From Phycisphaerales bacterium (GTDB lineage: Bacteria; Planctomycetota; Phycisphaerae; UBA1845), in the NCBI GenBank assembly GCA_020353195.1, contig CP070691.1, forward strand, positions 3,215,894-3,264,223: a stretch of DNA of 48,330 nt, written 5' to 3'. The stretch's first letter is position 1. Each line of letters opens with the position of its first letter. This document shows, piece by piece, positions 1 through 48,330 of the stretch. The translations under genes were made by a program, and so were the position numbers. The notes beneath the pieces were generated by a model. It had not been told where the DNA came from. It made no database searches and saw only the letters and a program-made list of their open reading frames with translations.

Positions 1-1
1 G

Positions 2-652
2 GAACTGCGCGACAAGCTGGTCGGGCAGCTTATGGGCCTGGCGAAGCAGTCGCCGGAGGGCGTCGCGCAGGCCGTCGAGCAGGCGCTGGCGATCGACATC
101 CAGGACGAGACGATGAAGCCCTTCGCGCTGCTCGCCTGTGGTGAGTTTTCAAACCTCGGCGGCGATGCGCAGCGCGGCGTCGAAGCCATCCAGCGCGCCG
201 TCGATCGCGGCGGCCAGGACCACTGGTATTACAAATCGCTCGGCTGGGCGCTGGCCGGCGCCGGCCGAACGGACGAGGCCAAGGCCGCGTTCACCAAGTC
301 CCTGGAGGGCTTCGAGTCGTGGTCGCCCGAACCGCCGGCGAACGCCGACATCGATCGGTGGACCGCCGCGTACTTCCTGGACCTGGTCACGCAGGAGCGG
401 TACACGCAGCGCTGGCAAAAAGATGAGAAGTTCGCCTGTTTCGTCTGGTTCTACGTCGGCCAGCGGGCCGAGATCGACGGCCGCGTCGATGATGCCATCG
501 CCGCCTACGAGAACGCGGTCGAACTCGGCCAACTGCCGAGCGCGCACCACACGGCCAACTTCGCGGCATACCGCCTGCTCGTGCTGACCGGAGCCTTACG
601 CCCCGGTGATCAAGCGGCGAGTGAGGAGTTCAGCGAACCGCTGGAGAAGTAA
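2..652 (+). CDS. TPR-like repeat protein, 5' end outside window
   Basis: The reading frame is open from the first bases, so the gene almost certainly begins upstream; the first ATG inside the window (32) lies in the middle of helical sequence. About 216 residues are visible. They are alpha-helical with tetratricopeptide-like segments: a Trp-Tyr-Tyr-x-x-x-Leu-Gly-x-Ala helix pair near residues 75-100 and a second unit around GRVDDAIAAYENAVELG near the C-terminus. Such repeats usually serve as protein-protein scaffolds; no enzyme motif is visible. It ends with TAA and is followed by a repeat-rich intergenic region. A specific role cannot be given from this fragment. Confidence 0.6.
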   Translation, partial: ELRDKLVGQLMGLAKQSPEGVAQAVEQALAIDIQDETMKPFALLACGEFSNLGGDAQRGVEAIQRAVDRGGQDHWYYKSLGWALAGAGRTDEAKAAFTKSLEGFESWSPEPPANADIDRWTAAYFLDLVTQERYTQRWQKDEKFACFVWFYVGQRAEIDGRVDDAIAAYENAVELGQLPSAHHTANFAAYRLLVLTGALRPGDQAASEEFSEPLEK

Positions 653-659
653 CCGGTCG

Positions 660-915
660 GGTACGGCCCCGACGCGCATGACCGAACAGAACCCGGAGCG
701 TAAGCGACGGGCGTGACCGAAACGGAACCCGGATGAACCGAACCCGGAGCGTGAGCGACGGGCGCGACCGAAACAGAGCCCGAAGCGCGAGCTTCGGGTC
801 ATAAAGGAACCACGACGCGTGTGAGACAATACGAGCCCCGAGCGTGAGCGAGCGGACAGTCGGGTCGTGAATCGCCCGACACCCGAACGCAAGCTTCGGG
901 ACACAAAGGAACCAC
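660..915. repeat. Intergenic repeat cluster R1 (REP-like palindromes)
   Basis: The stretch is made of short repeated units rather than a gene. It holds several copies of an 'accCGGAGCGTgAGCGACGGGc' type unit. A palindromic unit CCCGAAGC-GCGA-GCTTCGGG (779-798) is followed by a 'cataaaggaaccacgacg' tail. A longer unit starting 'gagccccgagcgtgagcgag' runs from about 833 and ends in a second, degenerate palindrome (882-900). The same units recur in the next three intergenic regions. The frames that stay open across them give low-complexity Arg/Ser-rich peptides and are not genes. Confidence 0.75.
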
Positions 916-980
916 GACGCTTCTGACCCGCATGGTGGGCCGTGCCCACCGCAGATAGCGAAAACAAAGCGGCCGGTGAG
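916..980 (+). repeat. 65-bp upstream element, copy 1
   Basis: This element runs from 'gacgcttctgacccgc' to 'gcggccggtgag'. It contains a perfect hairpin GGTGGGC-CGT-GCCCACC (934-950) and ends with GGCCGGTGAG (971-980), which pairs perfectly with CTCACCGGCC at 1001-1010. Ungapped 65-bp copies lie before each of the next two secreted-protein genes (3067-3131, 6028-6092). The position suggests a regulatory or recombination role, but that is inference. Confidence 0.7.
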
Positions 981-997
981 CCGCAGTGACGAAACCA

Positions 998-1108
998 GCA
1001 CTCACCGGCCAGGCCTCGCCCGGGCGGTGAGTCTGCGCGCCCGAGCCAAGGGCCCGTTCATTCTACCGCAGACCGGAGTTCAACACACGTAAGGAGGTAT
1101 GAATCATG
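998..1108 (+). promoter_or_regulatory. 111-bp conserved leader with RBS, copy 1
   Basis: This block ends at the ATG at 1106 and matches 6111-6221 at 106 of 111 positions without gaps. It includes an inverted repeat (ACTCACCG ... CGGTGAGT) and a strong Shine-Dalgarno AAGGAGG (1091-1097) 8 nt before the ATG. Carrying the same leader to the start codon of two unrelated secreted proteins suggests shared expression control or a duplicated cassette end. Confidence 0.65.
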
Positions 1109-1171
1109 TCGGGACACGAGGGCACACGTCGCAAGAGTTTCAGACAGCCGTTCAGGCAGAAGGAGGTCAGT

Positions 1172-2782
1172 ATGCGAGTCTTCACGTTGACAATCAGTCT
1201 TGCGCTATCAGTAGTACTCACGCTGCCGGGGAGCCTATTGGCTCAAACCTTCTCTGAAGAGTGGGTCGCACGGTATGACGGCCCAGGGAATCTAACTGAT
1301 TCCGCAGCCGCCATGGCCGTCGATGCCTCAGGTAATGTGTATGTGACCGGCACCAGCGACGGCGGCGGCACGTATGGTGACTATGCCACCGTCAAGTACG
1401 ACTCATCGGGCACCGCGCTCTGGGTGGCAAGGTACAATGGCCCGCGAAGTGACCAGGACAAGGCAAACGCCATAGCTGTAGATGCCTCAGGTGATGTCTA
1501 TGTGACCGGCGTCAGTGGCACCGGCATCTACGGTGACTATGCCACCGTGAAGTATGATTCGTCCGGCAACGAACTCTGGGTTGCGAGGTATAACGGCCTG
1601 GGAAACGGCCAGGATAACGCACGTGCCATAGCTCTGGATGCCTCAGGCAATGTCTATGTGACTGGCTGGACTAACATCAGCGTAAGTGACTTTGACTATG
1701 CCACCATCAAGTATGACGCATCCGGCAATGAGCTCTGGGTAGCCCGGTATGATGACCCGGCACATGACTATGATTGGGCATACGCTTTGGCCGTAGATGC
1801 GTCGGGTAATGTCTATGTCACCGGCCGGAGTCTTGGCTACGGCACTGTCGATGATTGTGTCACCATCAAATATGACTCGGACGGTACTGAGATCTGGGTC
1901 GCCAGGTATGATGGCCCGGCGAATTCGAACGATGCACCAAGTGCCATGACCGTCGATGCCTCGGGTAATGTCTATGTGACCGGCTACACCTGGAGCATCG
2001 CCACGAACTTGGATTATGTCACTGTGAAGTATGATTCGGCCGGCACTGAGCTCTGGGCAGCCATCTACGACGGCCCGGAAAGTCACTATGATGAGCCGCA
2101 GGCCATCGCTGTGGATGCTTCAGGCAATGTCTATGTGACCGGCTACAGTTACAGCAGCACGTTGCACGACTATGCCACTGTAAAATATGATTCATCCGGC
2201 ACTGAGCTCTGGGCAGCAACGTACAATGGCCCGGCTGATGACACTGACTGGGCAGATGCCATAGCCGTGGACGCTTCAGGGAATGTCTATGTGACCGGCC
2301 GGAGTGTTGGGAGTGGCACCGCCGACGACTACGCTACTGTACAGTACGACTCATCCGGCAATGAGCTCTGGGTGGGCAGGTTTGATGGGCCGGCACATGG
2401 CACTGATCAAGCATCGGCTGTGGCTCTGGATGCCTCAGGGAATGTCTATGTGACTGGAGGCAGTTTCGGCGACGGCACCGACCTGGACTATGCCACCATA
2501 AAGTACGTTCAAGACCCTGCCGCAGCCATAGAAGCACTGATCGCAGCGGTAATATCTTTGAACCTGCAACCGGGCATTGAGACCAGTCTGATTTCGCTGC
2601 TGAATGAAGCACAGCGGGCGTTGGATGATCCGAACGCCACCAATGACATCGCGGCCATCAACGCCCTGGAGGCCTTCATCAGCGTCGTCGAAGCGCTGAG
2701 CGGTGTCTTCATTCCGGTCGACGACGCGAACGCCCTGATCGCCGCCGCCCAGCAGATCATCGACCTGCTGAACGCAACGTGA
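1172..2782 (+). CDS. Secreted SBBP beta-propeller protein with C-terminal FIMAH-like domain
   Basis: I chose ATG 1172 because AGGAGG (1161-1166) lies 5 nt before it and a normal signal peptide follows directly (MRVFTLTISLALSVV..., cleavage near SLLAQ). An in-frame ATG at 1106 also has a good RBS and would add 22 residues. The 536-residue product has eight tandem ~53-residue repeats with core VDASGNVYVTG...DYATVKYDSSG.ELWVARY, the SBBP/beta-propeller type (roughly residues 30-445). An 86-residue helical tail (about 451-536) resembles the FIMAH domain. The tail matches the C-terminus of the gene ending at 8945, though the rest of the two proteins is unrelated. It is likely exported and cell-surface or extracellular; the ligand is unknown. 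Confidence 0.85.
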   Translation: MRVFTLTISLALSVVLTLPGSLLAQTFSEEWVARYDGPGNLTDSAAAMAVDASGNVYVTGTSDGGGTYGDYATVKYDSSGTALWVARYNGPRSDQDKANAIAVDASGDVYVTGVSGTGIYGDYATVKYDSSGNELWVARYNGLGNGQDNARAIALDASGNVYVTGWTNISVSDFDYATIKYDASGNELWVARYDDPAHDYDWAYALAVDASGNVYVTGRSLGYGTVDDCVTIKYDSDGTEIWVARYDGPANSNDAPSAMTVDASGNVYVTGYTWSIATNLDYVTVKYDSAGTELWAAIYDGPESHYDEPQAIAVDASGNVYVTGYSYSSTLHDYATVKYDSSGTELWAATYNGPADDTDWADAIAVDASGNVYVTGRSVGSGTADDYATVQYDSSGNELWVGRFDGPAHGTDQASAVALDASGNVYVTGGSFGDGTDLDYATIKYVQDPAAAIEALIAAVISLNLQPGIETSLISLLNEAQRALDDPNATNDIAAINALEAFISVVEALSGVFIPVDDANALIAAAQQIIDLLNAT

Positions 2783-2884
2783 TCCATCTTCGTGGCGGTG
2801 TGGGCCGGCGCTGCTAAGCCGGCCCACACCGGCCGCGAGTGAATAGCAAGCGCCCGTGACGGCGGCGCGAGCCCGACAGAGCCC
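2711..2884 (+). repeat. 174-bp shared 3' block, copy 1
   Basis: This runs from inside the FIMAH-like coding region (attccggtcgacgacg...) through the stop codon and terminator hairpin to the first palindromic repeat. It aligns without gaps to 8874-9047, offset exactly 6163, with about 7 differences (~96% identity by my reading). The upstream halves of the two FIMAH regions are clearly more diverged. Confidence 0.75.
2797..2830 (+). terminator. Hairpin after the SBBP gene
   Basis: There is a perfect 13-bp stem (GGTGTGGGCCGGC, 2797-2809, with 2818-2830) and an 8-nt loop, 15 nt after the stop codon. No T-tract follows, so it is either a non-canonical terminator or an mRNA 3'-end stabiliser. The copy at 8960-8993 keeps full pairing through a compensatory C-G to T-A change. 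Confidence 0.6.
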
Positions 2885-3066
2885 GAAGCGCGAGCTTCGG
2901 GACACAAAGGAACCACGACGGGCGCGAACCAATACGAGCCGCGAGCGTGAGCGAGCGGACAGTCGGGTCGTGAATCGCCCGACACCCGACCGCAAGCTGC
3001 GGGACATGAGAGAAACACGACATGCGTGATTGAACAGAACCCGGAGCGTAAGCGACGGGCACGATC
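2882..3066. repeat. Intergenic repeat cluster R2
   Basis: The cluster begins with the perfect palindrome CCCGAAGCGCGAGCTTCGGG (2882-2901) and its 'gacacaaaggaaccacgacg' tail. The 'gagccgcgagcgtgagcgag' unit follows (about 2937 on), then a 'cccggagcgtaagcgacggg' unit next to the 65-bp element. Order and orientation match clusters R1 and R3. Confidence 0.7.
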
Positions 3067-3131
3067 GACGCTTCTGACACGCACGGTGGGCCGTGCCCAC
3101 CGCGGACAACGAAAACAACGCGGCCGGTGAG
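3067..3131 (+). repeat. 65-bp upstream element, copy 2
   Basis: This is the same length as copies 1 and 3 with about 6 differences from copy 1. It keeps the GGTGGGC-CGT-GCCCACC hairpin and the terminal GGCCGGTGAG. The downstream partner CTCACGGCC lacks one base relative to the perfect 10-bp pairing of the other copies. The 111-bp leader does not follow; the start codon is only 70 nt downstream. Confidence 0.65.
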
Positions 3132-3200
3132 CCCACCTGCCAAGGAACAAACTCACGGCCCAGGGCCCTTCGCGGCCGCTCAGGAAAAAAGGAGCATACC

Positions 3201-5729
3201 ATGTCTCGCACGCAATCTGTTCGAACATTGGTCACCTGCCTCGCCGGCTCGCTCATCGCGGTGCTCGCCCTCCCGGTCCCCGCGATCGCCGACGCGCCGA
3301 CGCTGTTGATCTCACTGGGCATCCGGGAGACCAACCAGGTGGGGGACATCGGCGATTTCATGCCGTCCCAGGCCGGCGCGATCGAGTGGTTCGATCTGGA
3401 CAACCAATCGTTGGCCTTGGACGGGACGTGGCAGCTCTTCAGCTTCGACCTGGGCAGTGTCCCGATCACGCCTTTCAATGGCAATGGTGCAATCGATGCG
3501 GATCGGGGCGTCATCGAGCACATTCGTTTCAAGAGCACCGGTTTCGGCGGGCCGTTCGTGGTGTGGATCGACGAAGTCCGCGACCTGTACGATCCCACCG
3601 GCATTTACCCGCCCGTGGATCTGCTGATCAGCAGCTTCGACGATGACGGCACGGGCAGCCCGTTCCCGGACGACGCCGAGGTCATGTTTCAGGAACCGAC
3701 CTACTCCGGGAGTACCGACCAGTATATCGCCCCGGGCGCCACATCCGGAATCGACAACACCGTGGGGTACGATAATACCCATTCGGTCAAGGTCCAATGG
3801 GCCTTCGTGGACGACGATCCCATCTGTTGGCTGCGCCTGACCACCTGGATGGCCCCCGCGCAGCCCTGCCCGCTGATCGCCGAACCGAACGGACCGGCTG
3901 CAGTATACTACAGCAGCATTATCAGTTTCCGGCTCAAGGGCATCGTGGACTGCAACAACAACAGCCTTCCCGACGACCAGGATATTGCCGGCGGCACCAG
4001 CGACGACTGCAACGCCAACGGCGTACCCGACGAGTGCGAGGCCATCATCCTGTACGTGGACGACAGCGCGACGGGCCTGAACGACGGCACGAGTTGGACC
4101 GACGCCTACGTAGACCTCCAGGACGCATTGGCCGAGGCCGTTGCCAACTGCGCGGTATCCGATATCTGGGTCGCCGCGGGAACCTACAAGCCCGACGGCG
4201 GGACCGGCAACCGCCATCTCAGCTTCGAGATGGTGGACGGCGTGGCCCTCTATGGCGGGTTCGCCGGCGCCGAGACCGACCTCAGCCAGCGCCCGTTCGA
4301 TCCCGATCCGTACACCATCGACCCGGCCGTCGACTCCGTCCTCAGCGGCGACATCGGAGTCTCCGGCGACACATCTGATAACACTTACAGCGTGGTGCGG
4401 GCTTTTGCCATCTCCTCCAACGGGATCCTCGACGGCTTTACGGTCACTGCGGGGAACTCCAACAACTACGGCGGCGGGATGTACATCGATGTAGCCAGCC
4501 CGACAGTGGCCAACTGCACGTTCTGGGACAACGATGCTTACGTAGGCGGCGGGATGTACATCTTTGACGGCACGCCGACGGTGGCCAACTGCACGTTCTG
4601 GGAGAACCTCGCGACTTACAGTGGCGGCGGGATGTACACCGCGTTCGGTGGCAGCCCTTTGGTGACCAACTGCACCTTTGCCTGGAACTCCGCTGCGACT
4701 CCTGATCCTGAGGCTAGCGAAGGCGGCGGGGGTATGCACCTCGGCGGCGGCAGCTCGCTGGTGGCCAACTGCACGTTCTACGGTAACTTTTCTGGAACTC
4801 ATGGGGGCGGGATGTACACCGCTTACGCGGCTCCGACGGTGGCCAACTGCACGTTCAGCTATAACCGGGCGGGTCCGTCTGGCGATGGCTACGGCGGCGG
4901 GATGTACACCGCTTACGCAGGCCCGACGGTGGCCAACTGCATTTTCTGGTGGAACTTCGCCTATCCTGATACTGATCTCTGGGACGAGACTGGCACGCTG
5001 GTGGTCACCTACAGCAATGTCCCCGGTGGGTACGCTGGCGAAGGCAACATCGACCTCGATCCGATGCTTGCAGACGCGTCCTCCGGGGATCTGCGCCTGC
5101 TCCCCGGCTCGCCGTGCATCGACGCCGGCAGCAACCTGGCGCTGCCCGCCGATGTCGCCGACGTCGACGGTGACGGGGATACGTCCGAGCCAATCCCCTT
5201 CGATCCCGACGGGAACCCGCGCAGGCTCGATGATCCGGATACACCCGACACCGGCTACGGGGTATCCCCGATCGTGGACATGGGCGCCTACGAGTTGCCC
5301 GGTGATTGCAACGGCAACGGCGTGCCGGACCTTCAAGATATCCAGGGCGGCACCAGTAACGACTGCAACTTCAACCACATCCCCGACGAGTGCGAGCCGG
5401 ACGAGGACTGCAACAGCAACGGCACGCTGGATATCTGCGACATCGGCGCCGGTACGAGCGACGACTGCGATGAGGACTGGGTCCCGGACGAGTGTGAGCC
5501 GGACTTCGACGGCGACGGCCTCATCGACGGCTGCGATGACGACATCGACGCTGACGGCGTGTTCAACGACGAGGACGCGTGCGACTTCACGCCACCCGGC
5601 GCCCCGATCGTGACGGACCCGCAAGACCCGTTGTACGGAACGCTGCGCAGCGACGCCGACGGCGACTGCGACGTCGACCTGGCCGACTATGCCCTCATGC
5701 AACAGGAGTTCACCGGCCCCGGCCAATAG
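3201..5729 (+). CDS. Secreted right-handed beta-helix protein with thrombospondin-3/dockerin-like tail
   Basis: The start at 3201 is set by AAAAAAGGAG upstream and a signal peptide (MSRTQSVRTLVTCLAGSLIA..., cleavage near AIADA); the frame is open further upstream but without a signal sequence. The 842-residue product has an N-terminal all-beta region (~35-250), a Cys/Asp/Asn linker (DCNNNSLPDDQDIAGG), and a beta-helix from ~284 to ~690. The helix carries at least six turns with GGGMY and PTVANCTF motifs, as in Pmp-like/right-handed beta-helix families. Next come two or three GTSxDCxxxxxPDECE units, a calcium-binding type DxDGDGL stretch, and a dockerin-like end DADGDCDVDLADYALMQ. This architecture is typical of Phycisphaerae. 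Unlike its two neighbours it has no FIMAH-like tail. Its ligand or substrate is unknown. Confidence 0.85.
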   Translation: MSRTQSVRTLVTCLAGSLIAVLALPVPAIADAPTLLISLGIRETNQVGDIGDFMPSQAGAIEWFDLDNQSLALDGTWQLFSFDLGSVPITPFNGNGAIDADRGVIEHIRFKSTGFGGPFVVWIDEVRDLYDPTGIYPPVDLLISSFDDDGTGSPFPDDAEVMFQEPTYSGSTDQYIAPGATSGIDNTVGYDNTHSVKVQWAFVDDDPICWLRLTTWMAPAQPCPLIAEPNGPAAVYYSSIISFRLKGIVDCNNNSLPDDQDIAGGTSDDCNANGVPDECEAIILYVDDSATGLNDGTSWTDAYVDLQDALAEAVANCAVSDIWVAAGTYKPDGGTGNRHLSFEMVDGVALYGGFAGAETDLSQRPFDPDPYTIDPAVDSVLSGDIGVSGDTSDNTYSVVRAFAISSNGILDGFTVTAGNSNNYGGGMYIDVASPTVANCTFWDNDAYVGGGMYIFDGTPTVANCTFWENLATYSGGGMYTAFGGSPLVTNCTFAWNSAATPDPEASEGGGGMHLGGGSSLVANCTFYGNFSGTHGGGMYTAYAAPTVANCTFSYNRAGPSGDGYGGGMYTAYAGPTVANCIFWWNFAYPDTDLWDETGTLVVTYSNVPGGYAGEGNIDLDPMLADASSGDLRLLPGSPCIDAGSNLALPADVADVDGDGDTSEPIPFDPDGNPRRLDDPDTPDTGYGVSPIVDMGAYELPGDCNGNGVPDLQDIQGGTSNDCNFNHIPDECEPDEDCNSNGTLDICDIGAGTSDDCDEDWVPDECEPDFDGDGLIDGCDDDIDADGVFNDEDACDFTPPGAPIVTDPQDPLYGTLRSDADGDCDVDLADYALMQQEFTGPGQ

Positions 5730-5759
5730 CGCCGCCCGCGGTCCCTGACCCGCAACTCC

Positions 5760-5790
5760 GGCGGCGGGCACCAGCGGCTCGTCCGCCGCC
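5760..5790 (+). terminator. Possible hairpin after the beta-helix gene
   Basis: GGCGGCGG (5760-5767) pairs with CCGCCGCC (5783-5790) across a 15-nt loop, 30 nt after the stop codon. There is no T-tract and the surroundings are very GC-rich, so this is weakly supported. Confidence 0.3.
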
Positions 5791-5841
5791 CCGGAGGCCA
5801 TCGAGTTGCCGAGCAGCTGACAGACAGAGCCCGAAACCGAG

Positions 5842-6027
5842 CCCGAAGCGCGAGCTTCGGGACACAAAGGAGCCACGACGGGTATGAACCAACACGAGCC
5901 GCGAGCGTGAGCGAGCGGACACGAGGCTCGTGAAACGCCCGACACGCGAGCCGCAAGCTCCGGAACATGAGAGAACCACGACATGCGTGATTGAACAGGA
6001 CCCGGAGCGTGAGCGACGGGCGGGATC
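5842..6027. repeat. Intergenic repeat cluster R3
   Basis: It opens with the perfect palindrome CCCGAAGCGCGAGCTTCGGG (5842-5861) and the 'gacacaaaggagccacgacg' tail. The 'gagccgcgagcgtgagcgag' unit (about 5897 on) and a 'cccggagcgtgagcgacggg' unit (6001-6020) follow. Same order as clusters R1 and R2. Confidence 0.7.
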
Positions 6028-6092
6028 GACGCCTCTGACCCGCACGGTGGGCGGTGCCCACCGCGGAAAACGAAAACAAAGCGGCCGGTGAG
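6028..6092 (+). repeat. 65-bp upstream element, copy 3
   Basis: Here the hairpin loop is GGT instead of CGT while the GGTGGGC/GCCCACC stem is unchanged. The terminal GGCCGGTGAG (6083-6092) pairs perfectly with CTCACCGGCC downstream (6113-6122), as in copy 1. Confidence 0.7.
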
Positions 6093-6110
6093 CTCACACG
6101 GCTAAGCAGA

Positions 6111-6221
6111 GCACTCACCGGCCAGGCCTCGCCCGGGCGGTGAGTCTGCGCGCCCGAGCCAAGGGCGCGTTCATTCTACCGCAGACCGGACGTCAACACA
6201 CGTAAGGAGGCACGAATCATG
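6111..6221 (+). promoter_or_regulatory. 111-bp conserved leader with RBS, copy 2
   Basis: Ungapped match to 998-1108 with five substitutions, two of them next to the Shine-Dalgarno sequence. AAGGAGG (6204-6210) sits 8 nt before the ATG at 6219. Conservation stops at the start codon, and the encoded signal peptides are unrelated. Confidence 0.65.
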
Positions 6222-8945
6222 TTTTCAGGCAACCGAACAATGCGAAACTTGGGCGGGACGCATCGGTGCGTCGCCACCCTGGCCCTTTTATGGCTGCTGC
6301 TTGGAGTCCCAACAGCGTCCGGCCAGGATCCGCCACCGTTGGGTGATCTCATTCTCCCGGTTCCGGAGGATCCCGATGTACTCGAGGAACCTCACCAGCC
6401 GGGCACAATCGAGGGCACCGGGACCGAATTCGCCGTCACCGACAGCGAGTACCTGAATGTCACGCTGCAAAGCACCGAGCCGGTGGAGTTGCGACTTGAA
6501 TCCGTGCCGGAGATGATCGTCATCCGCATTCAGGCAGCGGAAGGGGCCGCCGCAACCCAGATCACGCTCGATGGCCTTGCACCCTCGACGACCTACTACA
6601 TGTATCAGGACGATTACCACAATCTCACAACCCTGCTCACGGACGACGGCGGAGCCTGCACCTATGCGCAGGACCTGGTCGAGCCGCACGTTGTCTTCAT
6701 CCAGCCGCGGGCCAGCACAAAGTTTATCCCCACTGACACGACTATCGGCACATGGGACCCCTATGACCGGGTCTACACGCTGAACGCCAATGTATCTGAA
6801 ACCATACAGATCGACGAAGGCAACCTGACCTTCGACGGTAACGGTAAGACCATAACCGGCTCGGGACCATACTCGGGTAGCGGAGTTTACCTTAACGGAA
6901 AGACAGGCGTGACGATCACAAACGTCACTGTTGCCAATTTTACCTATGGTCTGGCCCTCCGCAACTGCAGCAACAACACTCTGACCGCAAACACCGCCTC
7001 TGACAACATCTTCGGCATCGACATCGACTTCTCACAGGCCATTACGCTGACCGGAAACACCGTCTCTGACAACTCAATTGGAATCTGCCTTTACGCTTCC
7101 ACCGGCAACACGCTGACCGCAAACACAGCGACCAACAACTCAACCACTGGCATCCTGCTCTCTGGTTCCAGCAACCACGTGCTGACGGGAAACAGTATGT
7201 CCGGGAATGGGCGCTACAACTTTGACTTTCAGGGTGAGGCTGATGCGCATTACGCCCATGACATCAACACGAGCAATACGGTTGACGGAAAGCCTCTCTA
7301 TTACGTGGTGGGCGATGTGGGTGGCGTCTACGACGCCTCCACTTATGCCGGTGTCTTTTACGCGATCAGTTGCGATGGCATCACCATTAAGGACCTGACA
7401 CTAACTGGCAACGGCGCAGGCGTCAGGCTGTGGAATACGCACAATTCGACGATAGAGAACGTGACGGCGTCGAACAACCGGTCTGGCATCGGGCTCCACA
7501 AATCCGACAACAATACGCTGATTGCAAACACCGTGTCTAACAACGAGCATGGAATCACGCTCAGCTTGTCCGATGGCAACGTGCTGACGGGAAACATCGC
7601 CTCTGATAGCACCACTGCCGCGACCAACTACGGTGGAATCCACCTCAGCAATTCGCATTGGAACACGCTGACCGGAAACACGGCCTTAGACAACCCAACT
7701 GGGTTCTGCTGCCGGGGTGCAAATAACAGTCTGATCGGAAACACCGCCTCGAACAACGCGACTGGGTTCTATTGCGTGGGAACTTCCAACGTTCTGACCG
7801 GAAACACAGCGACCAACAACTCGGGCGCTGGCATCTGGCTGCAGAGTTGCAGCGCCTACGTGCTGACGGGAAACAGTATGTCCGGGAATGGGCGCTATAA
7901 CTTTTACATTCAGGGTGAGGCTGATGCGCATTACGCCCATGACATCGACACGACCAATACGGTTGACGGAAAGCCTGTCTATTACCTGGTGAACGATGTG
8001 GGTGGCGTCTATGACAGCTCCACTAATGCCGGTGTCCTTTATGCCATCAGTTGCGATGGTATTACCATTAAGGACCTGACACTGTCTGGCAACCGCGCAG
8101 GCGTCAGGCTCTGGAATACGCACAATTCGACGATCGAGAACGTGACGGCGTCGAATAACACGATTGGAATCTGGGTCTCTTCTTCCACCGGCAACGTGCT
8201 GACCGGGAACGCTACCTCTTATAACGGCATTGGTATTGGCCTCGGTGCTTCGGACGCCAACACGCTGGCCGGGAACAGCGCCTCCAACAACAGCCTGGCC
8301 ATCATGCTCTATTCTTCCAGTAGCGGCAACACCCTGACGGGTAACACAGCGGACTCAAACGAGGGTGTGGGCCTCTACCTGTCTGAGGCGGCCGCCAACA
8401 CACTCAACGGGAATACCAGCTCGAATAACGAGCTGGGGATGCACATGCGGCTTTGCAGTGATAATCAGACATGGAACAACAACTTCATTAACAATGCTAC
8501 GCAGGCGCTTGTGACCGGCGGCAGCGGAAACGTCTTCAACCTCCCTTCACCGATCGGTGGAAATTACTGGAGCGACTGGACCGGCCCGGACAGCGACGGC
8601 GATGGGATTGTGGACGTTCCCTACGCGTTTACCGGCGGACAGGACAACCTTCCCTGGGTGGTCCAGGATGGCTGGATGCCGCAGACGATGATCGAACAGA
8701 TCATCAGCGACGTACTCGCGCTGAATCTGCAGAACGGGATTGAGAACAGCCTGGATTCGAAGCTGGATGCGGCGCAGCAGGCGTTGGATGACGTGAACAA
8801 CAGCAACAACGTCGCGGCCATCAACGCCCTCGGGGCGTTCATCAACGCCGTGCAGGCCCAGAGCGGCGTGCATATTCCGGTCGACGACGCGAACGCCCTG
8901 ATCGCCGCCGCCCAGCAGATCATCGACGTGCTGAACGCAACGTGA
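6219..8945 (+). CDS. Secreted NosD-like beta-helix protein with C-terminal FIMAH-like domain
   Basis: This 908-residue exported protein starts at 6219 after AAGGAGG; the hydrophobic signal segment (VATLALLWLLLGVP) ends near TASGQ. A ~170-residue beta-rich N-terminal region precedes a long parallel beta-helix (~190-780) of NosD/CASH-type turns (NTLTGNTxSxNxxGIxL). Two large near-identical modules contain TVDGKPxYY and GVYD motifs. The helix closes with the NosD-type GGNYWSDWTGPDSDGDGI signature, then an 85-residue FIMAH-like tail (824-908). Such helices often bind or modify carbohydrates, or act as structural adhesins. No nos genes are nearby, so a role in nitrous oxide reductase maturation is not supported. 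A surface-exposed adhesive or structural role is inferred. Confidence 0.85.
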   Translation: MFSGNRTMRNLGGTHRCVATLALLWLLLGVPTASGQDPPPLGDLILPVPEDPDVLEEPHQPGTIEGTGTEFAVTDSEYLNVTLQSTEPVELRLESVPEMIVIRIQAAEGAAATQITLDGLAPSTTYYMYQDDYHNLTTLLTDDGGACTYAQDLVEPHVVFIQPRASTKFIPTDTTIGTWDPYDRVYTLNANVSETIQIDEGNLTFDGNGKTITGSGPYSGSGVYLNGKTGVTITNVTVANFTYGLALRNCSNNTLTANTASDNIFGIDIDFSQAITLTGNTVSDNSIGICLYASTGNTLTANTATNNSTTGILLSGSSNHVLTGNSMSGNGRYNFDFQGEADAHYAHDINTSNTVDGKPLYYVVGDVGGVYDASTYAGVFYAISCDGITIKDLTLTGNGAGVRLWNTHNSTIENVTASNNRSGIGLHKSDNNTLIANTVSNNEHGITLSLSDGNVLTGNIASDSTTAATNYGGIHLSNSHWNTLTGNTALDNPTGFCCRGANNSLIGNTASNNATGFYCVGTSNVLTGNTATNNSGAGIWLQSCSAYVLTGNSMSGNGRYNFYIQGEADAHYAHDIDTTNTVDGKPVYYLVNDVGGVYDSSTNAGVLYAISCDGITIKDLTLSGNRAGVRLWNTHNSTIENVTASNNTIGIWVSSSTGNVLTGNATSYNGIGIGLGASDANTLAGNSASNNSLAIMLYSSSSGNTLTGNTADSNEGVGLYLSEAAANTLNGNTSSNNELGMHMRLCSDNQTWNNNFINNATQALVTGGSGNVFNLPSPIGGNYWSDWTGPDSDGDGIVDVPYAFTGGQDNLPWVVQDGWMPQTMIEQIISDVLALNLQNGIENSLDSKLDAAQQALDDVNNSNNVAAINALGAFINAVQAQSGVHIPVDDANALIAAAQQIIDVLNAT
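7179..7478 (+). repeat. 300-bp internal duplication, copy 1
   Basis: It encodes about 100 residues containing GNSMSGNGRYNF, TVDGKPLYY and NVTASNN. It matches 7860-8159 without gaps, offset 681 bp (227 codons), mostly with scattered point differences. This fits a recent in-frame duplication inside the beta-helix. Confidence 0.8.
7860..8159 (+). repeat. 300-bp internal duplication, copy 2
   Basis: Second copy of the beta-helix module at 7179-7478, in frame and without gaps. The strong DNA identity, silent sites included, contrasts with the diverged shorter helix turns around it. Confidence 0.8.
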
Positions 8946-9047
8946 TCCATCTTCGTGGCGGTGTGGGCTGGCGCTGCTGAGCCAGCCCACACCGGCCGCG
9001 AGTGAATAGCGAGTGCCCGTGACGGCGGCGCGAGCCCAACAGAGCCC
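8874..9047 (+). repeat. 174-bp shared 3' block, copy 2
   Basis: Ungapped counterpart of 2711-2884, covering the last ~24 codons of the FIMAH-like domain, the stop, the hairpin and the start of the palindromic repeat cluster. Confidence 0.75.
8960..8993 (+). terminator. Hairpin after the NosD-like gene
   Basis: A perfect 13-bp stem (GGTGTGGGCTGGC with GCCAGCCCACACC) and 8-nt loop lie 15 nt after the stop. Relative to 2797-2830 it has paired changes (C to T and G to A at the same stem position), so the structure, not just the sequence, is kept. Confidence 0.6.
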
Positions 9048-9205
9048 GAACCAGAGCCCGAACCAGAGCCCGAAGCGCAAGCTTCGGGACATAAAGGAAC
9101 CACGACGGGTGTGAGACAATCCGAGCCCCGAGCGCGAGCGAGGGGACATTCGGGTCGTGAAACGCCCGACACCCGACCGCAAGCTTCGGGTCACATAGGA
9201 ACCGC
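9048..9205. repeat. Intergenic repeat cluster R4
   Basis: It contains two short 'gagcccgaacca' units, the palindrome CCCGAAGCGCAAGCTTCGGG (9069-9088), the 'gagccccgagcgcgagcgag' unit (about 9122 on) and a degenerate palindrome (9172-9188). The 65-bp element and leader are absent, and the next gene is a photolyase, not a secreted protein. The rest of the gap, to 9393, shows nothing recognisable. Confidence 0.65.
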
Positions 9206-9393
9206 GACGTGTCACGCCCCAAACATGACGGGCGCCAGACAAACGACTCCCGTATTTCAATCCACCACTACCCGCCGACTGAGCCCCCTGGTAAGCTGAC
9301 CGGCTGGCGGAATGTGTGCCCGAAAGCTCGTTCTTCAGCACCGCCGCGCCGAGTTGGAAGCGCACACTCGATCAGGCAGGGAGTGACTGAGGT

Positions 9394-10824
9394 ATGCGGG
9401 CGTTGATGTGGTTTCGATCCGATCTGCGAGTCGCGGACAACCCCGCGCTGCACCATGCCCGCAAGGCCGCAGACAACGGCGTTATCGCCGTCTTCGCCGT
9501 CTGCACCAAGCAGTGGGCCGAGCACGACTGGGGCAGCATGAAGGTGGATTTCGTGCTTCGCAACGTCCGCGCCCTGTCCGAAGCACTCGCAAGACTGAAT
9601 ATCCCGCTCGTGCTCATCCGAGCTGATCGATTCGCCCAGGTTCCCGGCAGGCTTCTTACGCTCGCAAAGCGCCACGCGTGTGAGGCCTTGTATCTCAACA
9701 GCGAGTACGAGGTCAACGAGTTGCAGCGCGATCGTGAGGTGACGGCCCTGTTCCATGAACACGGCCGGTCCGTCCACACCTTCACCGATCAGGTCATCCT
9801 GGACGCGGACCGCTTGCGTACGGGAGCCGGACGCTGGTACACGGTCTTCACGCCGTTCAAGCGCAAATGGTGCGAGATCGTCAAAGAAGAAGGCTTGCCG
9901 CCGGTCGGGCCGAGACCGCGCCGCCAGGGGCGAATCGGCATCGAGCCCGACGCCGTGCCGGCCACGGTCCGAGTATTCGCAGGCCATCAGCGGCCCGATT
10001 TGTGGCCGGCAGGCGAGCGGGCCGCACAGAAACGGCTCAACGCATTCGTCGCGAGGCGAATCGGCGACTACCACAAGGCCCGCGACCATCCGGCCATTGA
10101 CGGCACCAGCGCGCTCTCGCCGTACCTGGCGGTCGGCGTGCTGTCCGCCAGGCAGTGTCTGCAGGCCGCCCTCGACGCCAACCACGGCCGACTCGACTCG
10201 GGCCGGAAGGGCGTCACGACATGGATCAGCGAGCTGATCTGGCGCGAGTTCTATCGATACATCCTGGTCGGCTTTCCGCGCGTGTGCATGGGCCGACCGT
10301 TCAAGACGGAAACCGACAACTTGCCATGGCGTTACGACGAAGGCCAGTTCGCCGCCTGGTGTGCAGGCCGAACCGGGTTCCCCATCGTGGACGCCGGTAT
10401 GCGACAGCTGGCCCAGACCGGTTGGATGCACAACCGGCTTCGGATGATTGTGGCGATGTTCCTCACGAAGGACCTGTTCATCGATTGGCGCTGGGGCGAA
10501 CGCCACTTCATGCAGCACCTGGTGGACGGCGATCTCGCCAGCAACAACGGCGGTTGGCAGTGGTCGGCCTCGACCGGCACGGACGCGGCTCCTTACTTCC
10601 GCGTCTTCAATCCGCTGAACCAGAGCTGGCGCTACGACCCCGACGGCAGCTTCATCCGCCGCTTCGTACCCGAATTGGCAGGACTGACCGCCAACCGGGT
10701 ACACTGCCCCGACGGGCAGTCACTGGCGGCGCTCGATTATCCCCGCCCCATCGTCGACCGCCGCAACACGCGCCAGTTCGTGATGCGGGCGTTCCGCCGG
10801 TTGCCCGGAAGGACGTCGTCGTGA
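9394..10824 (+). CDS. phrB: Deoxyribodipyrimidine photolyase (cryptochrome/photolyase family)
   Basis: This cytoplasmic flavoenzyme uses blue light to split UV-induced pyrimidine dimers. The 476-residue length fits a class I CPD photolyase. The N-terminal Rossmann antenna domain opens with LMWFRSDLRVADNPAL (residues 4-19). The FAD-binding C-terminal half shows GTSALSPYLAVGVLS (~238), WISELIWREFYRYI (~277), GFPIVDAGMRQLAQTGWMHN (~327) and DGDLASNNGGWQW (~378), including the Trp/Asn residues that contact FAD and DNA. The start is ATG 9394 with a modest GGCAGGGAG upstream. It stands alone between repeat cluster R4 and the convergent trmB. Confidence 0.93.
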   Translation: MRALMWFRSDLRVADNPALHHARKAADNGVIAVFAVCTKQWAEHDWGSMKVDFVLRNVRALSEALARLNIPLVLIRADRFAQVPGRLLTLAKRHACEALYLNSEYEVNELQRDREVTALFHEHGRSVHTFTDQVILDADRLRTGAGRWYTVFTPFKRKWCEIVKEEGLPPVGPRPRRQGRIGIEPDAVPATVRVFAGHQRPDLWPAGERAAQKRLNAFVARRIGDYHKARDHPAIDGTSALSPYLAVGVLSARQCLQAALDANHGRLDSGRKGVTTWISELIWREFYRYILVGFPRVCMGRPFKTETDNLPWRYDEGQFAAWCAGRTGFPIVDAGMRQLAQTGWMHNRLRMIVAMFLTKDLFIDWRWGERHFMQHLVDGDLASNNGGWQWSASTGTDAAPYFRVFNPLNQSWRYDPDGSFIRRFVPELAGLTANRVHCPDGQSLAALDYPRPIVDRRNTRQFVMRAFRRLPGRTSS

Positions 10825-10989
10825 CAAACCACGCGAGCACGTAAGCACGGCGCGACTTGTGCCGATGGGGTCTGCTCGTGTTGAAGGATGCCGGCCGGCA
10901 GCACGCCCGTGACCCGATGATGCCGGTACCCGATGCGCTCGTCACGCTCCGCTTGCGCGCGGGGAACGGGGAACTCCGCGGTAGCGGCC

Positions 10990-11601
10990 CTAGCCCTTCT
11001 TGCGGAAGGCGAGGCGGTAGAAGTGCCTGCCCTCGCGGAGGTACTTGATCTCGTAATTGGTCTGGGTCTGGTTGTCCACGATGCCGAAGGCCTCGTCTTC
11101 GTAATCGATCGGCTCCAGCCTCTCCTGCCCGGCCATCACCTCGGTGATCCAGGCGAAGTAGTCGGCGTGATCGGTTTGAATGGCCCATCGCCCACCGGGT
11201 TGCAGCGCCACCGTCGCCGCCGCCACGAAATCCGGCTGGAACAGCCGCCGCTTGTGGTGACGTTTCTTCGGCCAGGGGTCGGGGTGGTAGGTATGCAGGG
11301 CGGCCAGACAGTCAGGGACCAGGTGATGCAGCACGAAGTTTCGGGCGTCGGTGCGCATGATGCGGACGTTCGTCAGCCCCCACCGGGCCATTCGGTCGGC
11401 GGCATAACGGTAGTATTTGTTCGCCCACTCGATACCGAGAAGGCGAAGCTGGGAATACTCGCGCGCCCGGCGCAACAGGAACCCGCCCTTGCCGCAGCCG
11501 ATCTCGAGTTCGACCGGGCCCGGGCTGCCAAAGTAACTCACCGGGTCGATTCGCACGTCCGCGTCGGGCGGTGAAACCGTAATGCCGTCGATTGTGGGCA
11601 T
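10990..11601 (-). CDS. trmB: tRNA (guanine-N7)-methyltransferase
   Basis: TrmB methylates guanine 46 of tRNA using S-adenosylmethionine. I start it at 11601 (MPTIDGITVS, 203 residues); the frame is open upstream but that stretch looks non-conserved. The SAM-binding motif is ELEIGCGKGGFL (31-42), followed by GIEWANKYY. The family-specific PDPWPKKRHHKRR (107-119) and the TNYEIKYLREG signature near the C-terminus are present. The length is typical of bacterial TrmB. It is divergent from yggS and convergent with the photolyase gene. Confidence 0.92.
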   Translation of the reverse strand: MPTIDGITVSPPDADVRIDPVSYFGSPGPVELEIGCGKGGFLLRRAREYSQLRLLGIEWANKYYRYAADRMARWGLTNVRIMRTDARNFVLHHLVPDCLAALHTYHPDPWPKKRHHKRRLFQPDFVAAATVALQPGGRWAIQTDHADYFAWITEVMAGQERLEPIDYEDEAFGIVDNQTQTNYEIKYLREGRHFYRLAFRKKG

Positions 11602-11639
11602 GGCCCAATGGTGCAGCCGCCGGGACGTTCCGTCAACTA

Positions 11640-11668
11640 CTGGACGCGATGGCGAGAAACCGTATGAT
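11640..11668 (+). promoter_or_regulatory. Candidate promoter of yggS
   Basis: TATGAT at 11663-11668 is a good -10 element. The -35 region is weak (CTGGAC or TGGACG at 11640-11646, spacer 16-17). It lies in the divergent gap between trmB and yggS, about 47 nt before the chosen yggS start. Confidence 0.35.
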
Positions 11669-11714
11669 CGTCCCGGCTGTATGGACTGCGGACTTTTCAC
11701 CGGTTGGAAGAGCT

Positions 11715-12485
11715 ATGCCCGGTGCGGCACGGCGACAACTCAGCGAGAACCTCAGGCAGGTCCGGGAGAGGATTCGGGCTGCGTGCGAGCGGGTCGGGCG
11801 ATCGCCGGACGAGGTGACCCTTCTGGCGGTTACGAAATCCGTAGGCGTCGACGTTATTCGCCACTTGATCGACCTGCATCAAACGGAGATTGCCGAGAGC
11901 CGCGTCCAGGTGCTGGTCAAACGCGCCGCCATGATCCGCGAGTTGTGCACCCGCCAGCGAACGCCTCCGCATCCCGGCCCCGCCACCGAGCCGCGGTGGC
12001 ATATGGTCGGACATTTGCAGCGGAACAAGATCAAGGCCGTCTTACCCTGGGTGGAGATAATCCATTCGGTGGACAGTCTGCGCCTGGCGGAGGACCTGGA
12101 GGTGCACGCGGCCAAGGCCTCGCGCCGCATCCCCGTTCTCCTGCAGATCAACGTCAGCGATGAGAAGTCCAAGTTCGGAGTCGCTGTCGGGGCGGCGCTC
12201 CACCTGGCGGAACAGATCGTAACCCTGCCGCACGTGTCGCTGGTGGGCCTGATGACCATGGCCCCGTTGACCGACAATTCACAGTGGATCCGGAACTGCT
12301 TCGCCCGTCTTCGGGAGCTTCTCGAGGAGATACGGCATGAACGCTTCGGCACACCCGAGATGCGCCATCTGTCGATGGGTATGAGCCGCGATTACGAGAT
12401 CGCCGTCGAAGAAGGGGCCACCTTCGTGCGCATCGGCTCCGCGCTGTTTGAGGGCATCGAGCAGTTCGCGGAAACGTCCCCGTAG
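11715..12485 (+). CDS. yggS: YggS family PLP homeostasis protein
   Basis: YggS/PLPBP proteins are single-domain TIM barrels that bind pyridoxal 5'-phosphate and buffer the free cofactor; they are not known to catalyse a reaction. I chose ATG 11715 (256 residues) because it aligns with the usual family N-terminus and has GGAAGAG just upstream; an open frame extends to 11592. The PLP-binding Lys is in LLAVTK (Lys41). RWHMVGHLQRNK (~97), LLQINVSDEKSKFG and the C-terminal LSMGMSRDYEIAVEEGATFVR are classic. The usual GEN motif reads AES here (about 60-62). Confidence 0.9.
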   Translation: MPGAARRQLSENLRQVRERIRAACERVGRSPDEVTLLAVTKSVGVDVIRHLIDLHQTEIAESRVQVLVKRAAMIRELCTRQRTPPHPGPATEPRWHMVGHLQRNKIKAVLPWVEIIHSVDSLRLAEDLEVHAAKASRRIPVLLQINVSDEKSKFGVAVGAALHLAEQIVTLPHVSLVGLMTMAPLTDNSQWIRNCFARLRELLEEIRHERFGTPEMRHLSMGMSRDYEIAVEEGATFVRIGSALFEGIEQFAETSP

Positions 12486-12570
12486 AAGCCGGCCAACCAT
12501 CCTCTCTCCAGTCTGCGGATTCAGCGTCCCTGCCTTCAACCCCAACCACGCGCCCGAACGGGTCGTGCGG

Positions 12571-14502
12571 CTACCAGGTACGCTGGATCTGTCCCGGCTT
12601 CTGCGGGTCCGGAATGGGAATCCGTATCCCCGGCGGCGGCGGTTGCGGGGGCGGAGCCTTCTCCGGCGGCTTGTCCGGCAGTTGATTCAGGATCTGGCGA
12701 TCCTGTCGCCACCAGTGCTCAATCACGTCGCTGATTTCGCTGCCGGCGCGGTCGCAAGACCAGAGCTTGAAGAAGTCCACGTCACCGCTTCGGGGCAGGC
12801 GCTCCGGCAGCTGGACCAGCGTGCGCAGCGGCATAAGCACGCTGTCGCCGAGGACGAACCCCTCCCCCCGGCGCAGGATGGGCAGCATCTCGATCAGGCT
12901 GGCGAAGTGATCACTGACGACCTTCTCGATGTAGGCCTGGTCGTCCGGGTTGTTGAGCCGCATGATGATCATGTTGTTGCACTGGGCGAGCACCGTCTCG
13001 GACAGCTCGGACGGGCGCTGGCTGATCACGGCTGCCGCCACCCCGTATTTCCGCCCCTCCTTGGCCACCCGCTCGACCGCCGTCTTGGCAAAGGAGTGCG
13101 CCTTCTCATCACGGGGGACGTAATTGTGGGCCTCCTCGAACACGAGCAGGATCGGATGCCGTTGATGGGCGGGAGTCCAGAAGTTCAGGTCGAACAGCAA
13201 CCGCGTGGTCACCGCCACCGAAACGTCGACGACGTCGAACGGAATCCCCGACAGGTCGATGATGGTCAGGTTCCGACGAGGCTCGATCCGCCCGCATAAG
13301 ACGCGGATCAGGTGTTCCATCGTGTCCGACATCTGCCCCTCCGTGCTGTCGGCGACGAGCTGGCCCTTGAAATAGTGCGACTCGGCCGCATGCTCGATGG
13401 GGCGAAGCAGGAACTCGTAGCGCCGGTCGTTGTACCGGGTGTCAATCGAGTCGATCAGGCCGGTCAGCTTCCCGAAGTAGAGCGGATGCGGCGTTTCGCC
13501 TTCGGGGTTCCCCTTGTTGAACTCGCACCGCTGCGCTCGCATCAGTTTCTGCTGCTCCTCGGGCGGCAAGGAGCGAAGGGCCAGCCGGTTGAACGCCAGG
13601 CTTTCACTGTTCAGCACGTAGCGGGCTTCATTCAGGTTCTCGGCGTAGGTTTTGAGCTTGTCGAGGGAGAAGTAGACCGGCGTGTCGAGCGTCAATTCGC
13701 GGTCCAGACCCAGTTCCACGGCGGCGTCGCGTTTGAAATCGAGCACGGCCATCCGCAGAAACGAAATCTGGCTGCTGACGTGCAGCGGGTTCGACCGGTC
13801 GACGAGCAGTGTTTCCAGCTCCTCGTACTTCAGCAGCCAGTACGGCAGCACCAGGTCCTCGGTGCCGAGGTAGGTCACGTTCGGATTCACGCGACCCTCG
13901 TCGTCGCTGAACGCCGCGCGGTACTCGCCGTGCATGTCGAACAGCACCACCTGGGACTCGGGCAGCTTGATGACCTCACCCAGGATCTTGGTCGTCGTCA
14001 CACTCTTGCCCGCACCGCTGTTCCCCAAGATCGCGCAGTGCTTGTTGAAAAACTCGGTACCCAGCACCTTGACCTGGTAGTCCGTATTCATGGCGAACTT
14101 GCCCAGGACAAAGCTCTGTGGGTGCTTGCTCCCCGCCAGCAGCTGATCGAAGCTGCCAAAGATGGCGTCGAAGTCCTTCTGAACGGCAACCCACACGTCG
14201 TCGCCCACGATCGGCGACTCGTTCACGCCGCGGATGAACCGCCCGTCCTTGATCTCCCCCAGGAGCTGGACCCGCATGACACACTGCGGCTCGATGTCGG
14301 CAACGGCCATCTCCTGCCGGCCAGACTGAGTCACGAAACCGCATAACGTCCGATCACTCAGCGGAATCGTGACATAGGACCCCAATTGCCCGATGCGATA
14401 GGTCTCACCATCGATCTCGACGTCAAGATCGTCGACGGTGAGCACCACCTCAACCTGTCCGCTCCCCACGCGGATGACGTTGCCGATCTTCAGTGGATTC
14501 AT
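12571..14502 (-). CDS. HerA-type ATPase/helicase (DUF87)
   Basis: This is a hexameric FtsK/HerA-superfamily motor ATPase. The N-terminal HAS-barrel-like beta domain (1-120) precedes Walker A GNSGAGKS (160-167), a DMHGEY motif (~188), Walker B LLVFEEAH (451-458) and an arginine-finger region near EGRKYG. The last ~35 residues are Pro-rich and probably disordered. In archaea HerA works with the nuclease NurA in DNA end resection, and bacterial homologues also appear in anti-phage pairs. No NurA, Sir2 or nuclease partner is encoded here; the neighbours are yggS (convergent) and ygiQ (divergent). The specific role is therefore open. Length 643. Confidence 0.85.
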   Translation of the reverse strand: MNPLKIGNVIRVGSGQVEVVLTVDDLDVEIDGETYRIGQLGSYVTIPLSDRTLCGFVTQSGRQEMAVADIEPQCVMRVQLLGEIKDGRFIRGVNESPIVGDDVWVAVQKDFDAIFGSFDQLLAGSKHPQSFVLGKFAMNTDYQVKVLGTEFFNKHCAILGNSGAGKSVTTTKILGEVIKLPESQVVLFDMHGEYRAAFSDDEGRVNPNVTYLGTEDLVLPYWLLKYEELETLLVDRSNPLHVSSQISFLRMAVLDFKRDAAVELGLDRELTLDTPVYFSLDKLKTYAENLNEARYVLNSESLAFNRLALRSLPPEEQQKLMRAQRCEFNKGNPEGETPHPLYFGKLTGLIDSIDTRYNDRRYEFLLRPIEHAAESHYFKGQLVADSTEGQMSDTMEHLIRVLCGRIEPRRNLTIIDLSGIPFDVVDVSVAVTTRLLFDLNFWTPAHQRHPILLVFEEAHNYVPRDEKAHSFAKTAVERVAKEGRKYGVAAAVISQRPSELSETVLAQCNNMIIMRLNNPDDQAYIEKVVSDHFASLIEMLPILRRGEGFVLGDSVLMPLRTLVQLPERLPRSGDVDFFKLWSCDRAGSEISDVIEHWWRQDRQILNQLPDKPPEKAPPPQPPPPGIRIPIPDPQKPGQIQRTW

Positions 14503-14813
14503 GCCGCTCGCCTCTGCGCTATTGTGTCCTGCCCTCGTGGTACGTGATCTTCCCTGTCGATATATCGAGTGGGCACGCCCACCGCCTCAGCTACAAATCA
14601 GACCGCGACAGTTCCGCGCCCCCTCCGCCGTCCGCCACCGCATGCCAGGACCACCCCTGACCGTGGCGTTCAATCGCGACATCCCGGGCTCGCGCCGAAC
14701 GGGTCCGAAAATCCCGGACCTGTTTTCGCTCGCAGGCCCGCCCCGGCCCCGCCGCCGACTACCGGTTCCGCATCATCCCGGTTACCGTAGACGGTCCGCC
14801 ACGATGAGCGGGA
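14503..14813. other. Intergenic region between herA-like and ygiQ genes
   Basis: This 311-bp divergent gap has no convincing gene or tRNA. It contains a perfect 12-bp palindrome TCGATATATCGA (14557-14568), immediately followed by the inverted repeat GTGGGC-AC-GCCCAC (14569-14582), which resembles the hairpin of the 65-bp elements. It presumably carries promoters for both flanking genes, but none stands out. Confidence 0.5.
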
Positions 14814-16814
14814 ATGCCAACGGGTGATAACCACCGGTCTGATGATCTGATGATGCAGTCGCCACAGTGCCATCCGGATTCGCCGTCACCAGGGGCGCCC
14901 CGGCCGCTGCCCATGTCGCCCCGCGAGATGCGCGACCGGGGGTGGAGCGAGATCGACGTCGTCTTCGTCACCGGCGACGCCTACGTCGACCACCCCAGCT
15001 TCGCAGCAGCCATGCTCGGACGCGTGCTTGAATCCGCCGGGTTTCGCGTGGCCGTCCTCGCCCAGCCCGATTGGCGCAGTTGCCGGCCGTGGCGGCGGTT
15101 CGGGCGCCCAAACCTGTTCTTCGCCGTCAGCACCGGCAACATGGACTCCCTGATCAACCATTACACCGCCAACAGGAAGGTGCGCAACGACGACGCCTAC
15201 TCACCAGGGGGGCGGATAGGCCGGCGGCCTGACCGCGCCGCGCTGGCTTACTGCCACCGGGCCCGCGAAGCCCATCGCGGTGTACCCGTGGTCGCCGGCG
15301 GAGTCGAAGCTTCACTGCGGCGATTGGCCCACTACGACTACTGGAGCGACACCGTCCGCCGGTCCATCGTGCTCGACTCAAAGGCCGACCTGGTCGTCTA
15401 TGGAATGGGCGAGGATGCGATCCTCGAAATCGCTCGGCGCCTGGCGGACGGTCAGTCACCCCGCGACCTTCGCGATATGCGGGGCGTGGCCTATGCCGTC
15501 GGCAAGAGCGAGACGCCGCCGTCCGGCGACGACGTGGTGGTCATCCCGTCGTACGAAGACATCAAAGCTGACAAACATGCCTTCGCTGAGGCCACGCGCT
15601 TGGCCCACCGTGAAACGAACCCACACAACGCCAGAACAGTCGTGCAGTATCACGCCGACCAGGCAGTCGTGGTCAACCCGCCCCGCCTGCCCGCGTCGAC
15701 GGAGGACATGGACCGTTACTACGACCTCCCGTTCACCCGCCTTCCGCATCCGTCCTACACCGAGCCGATCCCCGCCCATGCCATGATCAAGGACTCGGTG
15801 ACGATCCTGAGAGGCTGCTTCGGCGGGTGCACGTTCTGCTCGATCACCGCCCACCAGGGACGGATCATCCAGTCCCGGAGCAAGCAGTCGATCGTCCGCG
15901 AGGTCCGGCGAATGGTGAAGGACCCGGATTTCTCAGGCGTGATCAGTGACATCGGCGGGCCCACGGCCAACATGTATCGGATGGGTTGCTCCCGACCCGA
16001 GATCGAGAGAACCTGCCGACGGCTCTCCTGCGTTCACCCCGAGATCTGCAAGCTGCTTGACACCGACCACACGCCGCTGATCGACCTGATGCGGACCGTC
16101 CGCAAGCAGAAGGGCGTGGCCAGCGTGTTCGTGGCCAGCGGGGTGCGGATGGACCTGGCCTGCCGGTCGCCAAAGTACATCCGGGAGTTGGCCGGTCATC
16201 ACGTCGGCGGGCACCTCAGTGTCGCGCCCGAGCACACCGATCCCGCGACGCTCAACATCATGAAAAAACCGCCGGTGGCGTCGTTCGAGCGATTCGCCAA
16301 GGCGTTCGAGGCCGAATCCAAGAAGGCCGGGAAAAAGCAGTACCTGGCGCCCTATTTCATCGCGTCGCACCCGGGCAGCGACCTGGCGGCCATGATCGAC
16401 CTGGCCGTCTATCTGAAGCGATCCGGCTGCCGGCCCGAGCAGGTGCAGGATTTCATCCCGGCTCCAATGGACGTCGCCACCTGCATGTACTACACGGGCA
16501 TCGACCCGTTCACGAAGAAACCCGTGCCCGTCGCCCGGCGCCTGCGAGACCGCAGGCTGCAGCGGGCGTTGGCGCAGTTCTTCAAGCCGGAGAACTACTT
16601 CCTGGCTCGCGAAGCGCTTCTCAAAGCGGGCCGGAGCGACCTGATCGGCTACGGCGCCGACGCGCTGATCCTGCCCAAACCGCCACCCGGCGCCGGGCGA
16701 GCGCCCCGCGCTCCGTCAGCGCCAGCCCGGCGGTCCGGAAGCGCGCGGACAACACCGACCGGCACAGGGTACCGCCCCCACCGCAAGACCGCCCGTCGTC
16801 GGAAGCGTCCGTGA
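14814..16814 (+). CDS. ygiQ: YgiQ family radical SAM protein
   Basis: This 666-residue protein matches E. coli YgiQ-type proteins throughout: VTGDAYVDHPSF near the N-terminus, VEASLRRLAHYDYWSDTVRR, the radical-SAM cluster C335-x3-C339-x2-C342 (GCFGGCTFCSI), SDIGGPTANMY, and HHVGGHLSVAPEHT. The biochemical reaction of YgiQ is unknown to me. The RPLPMSPREM segment aligns with conserved family sequence, so the start should lie at 14814 rather than at the internal Met 14913. The last ~45 residues are Arg/Pro-rich, as in other YgiQ tails. It is convergent with the zinc-ribbon membrane gene. Confidence 0.92.
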   Translation: MPTGDNHRSDDLMMQSPQCHPDSPSPGAPRPLPMSPREMRDRGWSEIDVVFVTGDAYVDHPSFAAAMLGRVLESAGFRVAVLAQPDWRSCRPWRRFGRPNLFFAVSTGNMDSLINHYTANRKVRNDDAYSPGGRIGRRPDRAALAYCHRAREAHRGVPVVAGGVEASLRRLAHYDYWSDTVRRSIVLDSKADLVVYGMGEDAILEIARRLADGQSPRDLRDMRGVAYAVGKSETPPSGDDVVVIPSYEDIKADKHAFAEATRLAHRETNPHNARTVVQYHADQAVVVNPPRLPASTEDMDRYYDLPFTRLPHPSYTEPIPAHAMIKDSVTILRGCFGGCTFCSITAHQGRIIQSRSKQSIVREVRRMVKDPDFSGVISDIGGPTANMYRMGCSRPEIERTCRRLSCVHPEICKLLDTDHTPLIDLMRTVRKQKGVASVFVASGVRMDLACRSPKYIRELAGHHVGGHLSVAPEHTDPATLNIMKKPPVASFERFAKAFEAESKKAGKKQYLAPYFIASHPGSDLAAMIDLAVYLKRSGCRPEQVQDFIPAPMDVATCMYYTGIDPFTKKPVPVARRLRDRRLQRALAQFFKPENYFLAREALLKAGRSDLIGYGADALILPKPPPGAGRAPRAPSAPARRSGSARTTPTGTGYRPHRKTARRRKRP

Positions 16815-16891
16815 GCCCGCGCCAGTCCGTGGGGGCCTTTCGCCGATATCCGCGTGAATCGGATGCTGACTCCGCCCTCGAACAATCCTGC

Positions 16892-17896
16892 CTAGGAGAG
16901 AAGCAGAAGCCCAACGCCCAGCAGGCCGACCATCAACAGGGCAAACGGCATCGCCAGGGCATACATGAGCAGAATTCGAATCAGGTGAACGCGCGAACGA
17001 ATCAACTGGCGTGTGAAGTCACTGCGCAGCGCACCGACCCAACCCAGGACACCGACCAGTATGACCGAAACGATCAGCACGAACACTACGCACTTGTAGA
17101 TGTCGTTTCGTATGTTGAGAAGGTACAAACGGGTTGCGCATTCCACGATCGCAGCCAGCGCGACGACCAGCCCAAGGTACACGAGCTTGCACGATTCCAC
17201 GCATGACGCGGCGATGATCGTCTTTGGCGGCTTGGCGAACTTCGGCAGCCCCTTGCGGATCTGCGTCCATATCCCCACCCCCGCGACAGATAGCCAAAGA
17301 AGGATCATCCAGCCAACAATCACGGCGCTAGTGCCAATCCACCAGGCATCGGTGGCAAACACGATGGCGCGCGTTCTTACAGAGGCCATCTGCAGGTGAA
17401 GACGGCGCACGCGGTCATAGTCTATGGCGCCGAATACGTTAGGCGGGTCGGATTCGTACCCGGACGAACGCCCGAACATTGCCCACGTCCACGTCTGCTC
17501 GACGACTGCCGTTGCGGGTTCTCTTTGGGGATCCTTCGAGTCAAAGTAATACGTGCGTTCAATCGTCTGGACGGCAAGTGAATCCGCGGCCCCGACCGAT
17601 ACCAGCACGATCGCCCCCGCGATCAGCATGTTCACGAGCAGCATGCGCAAACACCGGCGCATGTCGCCCGGGCGGTCCAGGGCCCACCACCAGCCGGGCG
17701 GGTGTTTGCGCACCAGCGAGAACATCTCCCGCCACAGCCGGGCCGGCGAGTCGACGAGTTCCCGCGCCTCCCGCCGAAGGGCTTCGGGCACGCTCCGCAT
17801 CCCGCATTCCGGACACACCCATCCGTCAGGCAGGCCGTGCAGACTGTACCCGCAGTAGAGACAGCGCGGTCCGTTTTCCCGGTTCCCGCTTCCCAT
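16892..17896 (-). CDS. Membrane protein with N-terminal zinc ribbon
   Basis: The N-terminus carries a rubredoxin-like zinc ribbon (CLYCGYSLHGLP...CPECG, residues ~12-32), a pattern common at the ends of planctomycete membrane proteins. The 334-residue protein then has four to six hydrophobic segments: ~85-105 (MLLVNMLIAGAIVLVSVG), ~185-210, ~240-255, ~270-290 and ~305-334. The soluble loop between the first and second is Asp/Tyr-rich. No catalytic motif is recognised and the function is unknown. It is transcribed divergently from the GNAT gene; no clear Shine-Dalgarno precedes the start. Confidence 0.7.
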   Translation of the reverse strand: MGSGNRENGPRCLYCGYSLHGLPDGWVCPECGMRSVPEALRREARELVDSPARLWREMFSLVRKHPPGWWWALDRPGDMRRCLRMLLVNMLIAGAIVLVSVGAADSLAVQTIERTYYFDSKDPQREPATAVVEQTWTWAMFGRSSGYESDPPNVFGAIDYDRVRRLHLQMASVRTRAIVFATDAWWIGTSAVIVGWMILLWLSVAGVGIWTQIRKGLPKFAKPPKTIIAASCVESCKLVYLGLVVALAAIVECATRLYLLNIRNDIYKCVVFVLIVSVILVGVLGWVGALRSDFTRQLIRSRVHLIRILLMYALAMPFALLMVGLLGVGLLLLS

Positions 17897-18018
17897 TCAC
17901 GCGCCGATCGGAAGAAGGGCCTTCACACAGTTGCCCCTTACGCGGCAATCGTTCCCCACTTCCCGCACGCCGCCCATGGCGCGGTTAAGCCCGGGCGGGC
18001 CCAGGCCCAAGGGGCGCC

Positions 18019-18047
18019 TTGCGGCCACCGTGCCCGGATGATATGCT
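18019..18047 (+). promoter_or_regulatory. Sigma70-like promoter of the GNAT gene
   Basis: TTGCGG (18019-18024), a 17-nt spacer, and TATGCT (18042-18047). Predicted transcription start is near 18054, about 85 nt before the ATG. Confidence 0.5.
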
Positions 18048-18138
18048 GTGCCACCCGATCGGGCGCGGCGGAAATGGAACGTCGGCCGTCGCTTGGCTGC
18101 GTGCCCGCTCGGCAGAGTTCGTCATCAGGAGGCACGCG

Positions 18139-18759
18139 ATGAACCTGGACGCCTATCCGAAAGAGGTCGGCCTCAAGGGCGGCAAGGCCGTCCGGATCCG
18201 CCCGCTGCAAAACGACGATTTCGATCGGTTGTTCGCGTTTTTCCAATCCCTGACCCCCGAGGACCGCATCTACCTGCGCCACGACGTGAGCGATCCGAAG
18301 CTGATCCGCAAATGGACCAGCGAGATCAACCTGAACTACGTCATCCCGCTGGTGGCCCTGGACGGTGACACCATCGTCGGCGATGGAACGCTGCATATCG
18401 CCACGCACGGGTGGATGCAGCATGTCGGCCACATACGCCTGGTTGTCGCGAGAAGCCACCAGCGCCTCGGCCTGGGCACCTTGCTCGCCCGCGAACTCGT
18501 GGGCTTGGCCGAAGGTCACGGACTAGAGAAATTACAGGGACACGTTATTGAGAGTAACCTTAGCGCGGCCAAGATGTTCGAGCGCGTCGGCTTCGAGAAG
18601 GTCGCGGTCCTCAAAGATCTCGTCAAGGACCAGAACGGGCGCGACCAGAACCTGGCCATTATGATTAACGATGTTGCCCGCCTTAGCCAGATCATGGAGG
18701 ACTGGATTCAGGATTCCATGATCCCGGGGTATCGCGGTTCCGGAGAAGGCTACGGGTAG
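18139..18759 (+). CDS. GNAT family N-acetyltransferase
   Basis: The start is fixed by AGGAGG 7 nt before ATG 18139, giving 206 residues. The GNAT fold is seen in VRIRPLQNDDFDRLFAFF (strand 1/helix 1), the acetyl-CoA pyrophosphate-binding region VARSHQRLGLGTLLARELVGLA (Q-R-x-G-x-G-type) and the following ESNLSAAKMFERVGF motif. This resembles the acetyltransferase domains of protein lysine acetyltransferases of the Pat type, but without an attached nucleotide-binding domain. The substrate cannot be deduced. It is monocistronic, with its own candidate promoter and a GC-rich palindrome downstream. Confidence 0.85.
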   Translation: MNLDAYPKEVGLKGGKAVRIRPLQNDDFDRLFAFFQSLTPEDRIYLRHDVSDPKLIRKWTSEINLNYVIPLVALDGDTIVGDGTLHIATHGWMQHVGHIRLVVARSHQRLGLGTLLARELVGLAEGHGLEKLQGHVIESNLSAAKMFERVGFEKVAVLKDLVKDQNGRDQNLAIMINDVARLSQIMEDWIQDSMIPGYRGSGEGYG

Positions 18760-19089
18760 CCTGCCGTGGTCAGCCCTGCGGCACCCGCCGCGGATGCGGC
18801 GGCCATCTGCATGCGGCGAGGCGGCCGCCGCCGGAACCCGCAGCCTGCCGGAATCCAAGACACCGAAACGTCGCGAGCGTCCGTGACGACGAAGCCGGAC
18901 CTGGGACGCGACGGGGCGCCCCGGAGGAAAGCCGCACGCTCGGGCCCGCCCGCGGGCCCACCGAATCACTGAGCATATTTTCCGTGAAAATCTCGGTTTC
19001 TCGTGCGGAACGTGTTGCGAGATTTGCATACAATGAATCAGTTTGTCGCCGTCCCCGGTTGACGGACGTACCTTGGGTGTGTAACGACT
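18760..19089. other. Intergenic region upstream of the kor operon
   Basis: This 330-bp gap holds no gene. It contains the GC-rich palindrome GGGCCCGC-CC-GCGGGCCC (18942-18959), possibly a terminator without T-tract. An AT-rich inverted repeat ATTTTC-CGT-GAAAAT (18977-18991) stands out from the GC-rich surroundings. A TACAAT -10-like hexamer lies at 19029-19034. The last two could form operator and promoter of korDABC. Confidence 0.5.
18977..18991. promoter_or_regulatory. AT-rich inverted repeat, possible operator of korDABC
   Basis: ATTTTC and GAAAAT are separated by 3 nt, about 40 nt upstream of the candidate -10 (TACAAT, 19029-19034). No -35 of sigma70 type is placed correctly; GGAAC at 19007-19011 is weakly ECF-like. 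Regulator binding is inference. Confidence 0.3.
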
Positions 19090-19416
19090 ATGGAAGCGAC
19101 TCAAATGAGCGAACGATCCGGCCCATCCGGCGAACCGACAACGACGGCTTCGAAACCCGGGAAGAAGAAGATCCCCGGCGTGATATCCATTGACGGGGAG
19201 CGGTGCAAGGGCTGCGGCTACTGCGTGGCGTTCTGCCCGCTCGGTGTTCTGGCCATGGCCGTCCGGTTCAACTCCAAGGGATATCACTACCCCGAGGTCA
19301 TCGACGCTGAGAAATGCAGCGGCTGCGATTTGTGCGGAATGTACTGCCCGGATTTCGCGATCCACGGCTCGCGAGACAATCGTTCGGGCAAGAGCGAGGA
19401 ATCAGAGACGGAGTGA
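19090..19416 (+). CDS. korD: 2-oxoacid:ferredoxin oxidoreductase, delta (ferredoxin) subunit
   Basis: A 108-residue 2[4Fe-4S] ferredoxin that shuttles electrons in the four-subunit complex. Two cluster motifs are visible: CKGCGYCVAFCP (~38-49) and CSGCDLCGMYCP (~78-89), in a core typical of KorD/OorD (PEVIDAEKCSGC). The charged N-terminal ~30 residues look disordered; an alternative ATG at 19105 would remove five of them. It is first in the operon, and the next gene begins 6 nt after its stop. Confidence 0.9.
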   Translation: MEATQMSERSGPSGEPTTTASKPGKKKIPGVISIDGERCKGCGYCVAFCPLGVLAMAVRFNSKGYHYPEVIDAEKCSGCDLCGMYCPDFAIHGSRDNRSGKSEESETE

Positions 19417-19422
19417 ATCGGA

Positions 19423-20583
19423 GTGCCAGGTTACGTCAGCGCGGAACTTACGGGAGCCCACTACATCGACGGAGACCATGCAACGGCGGAGGGCGCCATC
19501 GCCGCGGGCTGCAACTTCGTCGCCGGCTACCCCATTACACCATCCACCGAAGTCGTCGAGCGACTGGCCGGGCGATTCCCCAGCACCGGCGGCAACTTCA
19601 TCCAGATGGAGGACGAGATCGCCTCGTCGATCGCGATCCAGGGCGCGGTGTGGGGTGGCGCCAAGGCCATGACCGTCAGCTCCGGCCCGGGCATCTCGCT
19701 GATGATGGAGCATATCGGATTGGCGGCGATGACGGAGGTCCCATGTGTGTTCGTCAACGTGCAGCGTGGCGGCCCGTCGACGGGCCTGCCCACCCTGCCC
19801 GCCCAGGCGGACATGATGCAGGCCCGGTGGGGCTCGCACGGAGACTACGAGATCATCGCCCTGTCACCCAACAGCCCGCAGGAATGTTTCGACCTGATCA
19901 TCCACGCGTTCAACCTGTCAGAGCAGTACCGGGTCCCCGTCATGTTCATGATGGACGAAAGCGTGGGCCACATGACCGAGAAGGTCGTCATTCCTCCCTA
20001 TAACCAGATCGAGGTCACGCCCCGGCGGTTCACGACCAAGCGCCCAGGCGAGTATAAGCCCTTTGCGTTGGACAACGGCAGTATGGTCCCGCCGATGGTC
20101 AAAGCCGGCGAAGGGTACGGGATCCACATCACCGGCTTGACGCACGACGAACGGGGCTATCCCGTGATGAACGCACAGATCCAGGATCGCCTGGTCAATC
20201 GCCTGGTCGACAAGATCCTCAAGAACGTCGATAAGATCACCCGCGTCAGAGACGACGGCGTCGAGGGTGCAGACGTCGTGGTCGTCAGCTACGGGATTAC
20301 GTCGCGGATCAGCATGCGAGCCGTCCGGATGGCGCGGGAGAAGGGCGTCAAGGTCGGCCACTTGCGGCTGGTGGTGGTCTGGCCCTTTCCTGAGCAACTG
20401 GTGCGCCAGTTGGCCAGGAAAGTAAAGGCGATGGTCGTGCCGGAAATCAACCTCGGGCAGGTGGTGCTCGAAGTGGAGCGTTGCGCGGCAGGCAACTGCA
20501 ACGTCGTTTCGGTACCGCACGCCGGCGGGGCCGTCCACAATCCCAATACCATTTACAGCGCCATCATGGAGGCGGCAGGATGA
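19423..20583 (+). CDS. korA: 2-oxoacid:ferredoxin oxidoreductase, alpha subunit
   Basis: The GTG start at 19423 gives 386 residues. The protein contains the pyrimidine-binding half of the thiamine-diphosphate site: EGAIAAGCNFVAGYPITPST (~24-43), a conserved ISLMMEHIGLAAMTEVP segment and NVQRGGPSTGLPT, all typical of KorA/VorB. The complex oxidatively decarboxylates a 2-oxoacid (most often 2-oxoglutarate) with CoA, reducing ferredoxin, or runs in reverse to fix CO2. The gamma domain is a separate gene, as in four-subunit enzymes. Its stop overlaps the korB start (ATGA). Confidence 0.9.
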   Translation: MPGYVSAELTGAHYIDGDHATAEGAIAAGCNFVAGYPITPSTEVVERLAGRFPSTGGNFIQMEDEIASSIAIQGAVWGGAKAMTVSSGPGISLMMEHIGLAAMTEVPCVFVNVQRGGPSTGLPTLPAQADMMQARWGSHGDYEIIALSPNSPQECFDLIIHAFNLSEQYRVPVMFMMDESVGHMTEKVVIPPYNQIEVTPRRFTTKRPGEYKPFALDNGSMVPPMVKAGEGYGIHITGLTHDERGYPVMNAQIQDRLVNRLVDKILKNVDKITRVRDDGVEGADVVVVSYGITSRISMRAVRMAREKGVKVGHLRLVVVWPFPEQLVRQLARKVKAMVVPEINLGQVVLEVERCAAGNCNVVSVPHAGGAVHNPNTIYSAIMEAAG

Positions 20584-21479
20584 CGACAAAAGCGGGCCCG
20601 AAAAACCCGGTCGAGCGATATCTGCGCATGGACCGCATGCCGCACATCTGGTGCCCGGGCTGCGGCATCGGGACCACGGTCAACTGCTTCGCCCGAGCCA
20701 TCGAACAGTCGGGCGTGGACCTGAAGAAGCTGGCCATCGTGTCGGGCATCGGATGCACCGGGCGCGTGGCAGGCTACCTGAGTTTCGACTCGTTCCACAC
20801 CACGCACGGGCGGGCCATCCCGTTCGCCACGGGGTTGAAGATGGCCAACCCCGAGTTGAAGGTGGTCGTCTACAGCGGTGACGGCGACCTCGTCGCGATC
20901 GGCGGGAACCACTTCATCCACGCCGCCCGCCGCAACGCCGATCTGACCGTCTTCTGCGTCAATAACTTCAACTACGCCATGACCGGCGGGCAGATCGCCC
21001 CGACCACGCCGCTCGATGCCGTGGGTACCACCTCCCCGTACGGCGTGTGCGAGCGCCCGTTCAACCTGCCCTTCCTGGCCAAGTCGTGCGGAGCCGTTTA
21101 CGTGGCTCGCTGGACCGCCTATCACGTCCGCCAGCTCACCAAGTCGATGATCGAGGCCATGGACAAGCGTGGTTTCAGCTTCGTGGAGATCATCACGCCG
21201 TGTCCCACCCTGTATGAGCGACGCAACCGACTGGGCGACGGCCTGGCACGCATGGAGTGGTTCAGGGACAACAGCGTGATCAGGCACGGCTCGGATACTC
21301 GCTACGCGGATATCGGGTTCCAGGAGAAGATCATCTGCGGCAAGTTCGTCGACGTGGACCGCCCGTCGCTTCTGGAGATGACTCAGGCCAAGCTCGGCGA
21401 CGTCGTCAGCCACCGGCGGTGGCAGGAGATGTCGCGGAGACAGAGAAGGCCGCTCGGAGAGGAAGCCACGAAGGGATAA
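20580..21479 (+). CDS. korB: 2-oxoacid:ferredoxin oxidoreductase, beta subunit
   Basis: It starts at ATG 20580, overlapping the korA stop by 4 nt; an open frame runs further upstream inside korA but is not the gene. The 299-residue product has the CPGCGIGT motif (25-32), which with further Cys residues holds a [4Fe-4S] cluster. The diphosphate-binding site of thiamine diphosphate is SGDGDL (99-104) plus NNFNYAMTGGQ (128-138). These are hallmarks of KorB/OorB. Translational coupling with korA fits stoichiometric assembly. Confidence 0.92.
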   Translation: MTTKAGPKNPVERYLRMDRMPHIWCPGCGIGTTVNCFARAIEQSGVDLKKLAIVSGIGCTGRVAGYLSFDSFHTTHGRAIPFATGLKMANPELKVVVYSGDGDLVAIGGNHFIHAARRNADLTVFCVNNFNYAMTGGQIAPTTPLDAVGTTSPYGVCERPFNLPFLAKSCGAVYVARWTAYHVRQLTKSMIEAMDKRGFSFVEIITPCPTLYERRNRLGDGLARMEWFRDNSVIRHGSDTRYADIGFQEKIICGKFVDVDRPSLLEMTQAKLGDVVSHRRWQEMSRRQRRPLGEEATKG

Positions 21480-21483
21480 CCAG

Positions 21484-22062
21484 ATGAGCACAACGGAAAT
21501 CAAGGTCGGCGGGCTCGGCGGACAGGGCGTGATACTGGCCGGCATGATCATCGGGCGCGGCGCGTCCATTTACGGCGAGAAGCACGCCACGTTGACCCAG
21601 GCCTTCGGCCCGGAAGCAAGAGGCAGCGCCTGCAGCGCCCAGATCGTCGTCTCCGATGAACCGGTCGAGTATCCCTACGTCACCGAGCCGAACATCCTCG
21701 TGGTCATGTCGCAGGAGGCGTACACCCGCTTCGCCCCGGAGATGGCCCCGAACGCGACGTTGATCTACGAAGCCGACCTGGTCAAGCCCGGCAGACTGAA
21801 ATCGGGCATATCCTCATTCGGCATCCCGTCCACCAAGATCGCCGAGGAGTTCCGGAGGCGGATGGTCGCCAACATCGTCATGGTCGGCTTCTTTGCCTCC
21901 GTGACGGATTTGGTCACCCCAGACGCCCTGCGACGCTCCGTCGAGGACTCCGTGCCGTCCGGCACAGAGGAACTCAACCTCGCCGCCTTCGACAAGGGCT
22001 ACGCGTACGGCAAAGAGCTACTTGCCGGGCGATCGGCCGGGGCAGCAGCCTCAAAAGCCTGA
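21484..22062 (+). CDS. korC: 2-oxoacid:ferredoxin oxidoreductase, gamma subunit
   Basis: This 192-residue gamma subunit begins with the family signature KVGGLGGQGVILAGMIIGR (7-25) and continues with QAFGPEARGSACSAQIVVSD (~40-59) and a LVVMSQEAY segment. It starts 4 nt after korB and closes the operon. The order delta-alpha-beta-gamma matches bacterial 2-oxoglutarate:ferredoxin oxidoreductases. 2-oxoglutarate is the likeliest substrate, but motifs alone do not exclude a branched-chain 2-oxoacid. Confidence 0.9.
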   Translation: MSTTEIKVGGLGGQGVILAGMIIGRGASIYGEKHATLTQAFGPEARGSACSAQIVVSDEPVEYPYVTEPNILVVMSQEAYTRFAPEMAPNATLIYEADLVKPGRLKSGISSFGIPSTKIAEEFRRRMVANIVMVGFFASVTDLVTPDALRRSVEDSVPSGTEELNLAAFDKGYAYGKELLAGRSAGAAASKA

Positions 22063-22144
22063 CCCTCGCCGGCCGGCGCCAGGCACACGTACCATGCCGT
22101 TATCCGCAGACATAGGCTTGCTGATCGCTACGTGAGGTTCGCCA

Positions 22145-23029
22145 ATGCCGCCTTCGCCAACAGACGGCGTTCCCAACGCCCGACGATCCAACCGAGGGAT
22201 GACCCTTGGCATCGCGGCGATGGCCGCCGTCTGGGTCATCGTGATACTGTCGCGGCATGCAATCTGGGCTCACTGGTGGGCGTACAAGCTGCAACGCACC
22301 GACGATGTCGCCGAACGCCTGGAGTACCTGGCCCGACTGGCCGGACTGGGCGAAGCATCGGTGCCGGTGGCAGCCGACCTGATCCGCAGCAACGATGTCG
22401 AGTTTCGAAGCTTCGGCGTGTTCCTGCTGAGCAAGGCTGACAGTCCGGTCGCCGCCGCTCACCTGCGCTCCGCGATCAACGACGAGGACGAGGACATCAG
22501 GCGAACGGCACTGCAGGCGTATGCGGCCGGCGGCGGCCCCAACGTCATGCGGGAACTGGTCCGGCTCATGAACGGCGACCGGTCGGACGTCGCCCTGACC
22601 GCCACCGCTCAACTGGCTGTCACACGCCGGGCGGAGGCGATCCCGATCCTCATCGACGCGGTCCGCATGCATGCCAACGTCGCCGTGCGCGTTCAGGCCA
22701 TCCAATCGTTGGCGATGGCCGACGCGACCGAAGCCGTCGACGCGCTCATCGACTGCCTTGACGATACGACAACCTACGTCGGACAGACAGCCACGGAGGA
22801 AGCTGCGGCCCGTGCACTGAATGCCGTCGCGAACGCCGGATCCCTGCCTGACCACATCACACACACGGACGGCGTCATGGAACCGGCCCACGTCGTCGGC
22901 GGCGAAGCCGCCAAAGCCCTGCGCATCATCACAGGCCAATCGTTCGGCTATCGGCATGATGATGAAACCGCACGGGCATCGGCCATCGCAGCGTGGCGGC
23001 AATGGCGGGAGTCGCAAGCGGAACCATAG
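22145..23029 (+). CDS. HEAT-repeat membrane-anchored protein
   Basis: The 294-residue product has a basic N-terminus and one hydrophobic segment (~20-40, TLGIAAMAAVWVIVILS) that likely anchors it in the membrane. At least four HEAT/Armadillo-like helical repeats follow, e.g. EDIRRTALQAYAAGGGPNVM and VRVQAIQSLAMADATEAVDAL. The repeats form a scaffold for protein binding. A C-terminal segment (ALRIITGQSFGY...AAWRQWRESQ) resembles endings seen in other planctomycete HEAT proteins. It lies 82 nt after korC; whether it is co-transcribed is unclear. Confidence 0.75.
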   Translation: MPPSPTDGVPNARRSNRGMTLGIAAMAAVWVIVILSRHAIWAHWWAYKLQRTDDVAERLEYLARLAGLGEASVPVAADLIRSNDVEFRSFGVFLLSKADSPVAAAHLRSAINDEDEDIRRTALQAYAAGGGPNVMRELVRLMNGDRSDVALTATAQLAVTRRAEAIPILIDAVRMHANVAVRVQAIQSLAMADATEAVDALIDCLDDTTTYVGQTATEEAAARALNAVANAGSLPDHITHTDGVMEPAHVVGGEAAKALRIITGQSFGYRHDDETARASAIAAWRQWRESQAEP

Positions 23030-23078
23030 CGATGCGGAATGGACGCGTGTAGGTCAGGGCCTCTCCGCCCTCGGCGTG

Positions 23079-24131
23079 TCAATCCGGCTTTCGGCCTCGC
23101 GGACCGTCACTCGTGGTCGACGGGCGGCTCGGCAGATGCACGCCCAGGTTGTTGGCGACCCTGCGGAGTGAGCCCGGTTCGCCGCGGCCCACTGGGGTAT
23201 TGACCAGTTTGTACCGGCCTGTTCCGGGGTCTTGCAGCACCATCGTTGTCGAGCCGCCGCCGTCCATGTTCAGAGCGTGGCAGGCGCCGAGGTCGACGAA
23301 GAACCGGCCCAGTTCGTAGAGCGTGATGCCCTCGCTGACCCCTTTCTGCCGGCCGTCAAAGACCGCCAAAAACAGCGTCCCGCCGTCTTTGTCGATGCCC
23401 ACTGCCGTCCGTGGATTCACCCCGACGAAGCCCGGTTTCTGCCGCCGGGCGGAACGGTCGACCACGTCTCGTCCGTTCTCGACGAGCATGTGGAATCCGG
23501 AAACGGCGTCGGCAATCTTCTCGAGCTCGTACGGCGGATCCGCAATCCGCACCGTCCCGTCCCTGCGAACGATCAGAGCGCCGAAGCGCTCGTCCGGCGG
23601 CGAATAGACGCTGCCGTCGCACGCCCCGAGCCCGACGACCTGCATCGGTTCGCCGCTCTGCTGCCGAAACGGGGCGAACGCACTGGCGTTGACGGCCAAC
23701 TGCACACCACGGCGCTGGGCGAACTCCGGCGTGGTTTCGCTTCGCGTCTCGAAGTCGGGTCCGACGTCGGCGCCGCACGTAGCCACCAGATCGATGCCTT
23801 CGCGCCGCAGGTCAATACGGGCCACCCACACGCGCAACGGGCGGGGCTGATCGTACCGCCGGTATTCCAGCACCAGGCCCGGGTACGGTTCCATCCACCG
23901 GGTTTCGACCGGTTCGAGAAACGGCGTCAACACCGGCTGCGTTGCGGTGGGCGCCGTCGTGGGCTGACCCACCGCCCATGCTGGCGTCACCAGCAGGGCG
24001 ACCAGGATCGCAGGTCCGCGTCGCGTCCGCTGTCTCGCCCGCTCGTCGTCGCCGGTCGTCCCCGGTCGCCGCCTGTCGGCTGCCGTTCTCGGGGCGCGGA
24101 CGGCCCGGTGTGGCCCGGTTCGTGGCATCAT
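23079..24131 (-). CDS. Phosphodiester glycosidase (NAGPA-domain) family protein, exported
   Basis: AAGGAGG 8-9 nt before ATG 24131 sets the start (350 residues). A long basic N-terminus precedes a hydrophobic segment ending in VTPAWAVGQP, probably an atypical signal sequence or anchor. The C-terminal two thirds is the NAGPA/DUF2233 fold: AVNASAFAPF (~145), NPRTAVGIDKDGGTLFLAVFDGR (~260) and the diagnostic ALNMDGGGSTTMV (~305). Family members remove GlcNAc from phosphodiesters; bacterial ones are implicated in exopolysaccharide or wall-sugar metabolism. The gene lies 71 nt downstream of murQ in the same orientation, so a cell-wall salvage role is a plausible inference. Confidence 0.8.
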   Translation of the reverse strand: MMPRTGPHRAVRAPRTAADRRRPGTTGDDERARQRTRRGPAILVALLVTPAWAVGQPTTAPTATQPVLTPFLEPVETRWMEPYPGLVLEYRRYDQPRPLRVWVARIDLRREGIDLVATCGADVGPDFETRSETTPEFAQRRGVQLAVNASAFAPFRQQSGEPMQVVGLGACDGSVYSPPDERFGALIVRRDGTVRIADPPYELEKIADAVSGFHMLVENGRDVVDRSARRQKPGFVGVNPRTAVGIDKDGGTLFLAVFDGRQKGVSEGITLYELGRFFVDLGACHALNMDGGGSTTMVLQDPGTGRYKLVNTPVGRGEPGSLRRVANNLGVHLPSRPSTTSDGPRGRKPD

Positions 24132-24202
24132 GCTGCCCGCCCTCCTTCCCTGTGTTCTGGGGTCCCTTTCTTGACGCTCCGTCCCGGCCGCCAAGCGCGC
24201 CC

Positions 24203-25102
24203 TTACCCCTCCAGCGCCGTGCGGACATGACCGCCGTGCTCGTCGAGGAATTTGAGCGCCTGGTCGAAGGTCACGTCGTGGCGATGCATGACGATGGCCG
24301 CCTTGACTCGACCGTCGGCTCGCATCAGCAAATCGTGGGCGGTGGGACGGTCCAGCCCGGTGATGGTCTGAATCATCCGTGTGCCCCGGTCGATAAGCTT
24401 CCTGTTGGATTTCGAGTTCATGTCCACCATCAGGTTCTCGTAGACTTTCCCGATCTGGATCATGCTGGTGGTGGTGACGGTGTTGAGCACCATCTTCGTG
24501 GCCGTACCGGCCTTCATGCGCGTGCTGCCGGTAACGACTTCCGGGCCGACAAGCACCCGGATCGAGACGTCGGCGTTGTCGGGAACCTGCTCTTTCGAGA
24601 CACAGGCGAAGAAGACCGTCTTCGCCCCTCGCTCCTTGGCGCGATTGAGGGCGCCGTGGACGTACGGGGTCGTGCCACCCGTCGCGATCCCGAACACCAC
24701 GTCGTTGGGGCCGATCTCCAGCCTGTCGACTTCTTGGGCGCCGGACTCGGGATGGTCTTCCGCCCCCTCGATCGAGCGGCGCAGCGCCCGGTCGCCCCCG
24801 GCGATGTAGCCCTGCACCATGCGCGGGTCAGACAGGAACGTGGGCGGGCATTCCGAGGCGTCCAGCACGCCCAGGCGCCCGCTGGTCCCGGCGCCCACGT
24901 AGATCAGCCGGCCTCCGGCCTTGAAGGCGGCCACCACGAGCTCAATCGCCTTGCACACGTCCTCCTTGGCCTCGGCCACTTTGCCGGCAATGGTCACATC
25001 CTCGGAGTTGATCAGGTCGAACGACTCGGGGATGGACATGAGGTCGACGTTCACCGACCGATCGTTGCGCAGTTCCGTAAGAAGATGTCCTCGATCTTGC
25101 AT
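24203..25102 (-). CDS. murQ: N-acetylmuramic acid 6-phosphate etherase
   Basis: MurQ cleaves the lactyl ether of MurNAc-6-phosphate to GlcNAc-6-phosphate plus D-lactate, in peptidoglycan recycling. The 299-residue protein is full length. The SIS-domain core VGAGTSGRLGVLDASECPPT contains the catalytic Glu84, and the second catalytic Glu lies in IEGAEDHPESG (Glu115). The C-terminal signature VTGSTRMKAGTATKMVLNT is present. AGGAG sits 3 nt before the ATG. No anmK, nagZ or murP is seen, so the source of its substrate is not shown in this window. Confidence 0.95.
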   Translation of the reverse strand: MQDRGHLLTELRNDRSVNVDLMSIPESFDLINSEDVTIAGKVAEAKEDVCKAIELVVAAFKAGGRLIYVGAGTSGRLGVLDASECPPTFLSDPRMVQGYIAGGDRALRRSIEGAEDHPESGAQEVDRLEIGPNDVVFGIATGGTTPYVHGALNRAKERGAKTVFFACVSKEQVPDNADVSIRVLVGPEVVTGSTRMKAGTATKMVLNTVTTTSMIQIGKVYENLMVDMNSKSNRKLIDRGTRMIQTITGLDRPTAHDLLMRADGRVKAAIVMHRHDVTFDQALKFLDEHGGHVRTALEG

Positions 25103-25583
25103 GGCTCCTGCCGTCTCGGCGCGGTCGCGGAAACCGCCCCTTCCTGCCTATGTGCACGGACGAGTCACCCCGACTCCCGCACCTACTCTCGCAGAAGTTC
25201 ACGCGGCGTTCAACCTCCACGGGCGTAACTTGTTCACTTTGGCTTGACGAGGCAGGGCGGCACGCCTCGCCGCGCCCGCCCGAGCACGCCATGGACCGAA
25301 CTTCCGTTGACCCACCGGGCGCCCCGGCTGTTCCGCGTCCAACACCGACGCCGCCCCTCGAGCCCGACGCCCGCCTGCCCGGCCGCACAGGTGGGTCGTC
25401 CGATCCGCGGAGTGTCCCGGTGCGTCTTCCCGTCGTCTGCGGAAACGGCAGTCCGGTCCGGTTCCCGCCGCGGACACGGATTGGCGGCAGGCGTCCGAGC
25501 CCACCGGACCGGCTCGTAATCCGACCGGATGCGGCTATAATCGTGGCCCGGGTACGCTCAAACCGTCAACGGGAGCACCACGC
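25103..25583. other. Intergenic region between murQ and the FKBP gene
   Basis: This 481-bp divergent gap has open frames but they give Pro/Arg-rich, non-conserved translations, and no tRNA signature was found. The only clear signals are the murQ ribosome-binding site and a perfect TATAAT (25536-25541) upstream of the FKBP gene. Confidence 0.5.
25513..25541 (+). promoter_or_regulatory. Candidate promoter of the FKBP gene
   Basis: TATAAT at 25536-25541 is a perfect -10 in a GC-rich context, predicting transcription from ~25548 and a ~36-nt leader. No good -35 is seen 17 nt upstream (CTCGTA region). Confidence 0.45.
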
Positions 25584-26162
25584 ATGATGCGTTCGTTCAT
25601 CGCGGTTGCCGTGGCGTTCATCGCGTCGGCCGGCTGCGTGGAAATCCAGCAGATGCTGGCGCCCAGCGCCGACCCCGACGCGCGGTATAACCTCGCGCTC
25701 GATTCCGACGACGGCGACGACGCCGACGACGGCGACAGCACTGACGATGGTGACGACGAGTCGACGCTCGACGACCTCGTTCGCGAGATCAACGCCGGCA
25801 ACGTGGGCAGCATCCCCGCGATCAGCGAGGACATCGAACAGGTCATGACCGAGACCGGGCTGCGGTACTTCGACGTGATCCCCGGCATCGGCGAATCTCC
25901 ACTCCCGGACTCAACCGTCAACGTGAGCTACACCGGGTGGCTCGCGGAGGACGGCACCGAGTTCGACGCTAATCAGGATGCCCAGTTCAATCTGCAGTCC
26001 GTGATCGACGGCTGGACGGAAGGCCTGTCCTCAATGCAGATCAATGGCATCCGCAGACTCATCATCCCCCCCGAACTGGGCTACGGCGAGAGAGGAAGCC
26101 CGCCGGACATCCCGCCCGACGCCACCTTGGTGTTCGACGTCGAACTGCTGAACGTCGAGTAG
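25584..26162 (+). CDS. FKBP-type peptidyl-prolyl cis-trans isomerase, lipoprotein
   Basis: The 192-residue protein begins with a signal peptide ending in a lipobox-like IASAGC, so Cys18 or so is probably lipidated and the protein sits on a membrane surface. A strongly acidic, Asp/Gly-rich linker (~43-62) and a helical spacer follow, then an FKBP domain (~110-192). The usual active-site residues are present: Tyr in VSYTGW, Phe-Asp in TEFD, Val-Ile-x-x-Trp (VIDGW), Tyr in LGYGERG and Phe in LVFDVELL. The loop after FD is shorter than in FKBP12. It presumably folds exported proteins. GGGAG lies 9 nt before ATG 25584. Confidence 0.88.
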   Translation: MMRSFIAVAVAFIASAGCVEIQQMLAPSADPDARYNLALDSDDGDDADDGDSTDDGDDESTLDDLVREINAGNVGSIPAISEDIEQVMTETGLRYFDVIPGIGESPLPDSTVNVSYTGWLAEDGTEFDANQDAQFNLQSVIDGWTEGLSSMQINGIRRLIIPPELGYGERGSPPDIPPDATLVFDVELLNVE

Positions 26163-26191
26163 TTGTCGTCGACTGCTCCCGGCGATATGAT
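26163..26191 (+). promoter_or_regulatory. Sigma70-like promoter of ispA
   Basis: TTGTCG (26163-26168), a 17-nt spacer, and TATGAT (26186-26191). It begins right after the FKBP stop codon and predicts a start near 26198, about 47 nt before the ispA ATG. Confidence 0.55.
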
Positions 26192-26244
26192 CCCGTTCTT
26201 TGCGGTTTCGGGTGGGAGACTGTAGCGAATGGAGTACCGGCATC

Positions 26245-27147
26245 ATGTCATCAGCCCCGACAGGCTGCCAGGACGTTCCCGCCCGGTTGGCCCGGTTCGC
26301 CAGGCGGTTCGAGCCGGCGTTTGCCCGGCTGCTGGAAACCCCGCCGGACGTGCCCGAGCGGCTGGCAGAGGCGATGCGCTACTCCGCCCTTGGAGTCGGC
26401 AAACGGATTCGGCCCTTCCTGGTCGTTCGCTGTTGCGAACTCGTCGGCGGCTGCTTCGACGACGCCCTCGGACCGGCGGCGGCCGTTGAGTGCGTCCACG
26501 CGTTCTCCCTGGTTCACGACGACCTGCCGGCCATGGACGACGACGATCTGCGGCGTGGGCGACCGACCAACCACAAGGTCTACGGCGATGCGATGGCCAT
26601 TCTGGCCGGCGATGCGCTCTTGGCGCTGGCGTTCGAGCTGATCGCCACCGGAACACCCGACGCCGCCCGGGCCGGCCGCCTGACCGCGGAACTGGCCCGC
26701 GGCGCCGGCTGGCAGGGCATGATCGGCGGACAGGTTGCGGACATCGCCGGGCAGACTCAGGACCCCGATCTGGAGCGGGTCCGCTACATCCACGAATGCA
26801 AGACCGCGTCGTTGATCGCGACGGCCTGCCGTCTGGGAGCGATCGCAGGCGGCGGTGACGCCGAGACCATCCAGCGGCTGGGAAATTACGGGCGGCACGT
26901 GGGGCTGGCGTTCCAGATTGCCGATGATTTATTGGACGTGACCTCCAGCGCCGAGGTCATGGGGAAGGCCGTGGACAAGGACGCCGCCGCAGGAAAACAG
27001 ACCTATCCGGGCTGCGTCGGGATTGCCGAGAGTCGCCGGGCGGGCATGGCGGCCGTGGACGCCGCCGTCGCCGCGCTGGCGCCTTCCGGCGAGCCGGCCG
27101 ACGATCTGCGAGATCTGGCCCGTTTCTGCATGGAAAGGGAACATTAG
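26245..27147 (+). CDS. ispA: Polyprenyl diphosphate synthase (farnesyl/geranylgeranyl diphosphate synthase)
   Basis: This condenses isopentenyl diphosphate with allylic diphosphates. The ATG at 26245 follows GGAG and gives 300 residues, the usual IspA size. The first Asp-rich motif is DDLPAMDDDDLRRG (92-105) and the second DDLLD (227-231); GKRIRPFLV (52-60) holds the IPP-binding Lys/Arg. The bulky-to-small residues before the first motif (FSLVH) suggest a C15-C20 product, but chain length cannot be fixed by eye. dxs follows 147 nt downstream, so this is an isoprenoid pair. Confidence 0.9.
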   Translation: MSSAPTGCQDVPARLARFARRFEPAFARLLETPPDVPERLAEAMRYSALGVGKRIRPFLVVRCCELVGGCFDDALGPAAAVECVHAFSLVHDDLPAMDDDDLRRGRPTNHKVYGDAMAILAGDALLALAFELIATGTPDAARAGRLTAELARGAGWQGMIGGQVADIAGQTQDPDLERVRYIHECKTASLIATACRLGAIAGGGDAETIQRLGNYGRHVGLAFQIADDLLDVTSSAEVMGKAVDKDAAAGKQTYPGCVGIAESRRAGMAAVDAAVAALAPSGEPADDLRDLARFCMEREH

Positions 27148-27179
27148 TCCGGACCGCGTCGTACTGGAACTGGCTTTAA

Positions 27180-27201
27180 GTCCACCTCAGATTCGGTGGA
27201 C
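27180..27201 (+). other. Small hairpin between ispA and dxs
   Basis: GTCCACC and GGTGGAC form a perfect 7-bp stem around the 8-nt loop TCAGATTC. It lies 33 nt after the ispA stop, in the 147-nt gap before dxs. It could act as an intra-operonic processing or attenuation signal; no T-tract follows. Confidence 0.3.
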
Positions 27202-27294
27202 CGTCGGACGTTGGGTCATGATTGCCGGGAGACCGGTCGCCCCGTGACCCCCCTGGCGTTACGGTGTCGGCCCGAGCCCGGAGACGAGAACATC

Positions 27295-29241
27295 ATGGCT
27301 CTGTTGGATTCCATCCGGTCCCCCGCTGACCTGCGGAAGCTGCCCGTGCCCAAGCTGGCCGCGTTGGCCGACGAAATCCGCGGCCGGATCATCGAGGTCG
27401 TCGGACAAAACGGCGGTCATCTTGCCAGCAACCTCGGCGTGGTCGAAACGACCATCGCCCTGCACCGCTGCTTCAACACGCCCGTCGACCGGCTGCTCTT
27501 CGACGTCGGACATCAGTGCTATCCACACAAGCTGCTGACCGGCCGGGCCCGACAGTTCGCTTCCATCCGCAAAGCCGGCGGCCTGTCGGGATTCCCCGCC
27601 GTTGGGGAAAGCGATTATGACCTGTTCAACGTCGGTCATGCGGGGACCGCGATCGCCACGGCTGTCGGGTTGGCCCGGGCAGACCAGGCAGCACGGCGTG
27701 CCTGCCGCGCCGTCGCCCTGGTCGGAGACGCCAGCATCGTCAACGGGCTGGCCTTTGAGGGACTCAACCAGGCCGGTACCCTCAACCGCCAGTTCCTGGT
27801 TATCCTGAACGACAACAGTTGGGGGATCGCCCCCACCCAGGGGGCGCTGGCCAAGCATCTGGCCAGATTCCGCGGCAGCCCCGTGTATGACGAACTCAAG
27901 AGGCAGATCCGTGAGACCCTGCCCAGGGTCCCACTCTTCGGCAAGGCCGTCTCCGAAGCGCTGGGCCACTTGAAGGAGGGGATCAAAGCCACGCTCGCTC
28001 CCCATCAGCTCTTCGAGCACTTCGGCTTCCAGTATGTGGGCCCGGTCGACGGCCACGACATTGGGCAACTGATCGAGATGCTCGACGTGGTCAAGGACGT
28101 CCAGCATCCGGTGCTCCTGCACGTGCATACCGAAAAAGGGCGCGGGTGCGAGTGGGCGCTGGCCGACCCGGGAACGTATCACAGCCCGTCCCCGTTCACC
28201 GTGGAGGCGGGTAAGGTGACGCTCATCAAAGCCAACGGCAAAAGCTGGACCGGGGCGTTCGCGGATGCCCTCGTCGAGCAGGCCGAGGCGAATGACAGAA
28301 TCATGGCACTGACGGCGGCGATGCCCGACGGGACCGGCCTGTCCCGCTTCGCGAAACGGTTCCCCGACCGATACCTCGACGTGGGGATCGCCGAGAGCTG
28401 TACGGTGGACGTGGCTGCAGGGATGGCCAGGGCGGGGTTGCGGCCCGTGGTGGCCATCTACTCCACCTTCCTCCAGCGGGGATTCGACCAGGTGTTTCAA
28501 GAGGTCGTGCTTCAGCGGTTGCCGGTGATCTTCTGCATGGACCGCGCCGGCCTCGTCGGGGGCGACGGAGCGGTTCACCACGGCGCAATGGACATTGCCT
28601 ATCTCCGCGGGCTCGCGGGCATGACGCTGATCGCGCCGGCGGACGAGCCGGAGCTCCGGGCGGCGCTGGCGTTCGCCGTGAAACAGGACCGACCCGTTGC
28701 GATCCGTTACCCCCGCGACGTCGTGCCCGTAGATCCCCCGGACGCGCCGCCGTTCGAGCTTGGCGTTTCACGCCGGATGCGCAGCGGCGACGATGCGACC
28801 ATCCTCGCCTACGGCGTGACCGTAGCCGCTGCGATGGAAGCCGCCAAACTGCTGGCCGCCGACGGCATCGACACCACCGTCGTCAACGCCCGCTTTGCGG
28901 CGCCGGTGGATCAACGGATGATCGTGGCGGCGTTTGCCTCGGGACGCCCGGTCGTCACCGTCGAGGACCACTCGGTCGCGGGGGGGTTCGGGTCGGCCGT
29001 GCTGGAGACGGCCCAGGAGACAGGGCTTGACATCGGTCCGACGGCGCGGCTTGGGCTGCCCTGTGACCGTTTCGTGGCCCACGGATCGCGGGCCGGGCAG
29101 ATGGCGGAAGCGGGAATCGACGCCGCAGGGATTGCGGCGGCGGTTCACCGACTCGTCGACGAGTCGCCGGGACGGGAATCGTCGGCGCGCGGGCGGGTGG
29201 GCAAAGCTCCCCGGTCTCAGCGCTCGCTGCTTGCGCCGTGA
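27295..29241 (+). CDS. dxs: 1-deoxy-D-xylulose-5-phosphate synthase
   Basis: DXS joins pyruvate and glyceraldehyde-3-phosphate, the first step of the MEP isoprenoid pathway. I chose ATG 27295 (MALLDSIRSP, 648 residues), preceded by GGAGACGAG. Conserved parts include GGHLASNLGVVE (His42), DVGHQCYPHKLLTGR (70-84), YVGPVDGHD (~247), YSTFLQRGFDQV and DRAGLVGGDGAVHHG. The thiamine-diphosphate motif reads GDAS...NDN (144-174) instead of GDG, and the usual AEQHAV reads AESCTV (366-371). The catalytic Glu367 remains. The C-terminal transketolase domain is complete, followed by a short non-conserved tail. Confidence 0.93.
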   Translation: MALLDSIRSPADLRKLPVPKLAALADEIRGRIIEVVGQNGGHLASNLGVVETTIALHRCFNTPVDRLLFDVGHQCYPHKLLTGRARQFASIRKAGGLSGFPAVGESDYDLFNVGHAGTAIATAVGLARADQAARRACRAVALVGDASIVNGLAFEGLNQAGTLNRQFLVILNDNSWGIAPTQGALAKHLARFRGSPVYDELKRQIRETLPRVPLFGKAVSEALGHLKEGIKATLAPHQLFEHFGFQYVGPVDGHDIGQLIEMLDVVKDVQHPVLLHVHTEKGRGCEWALADPGTYHSPSPFTVEAGKVTLIKANGKSWTGAFADALVEQAEANDRIMALTAAMPDGTGLSRFAKRFPDRYLDVGIAESCTVDVAAGMARAGLRPVVAIYSTFLQRGFDQVFQEVVLQRLPVIFCMDRAGLVGGDGAVHHGAMDIAYLRGLAGMTLIAPADEPELRAALAFAVKQDRPVAIRYPRDVVPVDPPDAPPFELGVSRRMRSGDDATILAYGVTVAAAMEAAKLLAADGIDTTVVNARFAAPVDQRMIVAAFASGRPVVTVEDHSVAGGFGSAVLETAQETGLDIGPTARLGLPCDRFVAHGSRAGQMAEAGIDAAGIAAAVHRLVDESPGRESSARGRVGKAPRSQRSLLAP

Positions 29242-29459
29242 AGCAGCCCCAGCGTGGCGCAGGCACGCGGGCCCGCCGATACGCGACCGAATGCAGAGCA
29301 CGCCTCGCCGTGAGCCATCTGTGCGAGGGGCTTTGAACAGGGAGGTTGCCCGGGCGGTCACCGACCGCTCGCCACGCAAGGGCAGGGACAACCTCAAGAG
29401 CATTGTTACTTGATCGCAAGCGTTGTGGCGGGCGGTCCTTGCCACCCGTCGCGCCGGCA

Positions 29460-30329
29460 ATGGCGCACATGACCATGACCGACCAGGCCAAACCCAGGCG
29501 AATCTTCCTCCTCGGCAATCCGGACAAACCTGAAGCGCCCGCGGCGATGGACAAGCTCCGCGCGTTCGCCGAAACGCGCTGCGAGATCGTCGGGGCCGAG
29601 TTGTCCATCGACGGCCGGCTCGCTCTCGACGCCGGCGCCGACCTGATCATCGCGTTCGGAGGCGACGGTACGATGCTCGGCGTCGCGCGATCGCTCGGCG
29701 AGCGCCAGATTCCGGTCGTCGGCGTGAATCTGGGCAAACTCGGGTACCTGGCTGATTACCTCGTTGAAGAGCTGCAATTCCATTTCGACCGCGTGCTGTC
29801 CGACCCGAGCCTCGTCAGCGAACGCATGATCCTCGAAGTGGAGGTCTGCCGCGGCGGTGACAAGATATTCTCCGCAATGGCCATCAACGACTGCGTGATT
29901 CAGGCGGGCCCCCCGTTCCGTATCATCGAGCTGTCGGTCTGGCTGAATGACAAGCGCTTGACCGACGTCTCAGGTGATGGGGTGATCGTTTCCACGCCAA
30001 GCGGGTCCACCGCGTTCAATCTTTCCGCCGGTGGCCCGATCGTTCAGCCCGGGGTGCATGCGTTTGTGCTGACCCCGCTCAACGTTCATTCTCTCACCCA
30101 CCGTCCCATGGTCATCGAATACGATTCCATCGTGGAGGTCAGAGCGAAACGCGTCAACCAGGGAACAGCCGTCATCGTTGACGGGCAGGTGTCATGCTCG
30201 CTGCGCGCGGACGACCGCGCGACGGTGCAGCGATCGGACACCACGTTCAAACTCATCCACAACCCTATGTACCCGCGATGGCACAAGCTCGTCGACAAGC
30301 TGGGGTGGGGGCGGCATCCGAATCACTAG
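29460..30329 (+). CDS. nadK: NAD kinase
   Basis: It phosphorylates NAD to NADP in the cytoplasm. Starting at ATG 29460 gives 289 residues; ATGs at 29469 and 29475 are equally possible, and none has a strong ribosome-binding site. The diagnostic GGDGT is in IIAFGGDGTMLG (63-74), followed by GVNLGKLGYLADY, the NE/D-type AINDCVIQ, and SGDGVIVSTPSGSTAFNLSAGGPIV. These match the bacterial NadK/PpnK family over the full length. It lies between dxs and tilS on the same strand but with 150-220 nt gaps. Confidence 0.93.
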   Translation: MAHMTMTDQAKPRRIFLLGNPDKPEAPAAMDKLRAFAETRCEIVGAELSIDGRLALDAGADLIIAFGGDGTMLGVARSLGERQIPVVGVNLGKLGYLADYLVEELQFHFDRVLSDPSLVSERMILEVEVCRGGDKIFSAMAINDCVIQAGPPFRIIELSVWLNDKRLTDVSGDGVIVSTPSGSTAFNLSAGGPIVQPGVHAFVLTPLNVHSLTHRPMVIEYDSIVEVRAKRVNQGTAVIVDGQVSCSLRADDRATVQRSDTTFKLIHNPMYPRWHKLVDKLGWGRHPNH

Positions 30330-30478
30330 GATCCTGGCCTGCAGACGGAGAGATTACCAGGTCGGCGTTTGGGGAGCGGCGAATCACGCACGGCCGATAG
30401 CGACGGGAAACACCCCCATTCGCCGTCCGCCGTTCGCCATCCGGTACGCACCATTCCGAATCGGCCGGGCGATCCATC

Positions 30479-31978
30479 ATGACCGGTTCCCCGTTCATTC
30501 AGGCACTGGCGGAACAAGTCGAAGCCGACGACTTGTTTGACCGCAACGCGGCCGTGGTCGTCGGCGTCTCGGGCGGGCCGGATTCGATGGCCTTGCTCCA
30601 TGCCCTGGTCGGCCTGAACCGTCAGGCCGACTACAAACTGACCCTGCACGTGGCCCATCTGAACCACCAGCTTCGGGGCGCCGACTCCGACGGCGACGCC
30701 GCGTTCGTGGAGTCGGCGGCGAAGGAGTTAGGGCTGCCCTGTACGATCGAGCGAGTGGACGTCGGTTCGCTTGCGGAGGCGGAGAACGGGTCCGTCGAGG
30801 AGATCGCCAGACGCTGCCGCTACGATTTCCTGGAGCGCGTGTGCCTCCAGCCCCGAACGTCCGGGGGCGGGGTCGGCCCCGTCCGAACGGTGGCGGTCGG
30901 TCACCATGCCGACGATAACGCGGAGACCATTCTTCACCGCGTTGTTCGCGGAACGGGCTGGCGGGGCCTGGGGGGTATTCCCGGGCGTCGCGCGCTGCGC
31001 GAGCCAGGGACGGGTCACCCAATCTGGTTGGTTCGGCCGCTGCTTCGCTTCACCCCCGGCGAGCTGCTTGATTACCTCCGCGAAATCGGCGTGCCCTATC
31101 GCCAGGACCGCACCAACGTGATGAACGAACCCACGCGGAACCGCATCCGCAACGTCGTGATGCCGCTGTTGGAGTCCGAGGTGAACCCCCAGGTCCGGGA
31201 CGCCCTGCTCCGTCTGGGCGAACAGGCCCGGTGGGTCGACGATTTCCTGCGCGAAACGGTGGACTGCACGTTCGGGGCGTTGACCATCTCGCAGACAGAC
31301 CAGGAACTCGTGCTCAACGCAGCGTTGCTGGCCGCCAAACCCCGAGTGGTGCAGGCGGAGCTGATCCGGCGGGCCGTCCGGGCCCTGGGCGTGGGCGAAC
31401 GTCATCTCGGCTTCGCCAACGTGGTGGGCGTGGCGAAGCTGCTCGGCGACCAGTCGGGCACGCGCCAGGTGCACATGCCCGAGGGCGTCACGGTCGTCCG
31501 AGCCTACGACCGTCTGACATTCTCCAGGCCGACGGACGAGCCCCGTGAGGAACTGGCGGCCCAGGTTGCGGTTCACGTGCCCGGCATCACGGTGCTGCTC
31601 CGCCGCCGGCTGGAAATCGACTGCCGGATTCTCACCCCGGACCGGCGCCGAATCGACGATTGGCGCCGTGGTCATCCGCCCCATCCTCCTGGCGAGGAAT
31701 GGCTCGATTACGAGACCCTCCACTTCCCGCTGATCGTCCGCAGCCGCCGTCCCGGCGACCGGTTCTGGCCACTGGGCGCCTCGGGCACACGCAAGCTCTC
31801 CGACTTCCTGATCGACGCGAAGGTCAGCGTGTCCCGCCGCGAGCGGGTCGCCCTGCTGTGTGACCGGCTTGGCCCGGTCTACCTGATCGGGTACCGTATC
31901 GACGACCGTGTCAAGCTGACGTCCAGTACCCGGAAAGTGCTGCACCTGCGGATTACTTCCTTGCCCGGCGCCAAATGA
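30479..31978 (+). CDS. tilS: tRNA(Ile)-lysidine synthase
   Basis: TilS attaches lysine to C34 of the tRNA-Ile that reads AUA. The PP-loop ATP-pyrophosphatase motif is VVGVSGGPDSMALLHAL (27-43), followed by HVAHLNHQLRG, GHHADDNAETILHR and the acceptor-recognition segment RQDRTNVMNEPTRNRIRN. The C-terminal half carries the TilS substrate-binding domain and the third domain (RSRRPGDRFWPLGASGTRKL, ~421). At 499 residues it is a long, three-domain form. It is essential in most bacteria. Confidence 0.93.
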   Translation: MTGSPFIQALAEQVEADDLFDRNAAVVVGVSGGPDSMALLHALVGLNRQADYKLTLHVAHLNHQLRGADSDGDAAFVESAAKELGLPCTIERVDVGSLAEAENGSVEEIARRCRYDFLERVCLQPRTSGGGVGPVRTVAVGHHADDNAETILHRVVRGTGWRGLGGIPGRRALREPGTGHPIWLVRPLLRFTPGELLDYLREIGVPYRQDRTNVMNEPTRNRIRNVVMPLLESEVNPQVRDALLRLGEQARWVDDFLRETVDCTFGALTISQTDQELVLNAALLAAKPRVVQAELIRRAVRALGVGERHLGFANVVGVAKLLGDQSGTRQVHMPEGVTVVRAYDRLTFSRPTDEPREELAAQVAVHVPGITVLLRRRLEIDCRILTPDRRRIDDWRRGHPPHPPGEEWLDYETLHFPLIVRSRRPGDRFWPLGASGTRKLSDFLIDAKVSVSRRERVALLCDRLGPVYLIGYRIDDRVKLTSSTRKVLHLRITSLPGAK

Positions 31979-31988
31979 AACGCGCGGC

Positions 31989-33284
31989 GTGAAACACCAA
32001 CCCCTCCAGTCTGCAACGGCGATTGCCCGGCGGTCACGGCGGGTCTGGGTGTTGTCATGCGCGTTTGTTTTCGCACTGGCGTTGTTGGGGCGTGCCGGGT
32101 TCGGCCTCTGGCAGCTGGTGCAATCGCCAGCCCCGACGGCCCTGCAGTTTCCCGACGAACAGTGGTATTGGGAGTTGGCCCAGTCCGTTCACCGCGGCGA
32201 CGGACTGGTGGGCGAGTTCGGCCACCGCGCCGGGCGCATGCCGCTCTATCCCGCGTTGCTTTCGCTGGCGACGGGTTCGGACCACGGCGTCGTCTACGCG
32301 CGCGTCGCCCAGTGGTTCATCGGAGCGATAGCGGCGCTGGCAGCGGCCCTGCTGGCGGCTCGGGTCACCGACGAGCTGACCGGGCTCTTGACGGGCGTGC
32401 TCGTCGCGTGTGACCCCGGCCTGATCGGCGTCTCCGACCTGCTGCTCACCGAGACGCTTTTCACCACGCTTGTCGTGTTGTGGTGGTTCGTGGGTTGGCC
32501 GCTCGCTGAGGAGCCGGGCGCCCCTGCACACGGGCCTCGATTGGGGCGCCGCCCGCGATGCTGGCGGTGGGTGGCAACGGCGGCGTTGGCGTCAGTGAGC
32601 GTATACGCCCGGCCTGCGGCGATTCTCCTGGTCGTGTTCTGGGGTGCGTTCGTGGTGGCGCGGCGGCGTGCCGCATGGCGAGCGATCGGCGGGGCCCTCC
32701 TGTTCGCCACGGCGGTGGCAGCTTCGCTGCTTCCCTGGGCGTATCGTAACCGGCAGGTCACCGGTCAATGGTGCTGGCTGACCACGCGGACGGGCATTAG
32801 CCTTTACGACGGCGTTCGGCCCGGGGCCACCGGTGCGGGAGACTTGGGCGACGTCAAGGACCACCCGAGCGTCCGCGGTTTGTCCGAGCACGAATGGAAC
32901 CGGTATTTCCTTGACGAGTCCTTCAAAGCGATCCGCAGCGATCCCGGGCGCATCCTTCGGCTGGGCTGGGTCAAACTGGGGCGGACGTGGAGCCCGTTCC
33001 TGCACGCCGACGAATACGGTTCGCGGGCGATCCGGACGATCTTTGCCGCGTGGTCGGTGGTATGGTACGCGCTGATCGTCGTCGGGCTGCTCTCGCGCCG
33101 ACCAGGCGCCGGCGTCTGCCTCGGACTGCTGCTGCCGGCCCTGATGATCTGCTGCCTGCATTTCTTCTACGTCGGCAGCATTCGCTATCGCCTCGGTGCG
33201 GTTCCGGCGCTCGCGGTGCTGGCTGCCATCGGTGCCATCTCGCTGCTCGAGCAGTGGCAACGCGCCCGGCGCGGGGGGCGGTAG
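31989..33284 (+). CDS. GT-C/PMT-like integral membrane glycosyltransferase
   Basis: The GTG at 31989 lies 10 nt after tilS. The 431-residue protein has a basic N-terminus, a first membrane segment (~19-40) and about eight to ten more hydrophobic segments. After the first one an extracytoplasmic loop contains PDEQWYWELAQSV (~52), the acidic Asp-Glu motif expected of dolichyl/polyprenyl-phosphate sugar-dependent GT-C enzymes (PMT/ArnT/GT39). A LLLTETLF motif (~160) is also family-like. It probably transfers a sugar from a lipid carrier to an envelope acceptor; sugar and acceptor are unknown. The AsmA-like gene starts 6 nt after its stop. Confidence 0.75.
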   Translation: MKHQPLQSATAIARRSRRVWVLSCAFVFALALLGRAGFGLWQLVQSPAPTALQFPDEQWYWELAQSVHRGDGLVGEFGHRAGRMPLYPALLSLATGSDHGVVYARVAQWFIGAIAALAAALLAARVTDELTGLLTGVLVACDPGLIGVSDLLLTETLFTTLVVLWWFVGWPLAEEPGAPAHGPRLGRRPRCWRWVATAALASVSVYARPAAILLVVFWGAFVVARRRAAWRAIGGALLFATAVAASLLPWAYRNRQVTGQWCWLTTRTGISLYDGVRPGATGAGDLGDVKDHPSVRGLSEHEWNRYFLDESFKAIRSDPGRILRLGWVKLGRTWSPFLHADEYGSRAIRTIFAAWSVVWYALIVVGLLSRRPGAGVCLGLLLPALMICCLHFFYVGSIRYRLGAVPALAVLAAIGAISLLEQWQRARRGGR

Positions 33285-33290
33285 AACACG

Positions 33291-36200
33291 ATGGGCGAAA
33301 GACCTCGAAAGTCCATCCCCGGCACCGGAACCGATCCCGTCGCCCGCATCGACCCGCCCCCGACGACGTCGGGGTTAACGATGACGACCCGCAGCCTTCA
33401 CTACGGCGGCGCACGCTGGTGGGGATCCGTCGTCGCCGTGCTCGCCCTGGCCGCCGGGACCGTCGCCTATCGGCACCTGACCAGCCCGGAGCGAATCCGC
33501 CGTCAAGCCCGGCACTACCTTGCCGACTTCGTCACCGCCGACGTGAGCGTCGATGCGGCCGAGTTCTCGTTCTTCAGCGGCATCGCGTTAACCGGCGTGG
33601 CCGTAGCCGAGCCCGGGGCTGTTTCGGACGTGGACGACGGTGTGGCGACGCGGCGGCGCAGCGCCTTCCACTGCGAGAACCTTCTTCTCAAGCACGACCC
33701 GATCCGGATGCTTTTCGGCCGGCTGGCCGTCGCGGAAGTCGTCGCGGTCAACCCTTCATGCACCGTCATTCAGGATGTGGAATCCGGGCGACTGAATCTC
33801 GATAAGCTGTTCCGACCACGCAGTGGCGCTGAAGGCGCCCGTCCCATGCGCCTCCCGACCGTGCGCCTGCGCGACGCCTCGCTTCACATGCTGCGGCGTA
33901 CGGGCTCGCAGATCAAGCCGGTTGAAACACTGCACTTGCAGCTGCTGGCCAGGCCCGATCCGGACGATTGTCTGCTCTACCGGATCGCGTGGATCGGCGG
34001 CGGCGCCCAGCGGTCGCGCGGGAGTTCGGTGCTCGATCTTCGCTCCATGACGTTCATCGATGAGCAAGGCGGCATGCCCTGGGTCACCCTGGAAACCGCG
34101 ATGATCACCGTCGGGTCGCGGATCCCCGGGGCGGCCAACTACTTCGATCTGCTCGGGCTCACCGGTGAGGTCCGGGCGTTTCACTACAATCTGTCCGCCA
34201 CGACCGACCCGGCCCGGCAACGGAGGGCAACCGTCAAGCTCCGCCACGCAGCCATGTCCATTCCGATCGACGCGGACGAACGCGCGCTGCCCGCCGATCA
34301 GCGATACCTGCAGTTCACCGACGTGGATGGCACTATCGAGTTCTTCACGGACCGGGTCTGGGCCGTTTTCACCGGACGGTTTCACGGGAGCAAGGTGGAT
34401 GTGTCCGTTGAATTGTGCGGGCAACCGGAATCGGGCGGGTTGGCCGATCTGGGATTCGACGTCATGTTCAGCGGGATCGACATCCAGCTGCCGAGCAGGG
34501 ATGCGGACGTCTCGCCCGCACAGGCCCGGTTCGTCCGCCGCTGGCGGAAACTGCGCGACTTCTACCGCGACTTCGACCCCCACGGCCTAGCGTCGCTTGA
34601 GTTCTCCGTAGCCAAGGACCCCGGCGAGGACCAGCCGGTGCAGTTGCGCCACGGCCGGTTGGAGGCCGTTGCCTGCGACGCCGCGTACCGGTTCTTCCCG
34701 TATCGCGTAGGCGGTATTGCGGGCACCGTCGAGTTCACCGATGACGGCGTGCACCTCCGGGACCTGGCGGGCATGCATGGCGGGGCGCTGATCGTCGTGA
34801 ACGGATGGATCGCCGAACCGCGATGGCACGCCGCGGTCAAGCTCGATATGACCGGCGAGTCGGTCGCTCTCGACCGTGATCTGCACGACGCCCTCGGGTC
34901 CGCCTATCGCACGATCTGGGACCAGTTTGCGCTGGCCGGCACCGCCGATGTAACGGTGCAAATGGAACGGGCGCAAGGAGCGCCGGGACACACGGCTCCG
35001 TGGACCGCTGACATCGAGTCGGCTCTTCGCGATGCCGAGGTCTGCTTCACCGGATTCCCCTATCCACTGCGCAACGTACAGGGACGCGTCGACGTGGACC
35101 CGCAGGGGATTCGGGTCCGGCAACTGTCCGGATCGGCCGGCTCCGGTACCGTTGTCGCAGAGGGGCACGCCAATCTGCGGGACGGCCGGCCGACGGACCT
35201 GGACTTGGTCCTGCGAGCCGAGGCGGTCCCGTTCGACGATCCGCTGCTCGATGCGCTGCCGGCCGAGGCCCGCGATCTCGTGCGGTCTTTCGCCCCGCGC
35301 GGCACGTTCGGCCTGTCGGGAACCCTGGTGCTCGACCCCACGACCCGGGCCGTCAACTATGACCTCACGGCCACCATCCGGAACGTTGCCGCCGCGTATC
35401 GCCACATTCCTGTGCACATCGACCAAGTGACCGGGCCGTTGCGACTTCGGCCAGGCCGCATCGACGTGCCTGAACTGAAAGGGCGATTCGGCTCGGGCAC
35501 GGTGACGGTAACAGGCTCTCACGCCGCCGGACCCGGGGCCTCGGAAACGCATCTGGTCGTTGCCTGCCGCAACCTGACACTCGATGACGAGTTGACACAG
35601 CGCCTGCCGCCGCACGTGGCCGACGCGGTTCGGGACATCGACATCGTCGGCGGGCTGAACACCACGACCGAGTTCGACCGAACGGTGGAAAACGGCGAAC
35701 CGACGACCCGGCTGCGGACCGTAATCGAACTCGACCCGGTGGCGGTTCGGCACGCGGCGTTTCCGCTGCCCTTCACGAACGTGCGGGGACGCCTCGTGGT
35801 CGCGGGCGATCAGGTCACGGTCACGCACGTCACCGCCGAGCACCACGATGCGCGGTTCACGGCCAAGGGTCAGTTTACGAGGACAAGCGAGCGCGTCACC
35901 GGCACAGCCGCCCTTCACGCTGCCGGTATCGGCTTCGATGAGGAGTTGCGCCGGGCGGTGCCCTGGCGATGGCGTAGAACCTGGAACAATCTGCGACCGG
36001 CGGGCACGTTCGACCTCGGCCTGCCGCAGATTCGCTATCAGCGCGACGGCGACGAACCGGCACAGTGGCAGTTCGAAGGGTCGGTCATAGTGAAGGACCT
36101 GACGCTCGACCTCGGCGTCGACCTCTCCGGCGCGAGCGGGCGCGTCCGCGGGCACGGCTTCGTCAACGGGCCGGCCCCGGGGCTGACGCTGGATGGACGG

Positions 36201-36959
36201 ATCGAACTCGACCGCCTCAGCATCAACGAGCGCTGGCTCACCGACGTCGCGGGGAATATTCACCGGTCCGGCCGCTCCGAGCGCACGACCATCGCCGATC
36301 TGCAAGGCCAAATCTACGGAGGTACCGCCACCGGAAACATCGAATGGACGCGCGACGGCGACAAGACGACATACGCGGCCACCGCCCTGCTGCACGGCGT
36401 GAACCTGCACGATTTCCTCAATGCCGGACGGCGGCAGGACCGACTGCCGCCGCTTGACGCCCAGGGCACGCTCGACGGGCGGATCTATCTGTCCGGCATC
36501 GCCGGGGAACCCGAGTCGCGGCGCGGGGGCGGTCGGATCACGGTCCGCCGAGGGCATCTGGTCAAGATGCCCTTGCTCGCCGCCGTACTCAACGTGCTCA
36601 ACTTCTCCGACGTCGACGACACCGTGTTCCATGACCTGTCGGCAGAGTTCTTCATCCAGGGACGGCACGTGCAGATCAAGGACCTCATGCTGCAAGGCCG
36701 GGGGCTGGCCATGATGGGCTCCGGCACACTGGAACTTCCCGACAAGTCACTGGACCTCGTTCTGATCAGCACCGGCCCGCACGAGTGGGAGGATGTGCCC
36801 GTGCTGACCGAACTGCTCGAGGGCACGTCCCGCGAGCTGATGGAAGTTCACGTCCGCGGTCCGCTGAACAACACCACCATTCAGGCCCGCCCGTTCCGCG
36901 GCGTCGGCGAGACCATCAAGACGCTGGTTCAACCGAAAGAGCCGACCCAACGAGACTGA
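33291..36959 (+). CDS. AsmA-like large envelope protein
   Basis: A 1222-residue protein with one N-terminal membrane segment (WWGSVVAVLALAAGTVAY, ~42-60) and a long periplasmic beta-rich body. After the anchor comes YLADFVTADVSVDAAEFSFFSGIALTGV, the typical AsmA/TamB-like start. Many repeated beta units follow (GRVDVDPQGIRVRQLSGSAG, GRIDVPELKGRFGSGTVTV), ending in an AsmA-type C-terminal segment (GSGTLELPDKSLDLVL). Known relatives form bridge-like lipid conduits to the outer membrane. A second start at 33381 (MTTRSLHYG) would shorten it by 30 residues. Tight spacing to the glycosyltransferase suggests a shared envelope function, but this is inference. Confidence 0.8.
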   Translation: MGERPRKSIPGTGTDPVARIDPPPTTSGLTMTTRSLHYGGARWWGSVVAVLALAAGTVAYRHLTSPERIRRQARHYLADFVTADVSVDAAEFSFFSGIALTGVAVAEPGAVSDVDDGVATRRRSAFHCENLLLKHDPIRMLFGRLAVAEVVAVNPSCTVIQDVESGRLNLDKLFRPRSGAEGARPMRLPTVRLRDASLHMLRRTGSQIKPVETLHLQLLARPDPDDCLLYRIAWIGGGAQRSRGSSVLDLRSMTFIDEQGGMPWVTLETAMITVGSRIPGAANYFDLLGLTGEVRAFHYNLSATTDPARQRRATVKLRHAAMSIPIDADERALPADQRYLQFTDVDGTIEFFTDRVWAVFTGRFHGSKVDVSVELCGQPESGGLADLGFDVMFSGIDIQLPSRDADVSPAQARFVRRWRKLRDFYRDFDPHGLASLEFSVAKDPGEDQPVQLRHGRLEAVACDAAYRFFPYRVGGIAGTVEFTDDGVHLRDLAGMHGGALIVVNGWIAEPRWHAAVKLDMTGESVALDRDLHDALGSAYRTIWDQFALAGTADVTVQMERAQGAPGHTAPWTADIESALRDAEVCFTGFPYPLRNVQGRVDVDPQGIRVRQLSGSAGSGTVVAEGHANLRDGRPTDLDLVLRAEAVPFDDPLLDALPAEARDLVRSFAPRGTFGLSGTLVLDPTTRAVNYDLTATIRNVAAAYRHIPVHIDQVTGPLRLRPGRIDVPELKGRFGSGTVTVTGSHAAGPGASETHLVVACRNLTLDDELTQRLPPHVADAVRDIDIVGGLNTTTEFDRTVENGEPTTRLRTVIELDPVAVRHAAFPLPFTNVRGRLVVAGDQVTVTHVTAEHHDARFTAKGQFTRTSERVTGTAALHAAGIGFDEELRRAVPWRWRRTWNNLRPAGTFDLGLPQIRYQRDGDEPAQWQFEGSVIVKDLTLDLGVDLSGASGRVRGHGFVNGPAPGLTLDGRIELDRLSINERWLTDVAGNIHRSGRSERTTIADLQGQIYGGTATGNIEWTRDGDKTTYAATALLHGVNLHDFLNAGRRQDRLPPLDAQGTLDGRIYLSGIAGEPESRRGGGRITVRRGHLVKMPLLAAVLNVLNFSDVDDTVFHDLSAEFFIQGRHVQIKDLMLQGRGLAMMGSGTLELPDKSLDLVLISTGPHEWEDVPVLTELLEGTSRELMEVHVRGPLNNTTIQARPFRGVGETIKTLVQPKEPTQRD

Positions 36960-37065
36960 CAGGTCGCCGATTGCCCATGGTGGACCGCGCCTCATCGCCC
37001 CGCAGCGGTGGACGTCGACAACCGGCGGCGTCTTGCAGGGGCAGGCGAGCTCGCTGCGGCACCCG

Positions 37066-38214
37066 CTACATGAGTTTCTCGCGTAACCGTGCGCGGGGGT
37101 AGGTATCCGGCTCGGGGTAGGGGATGGTGCCCAGCGCGGCGACAAGTTCACCGAGGCGGGGGAACAGCCTTCGCAGCGGCCGCGGCTGACAACGGGTCAG
37201 AACATACTGGGCGATCAGAGGAAACGTCAGCGACGCACAGGAGTAGACGACGACGTTGTTGACAATGGCATCCTTCACCTTGCCCCAACTGCGGGCTTCG
37301 CTGGGGGTGGCGCCGGACAGGCCGCCCCACTGCGGCGAATCCGTCGTCAGTTGCAGGACGTAATCGTGCCCTTCGTGGGACGGATCCTTGAGAAACTGCT
37401 GCAGCGCCGGCTGCGTCTGCAGGTAGAAGTTCTTCGGCGAACCGCCTCCGATCTCGACCACGCCGTTGCGATCCGCGTCACGGACGATGGCCGTCGTCTC
37501 GATCACGTCGAGCAGCGGGTTTAGATGCACGGGTCTGTCGTACAGGTGCGGAATGATGAGGTTCAACCCGACGCCCGAGTCGCCGGGCGCCGGCGTGAAG
37601 ATCGGCACGTCACACCGGGCCGCCGCCGCCAGGAAGGACTTCTGAGGCGCGGGCGCGGTCTTGAGCACCCTTTCGCCCAGCGCTCTGTGAAGCGTCGCCG
37701 TCGAGAACTGCTTGCCCGTGTCGATCCGGCGCAAGGCGTCGAGAACAGCCCGATCGGTGGCGAACAGGGTCGCCTCATCCTCGATGAACACATCGTAGAT
37801 GCGGGCCACGCCGTCTTCGGCCAGCTGGTTGTCGTCCGCCTCGAAATGTCCCTGAGTCATCGGGTGGCCGTAGGGTCGATGGAGATCGTGGTAGAGGTTC
37901 GCCCCCGTCGAGATGATGAAGTCCACGAACCCGCGTTCCATCAGTGCGTTGAACACGCCGCTCATGCCGATGGGCGTCATCGCCCCGGCGACGGTCAGGC
38001 AAACGGTGGCGCCGTCCTCGATCATGCGCCGGTAGAGGTCGGCGCCCTCGGCCAAGCGGCGCGCGTTGAACCCGCTGGCGGCGAAGACGTTGTCGATCAT
38101 GTCGGCTACGTATTCGCTGCCTGCCAGTTCCAGCGGTTCGATGGTCGGGCCCGACATCCACTTGCGATGCGGTTTGTCACCGCAGGGATGGTGCTGGTTC
38201 ATGTGATCCGCCAT
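37066..38214 (-). CDS. Deoxyhypusine synthase-like protein
   Basis: The 382-residue protein has the deoxyhypusine synthase fold: TVAGAMTPIGMSGVFNALMERGFVDFIISTGANLYHDLH (~74-112) is the NAD-binding/active-site region. ARSWGKVK (308-315) contains the Lys (Lys312) corresponding to the imine-forming Lys329 of human DHS and its preceding Trp. The usual GGG.VKHH reads GGGSPKNF, so the DHS His288 equivalent is Asn. Bacteria lack eIF5A, so the product is more likely a polyamine: some bacterial homologues make homospermidine. AAGGAGG lies 6 nt before the ATG. No polyamine genes are adjacent. Confidence 0.85.
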   Translation of the reverse strand: MADHMNQHHPCGDKPHRKWMSGPTIEPLELAGSEYVADMIDNVFAASGFNARRLAEGADLYRRMIEDGATVCLTVAGAMTPIGMSGVFNALMERGFVDFIISTGANLYHDLHRPYGHPMTQGHFEADDNQLAEDGVARIYDVFIEDEATLFATDRAVLDALRRIDTGKQFSTATLHRALGERVLKTAPAPQKSFLAAAARCDVPIFTPAPGDSGVGLNLIIPHLYDRPVHLNPLLDVIETTAIVRDADRNGVVEIGGGSPKNFYLQTQPALQQFLKDPSHEGHDYVLQLTTDSPQWGGLSGATPSEARSWGKVKDAIVNNVVVYSCASLTFPLIAQYVLTRCQPRPLRRLFPRLGELVAALGTIPYPEPDTYPRARLREKLM

Positions 38215-38334
38215 GACTTCCTCCTTCGTCTGCCGACGACCGGCCGAGAACCGACGCCATACCAGCAGCGCCTGACCACCGGACGCAGGGCGCCTGCCGC
38301 GAGCGTCGCAGCGTACGCGATGGGGTGATCGGGG

Positions 38335-38724
38335 TCAAAGGGGGCGGTCGCCCGGTGCGTCGGGCGCGGCGGCGCGTCGAACCTCGTCGGACCGAAACGG
38401 CATCCCGCACTCCGGGCACCGGTTCGAGACGGCGCCGGACAGGTCGTACGCGCACTCGGGGCAATAGGGCCGATTGCTCGGAACGGCTTTGTTGACGATC
38501 CACTCGCCGCTGAAGAACAAGTACAGCCCGATGCACGATTTCACCAGGGGGCCTGCCAGGGAGAAAAGAGAGTACCACAGTTGGCTCAACGCCCCGCCGA
38601 CCACTTGTTGCGTGACGAAGAAGACAACATTCGCAGCGTACGACGCGAGCTCTCCAGCACCATCCACGAAGAGCAATACGCCAACAGCCTTGAGCAGTAA
38701 CCGAAACAACGTCTTGTATTTCAT
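38335..38724 (-). CDS. Small membrane protein with C-terminal zinc ribbon
   Basis: Starting at ATG 38724 (GAGG just upstream) gives 129 residues. There are two to three hydrophobic segments (~5-25, ~28-50, ~55-80). A cytosolic zinc ribbon CPECAYDLSG...CPECG (~88-110) follows, then an Ala/Asp-rich tail. The CPEC-x-YDLxG pattern recurs in many planctomycete proteins and also opens the protein encoded at 16892-17896. It starts 11 nt after holB, so it is probably the last gene of the tmk-holB unit. Function unknown. Confidence 0.7.
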   Translation of the reverse strand: MKYKTLFRLLLKAVGVLLFVDGAGELASYAANVVFFVTQQVVGGALSQLWYSLFSLAGPLVKSCIGLYLFFSGEWIVNKAVPSNRPYCPECAYDLSGAVSNRCPECGMPFRSDEVRRAAAPDAPGDRPL

Positions 38725-38735
38725 CGGACACCTCG

Positions 38736-39881
38736 TCAACCGGCGCTCGTCAGCCGGGCGAGCTTGAACAGCAGCGCTTCCAGACAGAGCTGCACGTTGG
38801 CGTTCAGATCGAGTTGGCGTTCGACCGTGCCGATCGTGGAGATGGCGTGGGCGGCCGCTTCCGGACGCAGCCGCGCGCCTCGTTCAGGCGCCGTGTCACC
38901 ACCAGCGGCCCCCGGGCCGGCCGTCGTAAGCGTCGTGCCCAGCGCCCGGTGTATCGCGCCGCGATACCAGGCGGCCATCAGGCAGAGCAGCGTCTTGAGA
39001 CCCTGCCGTTGAGCTTCGGTGTCGGAGATGTCGGGGTCGCGTTTGCGGAACTGACCGCCCAGCGTCTTGGCGCCGTCGATCAGCTCTCGGGCGGCGCCGA
39101 CGGCGCGGGCGGAGTCCAGGTCGGCCAACATGCTGGTGATCCGGCTGTTGTGGGCGGTCAGCTCGTCGTCGGCATGGTGCAGGGCGACGCCCAGACTGCC
39201 CTCGGCGAGCCCGGCGATGAACGCCGCCTGTTCACCCGTCAACTCCGGGCGCAGCTCGCCGAGCCGCTCGAGGATGAAATCGCGGGGCAGCGGAGCGAAC
39301 GGTATCACCTGGCACCGCGAATACGTTGTCGCGAGCATCCGCTCCAGCGACGAGACGAGCAGGATCATGAACGTCGTCGCCGGAGGCTCCTCCAGTGTCT
39401 TGAGCAGCGCGTTCTGGGCGGCGGGCGTGATCCGGTCGGCCTGGCGGATGATGAAAACTTTCGCCCGGCCTCGTGCGGGTTTGGCCCCGACCCGGTCGAT
39501 CACGAAGTGGCGAATCACGTCCACGCCCAGGTCGAGGGCTTTTCGGTTGCGGACCGCCGTGTCGGGATGAAACCTGTTGAGCTGGCGGTAGATCGGATGC
39601 AGATCGGGATGCGTTTCCGCGCGGACCGCGCGGCAGTCTTCGCACTCACCGCACGCGTCGCGGGCGCGATCGGTCCAGCCGCTCCACGCGGCGTCGGATG
39701 AGACGTCGACCTCCCGCGGGTGCGGGCAGAGCAGGAAGGTCGCCATCTGCACCGCAAACGTCTCCTTACCAACGCCGTCGGGTCCGTGAAAGATGTAGGC
39801 GTGCGGGAGCCGATCGCCGGCCACCGCCCGCTGGATCAGATGATGGGCCTTTGGCTGATGCCGAACGCTAAAGATCGACAC
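38736..39881 (-). CDS. holB: DNA polymerase III delta-prime subunit
   Basis: A clamp-loader ATPase-fold subunit of 381 residues. I start it at GTG 39881, which overlaps the tmk stop by 14 nt and follows GGAG; the frame stays open upstream inside tmk but is not coding. The protein opens with VSIFSVRHQPKAHHLIQRAV and has a P-loop-like HAYIFHGPDGVGKETFA (~25-41). The zinc-binding cluster CGECEDCRAVRAETHPDL follows, then VFIIRQADRITPAAQNALLKTLEEPP, the diagnostic delta-prime segment. About 20 extra residues sit between the first Cys and the rest of the zinc site. Confidence 0.9.
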   Translation of the reverse strand: MSIFSVRHQPKAHHLIQRAVAGDRLPHAYIFHGPDGVGKETFAVQMATFLLCPHPREVDVSSDAAWSGWTDRARDACGECEDCRAVRAETHPDLHPIYRQLNRFHPDTAVRNRKALDLGVDVIRHFVIDRVGAKPARGRAKVFIIRQADRITPAAQNALLKTLEEPPATTFMILLVSSLERMLATTYSRCQVIPFAPLPRDFILERLGELRPELTGEQAAFIAGLAEGSLGVALHHADDELTAHNSRITSMLADLDSARAVGAARELIDGAKTLGGQFRKRDPDISDTEAQRQGLKTLLCLMAAWYRGAIHRALGTTLTTAGPGAAGGDTAPERGARLRPEAAAHAISTIGTVERQLDLNANVQLCLEALLFKLARLTSAG

Positions 39882-40569
39882 GTTGCAGGATCTCCCATAC
39901 GGACCGATGAACGGAATCCGGCGGTCGACCGGCGTCGACGATCTCGACCGGGCGGGGATAGACGTCGGGCAAGCGCAGAAAGACCTGCCGCACCTTCCGG
40001 TGAAACTCGATGGGCCGGGCCTCCATCGCGTCGGTCTGCGTGTCGTGGAACAGCACGTTCTGGCCGGTCTGTTTCTTCCGGTGCTTGCCGGCGTGGTGGG
40101 GTTCCCGGCCGGTCCGTGCGAACCCCTTCTCGACGTCAATGTCCAGCACGAACGTCAAGTCGGGCCAGGTGTCGCCGATGGCATACTGCGCAACGTTGAT
40201 GACGTTCGCGACATCGTATCCGGCCGCCCCCTGATACGCGCAAGTGGCGGAGACGAACCGGTCGCACAGGACGGTGTTGCCCGCCGCCAGCGCCGGCTCG
40301 ATGACTTCGCCGATCAACTGGGCCCGTGACGCCATGAACAGAAACGCCTCGCACCGCACGTCCATCTCGCTCAGGTCGTACCCGAGCAGGACGTGCCGAA
40401 TGCGGTCACCGATGGCCGTACCGCCGGGATCTTTGCAGTGAACGACGTTCAGGCCGGCGGCGGTCAGCCGATCACCCAGCAACCTGCGCTGGGTGGACTT
40501 CCCGCACCCGTCGGGGCCGTCGAAGACGATGAACTTGCCTTTCAGTTTGTCCGTCACGCAGCGCTTCAT
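39868..40569 (-). CDS. tmk: Thymidylate kinase
   Basis: It phosphorylates dTMP to dTDP. ATG 40569 (233 residues) follows TTGGAG. The P-loop is FDGPDGCGKST (17-26 region). The usual R-E-P-G-G-T reads K-D-P-G-G-T (~48), the dTMP-binding CDRFVSATCAYQGAAGYD is intact, and VLDIDVEKGFAR begins the LID segment, which is long and rich in His/Lys. Coupling to holB is common in bacteria. The 107-nt gap to lipA contains short hairpins. Confidence 0.92.
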   Translation of the reverse strand: MKRCVTDKLKGKFIVFDGPDGCGKSTQRRLLGDRLTAAGLNVVHCKDPGGTAIGDRIRHVLLGYDLSEMDVRCEAFLFMASRAQLIGEVIEPALAAGNTVLCDRFVSATCAYQGAAGYDVANVINVAQYAIGDTWPDLTFVLDIDVEKGFARTGREPHHAGKHRKKQTGQNVLFHDTQTDAMEARPIEFHRKVRQVFLRLPDVYPRPVEIVDAGRPPDSVHRSVWEILQRVDL

Positions 40570-40631
40570 GTTTCTCCAACGGTGTCGTTGCCGTCGAAGC
40601 CGCGGGGCAGACACTCCGCCCCGTCATCTGA

Positions 40632-40647
40632 CCGGCTGAGAAGCCGG
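40632..40647 (-). terminator. Possible hairpin after lipA
   Basis: CCGGCT and AGCCGG flank a GAGA tetraloop, 30 nt after the lipA stop on the minus strand. A second short inverted repeat (GGGGC...GCCCC) follows. No T-tract; weak support. Confidence 0.25.
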
Positions 40648-40676
40648 CCCCGCACCTGTTGCCGTGCAGACCCCAG

Positions 40677-41744
40677 CTAGCCGACCGGTGCCGCTCGGCG
40701 TCGCGTTTCCGCAAAAACCGCGCCCGCGTCGTAGCTCGATCGCACGAAAGGCCCGGACGCGACGCTCGAAAAACCGAGCGACCTGGCCTCGTCTGTCAGC
40801 GCCTCAAACTCGTCCGGATGATAGAACTTCTCGACGGGCGCATGATCAGGCGACGGCTGAAGATACTGCCCGATCGTGAGCATCCGGCACCCGGCATCGA
40901 CCAGATCACCGAACGTGCGGGTCAGCTCCTCCCGCGTCTCACCCAAGCCCACCATCAGACCCGACTTGGCCAGCACGTGCGGCGCTGATGCTCCGACGGT
41001 CCGGATCACGCCGATCGACCGCCGGTACCTCGCCTGTGGGCGCACGATCGGGGTCAGGCGCTCGACCGTTTCGATGTTGTGATTGTAAACGTCCGGCCCG
41101 ACGTCGCACACGCGCTTGATGCACTCCCGCCGGCCGCGAAAGTCACTGGGCAGAACCTCGACGGTGGCGGCGGGGTTGTGTCGCCTGACCGCCTCGATGC
41201 AGGCGGCGAAATGCGACGCGCCCTGGTCATTCAAATCGTCCCGGGCCACCGCCGTAATCACCACGTGGCGAAGCCCGAGCTCCGCCGACGCCGCGCCCAA
41301 CCGCTCGGGCTCGTCGGGCTCCGGTGGAAAGGGGCGGCCGGTCTGGACGGCACAGAAGCGGCACCGCCGGGTGCAGCGATGGCCGAGGATCATGAACGTG
41401 GCCGTCCGACGCGACCAGCATTCCGTCAAGTTCGGGCACTTGGCGTCCTGGCATACGGTGGCGACGCCGCTCCGGGCGACGATGCGCTTGGTGGTCGCGA
41501 ACGGTTCGCCCGCGGGCAGCGGCCGCTTCAGCCAACGAGGCAGCCGCCGGCGGGATTCATTGATAACTGTCTGCTCGATCAATGCCGTTGTCCCGCTCGT
41601 TTGTTCGCGGTACAGGAAATCCACAAGCGGTGCGGGCGAACGGGGCGCGCGAAACGCCAACGTGGGCGCACCGAGCCCCAAAGCGAAGAGGCGCCATACA
41701 CGCGTTGAGGGCGGTTCCGGGCCGCCCCGCCGCGTGCCAGGCAC
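40677..41744 (-). CDS. lipA: Lipoyl synthase
   Basis: A radical-SAM enzyme that inserts two sulfurs into octanoyl groups on lipoyl domains. Both clusters are visible: the auxiliary CQDAKCPNLTECW and the SAM cluster GHRCTRRCRFCAVQTGRP (C-x3-C-x2-C), with the C-terminal RSSY motif in FVRSSYDAG that ligates the auxiliary cluster. The coordinates take the longest frame (GTG 41744, 355 residues). The first ~55 residues are not conserved, and the true start may be GTG 41624 or TTG 41582, just before INESRRRLPRWLKR. No lipB or dehydrogenase genes lie nearby. Confidence 0.9.
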   Translation of the reverse strand: MPGTRRGGPEPPSTRVWRLFALGLGAPTLAFRAPRSPAPLVDFLYREQTSGTTALIEQTVINESRRRLPRWLKRPLPAGEPFATTKRIVARSGVATVCQDAKCPNLTECWSRRTATFMILGHRCTRRCRFCAVQTGRPFPPEPDEPERLGAASAELGLRHVVITAVARDDLNDQGASHFAACIEAVRRHNPAATVEVLPSDFRGRRECIKRVCDVGPDVYNHNIETVERLTPIVRPQARYRRSIGVIRTVGASAPHVLAKSGLMVGLGETREELTRTFGDLVDAGCRMLTIGQYLQPSPDHAPVEKFYHPDEFEALTDEARSLGFSSVASGPFVRSSYDAGAVFAETRRRAAPVG

Positions 41745-41875
41745 GTGCCTGAGTCCGCTTCCATTGCCACACCTCTCGCCGCCGGCGCGATCTTAGACGC
41801 TTTGGCGGTCGGGTCAAGCAGCCTCACCGGGCGAGCGACTGACGACGCCGGGATCCGGCGAGTTGAACACCAATC

Positions 41876-41904
41876 TTGACGCCAGGGTGGCGGGCATCTA
41901 CGAT
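41876..41904 (+). promoter_or_regulatory. Sigma70-like promoter of the usp gene
   Basis: TTGACG (41876-41881), a 17-nt spacer, and TACGAT (41899-41904), five and four matches to consensus. It predicts transcription from ~41911 and a 41-nt leader. This is the best sigma70 match in the window. Confidence 0.6.
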
Positions 41905-41951
41905 GATCGCGTCCGGACCGTTCACTTCTGAGGGGAATCGCAGAGGGTACG

Positions 41952-42425
41952 ATGAACATCCAGTTCAACAAGATCCTACATCCTACTGACTTCTCAGAAC
42001 TGTCACTGCACGCGCTGCAGTACGCACGTTCGCTGGCCGAGACTTTTGGTGCTCAACTCCACTGCTTTCACGTGATTGACGAGGCCTACCAGTACTGGAC
42101 CGCCATGGGGCCGGAGATGGCACCGGTGACCCCGCCCGTCGAGGACCTTACCAGCATCGCCGAAAGCCAGATGGATCGTTTCGCCGACGAGCACCTGATG
42201 GGCATGAAATTCCCCCCGGTCACGCGCGTGGCTTGCGGCAAGCCGTTCGCCGAGATTGTCGCCTACGCCCGCGAGGCCGCCGTTGATCTGATCGTGCTGG
42301 CGACGCATGGCCGCGGCGGGTTGCCCCACGTGCTGCTGGGCAGTACGGCCGAGAAAGTCGTGCGCAAGGCCCCGTGCCCGGTCTTGACCGTTCGCGACCC
42401 GGGGCACAAGTTCACAATGCCGTAG
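41952..42425 (+). CDS. Universal stress protein (UspA family)
   Basis: A single-domain, 157-residue alpha/beta protein. NKILHPTDFSELSLHALQYA (6-25) is the usual first strand and helix. The ATP-binding signature G-x2-G-x9-G-S/T is present in THGRGGLPHVLLGSTAEKVV (~118-137), followed by KAPCPVLTVR. USP proteins accumulate under starvation or stress and bind ATP; their targets vary. It has its own promoter and an AGAGGG ribosome-binding site 4-5 nt before the ATG. Confidence 0.92.
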   Translation: MNIQFNKILHPTDFSELSLHALQYARSLAETFGAQLHCFHVIDEAYQYWTAMGPEMAPVTPPVEDLTSIAESQMDRFADEHLMGMKFPPVTRVACGKPFAEIVAYAREAAVDLIVLATHGRGGLPHVLLGSTAEKVVRKAPCPVLTVRDPGHKFTMP

Positions 42426-42487
42426 TTCGCCACGTGGCAGTCCGCCACTCGGAAGTCCGCCGCTCGGGCGCAGAGAGGTCCAGTTCC

Positions 42488-43135
42488 GTGAGCGAAGACA
42501 CCCCCAAGACATACGGACAGTCAGTCGTCACCGCCCGCATCAAGCGCAACGCCTCGCAGATCCTGCTGCCCGCGATTGTCGTTCTGGTGCTCGGCTGGGG
42601 CTTCCTGGCTCGACCCGAAAGCCCGGACTCGCTTTCAGACTACGTCCTCGTCGTTCTGGTATGGACGCTGCGGATTGGAGGGATCGCACTGCTGGGCGTG
42701 GCGGGCATCTGTTGGACCGGCGCGCTGATCGGGCCGCTGCTGGATGCGATCATCTCATCGTGGTTCGCCATCGTGCTCGCGGCGACCGCGGCGTGTTTCA
42801 TCGCTTATAACCTCGCAGATCTGATGGGCTATGTTTTCGCCATATTCGCTGCGGTGTACGCCCGAGCGGCTTTCACTCTGTGGCAGCAATATCCCGCCCT
42901 GTGCCGGGCCGCAGCACCGCAACCGGATGATCCGGTTGCTTCCACCGAGGAATCGTCGCCCTCTGGGTTCCCTCACCGCCGGCCGGAGCCTGCCGGCGAA
43001 CCACGGGTGCGTCATCCGGGCTCGGTGGCTTCTGATGCTCCCGATGCCCAACCGCACGCTCACGAGGCACCGCCGGACGGGTACCTGGCTGATTTCGCCG
43101 ACGACAAGGAAAGCCCGCCGACCAAGCCTACGTAA
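42488..43135 (+). CDS. Membrane protein of unknown function
   Basis: I chose GTG 42488, with AGAGAGG 9 nt upstream (215 residues); an ATG at 42374 inside usp is unlikely. Four hydrophobic segments are visible: LLPAIVVLVLGWGFLA (~24-40), YVLVVLVWTLRIGGIALLGVAGICW (~52-77), AIISSWFAIVLAATAACFIAY (~87-107) and a shorter VFAIFAAVYARAAF. The C-terminal ~75 residues are Pro/Ala/Glu-rich and hydrophilic, probably a disordered cytoplasmic tail. No family recognised. The gap after usp contains short 'gtccgcc' repeats. Confidence 0.65.
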   Translation: MSEDTPKTYGQSVVTARIKRNASQILLPAIVVLVLGWGFLARPESPDSLSDYVLVVLVWTLRIGGIALLGVAGICWTGALIGPLLDAIISSWFAIVLAATAACFIAYNLADLMGYVFAIFAAVYARAAFTLWQQYPALCRAAAPQPDDPVASTEESSPSGFPHRRPEPAGEPRVRHPGSVASDAPDAQPHAHEAPPDGYLADFADDKESPPTKPT

Positions 43136-43182
43136 TCACGGCGCACCGCACAGATGCAGTCCGGAGCCGGTGCGGCTTAGGG

Positions 43183-44862
43183 TCAGTCCTCGGCCGGGAT
43201 CCTCAACCCCCGTGCCCTGGCCGCCTGCCTGGCTTCGTCGTAGCCCGCGTCCACGTGGCGGAAAATCCCGGTCGCGGGGTCGGCCGTCAGGACACGTTTC
43301 AGCCGGGCCGCCGCCTCCGGCGTGCCGTCGGCGACAATGACCTGACCCGCATGGATCGAATACCCGATGCCCACGCCACCGCCATGGTGGACCGAGACCC
43401 AACTCGCCCCGCACGCCGTATTCACCAGAGCATTGAGAATGGGCCAATCGGCAATGGCATCCGACCCGTCTTTCATCCCCTCCGTCTCGCGGTTCGGCGA
43501 CGCCACCGAACCGCAGTCCAGGTGGTCCCGGCCGATGACGATCGGCGCTTTGACCTCGCCCCCGGCCACCAGATCGTTGAACGCCAACCCCATCCTGTCC
43601 CGCTCGCCGTAACCGAGCCAGCAAATCCTCGCCGGCAGCCCCTGGTAGGATACCCGCTCGGCCGCCAGACGGATCCATCGGCAGAGGTGCTCGTTCTCGG
43701 GGAACATCTCCAACACCGCCCGGTCGGTCCGGGCGATGTCCGCCGGATCGCCGGACAGCGCCGCCCAGCGGAACGGACCCTGTCCCTCGCAGAACAGTGG
43801 CCGGATGTACTGCGGCACGAACCCCGGAATGTCGAAGGCGTCGGTCACGCCCCCCTGTTGCGCCTGCCCGCGAATGTTGTTGCCGTAGTCGAACGTGATC
43901 GCCCCGCGCTTTTGCAGTTCGAGCATCGACCGCACATGCTCGGCCATGGTCCGCATCGATTCCTTGACGTAGCGTTCAGGGTCTGCGGCGCGGAGGCGCA
44001 GCGCTTCGTCATAGGTCATCTTGTTCGGGACGTACCCGTCGAGCGCGTCGTGCGCGGAGGTCTGGTCGGTAAGAACGTCGGGAACGATGTCGCGCTTGAG
44101 CAGTTCGGCCAACAGGTCGGCCTGGTTGCCGCACCACCCGACTGACAGAGCCTTGCCGCTCTGCTTCGCCTGCCGGACCCACTGGATCGCCTCGTCCAGT
44201 GAAGCCGTCGCCTTGTCCAGGTAGCGATCGCTCAGCCGCCGGTCGATGCGCCGGCGATCGACCTCGCCGATCAGGCACGCAGCTTCATTCATGGTCGCCG
44301 CCAGCGGCTGGGCCCCACCCATGCCCCCGAGCCCGCCCGTAACCACCAGCTTGCCCGTCAGCGATCCGCCGAAGTGTCGCCGGGCCGCCGCCCCCAGACA
44401 CTCGTACGTGCCCTGCAGGATGCCCTGGGTCCCGATGTAAATCCAACTTCCGGCGGTCATTTGGCCGTACATGGTCAGACCCACACCCTCGAGACGGCGG
44501 AACTCGTCCCAGTTTGCCCAGTGAGGCACCAGCAGCGAATTGGCAATCAACACCCGCGGAGCATCCGTATGGGTCCTGGCAATACCGACGGCTCGACCGG
44601 ACTGCACCAGCAGGGTCTCATCGGGTTCGAGTTCCCTCAGCGCGGCAACGATGCGATCGAAGTCCGCCCAACTGCGGGCCGCCCGACCGCTGCCACCGTA
44701 GACGATCAGCTGCTCGGACTTCTCGGCGACCTCGGGATCGAGGTTGTTCATGAGCATGCGCATGGCGGCTTCGGCCTGCCAGGTCTTGCAGGTCTTGGCA
44801 GTGCCGCGAGGCGCACGGACGAGACGGGCCGCTGGGTTTTCATTGCCTGGGGTCGTGGTCAT
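43183..44862 (-). CDS. hutU: Urocanate hydratase
   Basis: It adds water to urocanate to give 4-imidazolone-5-propionate, the second step of histidine breakdown. ATG 44862 follows GCGAGGG and gives 559 residues, the normal size. It shows [12 protein letters not shown] (~54), [19 protein letters not shown] (~137), the NAD-binding [15 protein letters not shown] (~180), [12 protein letters not shown] (~350), and [20 protein letters not shown] near the C-terminus. An open frame upstream of 44862 is not conserved. The other histidine-utilisation genes (hutH, hutI) are not in this window. Confidence 0.95.
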
Positions 44863-45303
44863 CTCAAGTCCCTCGCTTCTTCGTCCTCGACGATGCGGAT
44901 GGGCGCGGCCGTGCGGACCACCGGCGCCGATGGCCGGCTGCGATCGCCGGCCGATTATACCGCTGCCGGAGCGCGCCGACAGTCGATCAGATCCGCCGGC
45001 GGGGCGACTTCCCCGCCCTGCACGTGGATTCGTTATGGAAACCGAGCCCACAAGGCCGGACGGCGCTTCTCATGCGCAGAGTGACCCAGATTCGCGCAAG
45101 ACTCGGGCCAACCGGCGATTCGATAGGATGGTTCTCGCTTGCTGTCTCAAGCGCAGCTCGCTCATGGTCGTTGAACGCCGCCTTCACCTTCCGATCCCTG
45201 CGCAACCGCGGACCGGCGCACTTTCTGCACAGTGCGTGGATGCGGAATCACGGGGCCGGCAAGACCACGCCCAAGCCGACGAAACGCCGGGAAGGCGATG
45301 AGG
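44863..45303. other. Intergenic region between hutU and the methyltransferase
   Basis: In 441 bp, open frames on both strands give non-conserved peptides. No tRNA or clear terminator was found. The hutU promoter should lie here on the minus strand, but I could not identify it. Confidence 0.4.
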
Positions 45304-46152
45304 CTACTCCGCCCGGGCAAGCACGACGAGCTTCTGCCCGGGAAGGTCGATGTCGGCTAGCCGCTCCTTGCAGAAGGCGAGAGTGGCCTGCTCGAGCTCG
45401 GCCATGTAACTGACCAGAAAGCCCCGTGTCTGCTCGTCACCGGCGCCGTTGAGCAGACGCTCCTGCGCGAAACGCACCTGATAGAAGCGCCGGCGAACAC
45501 CCTGGTCCGGACCGTCGAGCCCCATGGGATCGTGAACGAAGAACCCGCCGGCCCGAACCGCCACGATCCGCAGGCCGACCGCTTGCACAGCCGCCTCGAA
45601 CTCGTACCGGCTGCGAACCATCATCCACTCGGTGCGCATGGAGGTTCGGGGCAGGTACTCGGTCGTGACGATCCGACCATCCGGCGCCACCAGCGACGCC
45701 AGAGTGTGCAGCGCCCGCATGAACAAGTCCGGCTCGGGGATGTGAAACAGCACGTTGGCCACATTGATCCAGTCGAATGGCTCGCCGAGACTCAGATGGC
45801 CGGACGTGATATCCGCTACACGGAAGTCCAGCGTGGTGCCGTCCGTCGGGGGCGACCATTTTCTGAGCAGCTCGATCGACGCTTCCGCGAAGTCGATGCC
45901 CATCAACAACGCCGGCCGGTACCGCTCGAGGAAAAACCGGATCCACCGCCCGGACCCGCACCCCACATCGAGGACCCGCCCGCCGTCCACCCGGGCCCCG
46001 ACGTCGGCAGCCAACTGCTGGTAGATCGGGTACAGCACCGCATCTTCGACCGGACTGCTGTATGTCAGACCGGACGCGTCGGACGCCCGGTCGGATTTGC
46101 CTTTCCATTCCTTCTCGTAGTGGCACCGGATGTCCTCTTGCGTCATGGGCAT
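45304..46152 (-). CDS. Class I SAM-dependent methyltransferase
   Basis: A 282-residue protein with a Rossmann methyltransferase core. Motif I is GRVLDVGCGSGRWIRFFLE (58-76); an acidic strand-2 end lies in LLMGIDFAEASIELL, and WINVANVLFHIPEPDLF (~127-143) is the motif IV/post-IV region. A long C-terminal extension (~190-282) includes DPMGLDGPDQGVRR. The substrate is unknown; small-molecule or glycan methyltransferases of this size are common near envelope genes. The next gene upstream on the same strand encodes an SGNH-type protein, but a 217-nt gap separates them. Confidence 0.8.
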   Translation of the reverse strand: MPMTQEDIRCHYEKEWKGKSDRASDASGLTYSSPVEDAVLYPIYQQLAADVGARVDGGRVLDVGCGSGRWIRFFLERYRPALLMGIDFAEASIELLRKWSPPTDGTTLDFRVADITSGHLSLGEPFDWINVANVLFHIPEPDLFMRALHTLASLVAPDGRIVTTEYLPRTSMRTEWMMVRSRYEFEAAVQAVGLRIVAVRAGGFFVHDPMGLDGPDQGVRRRFYQVRFAQERLLNGAGDEQTRGFLVSYMAELEQATLAFCKERLADIDLPGQKLVVLARAE

Positions 46153-46369
46153 GGCGAATCGACCTGCTTTCGGTTACCGGACTATGGACCGCGAGCATAC
46201 GCGGACGTTCCATATGCTATCGACGGGTCGGAGGCGAACACTTGCGGCAAACGACCCACCGCCCAACGTCCGGTAATCAGAGTATCCGGAGCACGCGGGT
46301 ACGATTCAGGTGCCCTTCGGCCATCAGCCGGCTGCGCCCGGGCGAACAAGGGCGGGGCCCCCGGATGAC

Positions 46370-47689
46370 TTACGGTGCGGGCAGCAGTCCAAGGCGGGAC
46401 AGCTCACGCGAAAGCGACTCCGCGATCGCACGGTGCCCGGCCGCCGTCGGATGCCCGTCGGTCGACATGGGATACGCCGGCGAGTCACCCGAAACGCAGG
46501 CCCTCAGCGCCGGTAGCGCATCCACATAAACGATACCTTGCTGATCGAGGTAGCCTTTCGTGTCCTCCCACATCCGCTCCTCAAAGCGAATAAGCTCAAC
46601 GTAAGTCGAGGGAATCCCCGAGAGCCCGCGTTCGACCGCATCCTTGAAGGCCAGCTCCTTCGTGGGGATTAGCAGGACCACGAATTCGGCCCCCGCCCGG
46701 GATGCTCGGTCTTGTTTTCGTGAGAAAGTCCGCAATGACACCTGATGCCCTTCGCGGATTCGGGGGTCGCTCAGATTCAGGGCCGCCATCCGGTATGCCG
46801 GCGTCAAAACTGTCCGGGTGCCGTCATGTTCAAACGGCCACAGGTCATCGCCCCGAGCCTGCGCGTCAGCACAGATCGTACCCCAATCAGGCTTCTCCCG
46901 GGGCTGCAGCATGGATGGGACGATCGCGCACGCCTTGTAGACCGCCCCGAACAGTCGAATATGGCTCGCGCATGTGCGAGCGAGTTCGCCCAACGGGCCC
47001 CTCGTCTCGCTCTTCGGTTCCCTCGGACCCAACGCGAGCCGGAAATGTCGCCCGACGACGTGGCTGTAGGGCTCAATCTGCTCGGCTTCTGCAAGCATGC
47101 GAGCCTGCTCATGGTCCCGTGTCTTGAGGTCCGGAAACTGCCCAATATCGTAGACACTGTGGAAAGCGTCGTAGAGGTCGTTTCCACTATAGAAGGCTTC
47201 CACGATCACACGCGGACGCAGGCGCGCGGCCCGGTCCCACAGGATCAGGTAGTGCACGGGGCCCCAGCCTGGGAAGGACATGGCGTAAACGTCACGACCG
47301 CTTGCCCGGGCAAACTGTTGAGGCCAGAGCAGCTCCAGGTCAATCCCCATACCGTAGGTCTGAGAATCCCCGAAAACGACGACATCTGCACGGTCGGGCA
47401 CCCGTCGATTCCGATACCCCCAACGATCGTGCCGGAAATGCTCCGGGTTCGGGACATGACCAAGCCGGGCATCTTCAAGCCGCAGAGGTGTGCCTCCTGG
47501 GCGAAGAGCCGAACGCACTCTGCGGGAAAGTCGCGCTCCCGCCTGCAATGAGAACTCCACGCAGATCAGCACCAGCAATAACGCCGTGACGCGAAACAGC
47601 CATTGCTTTCGCCTACTGACCGGGCAGGGCGGGCCAGGCAAGTCACGCTCGGGTGCATCGGAATCAGACCTTTGTGACATCGTTCGCAT
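46370..47689 (-). CDS. Membrane-anchored SGNH/AlgX-like hydrolase or O-acetyltransferase domain protein
   Basis: Residues 30-50 (WLFRVTALLLVLICVEFSLQA) form a signal anchor, placing the rest outside the cytoplasm. SGNH block I is FGDSQTYGMG (106-115, nucleophile Ser109), an Asn-containing FYSGNDLYDAF block lies at ~165-175, and the Asp/His pair is STDGHPTAAGH (Asp411, His413). The Asp-x-His spacing resembles AlgJ/AlgX acetyltransferases more than GDSL lipases (Asp-x-x-His). It may add or remove acetyl groups on a surface polysaccharide; no MBOAT partner is seen in the window. An in-frame second ATG lies at 47680. Confidence 0.75.
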   Translation of the reverse strand: MRTMSQRSDSDAPERDLPGPPCPVSRRKQWLFRVTALLLVLICVEFSLQAGARLSRRVRSALRPGGTPLRLEDARLGHVPNPEHFRHDRWGYRNRRVPDRADVVVFGDSQTYGMGIDLELLWPQQFARASGRDVYAMSFPGWGPVHYLILWDRAARLRPRVIVEAFYSGNDLYDAFHSVYDIGQFPDLKTRDHEQARMLAEAEQIEPYSHVVGRHFRLALGPREPKSETRGPLGELARTCASHIRLFGAVYKACAIVPSMLQPREKPDWGTICADAQARGDDLWPFEHDGTRTVLTPAYRMAALNLSDPRIREGHQVSLRTFSRKQDRASRAGAEFVVLLIPTKELAFKDAVERGLSGIPSTYVELIRFEERMWEDTKGYLDQQGIVYVDALPALRACVSGDSPAYPMSTDGHPTAAGHRAIAESLSRELSRLGLLPAP

Positions 47690-48131
47690 CGACCGAGCTC
47701 GCCCGGCCTCTCACAAATCCATGCTCGGCCAATACGCGCCGCCGATTTCCAGATCGACACCATGCGCGCATCGACGGAGCGCCAGCACCCACCAGCCCCT
47801 GCTTGACACGACAAGCGACACTGACGCGCCGTACGCTGCGCCGAACAAGCTCGGATCGTTCACCTCGGCCTGCCGCATTGGCGACTCATCACCGCAACGC
47901 TTGGACCCGTCCGCCCACTACAATACCGCTTCCAAGACGACGAATCCAACCAGGACCATCATGCCAACCTCGCGAACGCCACAAACCGCTGGATTGCGTT
48001 TGACCGGTTGCACGTCCAGGGCCGCTCGCACTCGACCCGGTGTTGGGGAAACCCCGAAGGCCGATCGTGCAGTGGCACTTCACCGAGCGCCTGGAATGTG
48101 ACAGGCGCGCGTCCCTGCGGTCGGTTTCGCG
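47690..48131. other. Intergenic region before the last gene
   Basis: About 440 bp before the candidate promoter. Frames open across it on both strands encode Pro/Thr/Arg-rich, low-complexity peptides without motifs. A 55-codon minus-strand frame (47711-47878) is the only one with a mildly hydrophobic, protein-like composition, and I do not call it. Confidence 0.4.
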
Positions 48132-48159
48132 TTGAGAACGAGAACCTCGTTCTGATAAG
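48132..48159 (+). promoter_or_regulatory. Promoter with palindromic operator in its spacer
   Basis: TTGAGA (48132-48137), a 16-nt spacer, and GATAAG (48154-48159). A perfect inverted repeat AGAACGAG-AAC-CTCGTTCT (48135-48153) overlaps the end of the -35 and fills the spacer. This placement is typical of regulator-controlled promoters. The downstream gene begins 84 nt later with AGGAGG. Confidence 0.5.
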
Positions 48160-48243
48160 ATGAACGTGAACTCCCGGGACGCGGGGTGATCGGAGGGCCA
48201 AGCCGGTGCGGCAACGGCGGCTGTTTTCAGAGGAGGACACCAA

Positions 48244-48330
48244 ATGTGCGTGCGAAGGTTGATGGCGGTATTCGCTCTGACGGGCGGGCTGGTCCTGTTC
48301 GGCGCCGCGCCGACAGTCTGGGCGGACGAC
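48244..48330 (+). CDS. Secreted protein, N-terminal fragment (runs off window)
   Basis: ATG 48244 follows GAGGAGG with good spacing. The 29 visible codons encode a complete signal peptide: MCVRRLMAVFALTGGLVLFG, then a Val-Trp-Ala cleavage site before Asp-Asp. The mature protein lies beyond the window, so its function is unknown. A candidate promoter with an internal palindrome lies just upstream. Confidence 0.7.
   Translation, partial: MCVRRLMAVFALTGGLVLFGAAPTVWADD

Follow-up and report, generated by a model that had tools for sequence, protein, structure and literature searches.

A conserved RNA of about 108 nt, found in planctomycetes mostly before genes for predicted exported proteins, is likely a leader with a cis effect on translation initiation of the following gene. 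Judged from sequence and gene order, we put the probability of this reading at roughly 0.55. In the window, i.e., the whole 48,330-nt stretch of DNA that was analysed, the RNA and its surroundings comprise the following features:

2..649, + strand: 3' end of the upstream gene with TPR repeats (TPR_2, TPR_12), cut by the window edge
934..950, + strand: hairpin GGTGGGCCGTGCCCACC of copy 1, outside the conserved RNA
970..1076, + strand: conserved RNA, copy 1 (101.3 bits, model R3)
971..1010, + strand: P1 hairpin of copy 1 (971-980 pairs with 1001-1010)
1012..1054, + strand: P2 of copy 1, imperfect, enclosing P3 (1012-1017 pairs with 1048-1054)
1020..1044, + strand: P3 of copy 1 (1020-1026 pairs with 1038-1044)
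1030..1074, + strand: pseudoknot of copy 1 (1030-1036, AGTCTGC in the P3 loop, pairs with 1068-1074, GCAGACC)
1106..2782, + strand: predicted exported protein 1, SBBP beta-propeller, start 29 nt past the RNA
3085..3101, + strand: hairpin of copy 2 (window sequence, self-comparison)
3121..3202, + strand: truncated RNA remnant, copy 2 (22.1 bits, E 0.0012)
3201..5729, + strand: predicted exported protein 2, right-handed beta-helix, signal peptide by eye
6046..6062, + strand: hairpin of copy 3 (window sequence, self-comparison)
6082..6189, + strand: conserved RNA, copy 3 (106.4 bits; pseudoknot 6143-6149 with 6181-6187)
6219..8945, + strand: predicted exported protein 3, NosD/beta-helix, start 29 nt past the RNA

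The repeat and the RNA in the window

The sequence-only reading had described three ungapped copies of a 65-bp element, each preceding one of three consecutive genes for secreted proteins. Self-comparison of the window recovered all three copies at 915-982, 3066-3133 and 6027-6094 (repeat family D10), where copies 2 and 3 differ from copy 1 by about 6-7 changes in 68 nt (91% and 90% identity). The repeat is thus real, but the length of 65 bp has to be revised, as the repeated stretch is longer: 158 nt further upstream of it are likewise present four times (D2), and past its end 997-1109 matches 6110-6222 by 96% (D11). As had been noticed, the GGTGGG/CCCACC stem inside the repeat is constant while its loop varies (GGTGGGCCGTGCCCACC, GGTGGGCGGTGCCCACC, GGTGGGACCTGCCCACC, GGTGGGCGATCCCCACC). 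The pairing proposed between GGCCGGTGAG and a downstream strand is found in copies 1 and 3 via CTCACCGGCC, but copy 2 carries CTCACGGCC and is one base short. The 65-bp repeat exceeds chance in the genome of the window: a search of the 3.79-Mb genome with copy 3 gave, besides copy 3 itself, five strong places, two of which are the other copies in the window, and two 15-bp matches at chance level. The element also occurs at genome positions 866483 and 3115310 and, on the minus strand and without any difference from copy 3, at 959899; a divergent copy is located near 3001222.

The hairpin is nevertheless ruled out as the functional core. Within 200 nt upstream of the RNA, a GGTGGG hairpin accompanies all five counted copies in this genome but is absent from the 78 copies elsewhere. 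The 65-bp repeat is the 5' edge of a larger conserved element, and the boundaries drawn from the letters alone have to be moved: the hairpin that was stressed is confined to this genome, while the conserved RNA begins where the 65 bp end, at the last nucleotides of the repeat (GGCCGGTGAG). A local palindromic repeat region (D2, D9) is situated upstream of the 65-bp element. The upstream palindrome GAGCCCGAAGCGCRAGCTTCGGG turned out to be a local repeat, as it occurs at 9 sites if one mismatch is allowed, at 3 of which the model finds no RNA; these 3 sites adjoin an assembly gap.

The copies differ in completeness. In copy 1 the outermost pair of the pseudoknot (A-C) is unformed. Copy 2 retains P1 minus one base, but P3 and the pseudoknot, and thus the 3' half of the RNA, are gone; consequently, the gene behind copy 2 is probably no longer under control of the RNA. 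An export-type signal heads all three products, as scored for genes 1 and 3 and judged by eye for gene 2, in agreement with the secreted character ascribed to them earlier. For gene 1, an alternative in-frame start exists at 1172. The three proteins had also been called unrelated. This is correct for the bodies of proteins 1 and 3 (SBBP propeller vs. NosD/beta-helix) but not for their ends, since genes 1 and 3 share the 3' flank and no less than ~220 bp at the end of the coding sequence (D4, 84% over 300 nt).

Distribution and fold of the conserved RNA

A covariance-model search of the genome and its relatives, as proposed by the sequence-only reading, yielded 83 counted places in 37 genomes from 10 planctomycete families, with a patchy distribution. 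This count leaves out an identical copy elsewhere in the window's genome (L244 in G000), a match at the same place as another one (L246, as L245), a fragment (L041 in G052) and all matches with E >1e-5, including those in G642, G802 and G287. The first model was built from six copies of the window's own genome and already matched outside the family (G079 with E 7e-28, G064 twice, G093 with E 1.5e-9 and G052 with E 9.5e-8). Later models were the core model R2 and the final model R3, the latter built on 31 sequences. Within the class, R2 at E 0.1 detected the RNA in 16 of 397 genomes and R3 at E 0.001 in 15 of 397. At E 0.01, it was found in 28 of the 89 genomes of family f23, and in 7 of 392 genomes of the phylum, the window's own among them. 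Within the window's own family (n = 51), only the window's genome rose above chance level, while four others gave E 0.11-0.78; the second genome of the same genus gave no match, and blastn within the family returned, outside the own genome, just short chance-like or REP-like matches. In a collection of named genomes, a short DNA pattern hit 47 loci, 13 of which were confirmed by R3, all in records labelled as planctomycetes (Phycisphaerae, Phycisphaerales, Sedimentisphaerales, Planctomycetota/Planctomycetes), and the remaining 34 had no R3 match. Absences of the RNA are soft, because searches over 40 genomes used strict filters and scored few candidates per genome.

The fold consists of a 10-bp hairpin (P1) followed by the P2/P3 stem, and the loop of P3 pairs with a downstream strand to form a pseudoknot. 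P2 (GGCnUC with GAUGnC or similar) encloses P3 (CCGGGCG with CGCCCGG), the loop of which (GGUUUGC or GGUCUGC) pairs with downstream GCAAACC or GCAGACC. If 30 pairs are scored over 83 distinct rows, 85.7% of the cells are paired, compared with 31-41% in controls with slid structures. Changes on both sides occur at 24 of the 30 pairs (15.3 +/- 1.9 after shuffling) and in 178 cells (61.3 +/- 7.3), and none of 500 shuffles matched the observed compensated pairs or cells. Since shuffles ignore relatedness, the slid control matters as well; compensated pairs exceed both, as expected of a structured cis-acting leader RNA. The helix of the pseudoknot was left out of the model, and its pairing and compensation are thus independent of alignment fitting: 92.9% of its cells are paired, 6 of its 7 pairs are compensated, and at one pair UA changed to CG 24 times. 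The weakest of the helices is P2, with 67.4% of its cells paired; a shifting position of its bulge accounts for part of this. Unpaired AU..UA before the 3' pseudoknot strand is conserved in 72 of 83 copies, and a stretch of A (6 or more among the 9 nt preceding P1) is present in 47 of 83 copies but at only 25 of 1660 random places. Apart from this stretch, the sequence 5' of P1 is hardly conserved.

Genes behind and before the RNA

In 58 of 83 copies, a start codon in the same orientation follows within 60 nt of the RNA. The distance is 29 nt in 21 of the 83 copies and 14 nt in 12, by and large corresponding to two sequence subtypes. Thus the RNA recurs on the same strand just before start codons, as a leader RNA would. 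The chosen start is more than 90 nt away or missing in 22 copies, 16 of which have a short frame first: an ATG at 14-32 nt opens 1-33 codons, while the chosen gene lies 106-295 nt off or was not found.

An export signal was predicted for 66 of 76 downstream genes but only for 47 of 159 further genes from these loci (Fisher p 3e-17), with a home-made heuristic that applied one rule to both sets; the controls are neighbours that include kinases, so that the contrast may be inflated. Scattered copies lacking any such enrichment, which would have spoken against the sequence-only reading, are therefore not what was observed. With starts chosen differently, 71 of 83 scored rows carry an export signal (two rows being duplicates). 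Among the 12 failures, three are prepilin-like (L180, L201, L216), two have starts that look mis-set (L168, L228), two have signals that seem genuine on visual inspection (L218, L225), and the remainder is without evident target. Taken together, the suggestion of a shared regulatory RNA structure is borne out with respect to the structure, by covariation, and with respect to the position before genes for predicted exported proteins.

Pfam analysis of 40 of about 80 downstream proteins revealed unrelated folds (SBBP, beta-helix, NosD, FG-GAP, PD40, Kelch, RCC1, LamG, subtilase, esterase, GH99 and others); 14 of the 40 could be assigned to no family. Of 80 leaders, 51 have as their nearest leader one in front of a protein that shows no blastp similarity; thus the leader seems to have been retained as an independent module.

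An upstream ORF of the same direction is listed in 66 cases, and 48 of these ORFs end 20-120 nt ahead of the RNA. From the 66 ORFs, 26 were chosen as long and near for Pfam analysis, and 20 of the 26 proteins contain a protein kinase domain; the fetched stretch truncates several of the remaining six. The kinase-bearing proteins also carry TPR, WD40, PD40 or FGE-sulfatase-like parts. The catalytic-loop motif of kinases was detected in 29 of 68 upstream ORFs, many of them cut. Of 20 longer stretches, 12 have a sigma-like ORF ahead of a kinase ORF; 10 of these sigma ORFs were scanned, and 9 are TIGR02999 proteins over the cut-off, while L265 fits TIGR02984 below the cut-off. Hence the order of a sigma gene followed by a Ser/Thr-kinase gene, which defines an STPK-linked ECF sigma module, is found in other genomes. 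Among 14 genomes picked for bearing the RNA, 24 of 70 TIGR02999 genes have an RNA 2.7-5.7 kb downstream on the same strand, two further sigma-RNA pairs within 7.5 kb show a different arrangement, and 24 of 48 RNAs are preceded by a TIGR02999 gene. For the other 46 of the 70 TIGR02999 genes, the 7.5 kb that follow contain no RNA; contig ends are close to some of these genes.

This context was not seen in the window's own genome. None of its four TIGR02999 genes is located before or near an RNA, and no catalytic-loop motif of kinases was present on either strand of seven stretches around the RNA copies, nor in 10.2 kb of this scaffold, around and upstream. A 100-N assembly gap directly precedes the window, and the scaffold is gapped around the RNA copies. 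Despite these gaps, the lack of sigma and kinase neighbours in this genome is a failure of the context. Judged from other loci, the gene at 2..649 is perhaps the end of a Ser/Thr-kinase protein; a domain scan detected no kinase domain in the product of this fragment.

Function, rival explanations and known systems

If the RNA controls translation in cis, it would be transcribed together with the sigma-kinase operon or from its own promoter. A ligand or protein would recognise the pseudoknot region with its unpaired AU..UA strand and the P1 loop, and the folding state of the RNA would then gate 30S access to the Shine-Dalgarno site just behind it. In such a way, the last gene could be tuned apart from the sigma factor and the kinase. 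One might go further and speculate that a signal-responsive class of leader RNAs forms the third, RNA part of a circuit of ECF sigma factor, Ser/Thr kinase and exported protein. It would gate any exported protein plugged in behind it, so that throughout the phylum a single RNA could serve for the joint control of surface proteins with unrelated folds. This wider proposal is tentative, and we would give it somewhat less than even odds.

The leaders were inspected for an expression platform of the kind found in riboswitches. Only 3 of 58 leaders contain a terminator-type run of 5 T, and the Shine-Dalgarno site is not consistently hidden (mean unpaired probability 0.54 for 57 leaders, nested folds only), so that no occlusion switch is visible. 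Among nested folds, neither a terminator nor a hidden Shine-Dalgarno site thus emerged as platform. A platform that uses the pseudoknot may be compatible with this result, as the scoring covered nested folds only. Pairing of the Shine-Dalgarno site with the 5' strand of P2, as judged by eye, was dismissed because it fits the GGCCTC subtype only.

The main rival to translation control in cis is an intercistronic element for processing and mRNA stability. According to this explanation, the joint message of kinase and exported protein is cleaved within the A-rich stretch 5' of P1, and the fold protects the new 5' end, without any ligand, resulting in far more exported protein than kinase. The frequent A stretch, the upstream ORFs that end shortly before the RNA and the accessible Shine-Dalgarno site are all consistent with it. 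However, protection alone needs neither the conserved unpaired AU..UA nor the recurrent spacing of 14 or 29 nt to the start codon, and we regard processing as a serious but rather unlikely explanation. Considerably less probable is a site of recombination or insertion at the DNA level, an integron-like cassette mark that shuffles surface-protein genes, as the sequence-only reading had offered as its alternative. Near-identical leaders do precede unrelated proteins, and short arrays exist (e.g., G456 C237, G329 C88, G449 C214, G356 C592 and the window). Nevertheless, most copies are dispersed, their distance to the start codon is often fixed, and the pseudoknot pairs are compensated, all of which speaks against such a mark; we consider this explanation improbable.

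Given the TIGR02999 genes upstream in many loci, the conserved block might instead be a DNA target, i.e., a promoter, of the neighbouring ECF sigma factor, with its folding being incidental. Paired compensated substitutions would be unexpected for a promoter, though, and there is hardly any conservation 5' of P1 save the A stretch, which makes this explanation very improbable. Finally, the leaders could have hitch-hiked on recent gene duplications. This may apply to individual cases: genes 1 and 3 of the window share leader and C-terminal end, and several copies in G329 and G000 are close paralogues with similar proteins. For the set as a whole, duplication is insufficient, since the RNA is spread over 10 families and most nearest leaders stand before proteins without similarity, and it is the least probable of the explanations considered here.

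Compared with known systems, the proposed leader RNA resembles orphan cis-regulatory motifs and riboswitches. As described in the consulted parts of Rfam 15, PMC2864571, PMC8632094 and PMC11109978, these have a compact, covarying pseudoknot structure, conserved unpaired bases and a position just before the ribosome-binding site in common with it. In contrast to the systems in those parts, its targets share predicted export and not a metabolic pathway, and unlike for riboswitches, no ligand or expression platform was recognised. Scans against Rfam 15 with E up to 1, covering positions 1-12000 of the window and 14 loci of relatives, gave no relevant match; each scan returned one chance-level match off the RNA. 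Among the matches listed in a search of the open-access literature, no description of the RNA was found. A table of PMC2864571 names the Rhodopirellula-1 motif, with Planctomycetes and Proteobacteria as its taxa, among possible cis-regulatory RNAs. The likeness thus consists in a planctomycete origin and a possible cis-regulatory role, as far as a table entry without Rfam number goes. Within the parts of these sources consulted, and with the Rhodopirellula-1 motif known by its table entry only, the RNA is a probable cis-acting leader unmatched in Rfam 15 and with an unusual target set.

For ECF groups near Ser/Thr kinases with planctomycete members, activation by phosphorylation has been predicted (PMC8999054). 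The groups ECF59, ECF61, ECF62 and ECF217 likewise comprise a sigma gene near a Ser/Thr-kinase gene and have planctomycete representatives, but unlike for the loci described here, the consulted parts of PMC8999054 mention no RNA or exported protein behind the kinase. The TIGR02999 proteins are likened to these groups by gene context, not by group assignment. The RNA between sigma-kinase pairs and exported proteins offers an output element that is concrete and open to testing, and its covariance model provides a search handle for the target genes of such pairs. Provided that it has a regulatory effect, its targets would be united by export rather than by a metabolic pathway.

A motif complementary to the 16S 3' end

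Within 120 nt before P1, the 10-bp hairpin that opens the conserved RNA, 19 of the 83 copies contain a stretch almost perfectly complementary to the 3' end of the 16S rRNA, compared with 1 of 485 control windows. This complement (AAAGGAGG, often AAAGGAGGTGRTGCC) is mostly located 64-74 nt ahead of P1 (e.g., L185, L188, L190, L191, L192, L194, L209, L182, and L198). By eye, the motif is frequently part of the upstream reading frame and gives KEVVP at the protein's C-terminal end, whereas in other copies it lies 3' of that protein's stop codon. Since it is thus coding in some copies and situated past the stop codon in others, selection may act on it at the nucleotide level.

Repeats and shared gene ends

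In the window's own genome (G000), most leaders are preceded by a palindrome-rich repeat (CCCGAAGCGCGAGCTTCGGG, CCCGGAGCGTGAGCGACGGG), which is present 3' of window gene 3 as well. It also occurs three times at G000:C1:1055331-1055614, a place without the RNA according to the covariance model.

Window features
761-918, palindrome-rich repeat
2864-3021, palindrome-rich repeat
5824-5981, palindrome-rich repeat
9051-9208, palindrome-rich repeat
2559-2858, shared end of gene 1
8722-9021, shared end of gene 3

REP-like inverted pairs of the type GTAGGGTGGGCCGTGCCCACC ... GGTGGGCACGGCCCACCCTAC are present in other genomes of the window's family (L021, L025, L027, L029, L031, and L047), and their core resembles the GGTGGG/CCCACC hairpin of the 65-bp repeat.

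Genes 1 and 3, both predicted to encode exported proteins, have a C-terminal part and 3' flank in common (84%), while their bodies are unrelated despite this common part. We read this as putative domain exchange between shared ends.

A second copy of leader 3, short frames and a contig-end copy

Leader 3 (window 6082..6189, +) has a second copy with identical RNA at G000:C1:955000-963000 (L244, L004), where the gene start and the end of the upstream gene are nearly identical to the leader 3 locus as well. An assembly gap adjoins this second copy, which is either a recent duplication or an assembly effect.

In 16 copies, the ATG 14-32 nt after the RNA opens only a tiny frame (L171, L172, L174, L179, L202, L210, L213, L218, L222, L226, L235, and others), and the chosen gene start lies 106-295 nt further on or no gene was found. 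The shortest of these frames, in L171 and L218, consist of ATG and stop.

The L041 copy lies at a contig end (G052:C332:1-95). By eye, what looks like a truncated exported-protein-like frame is located 5' of it, and a transposase-like frame seems, from the sequence, to be on the same contig.
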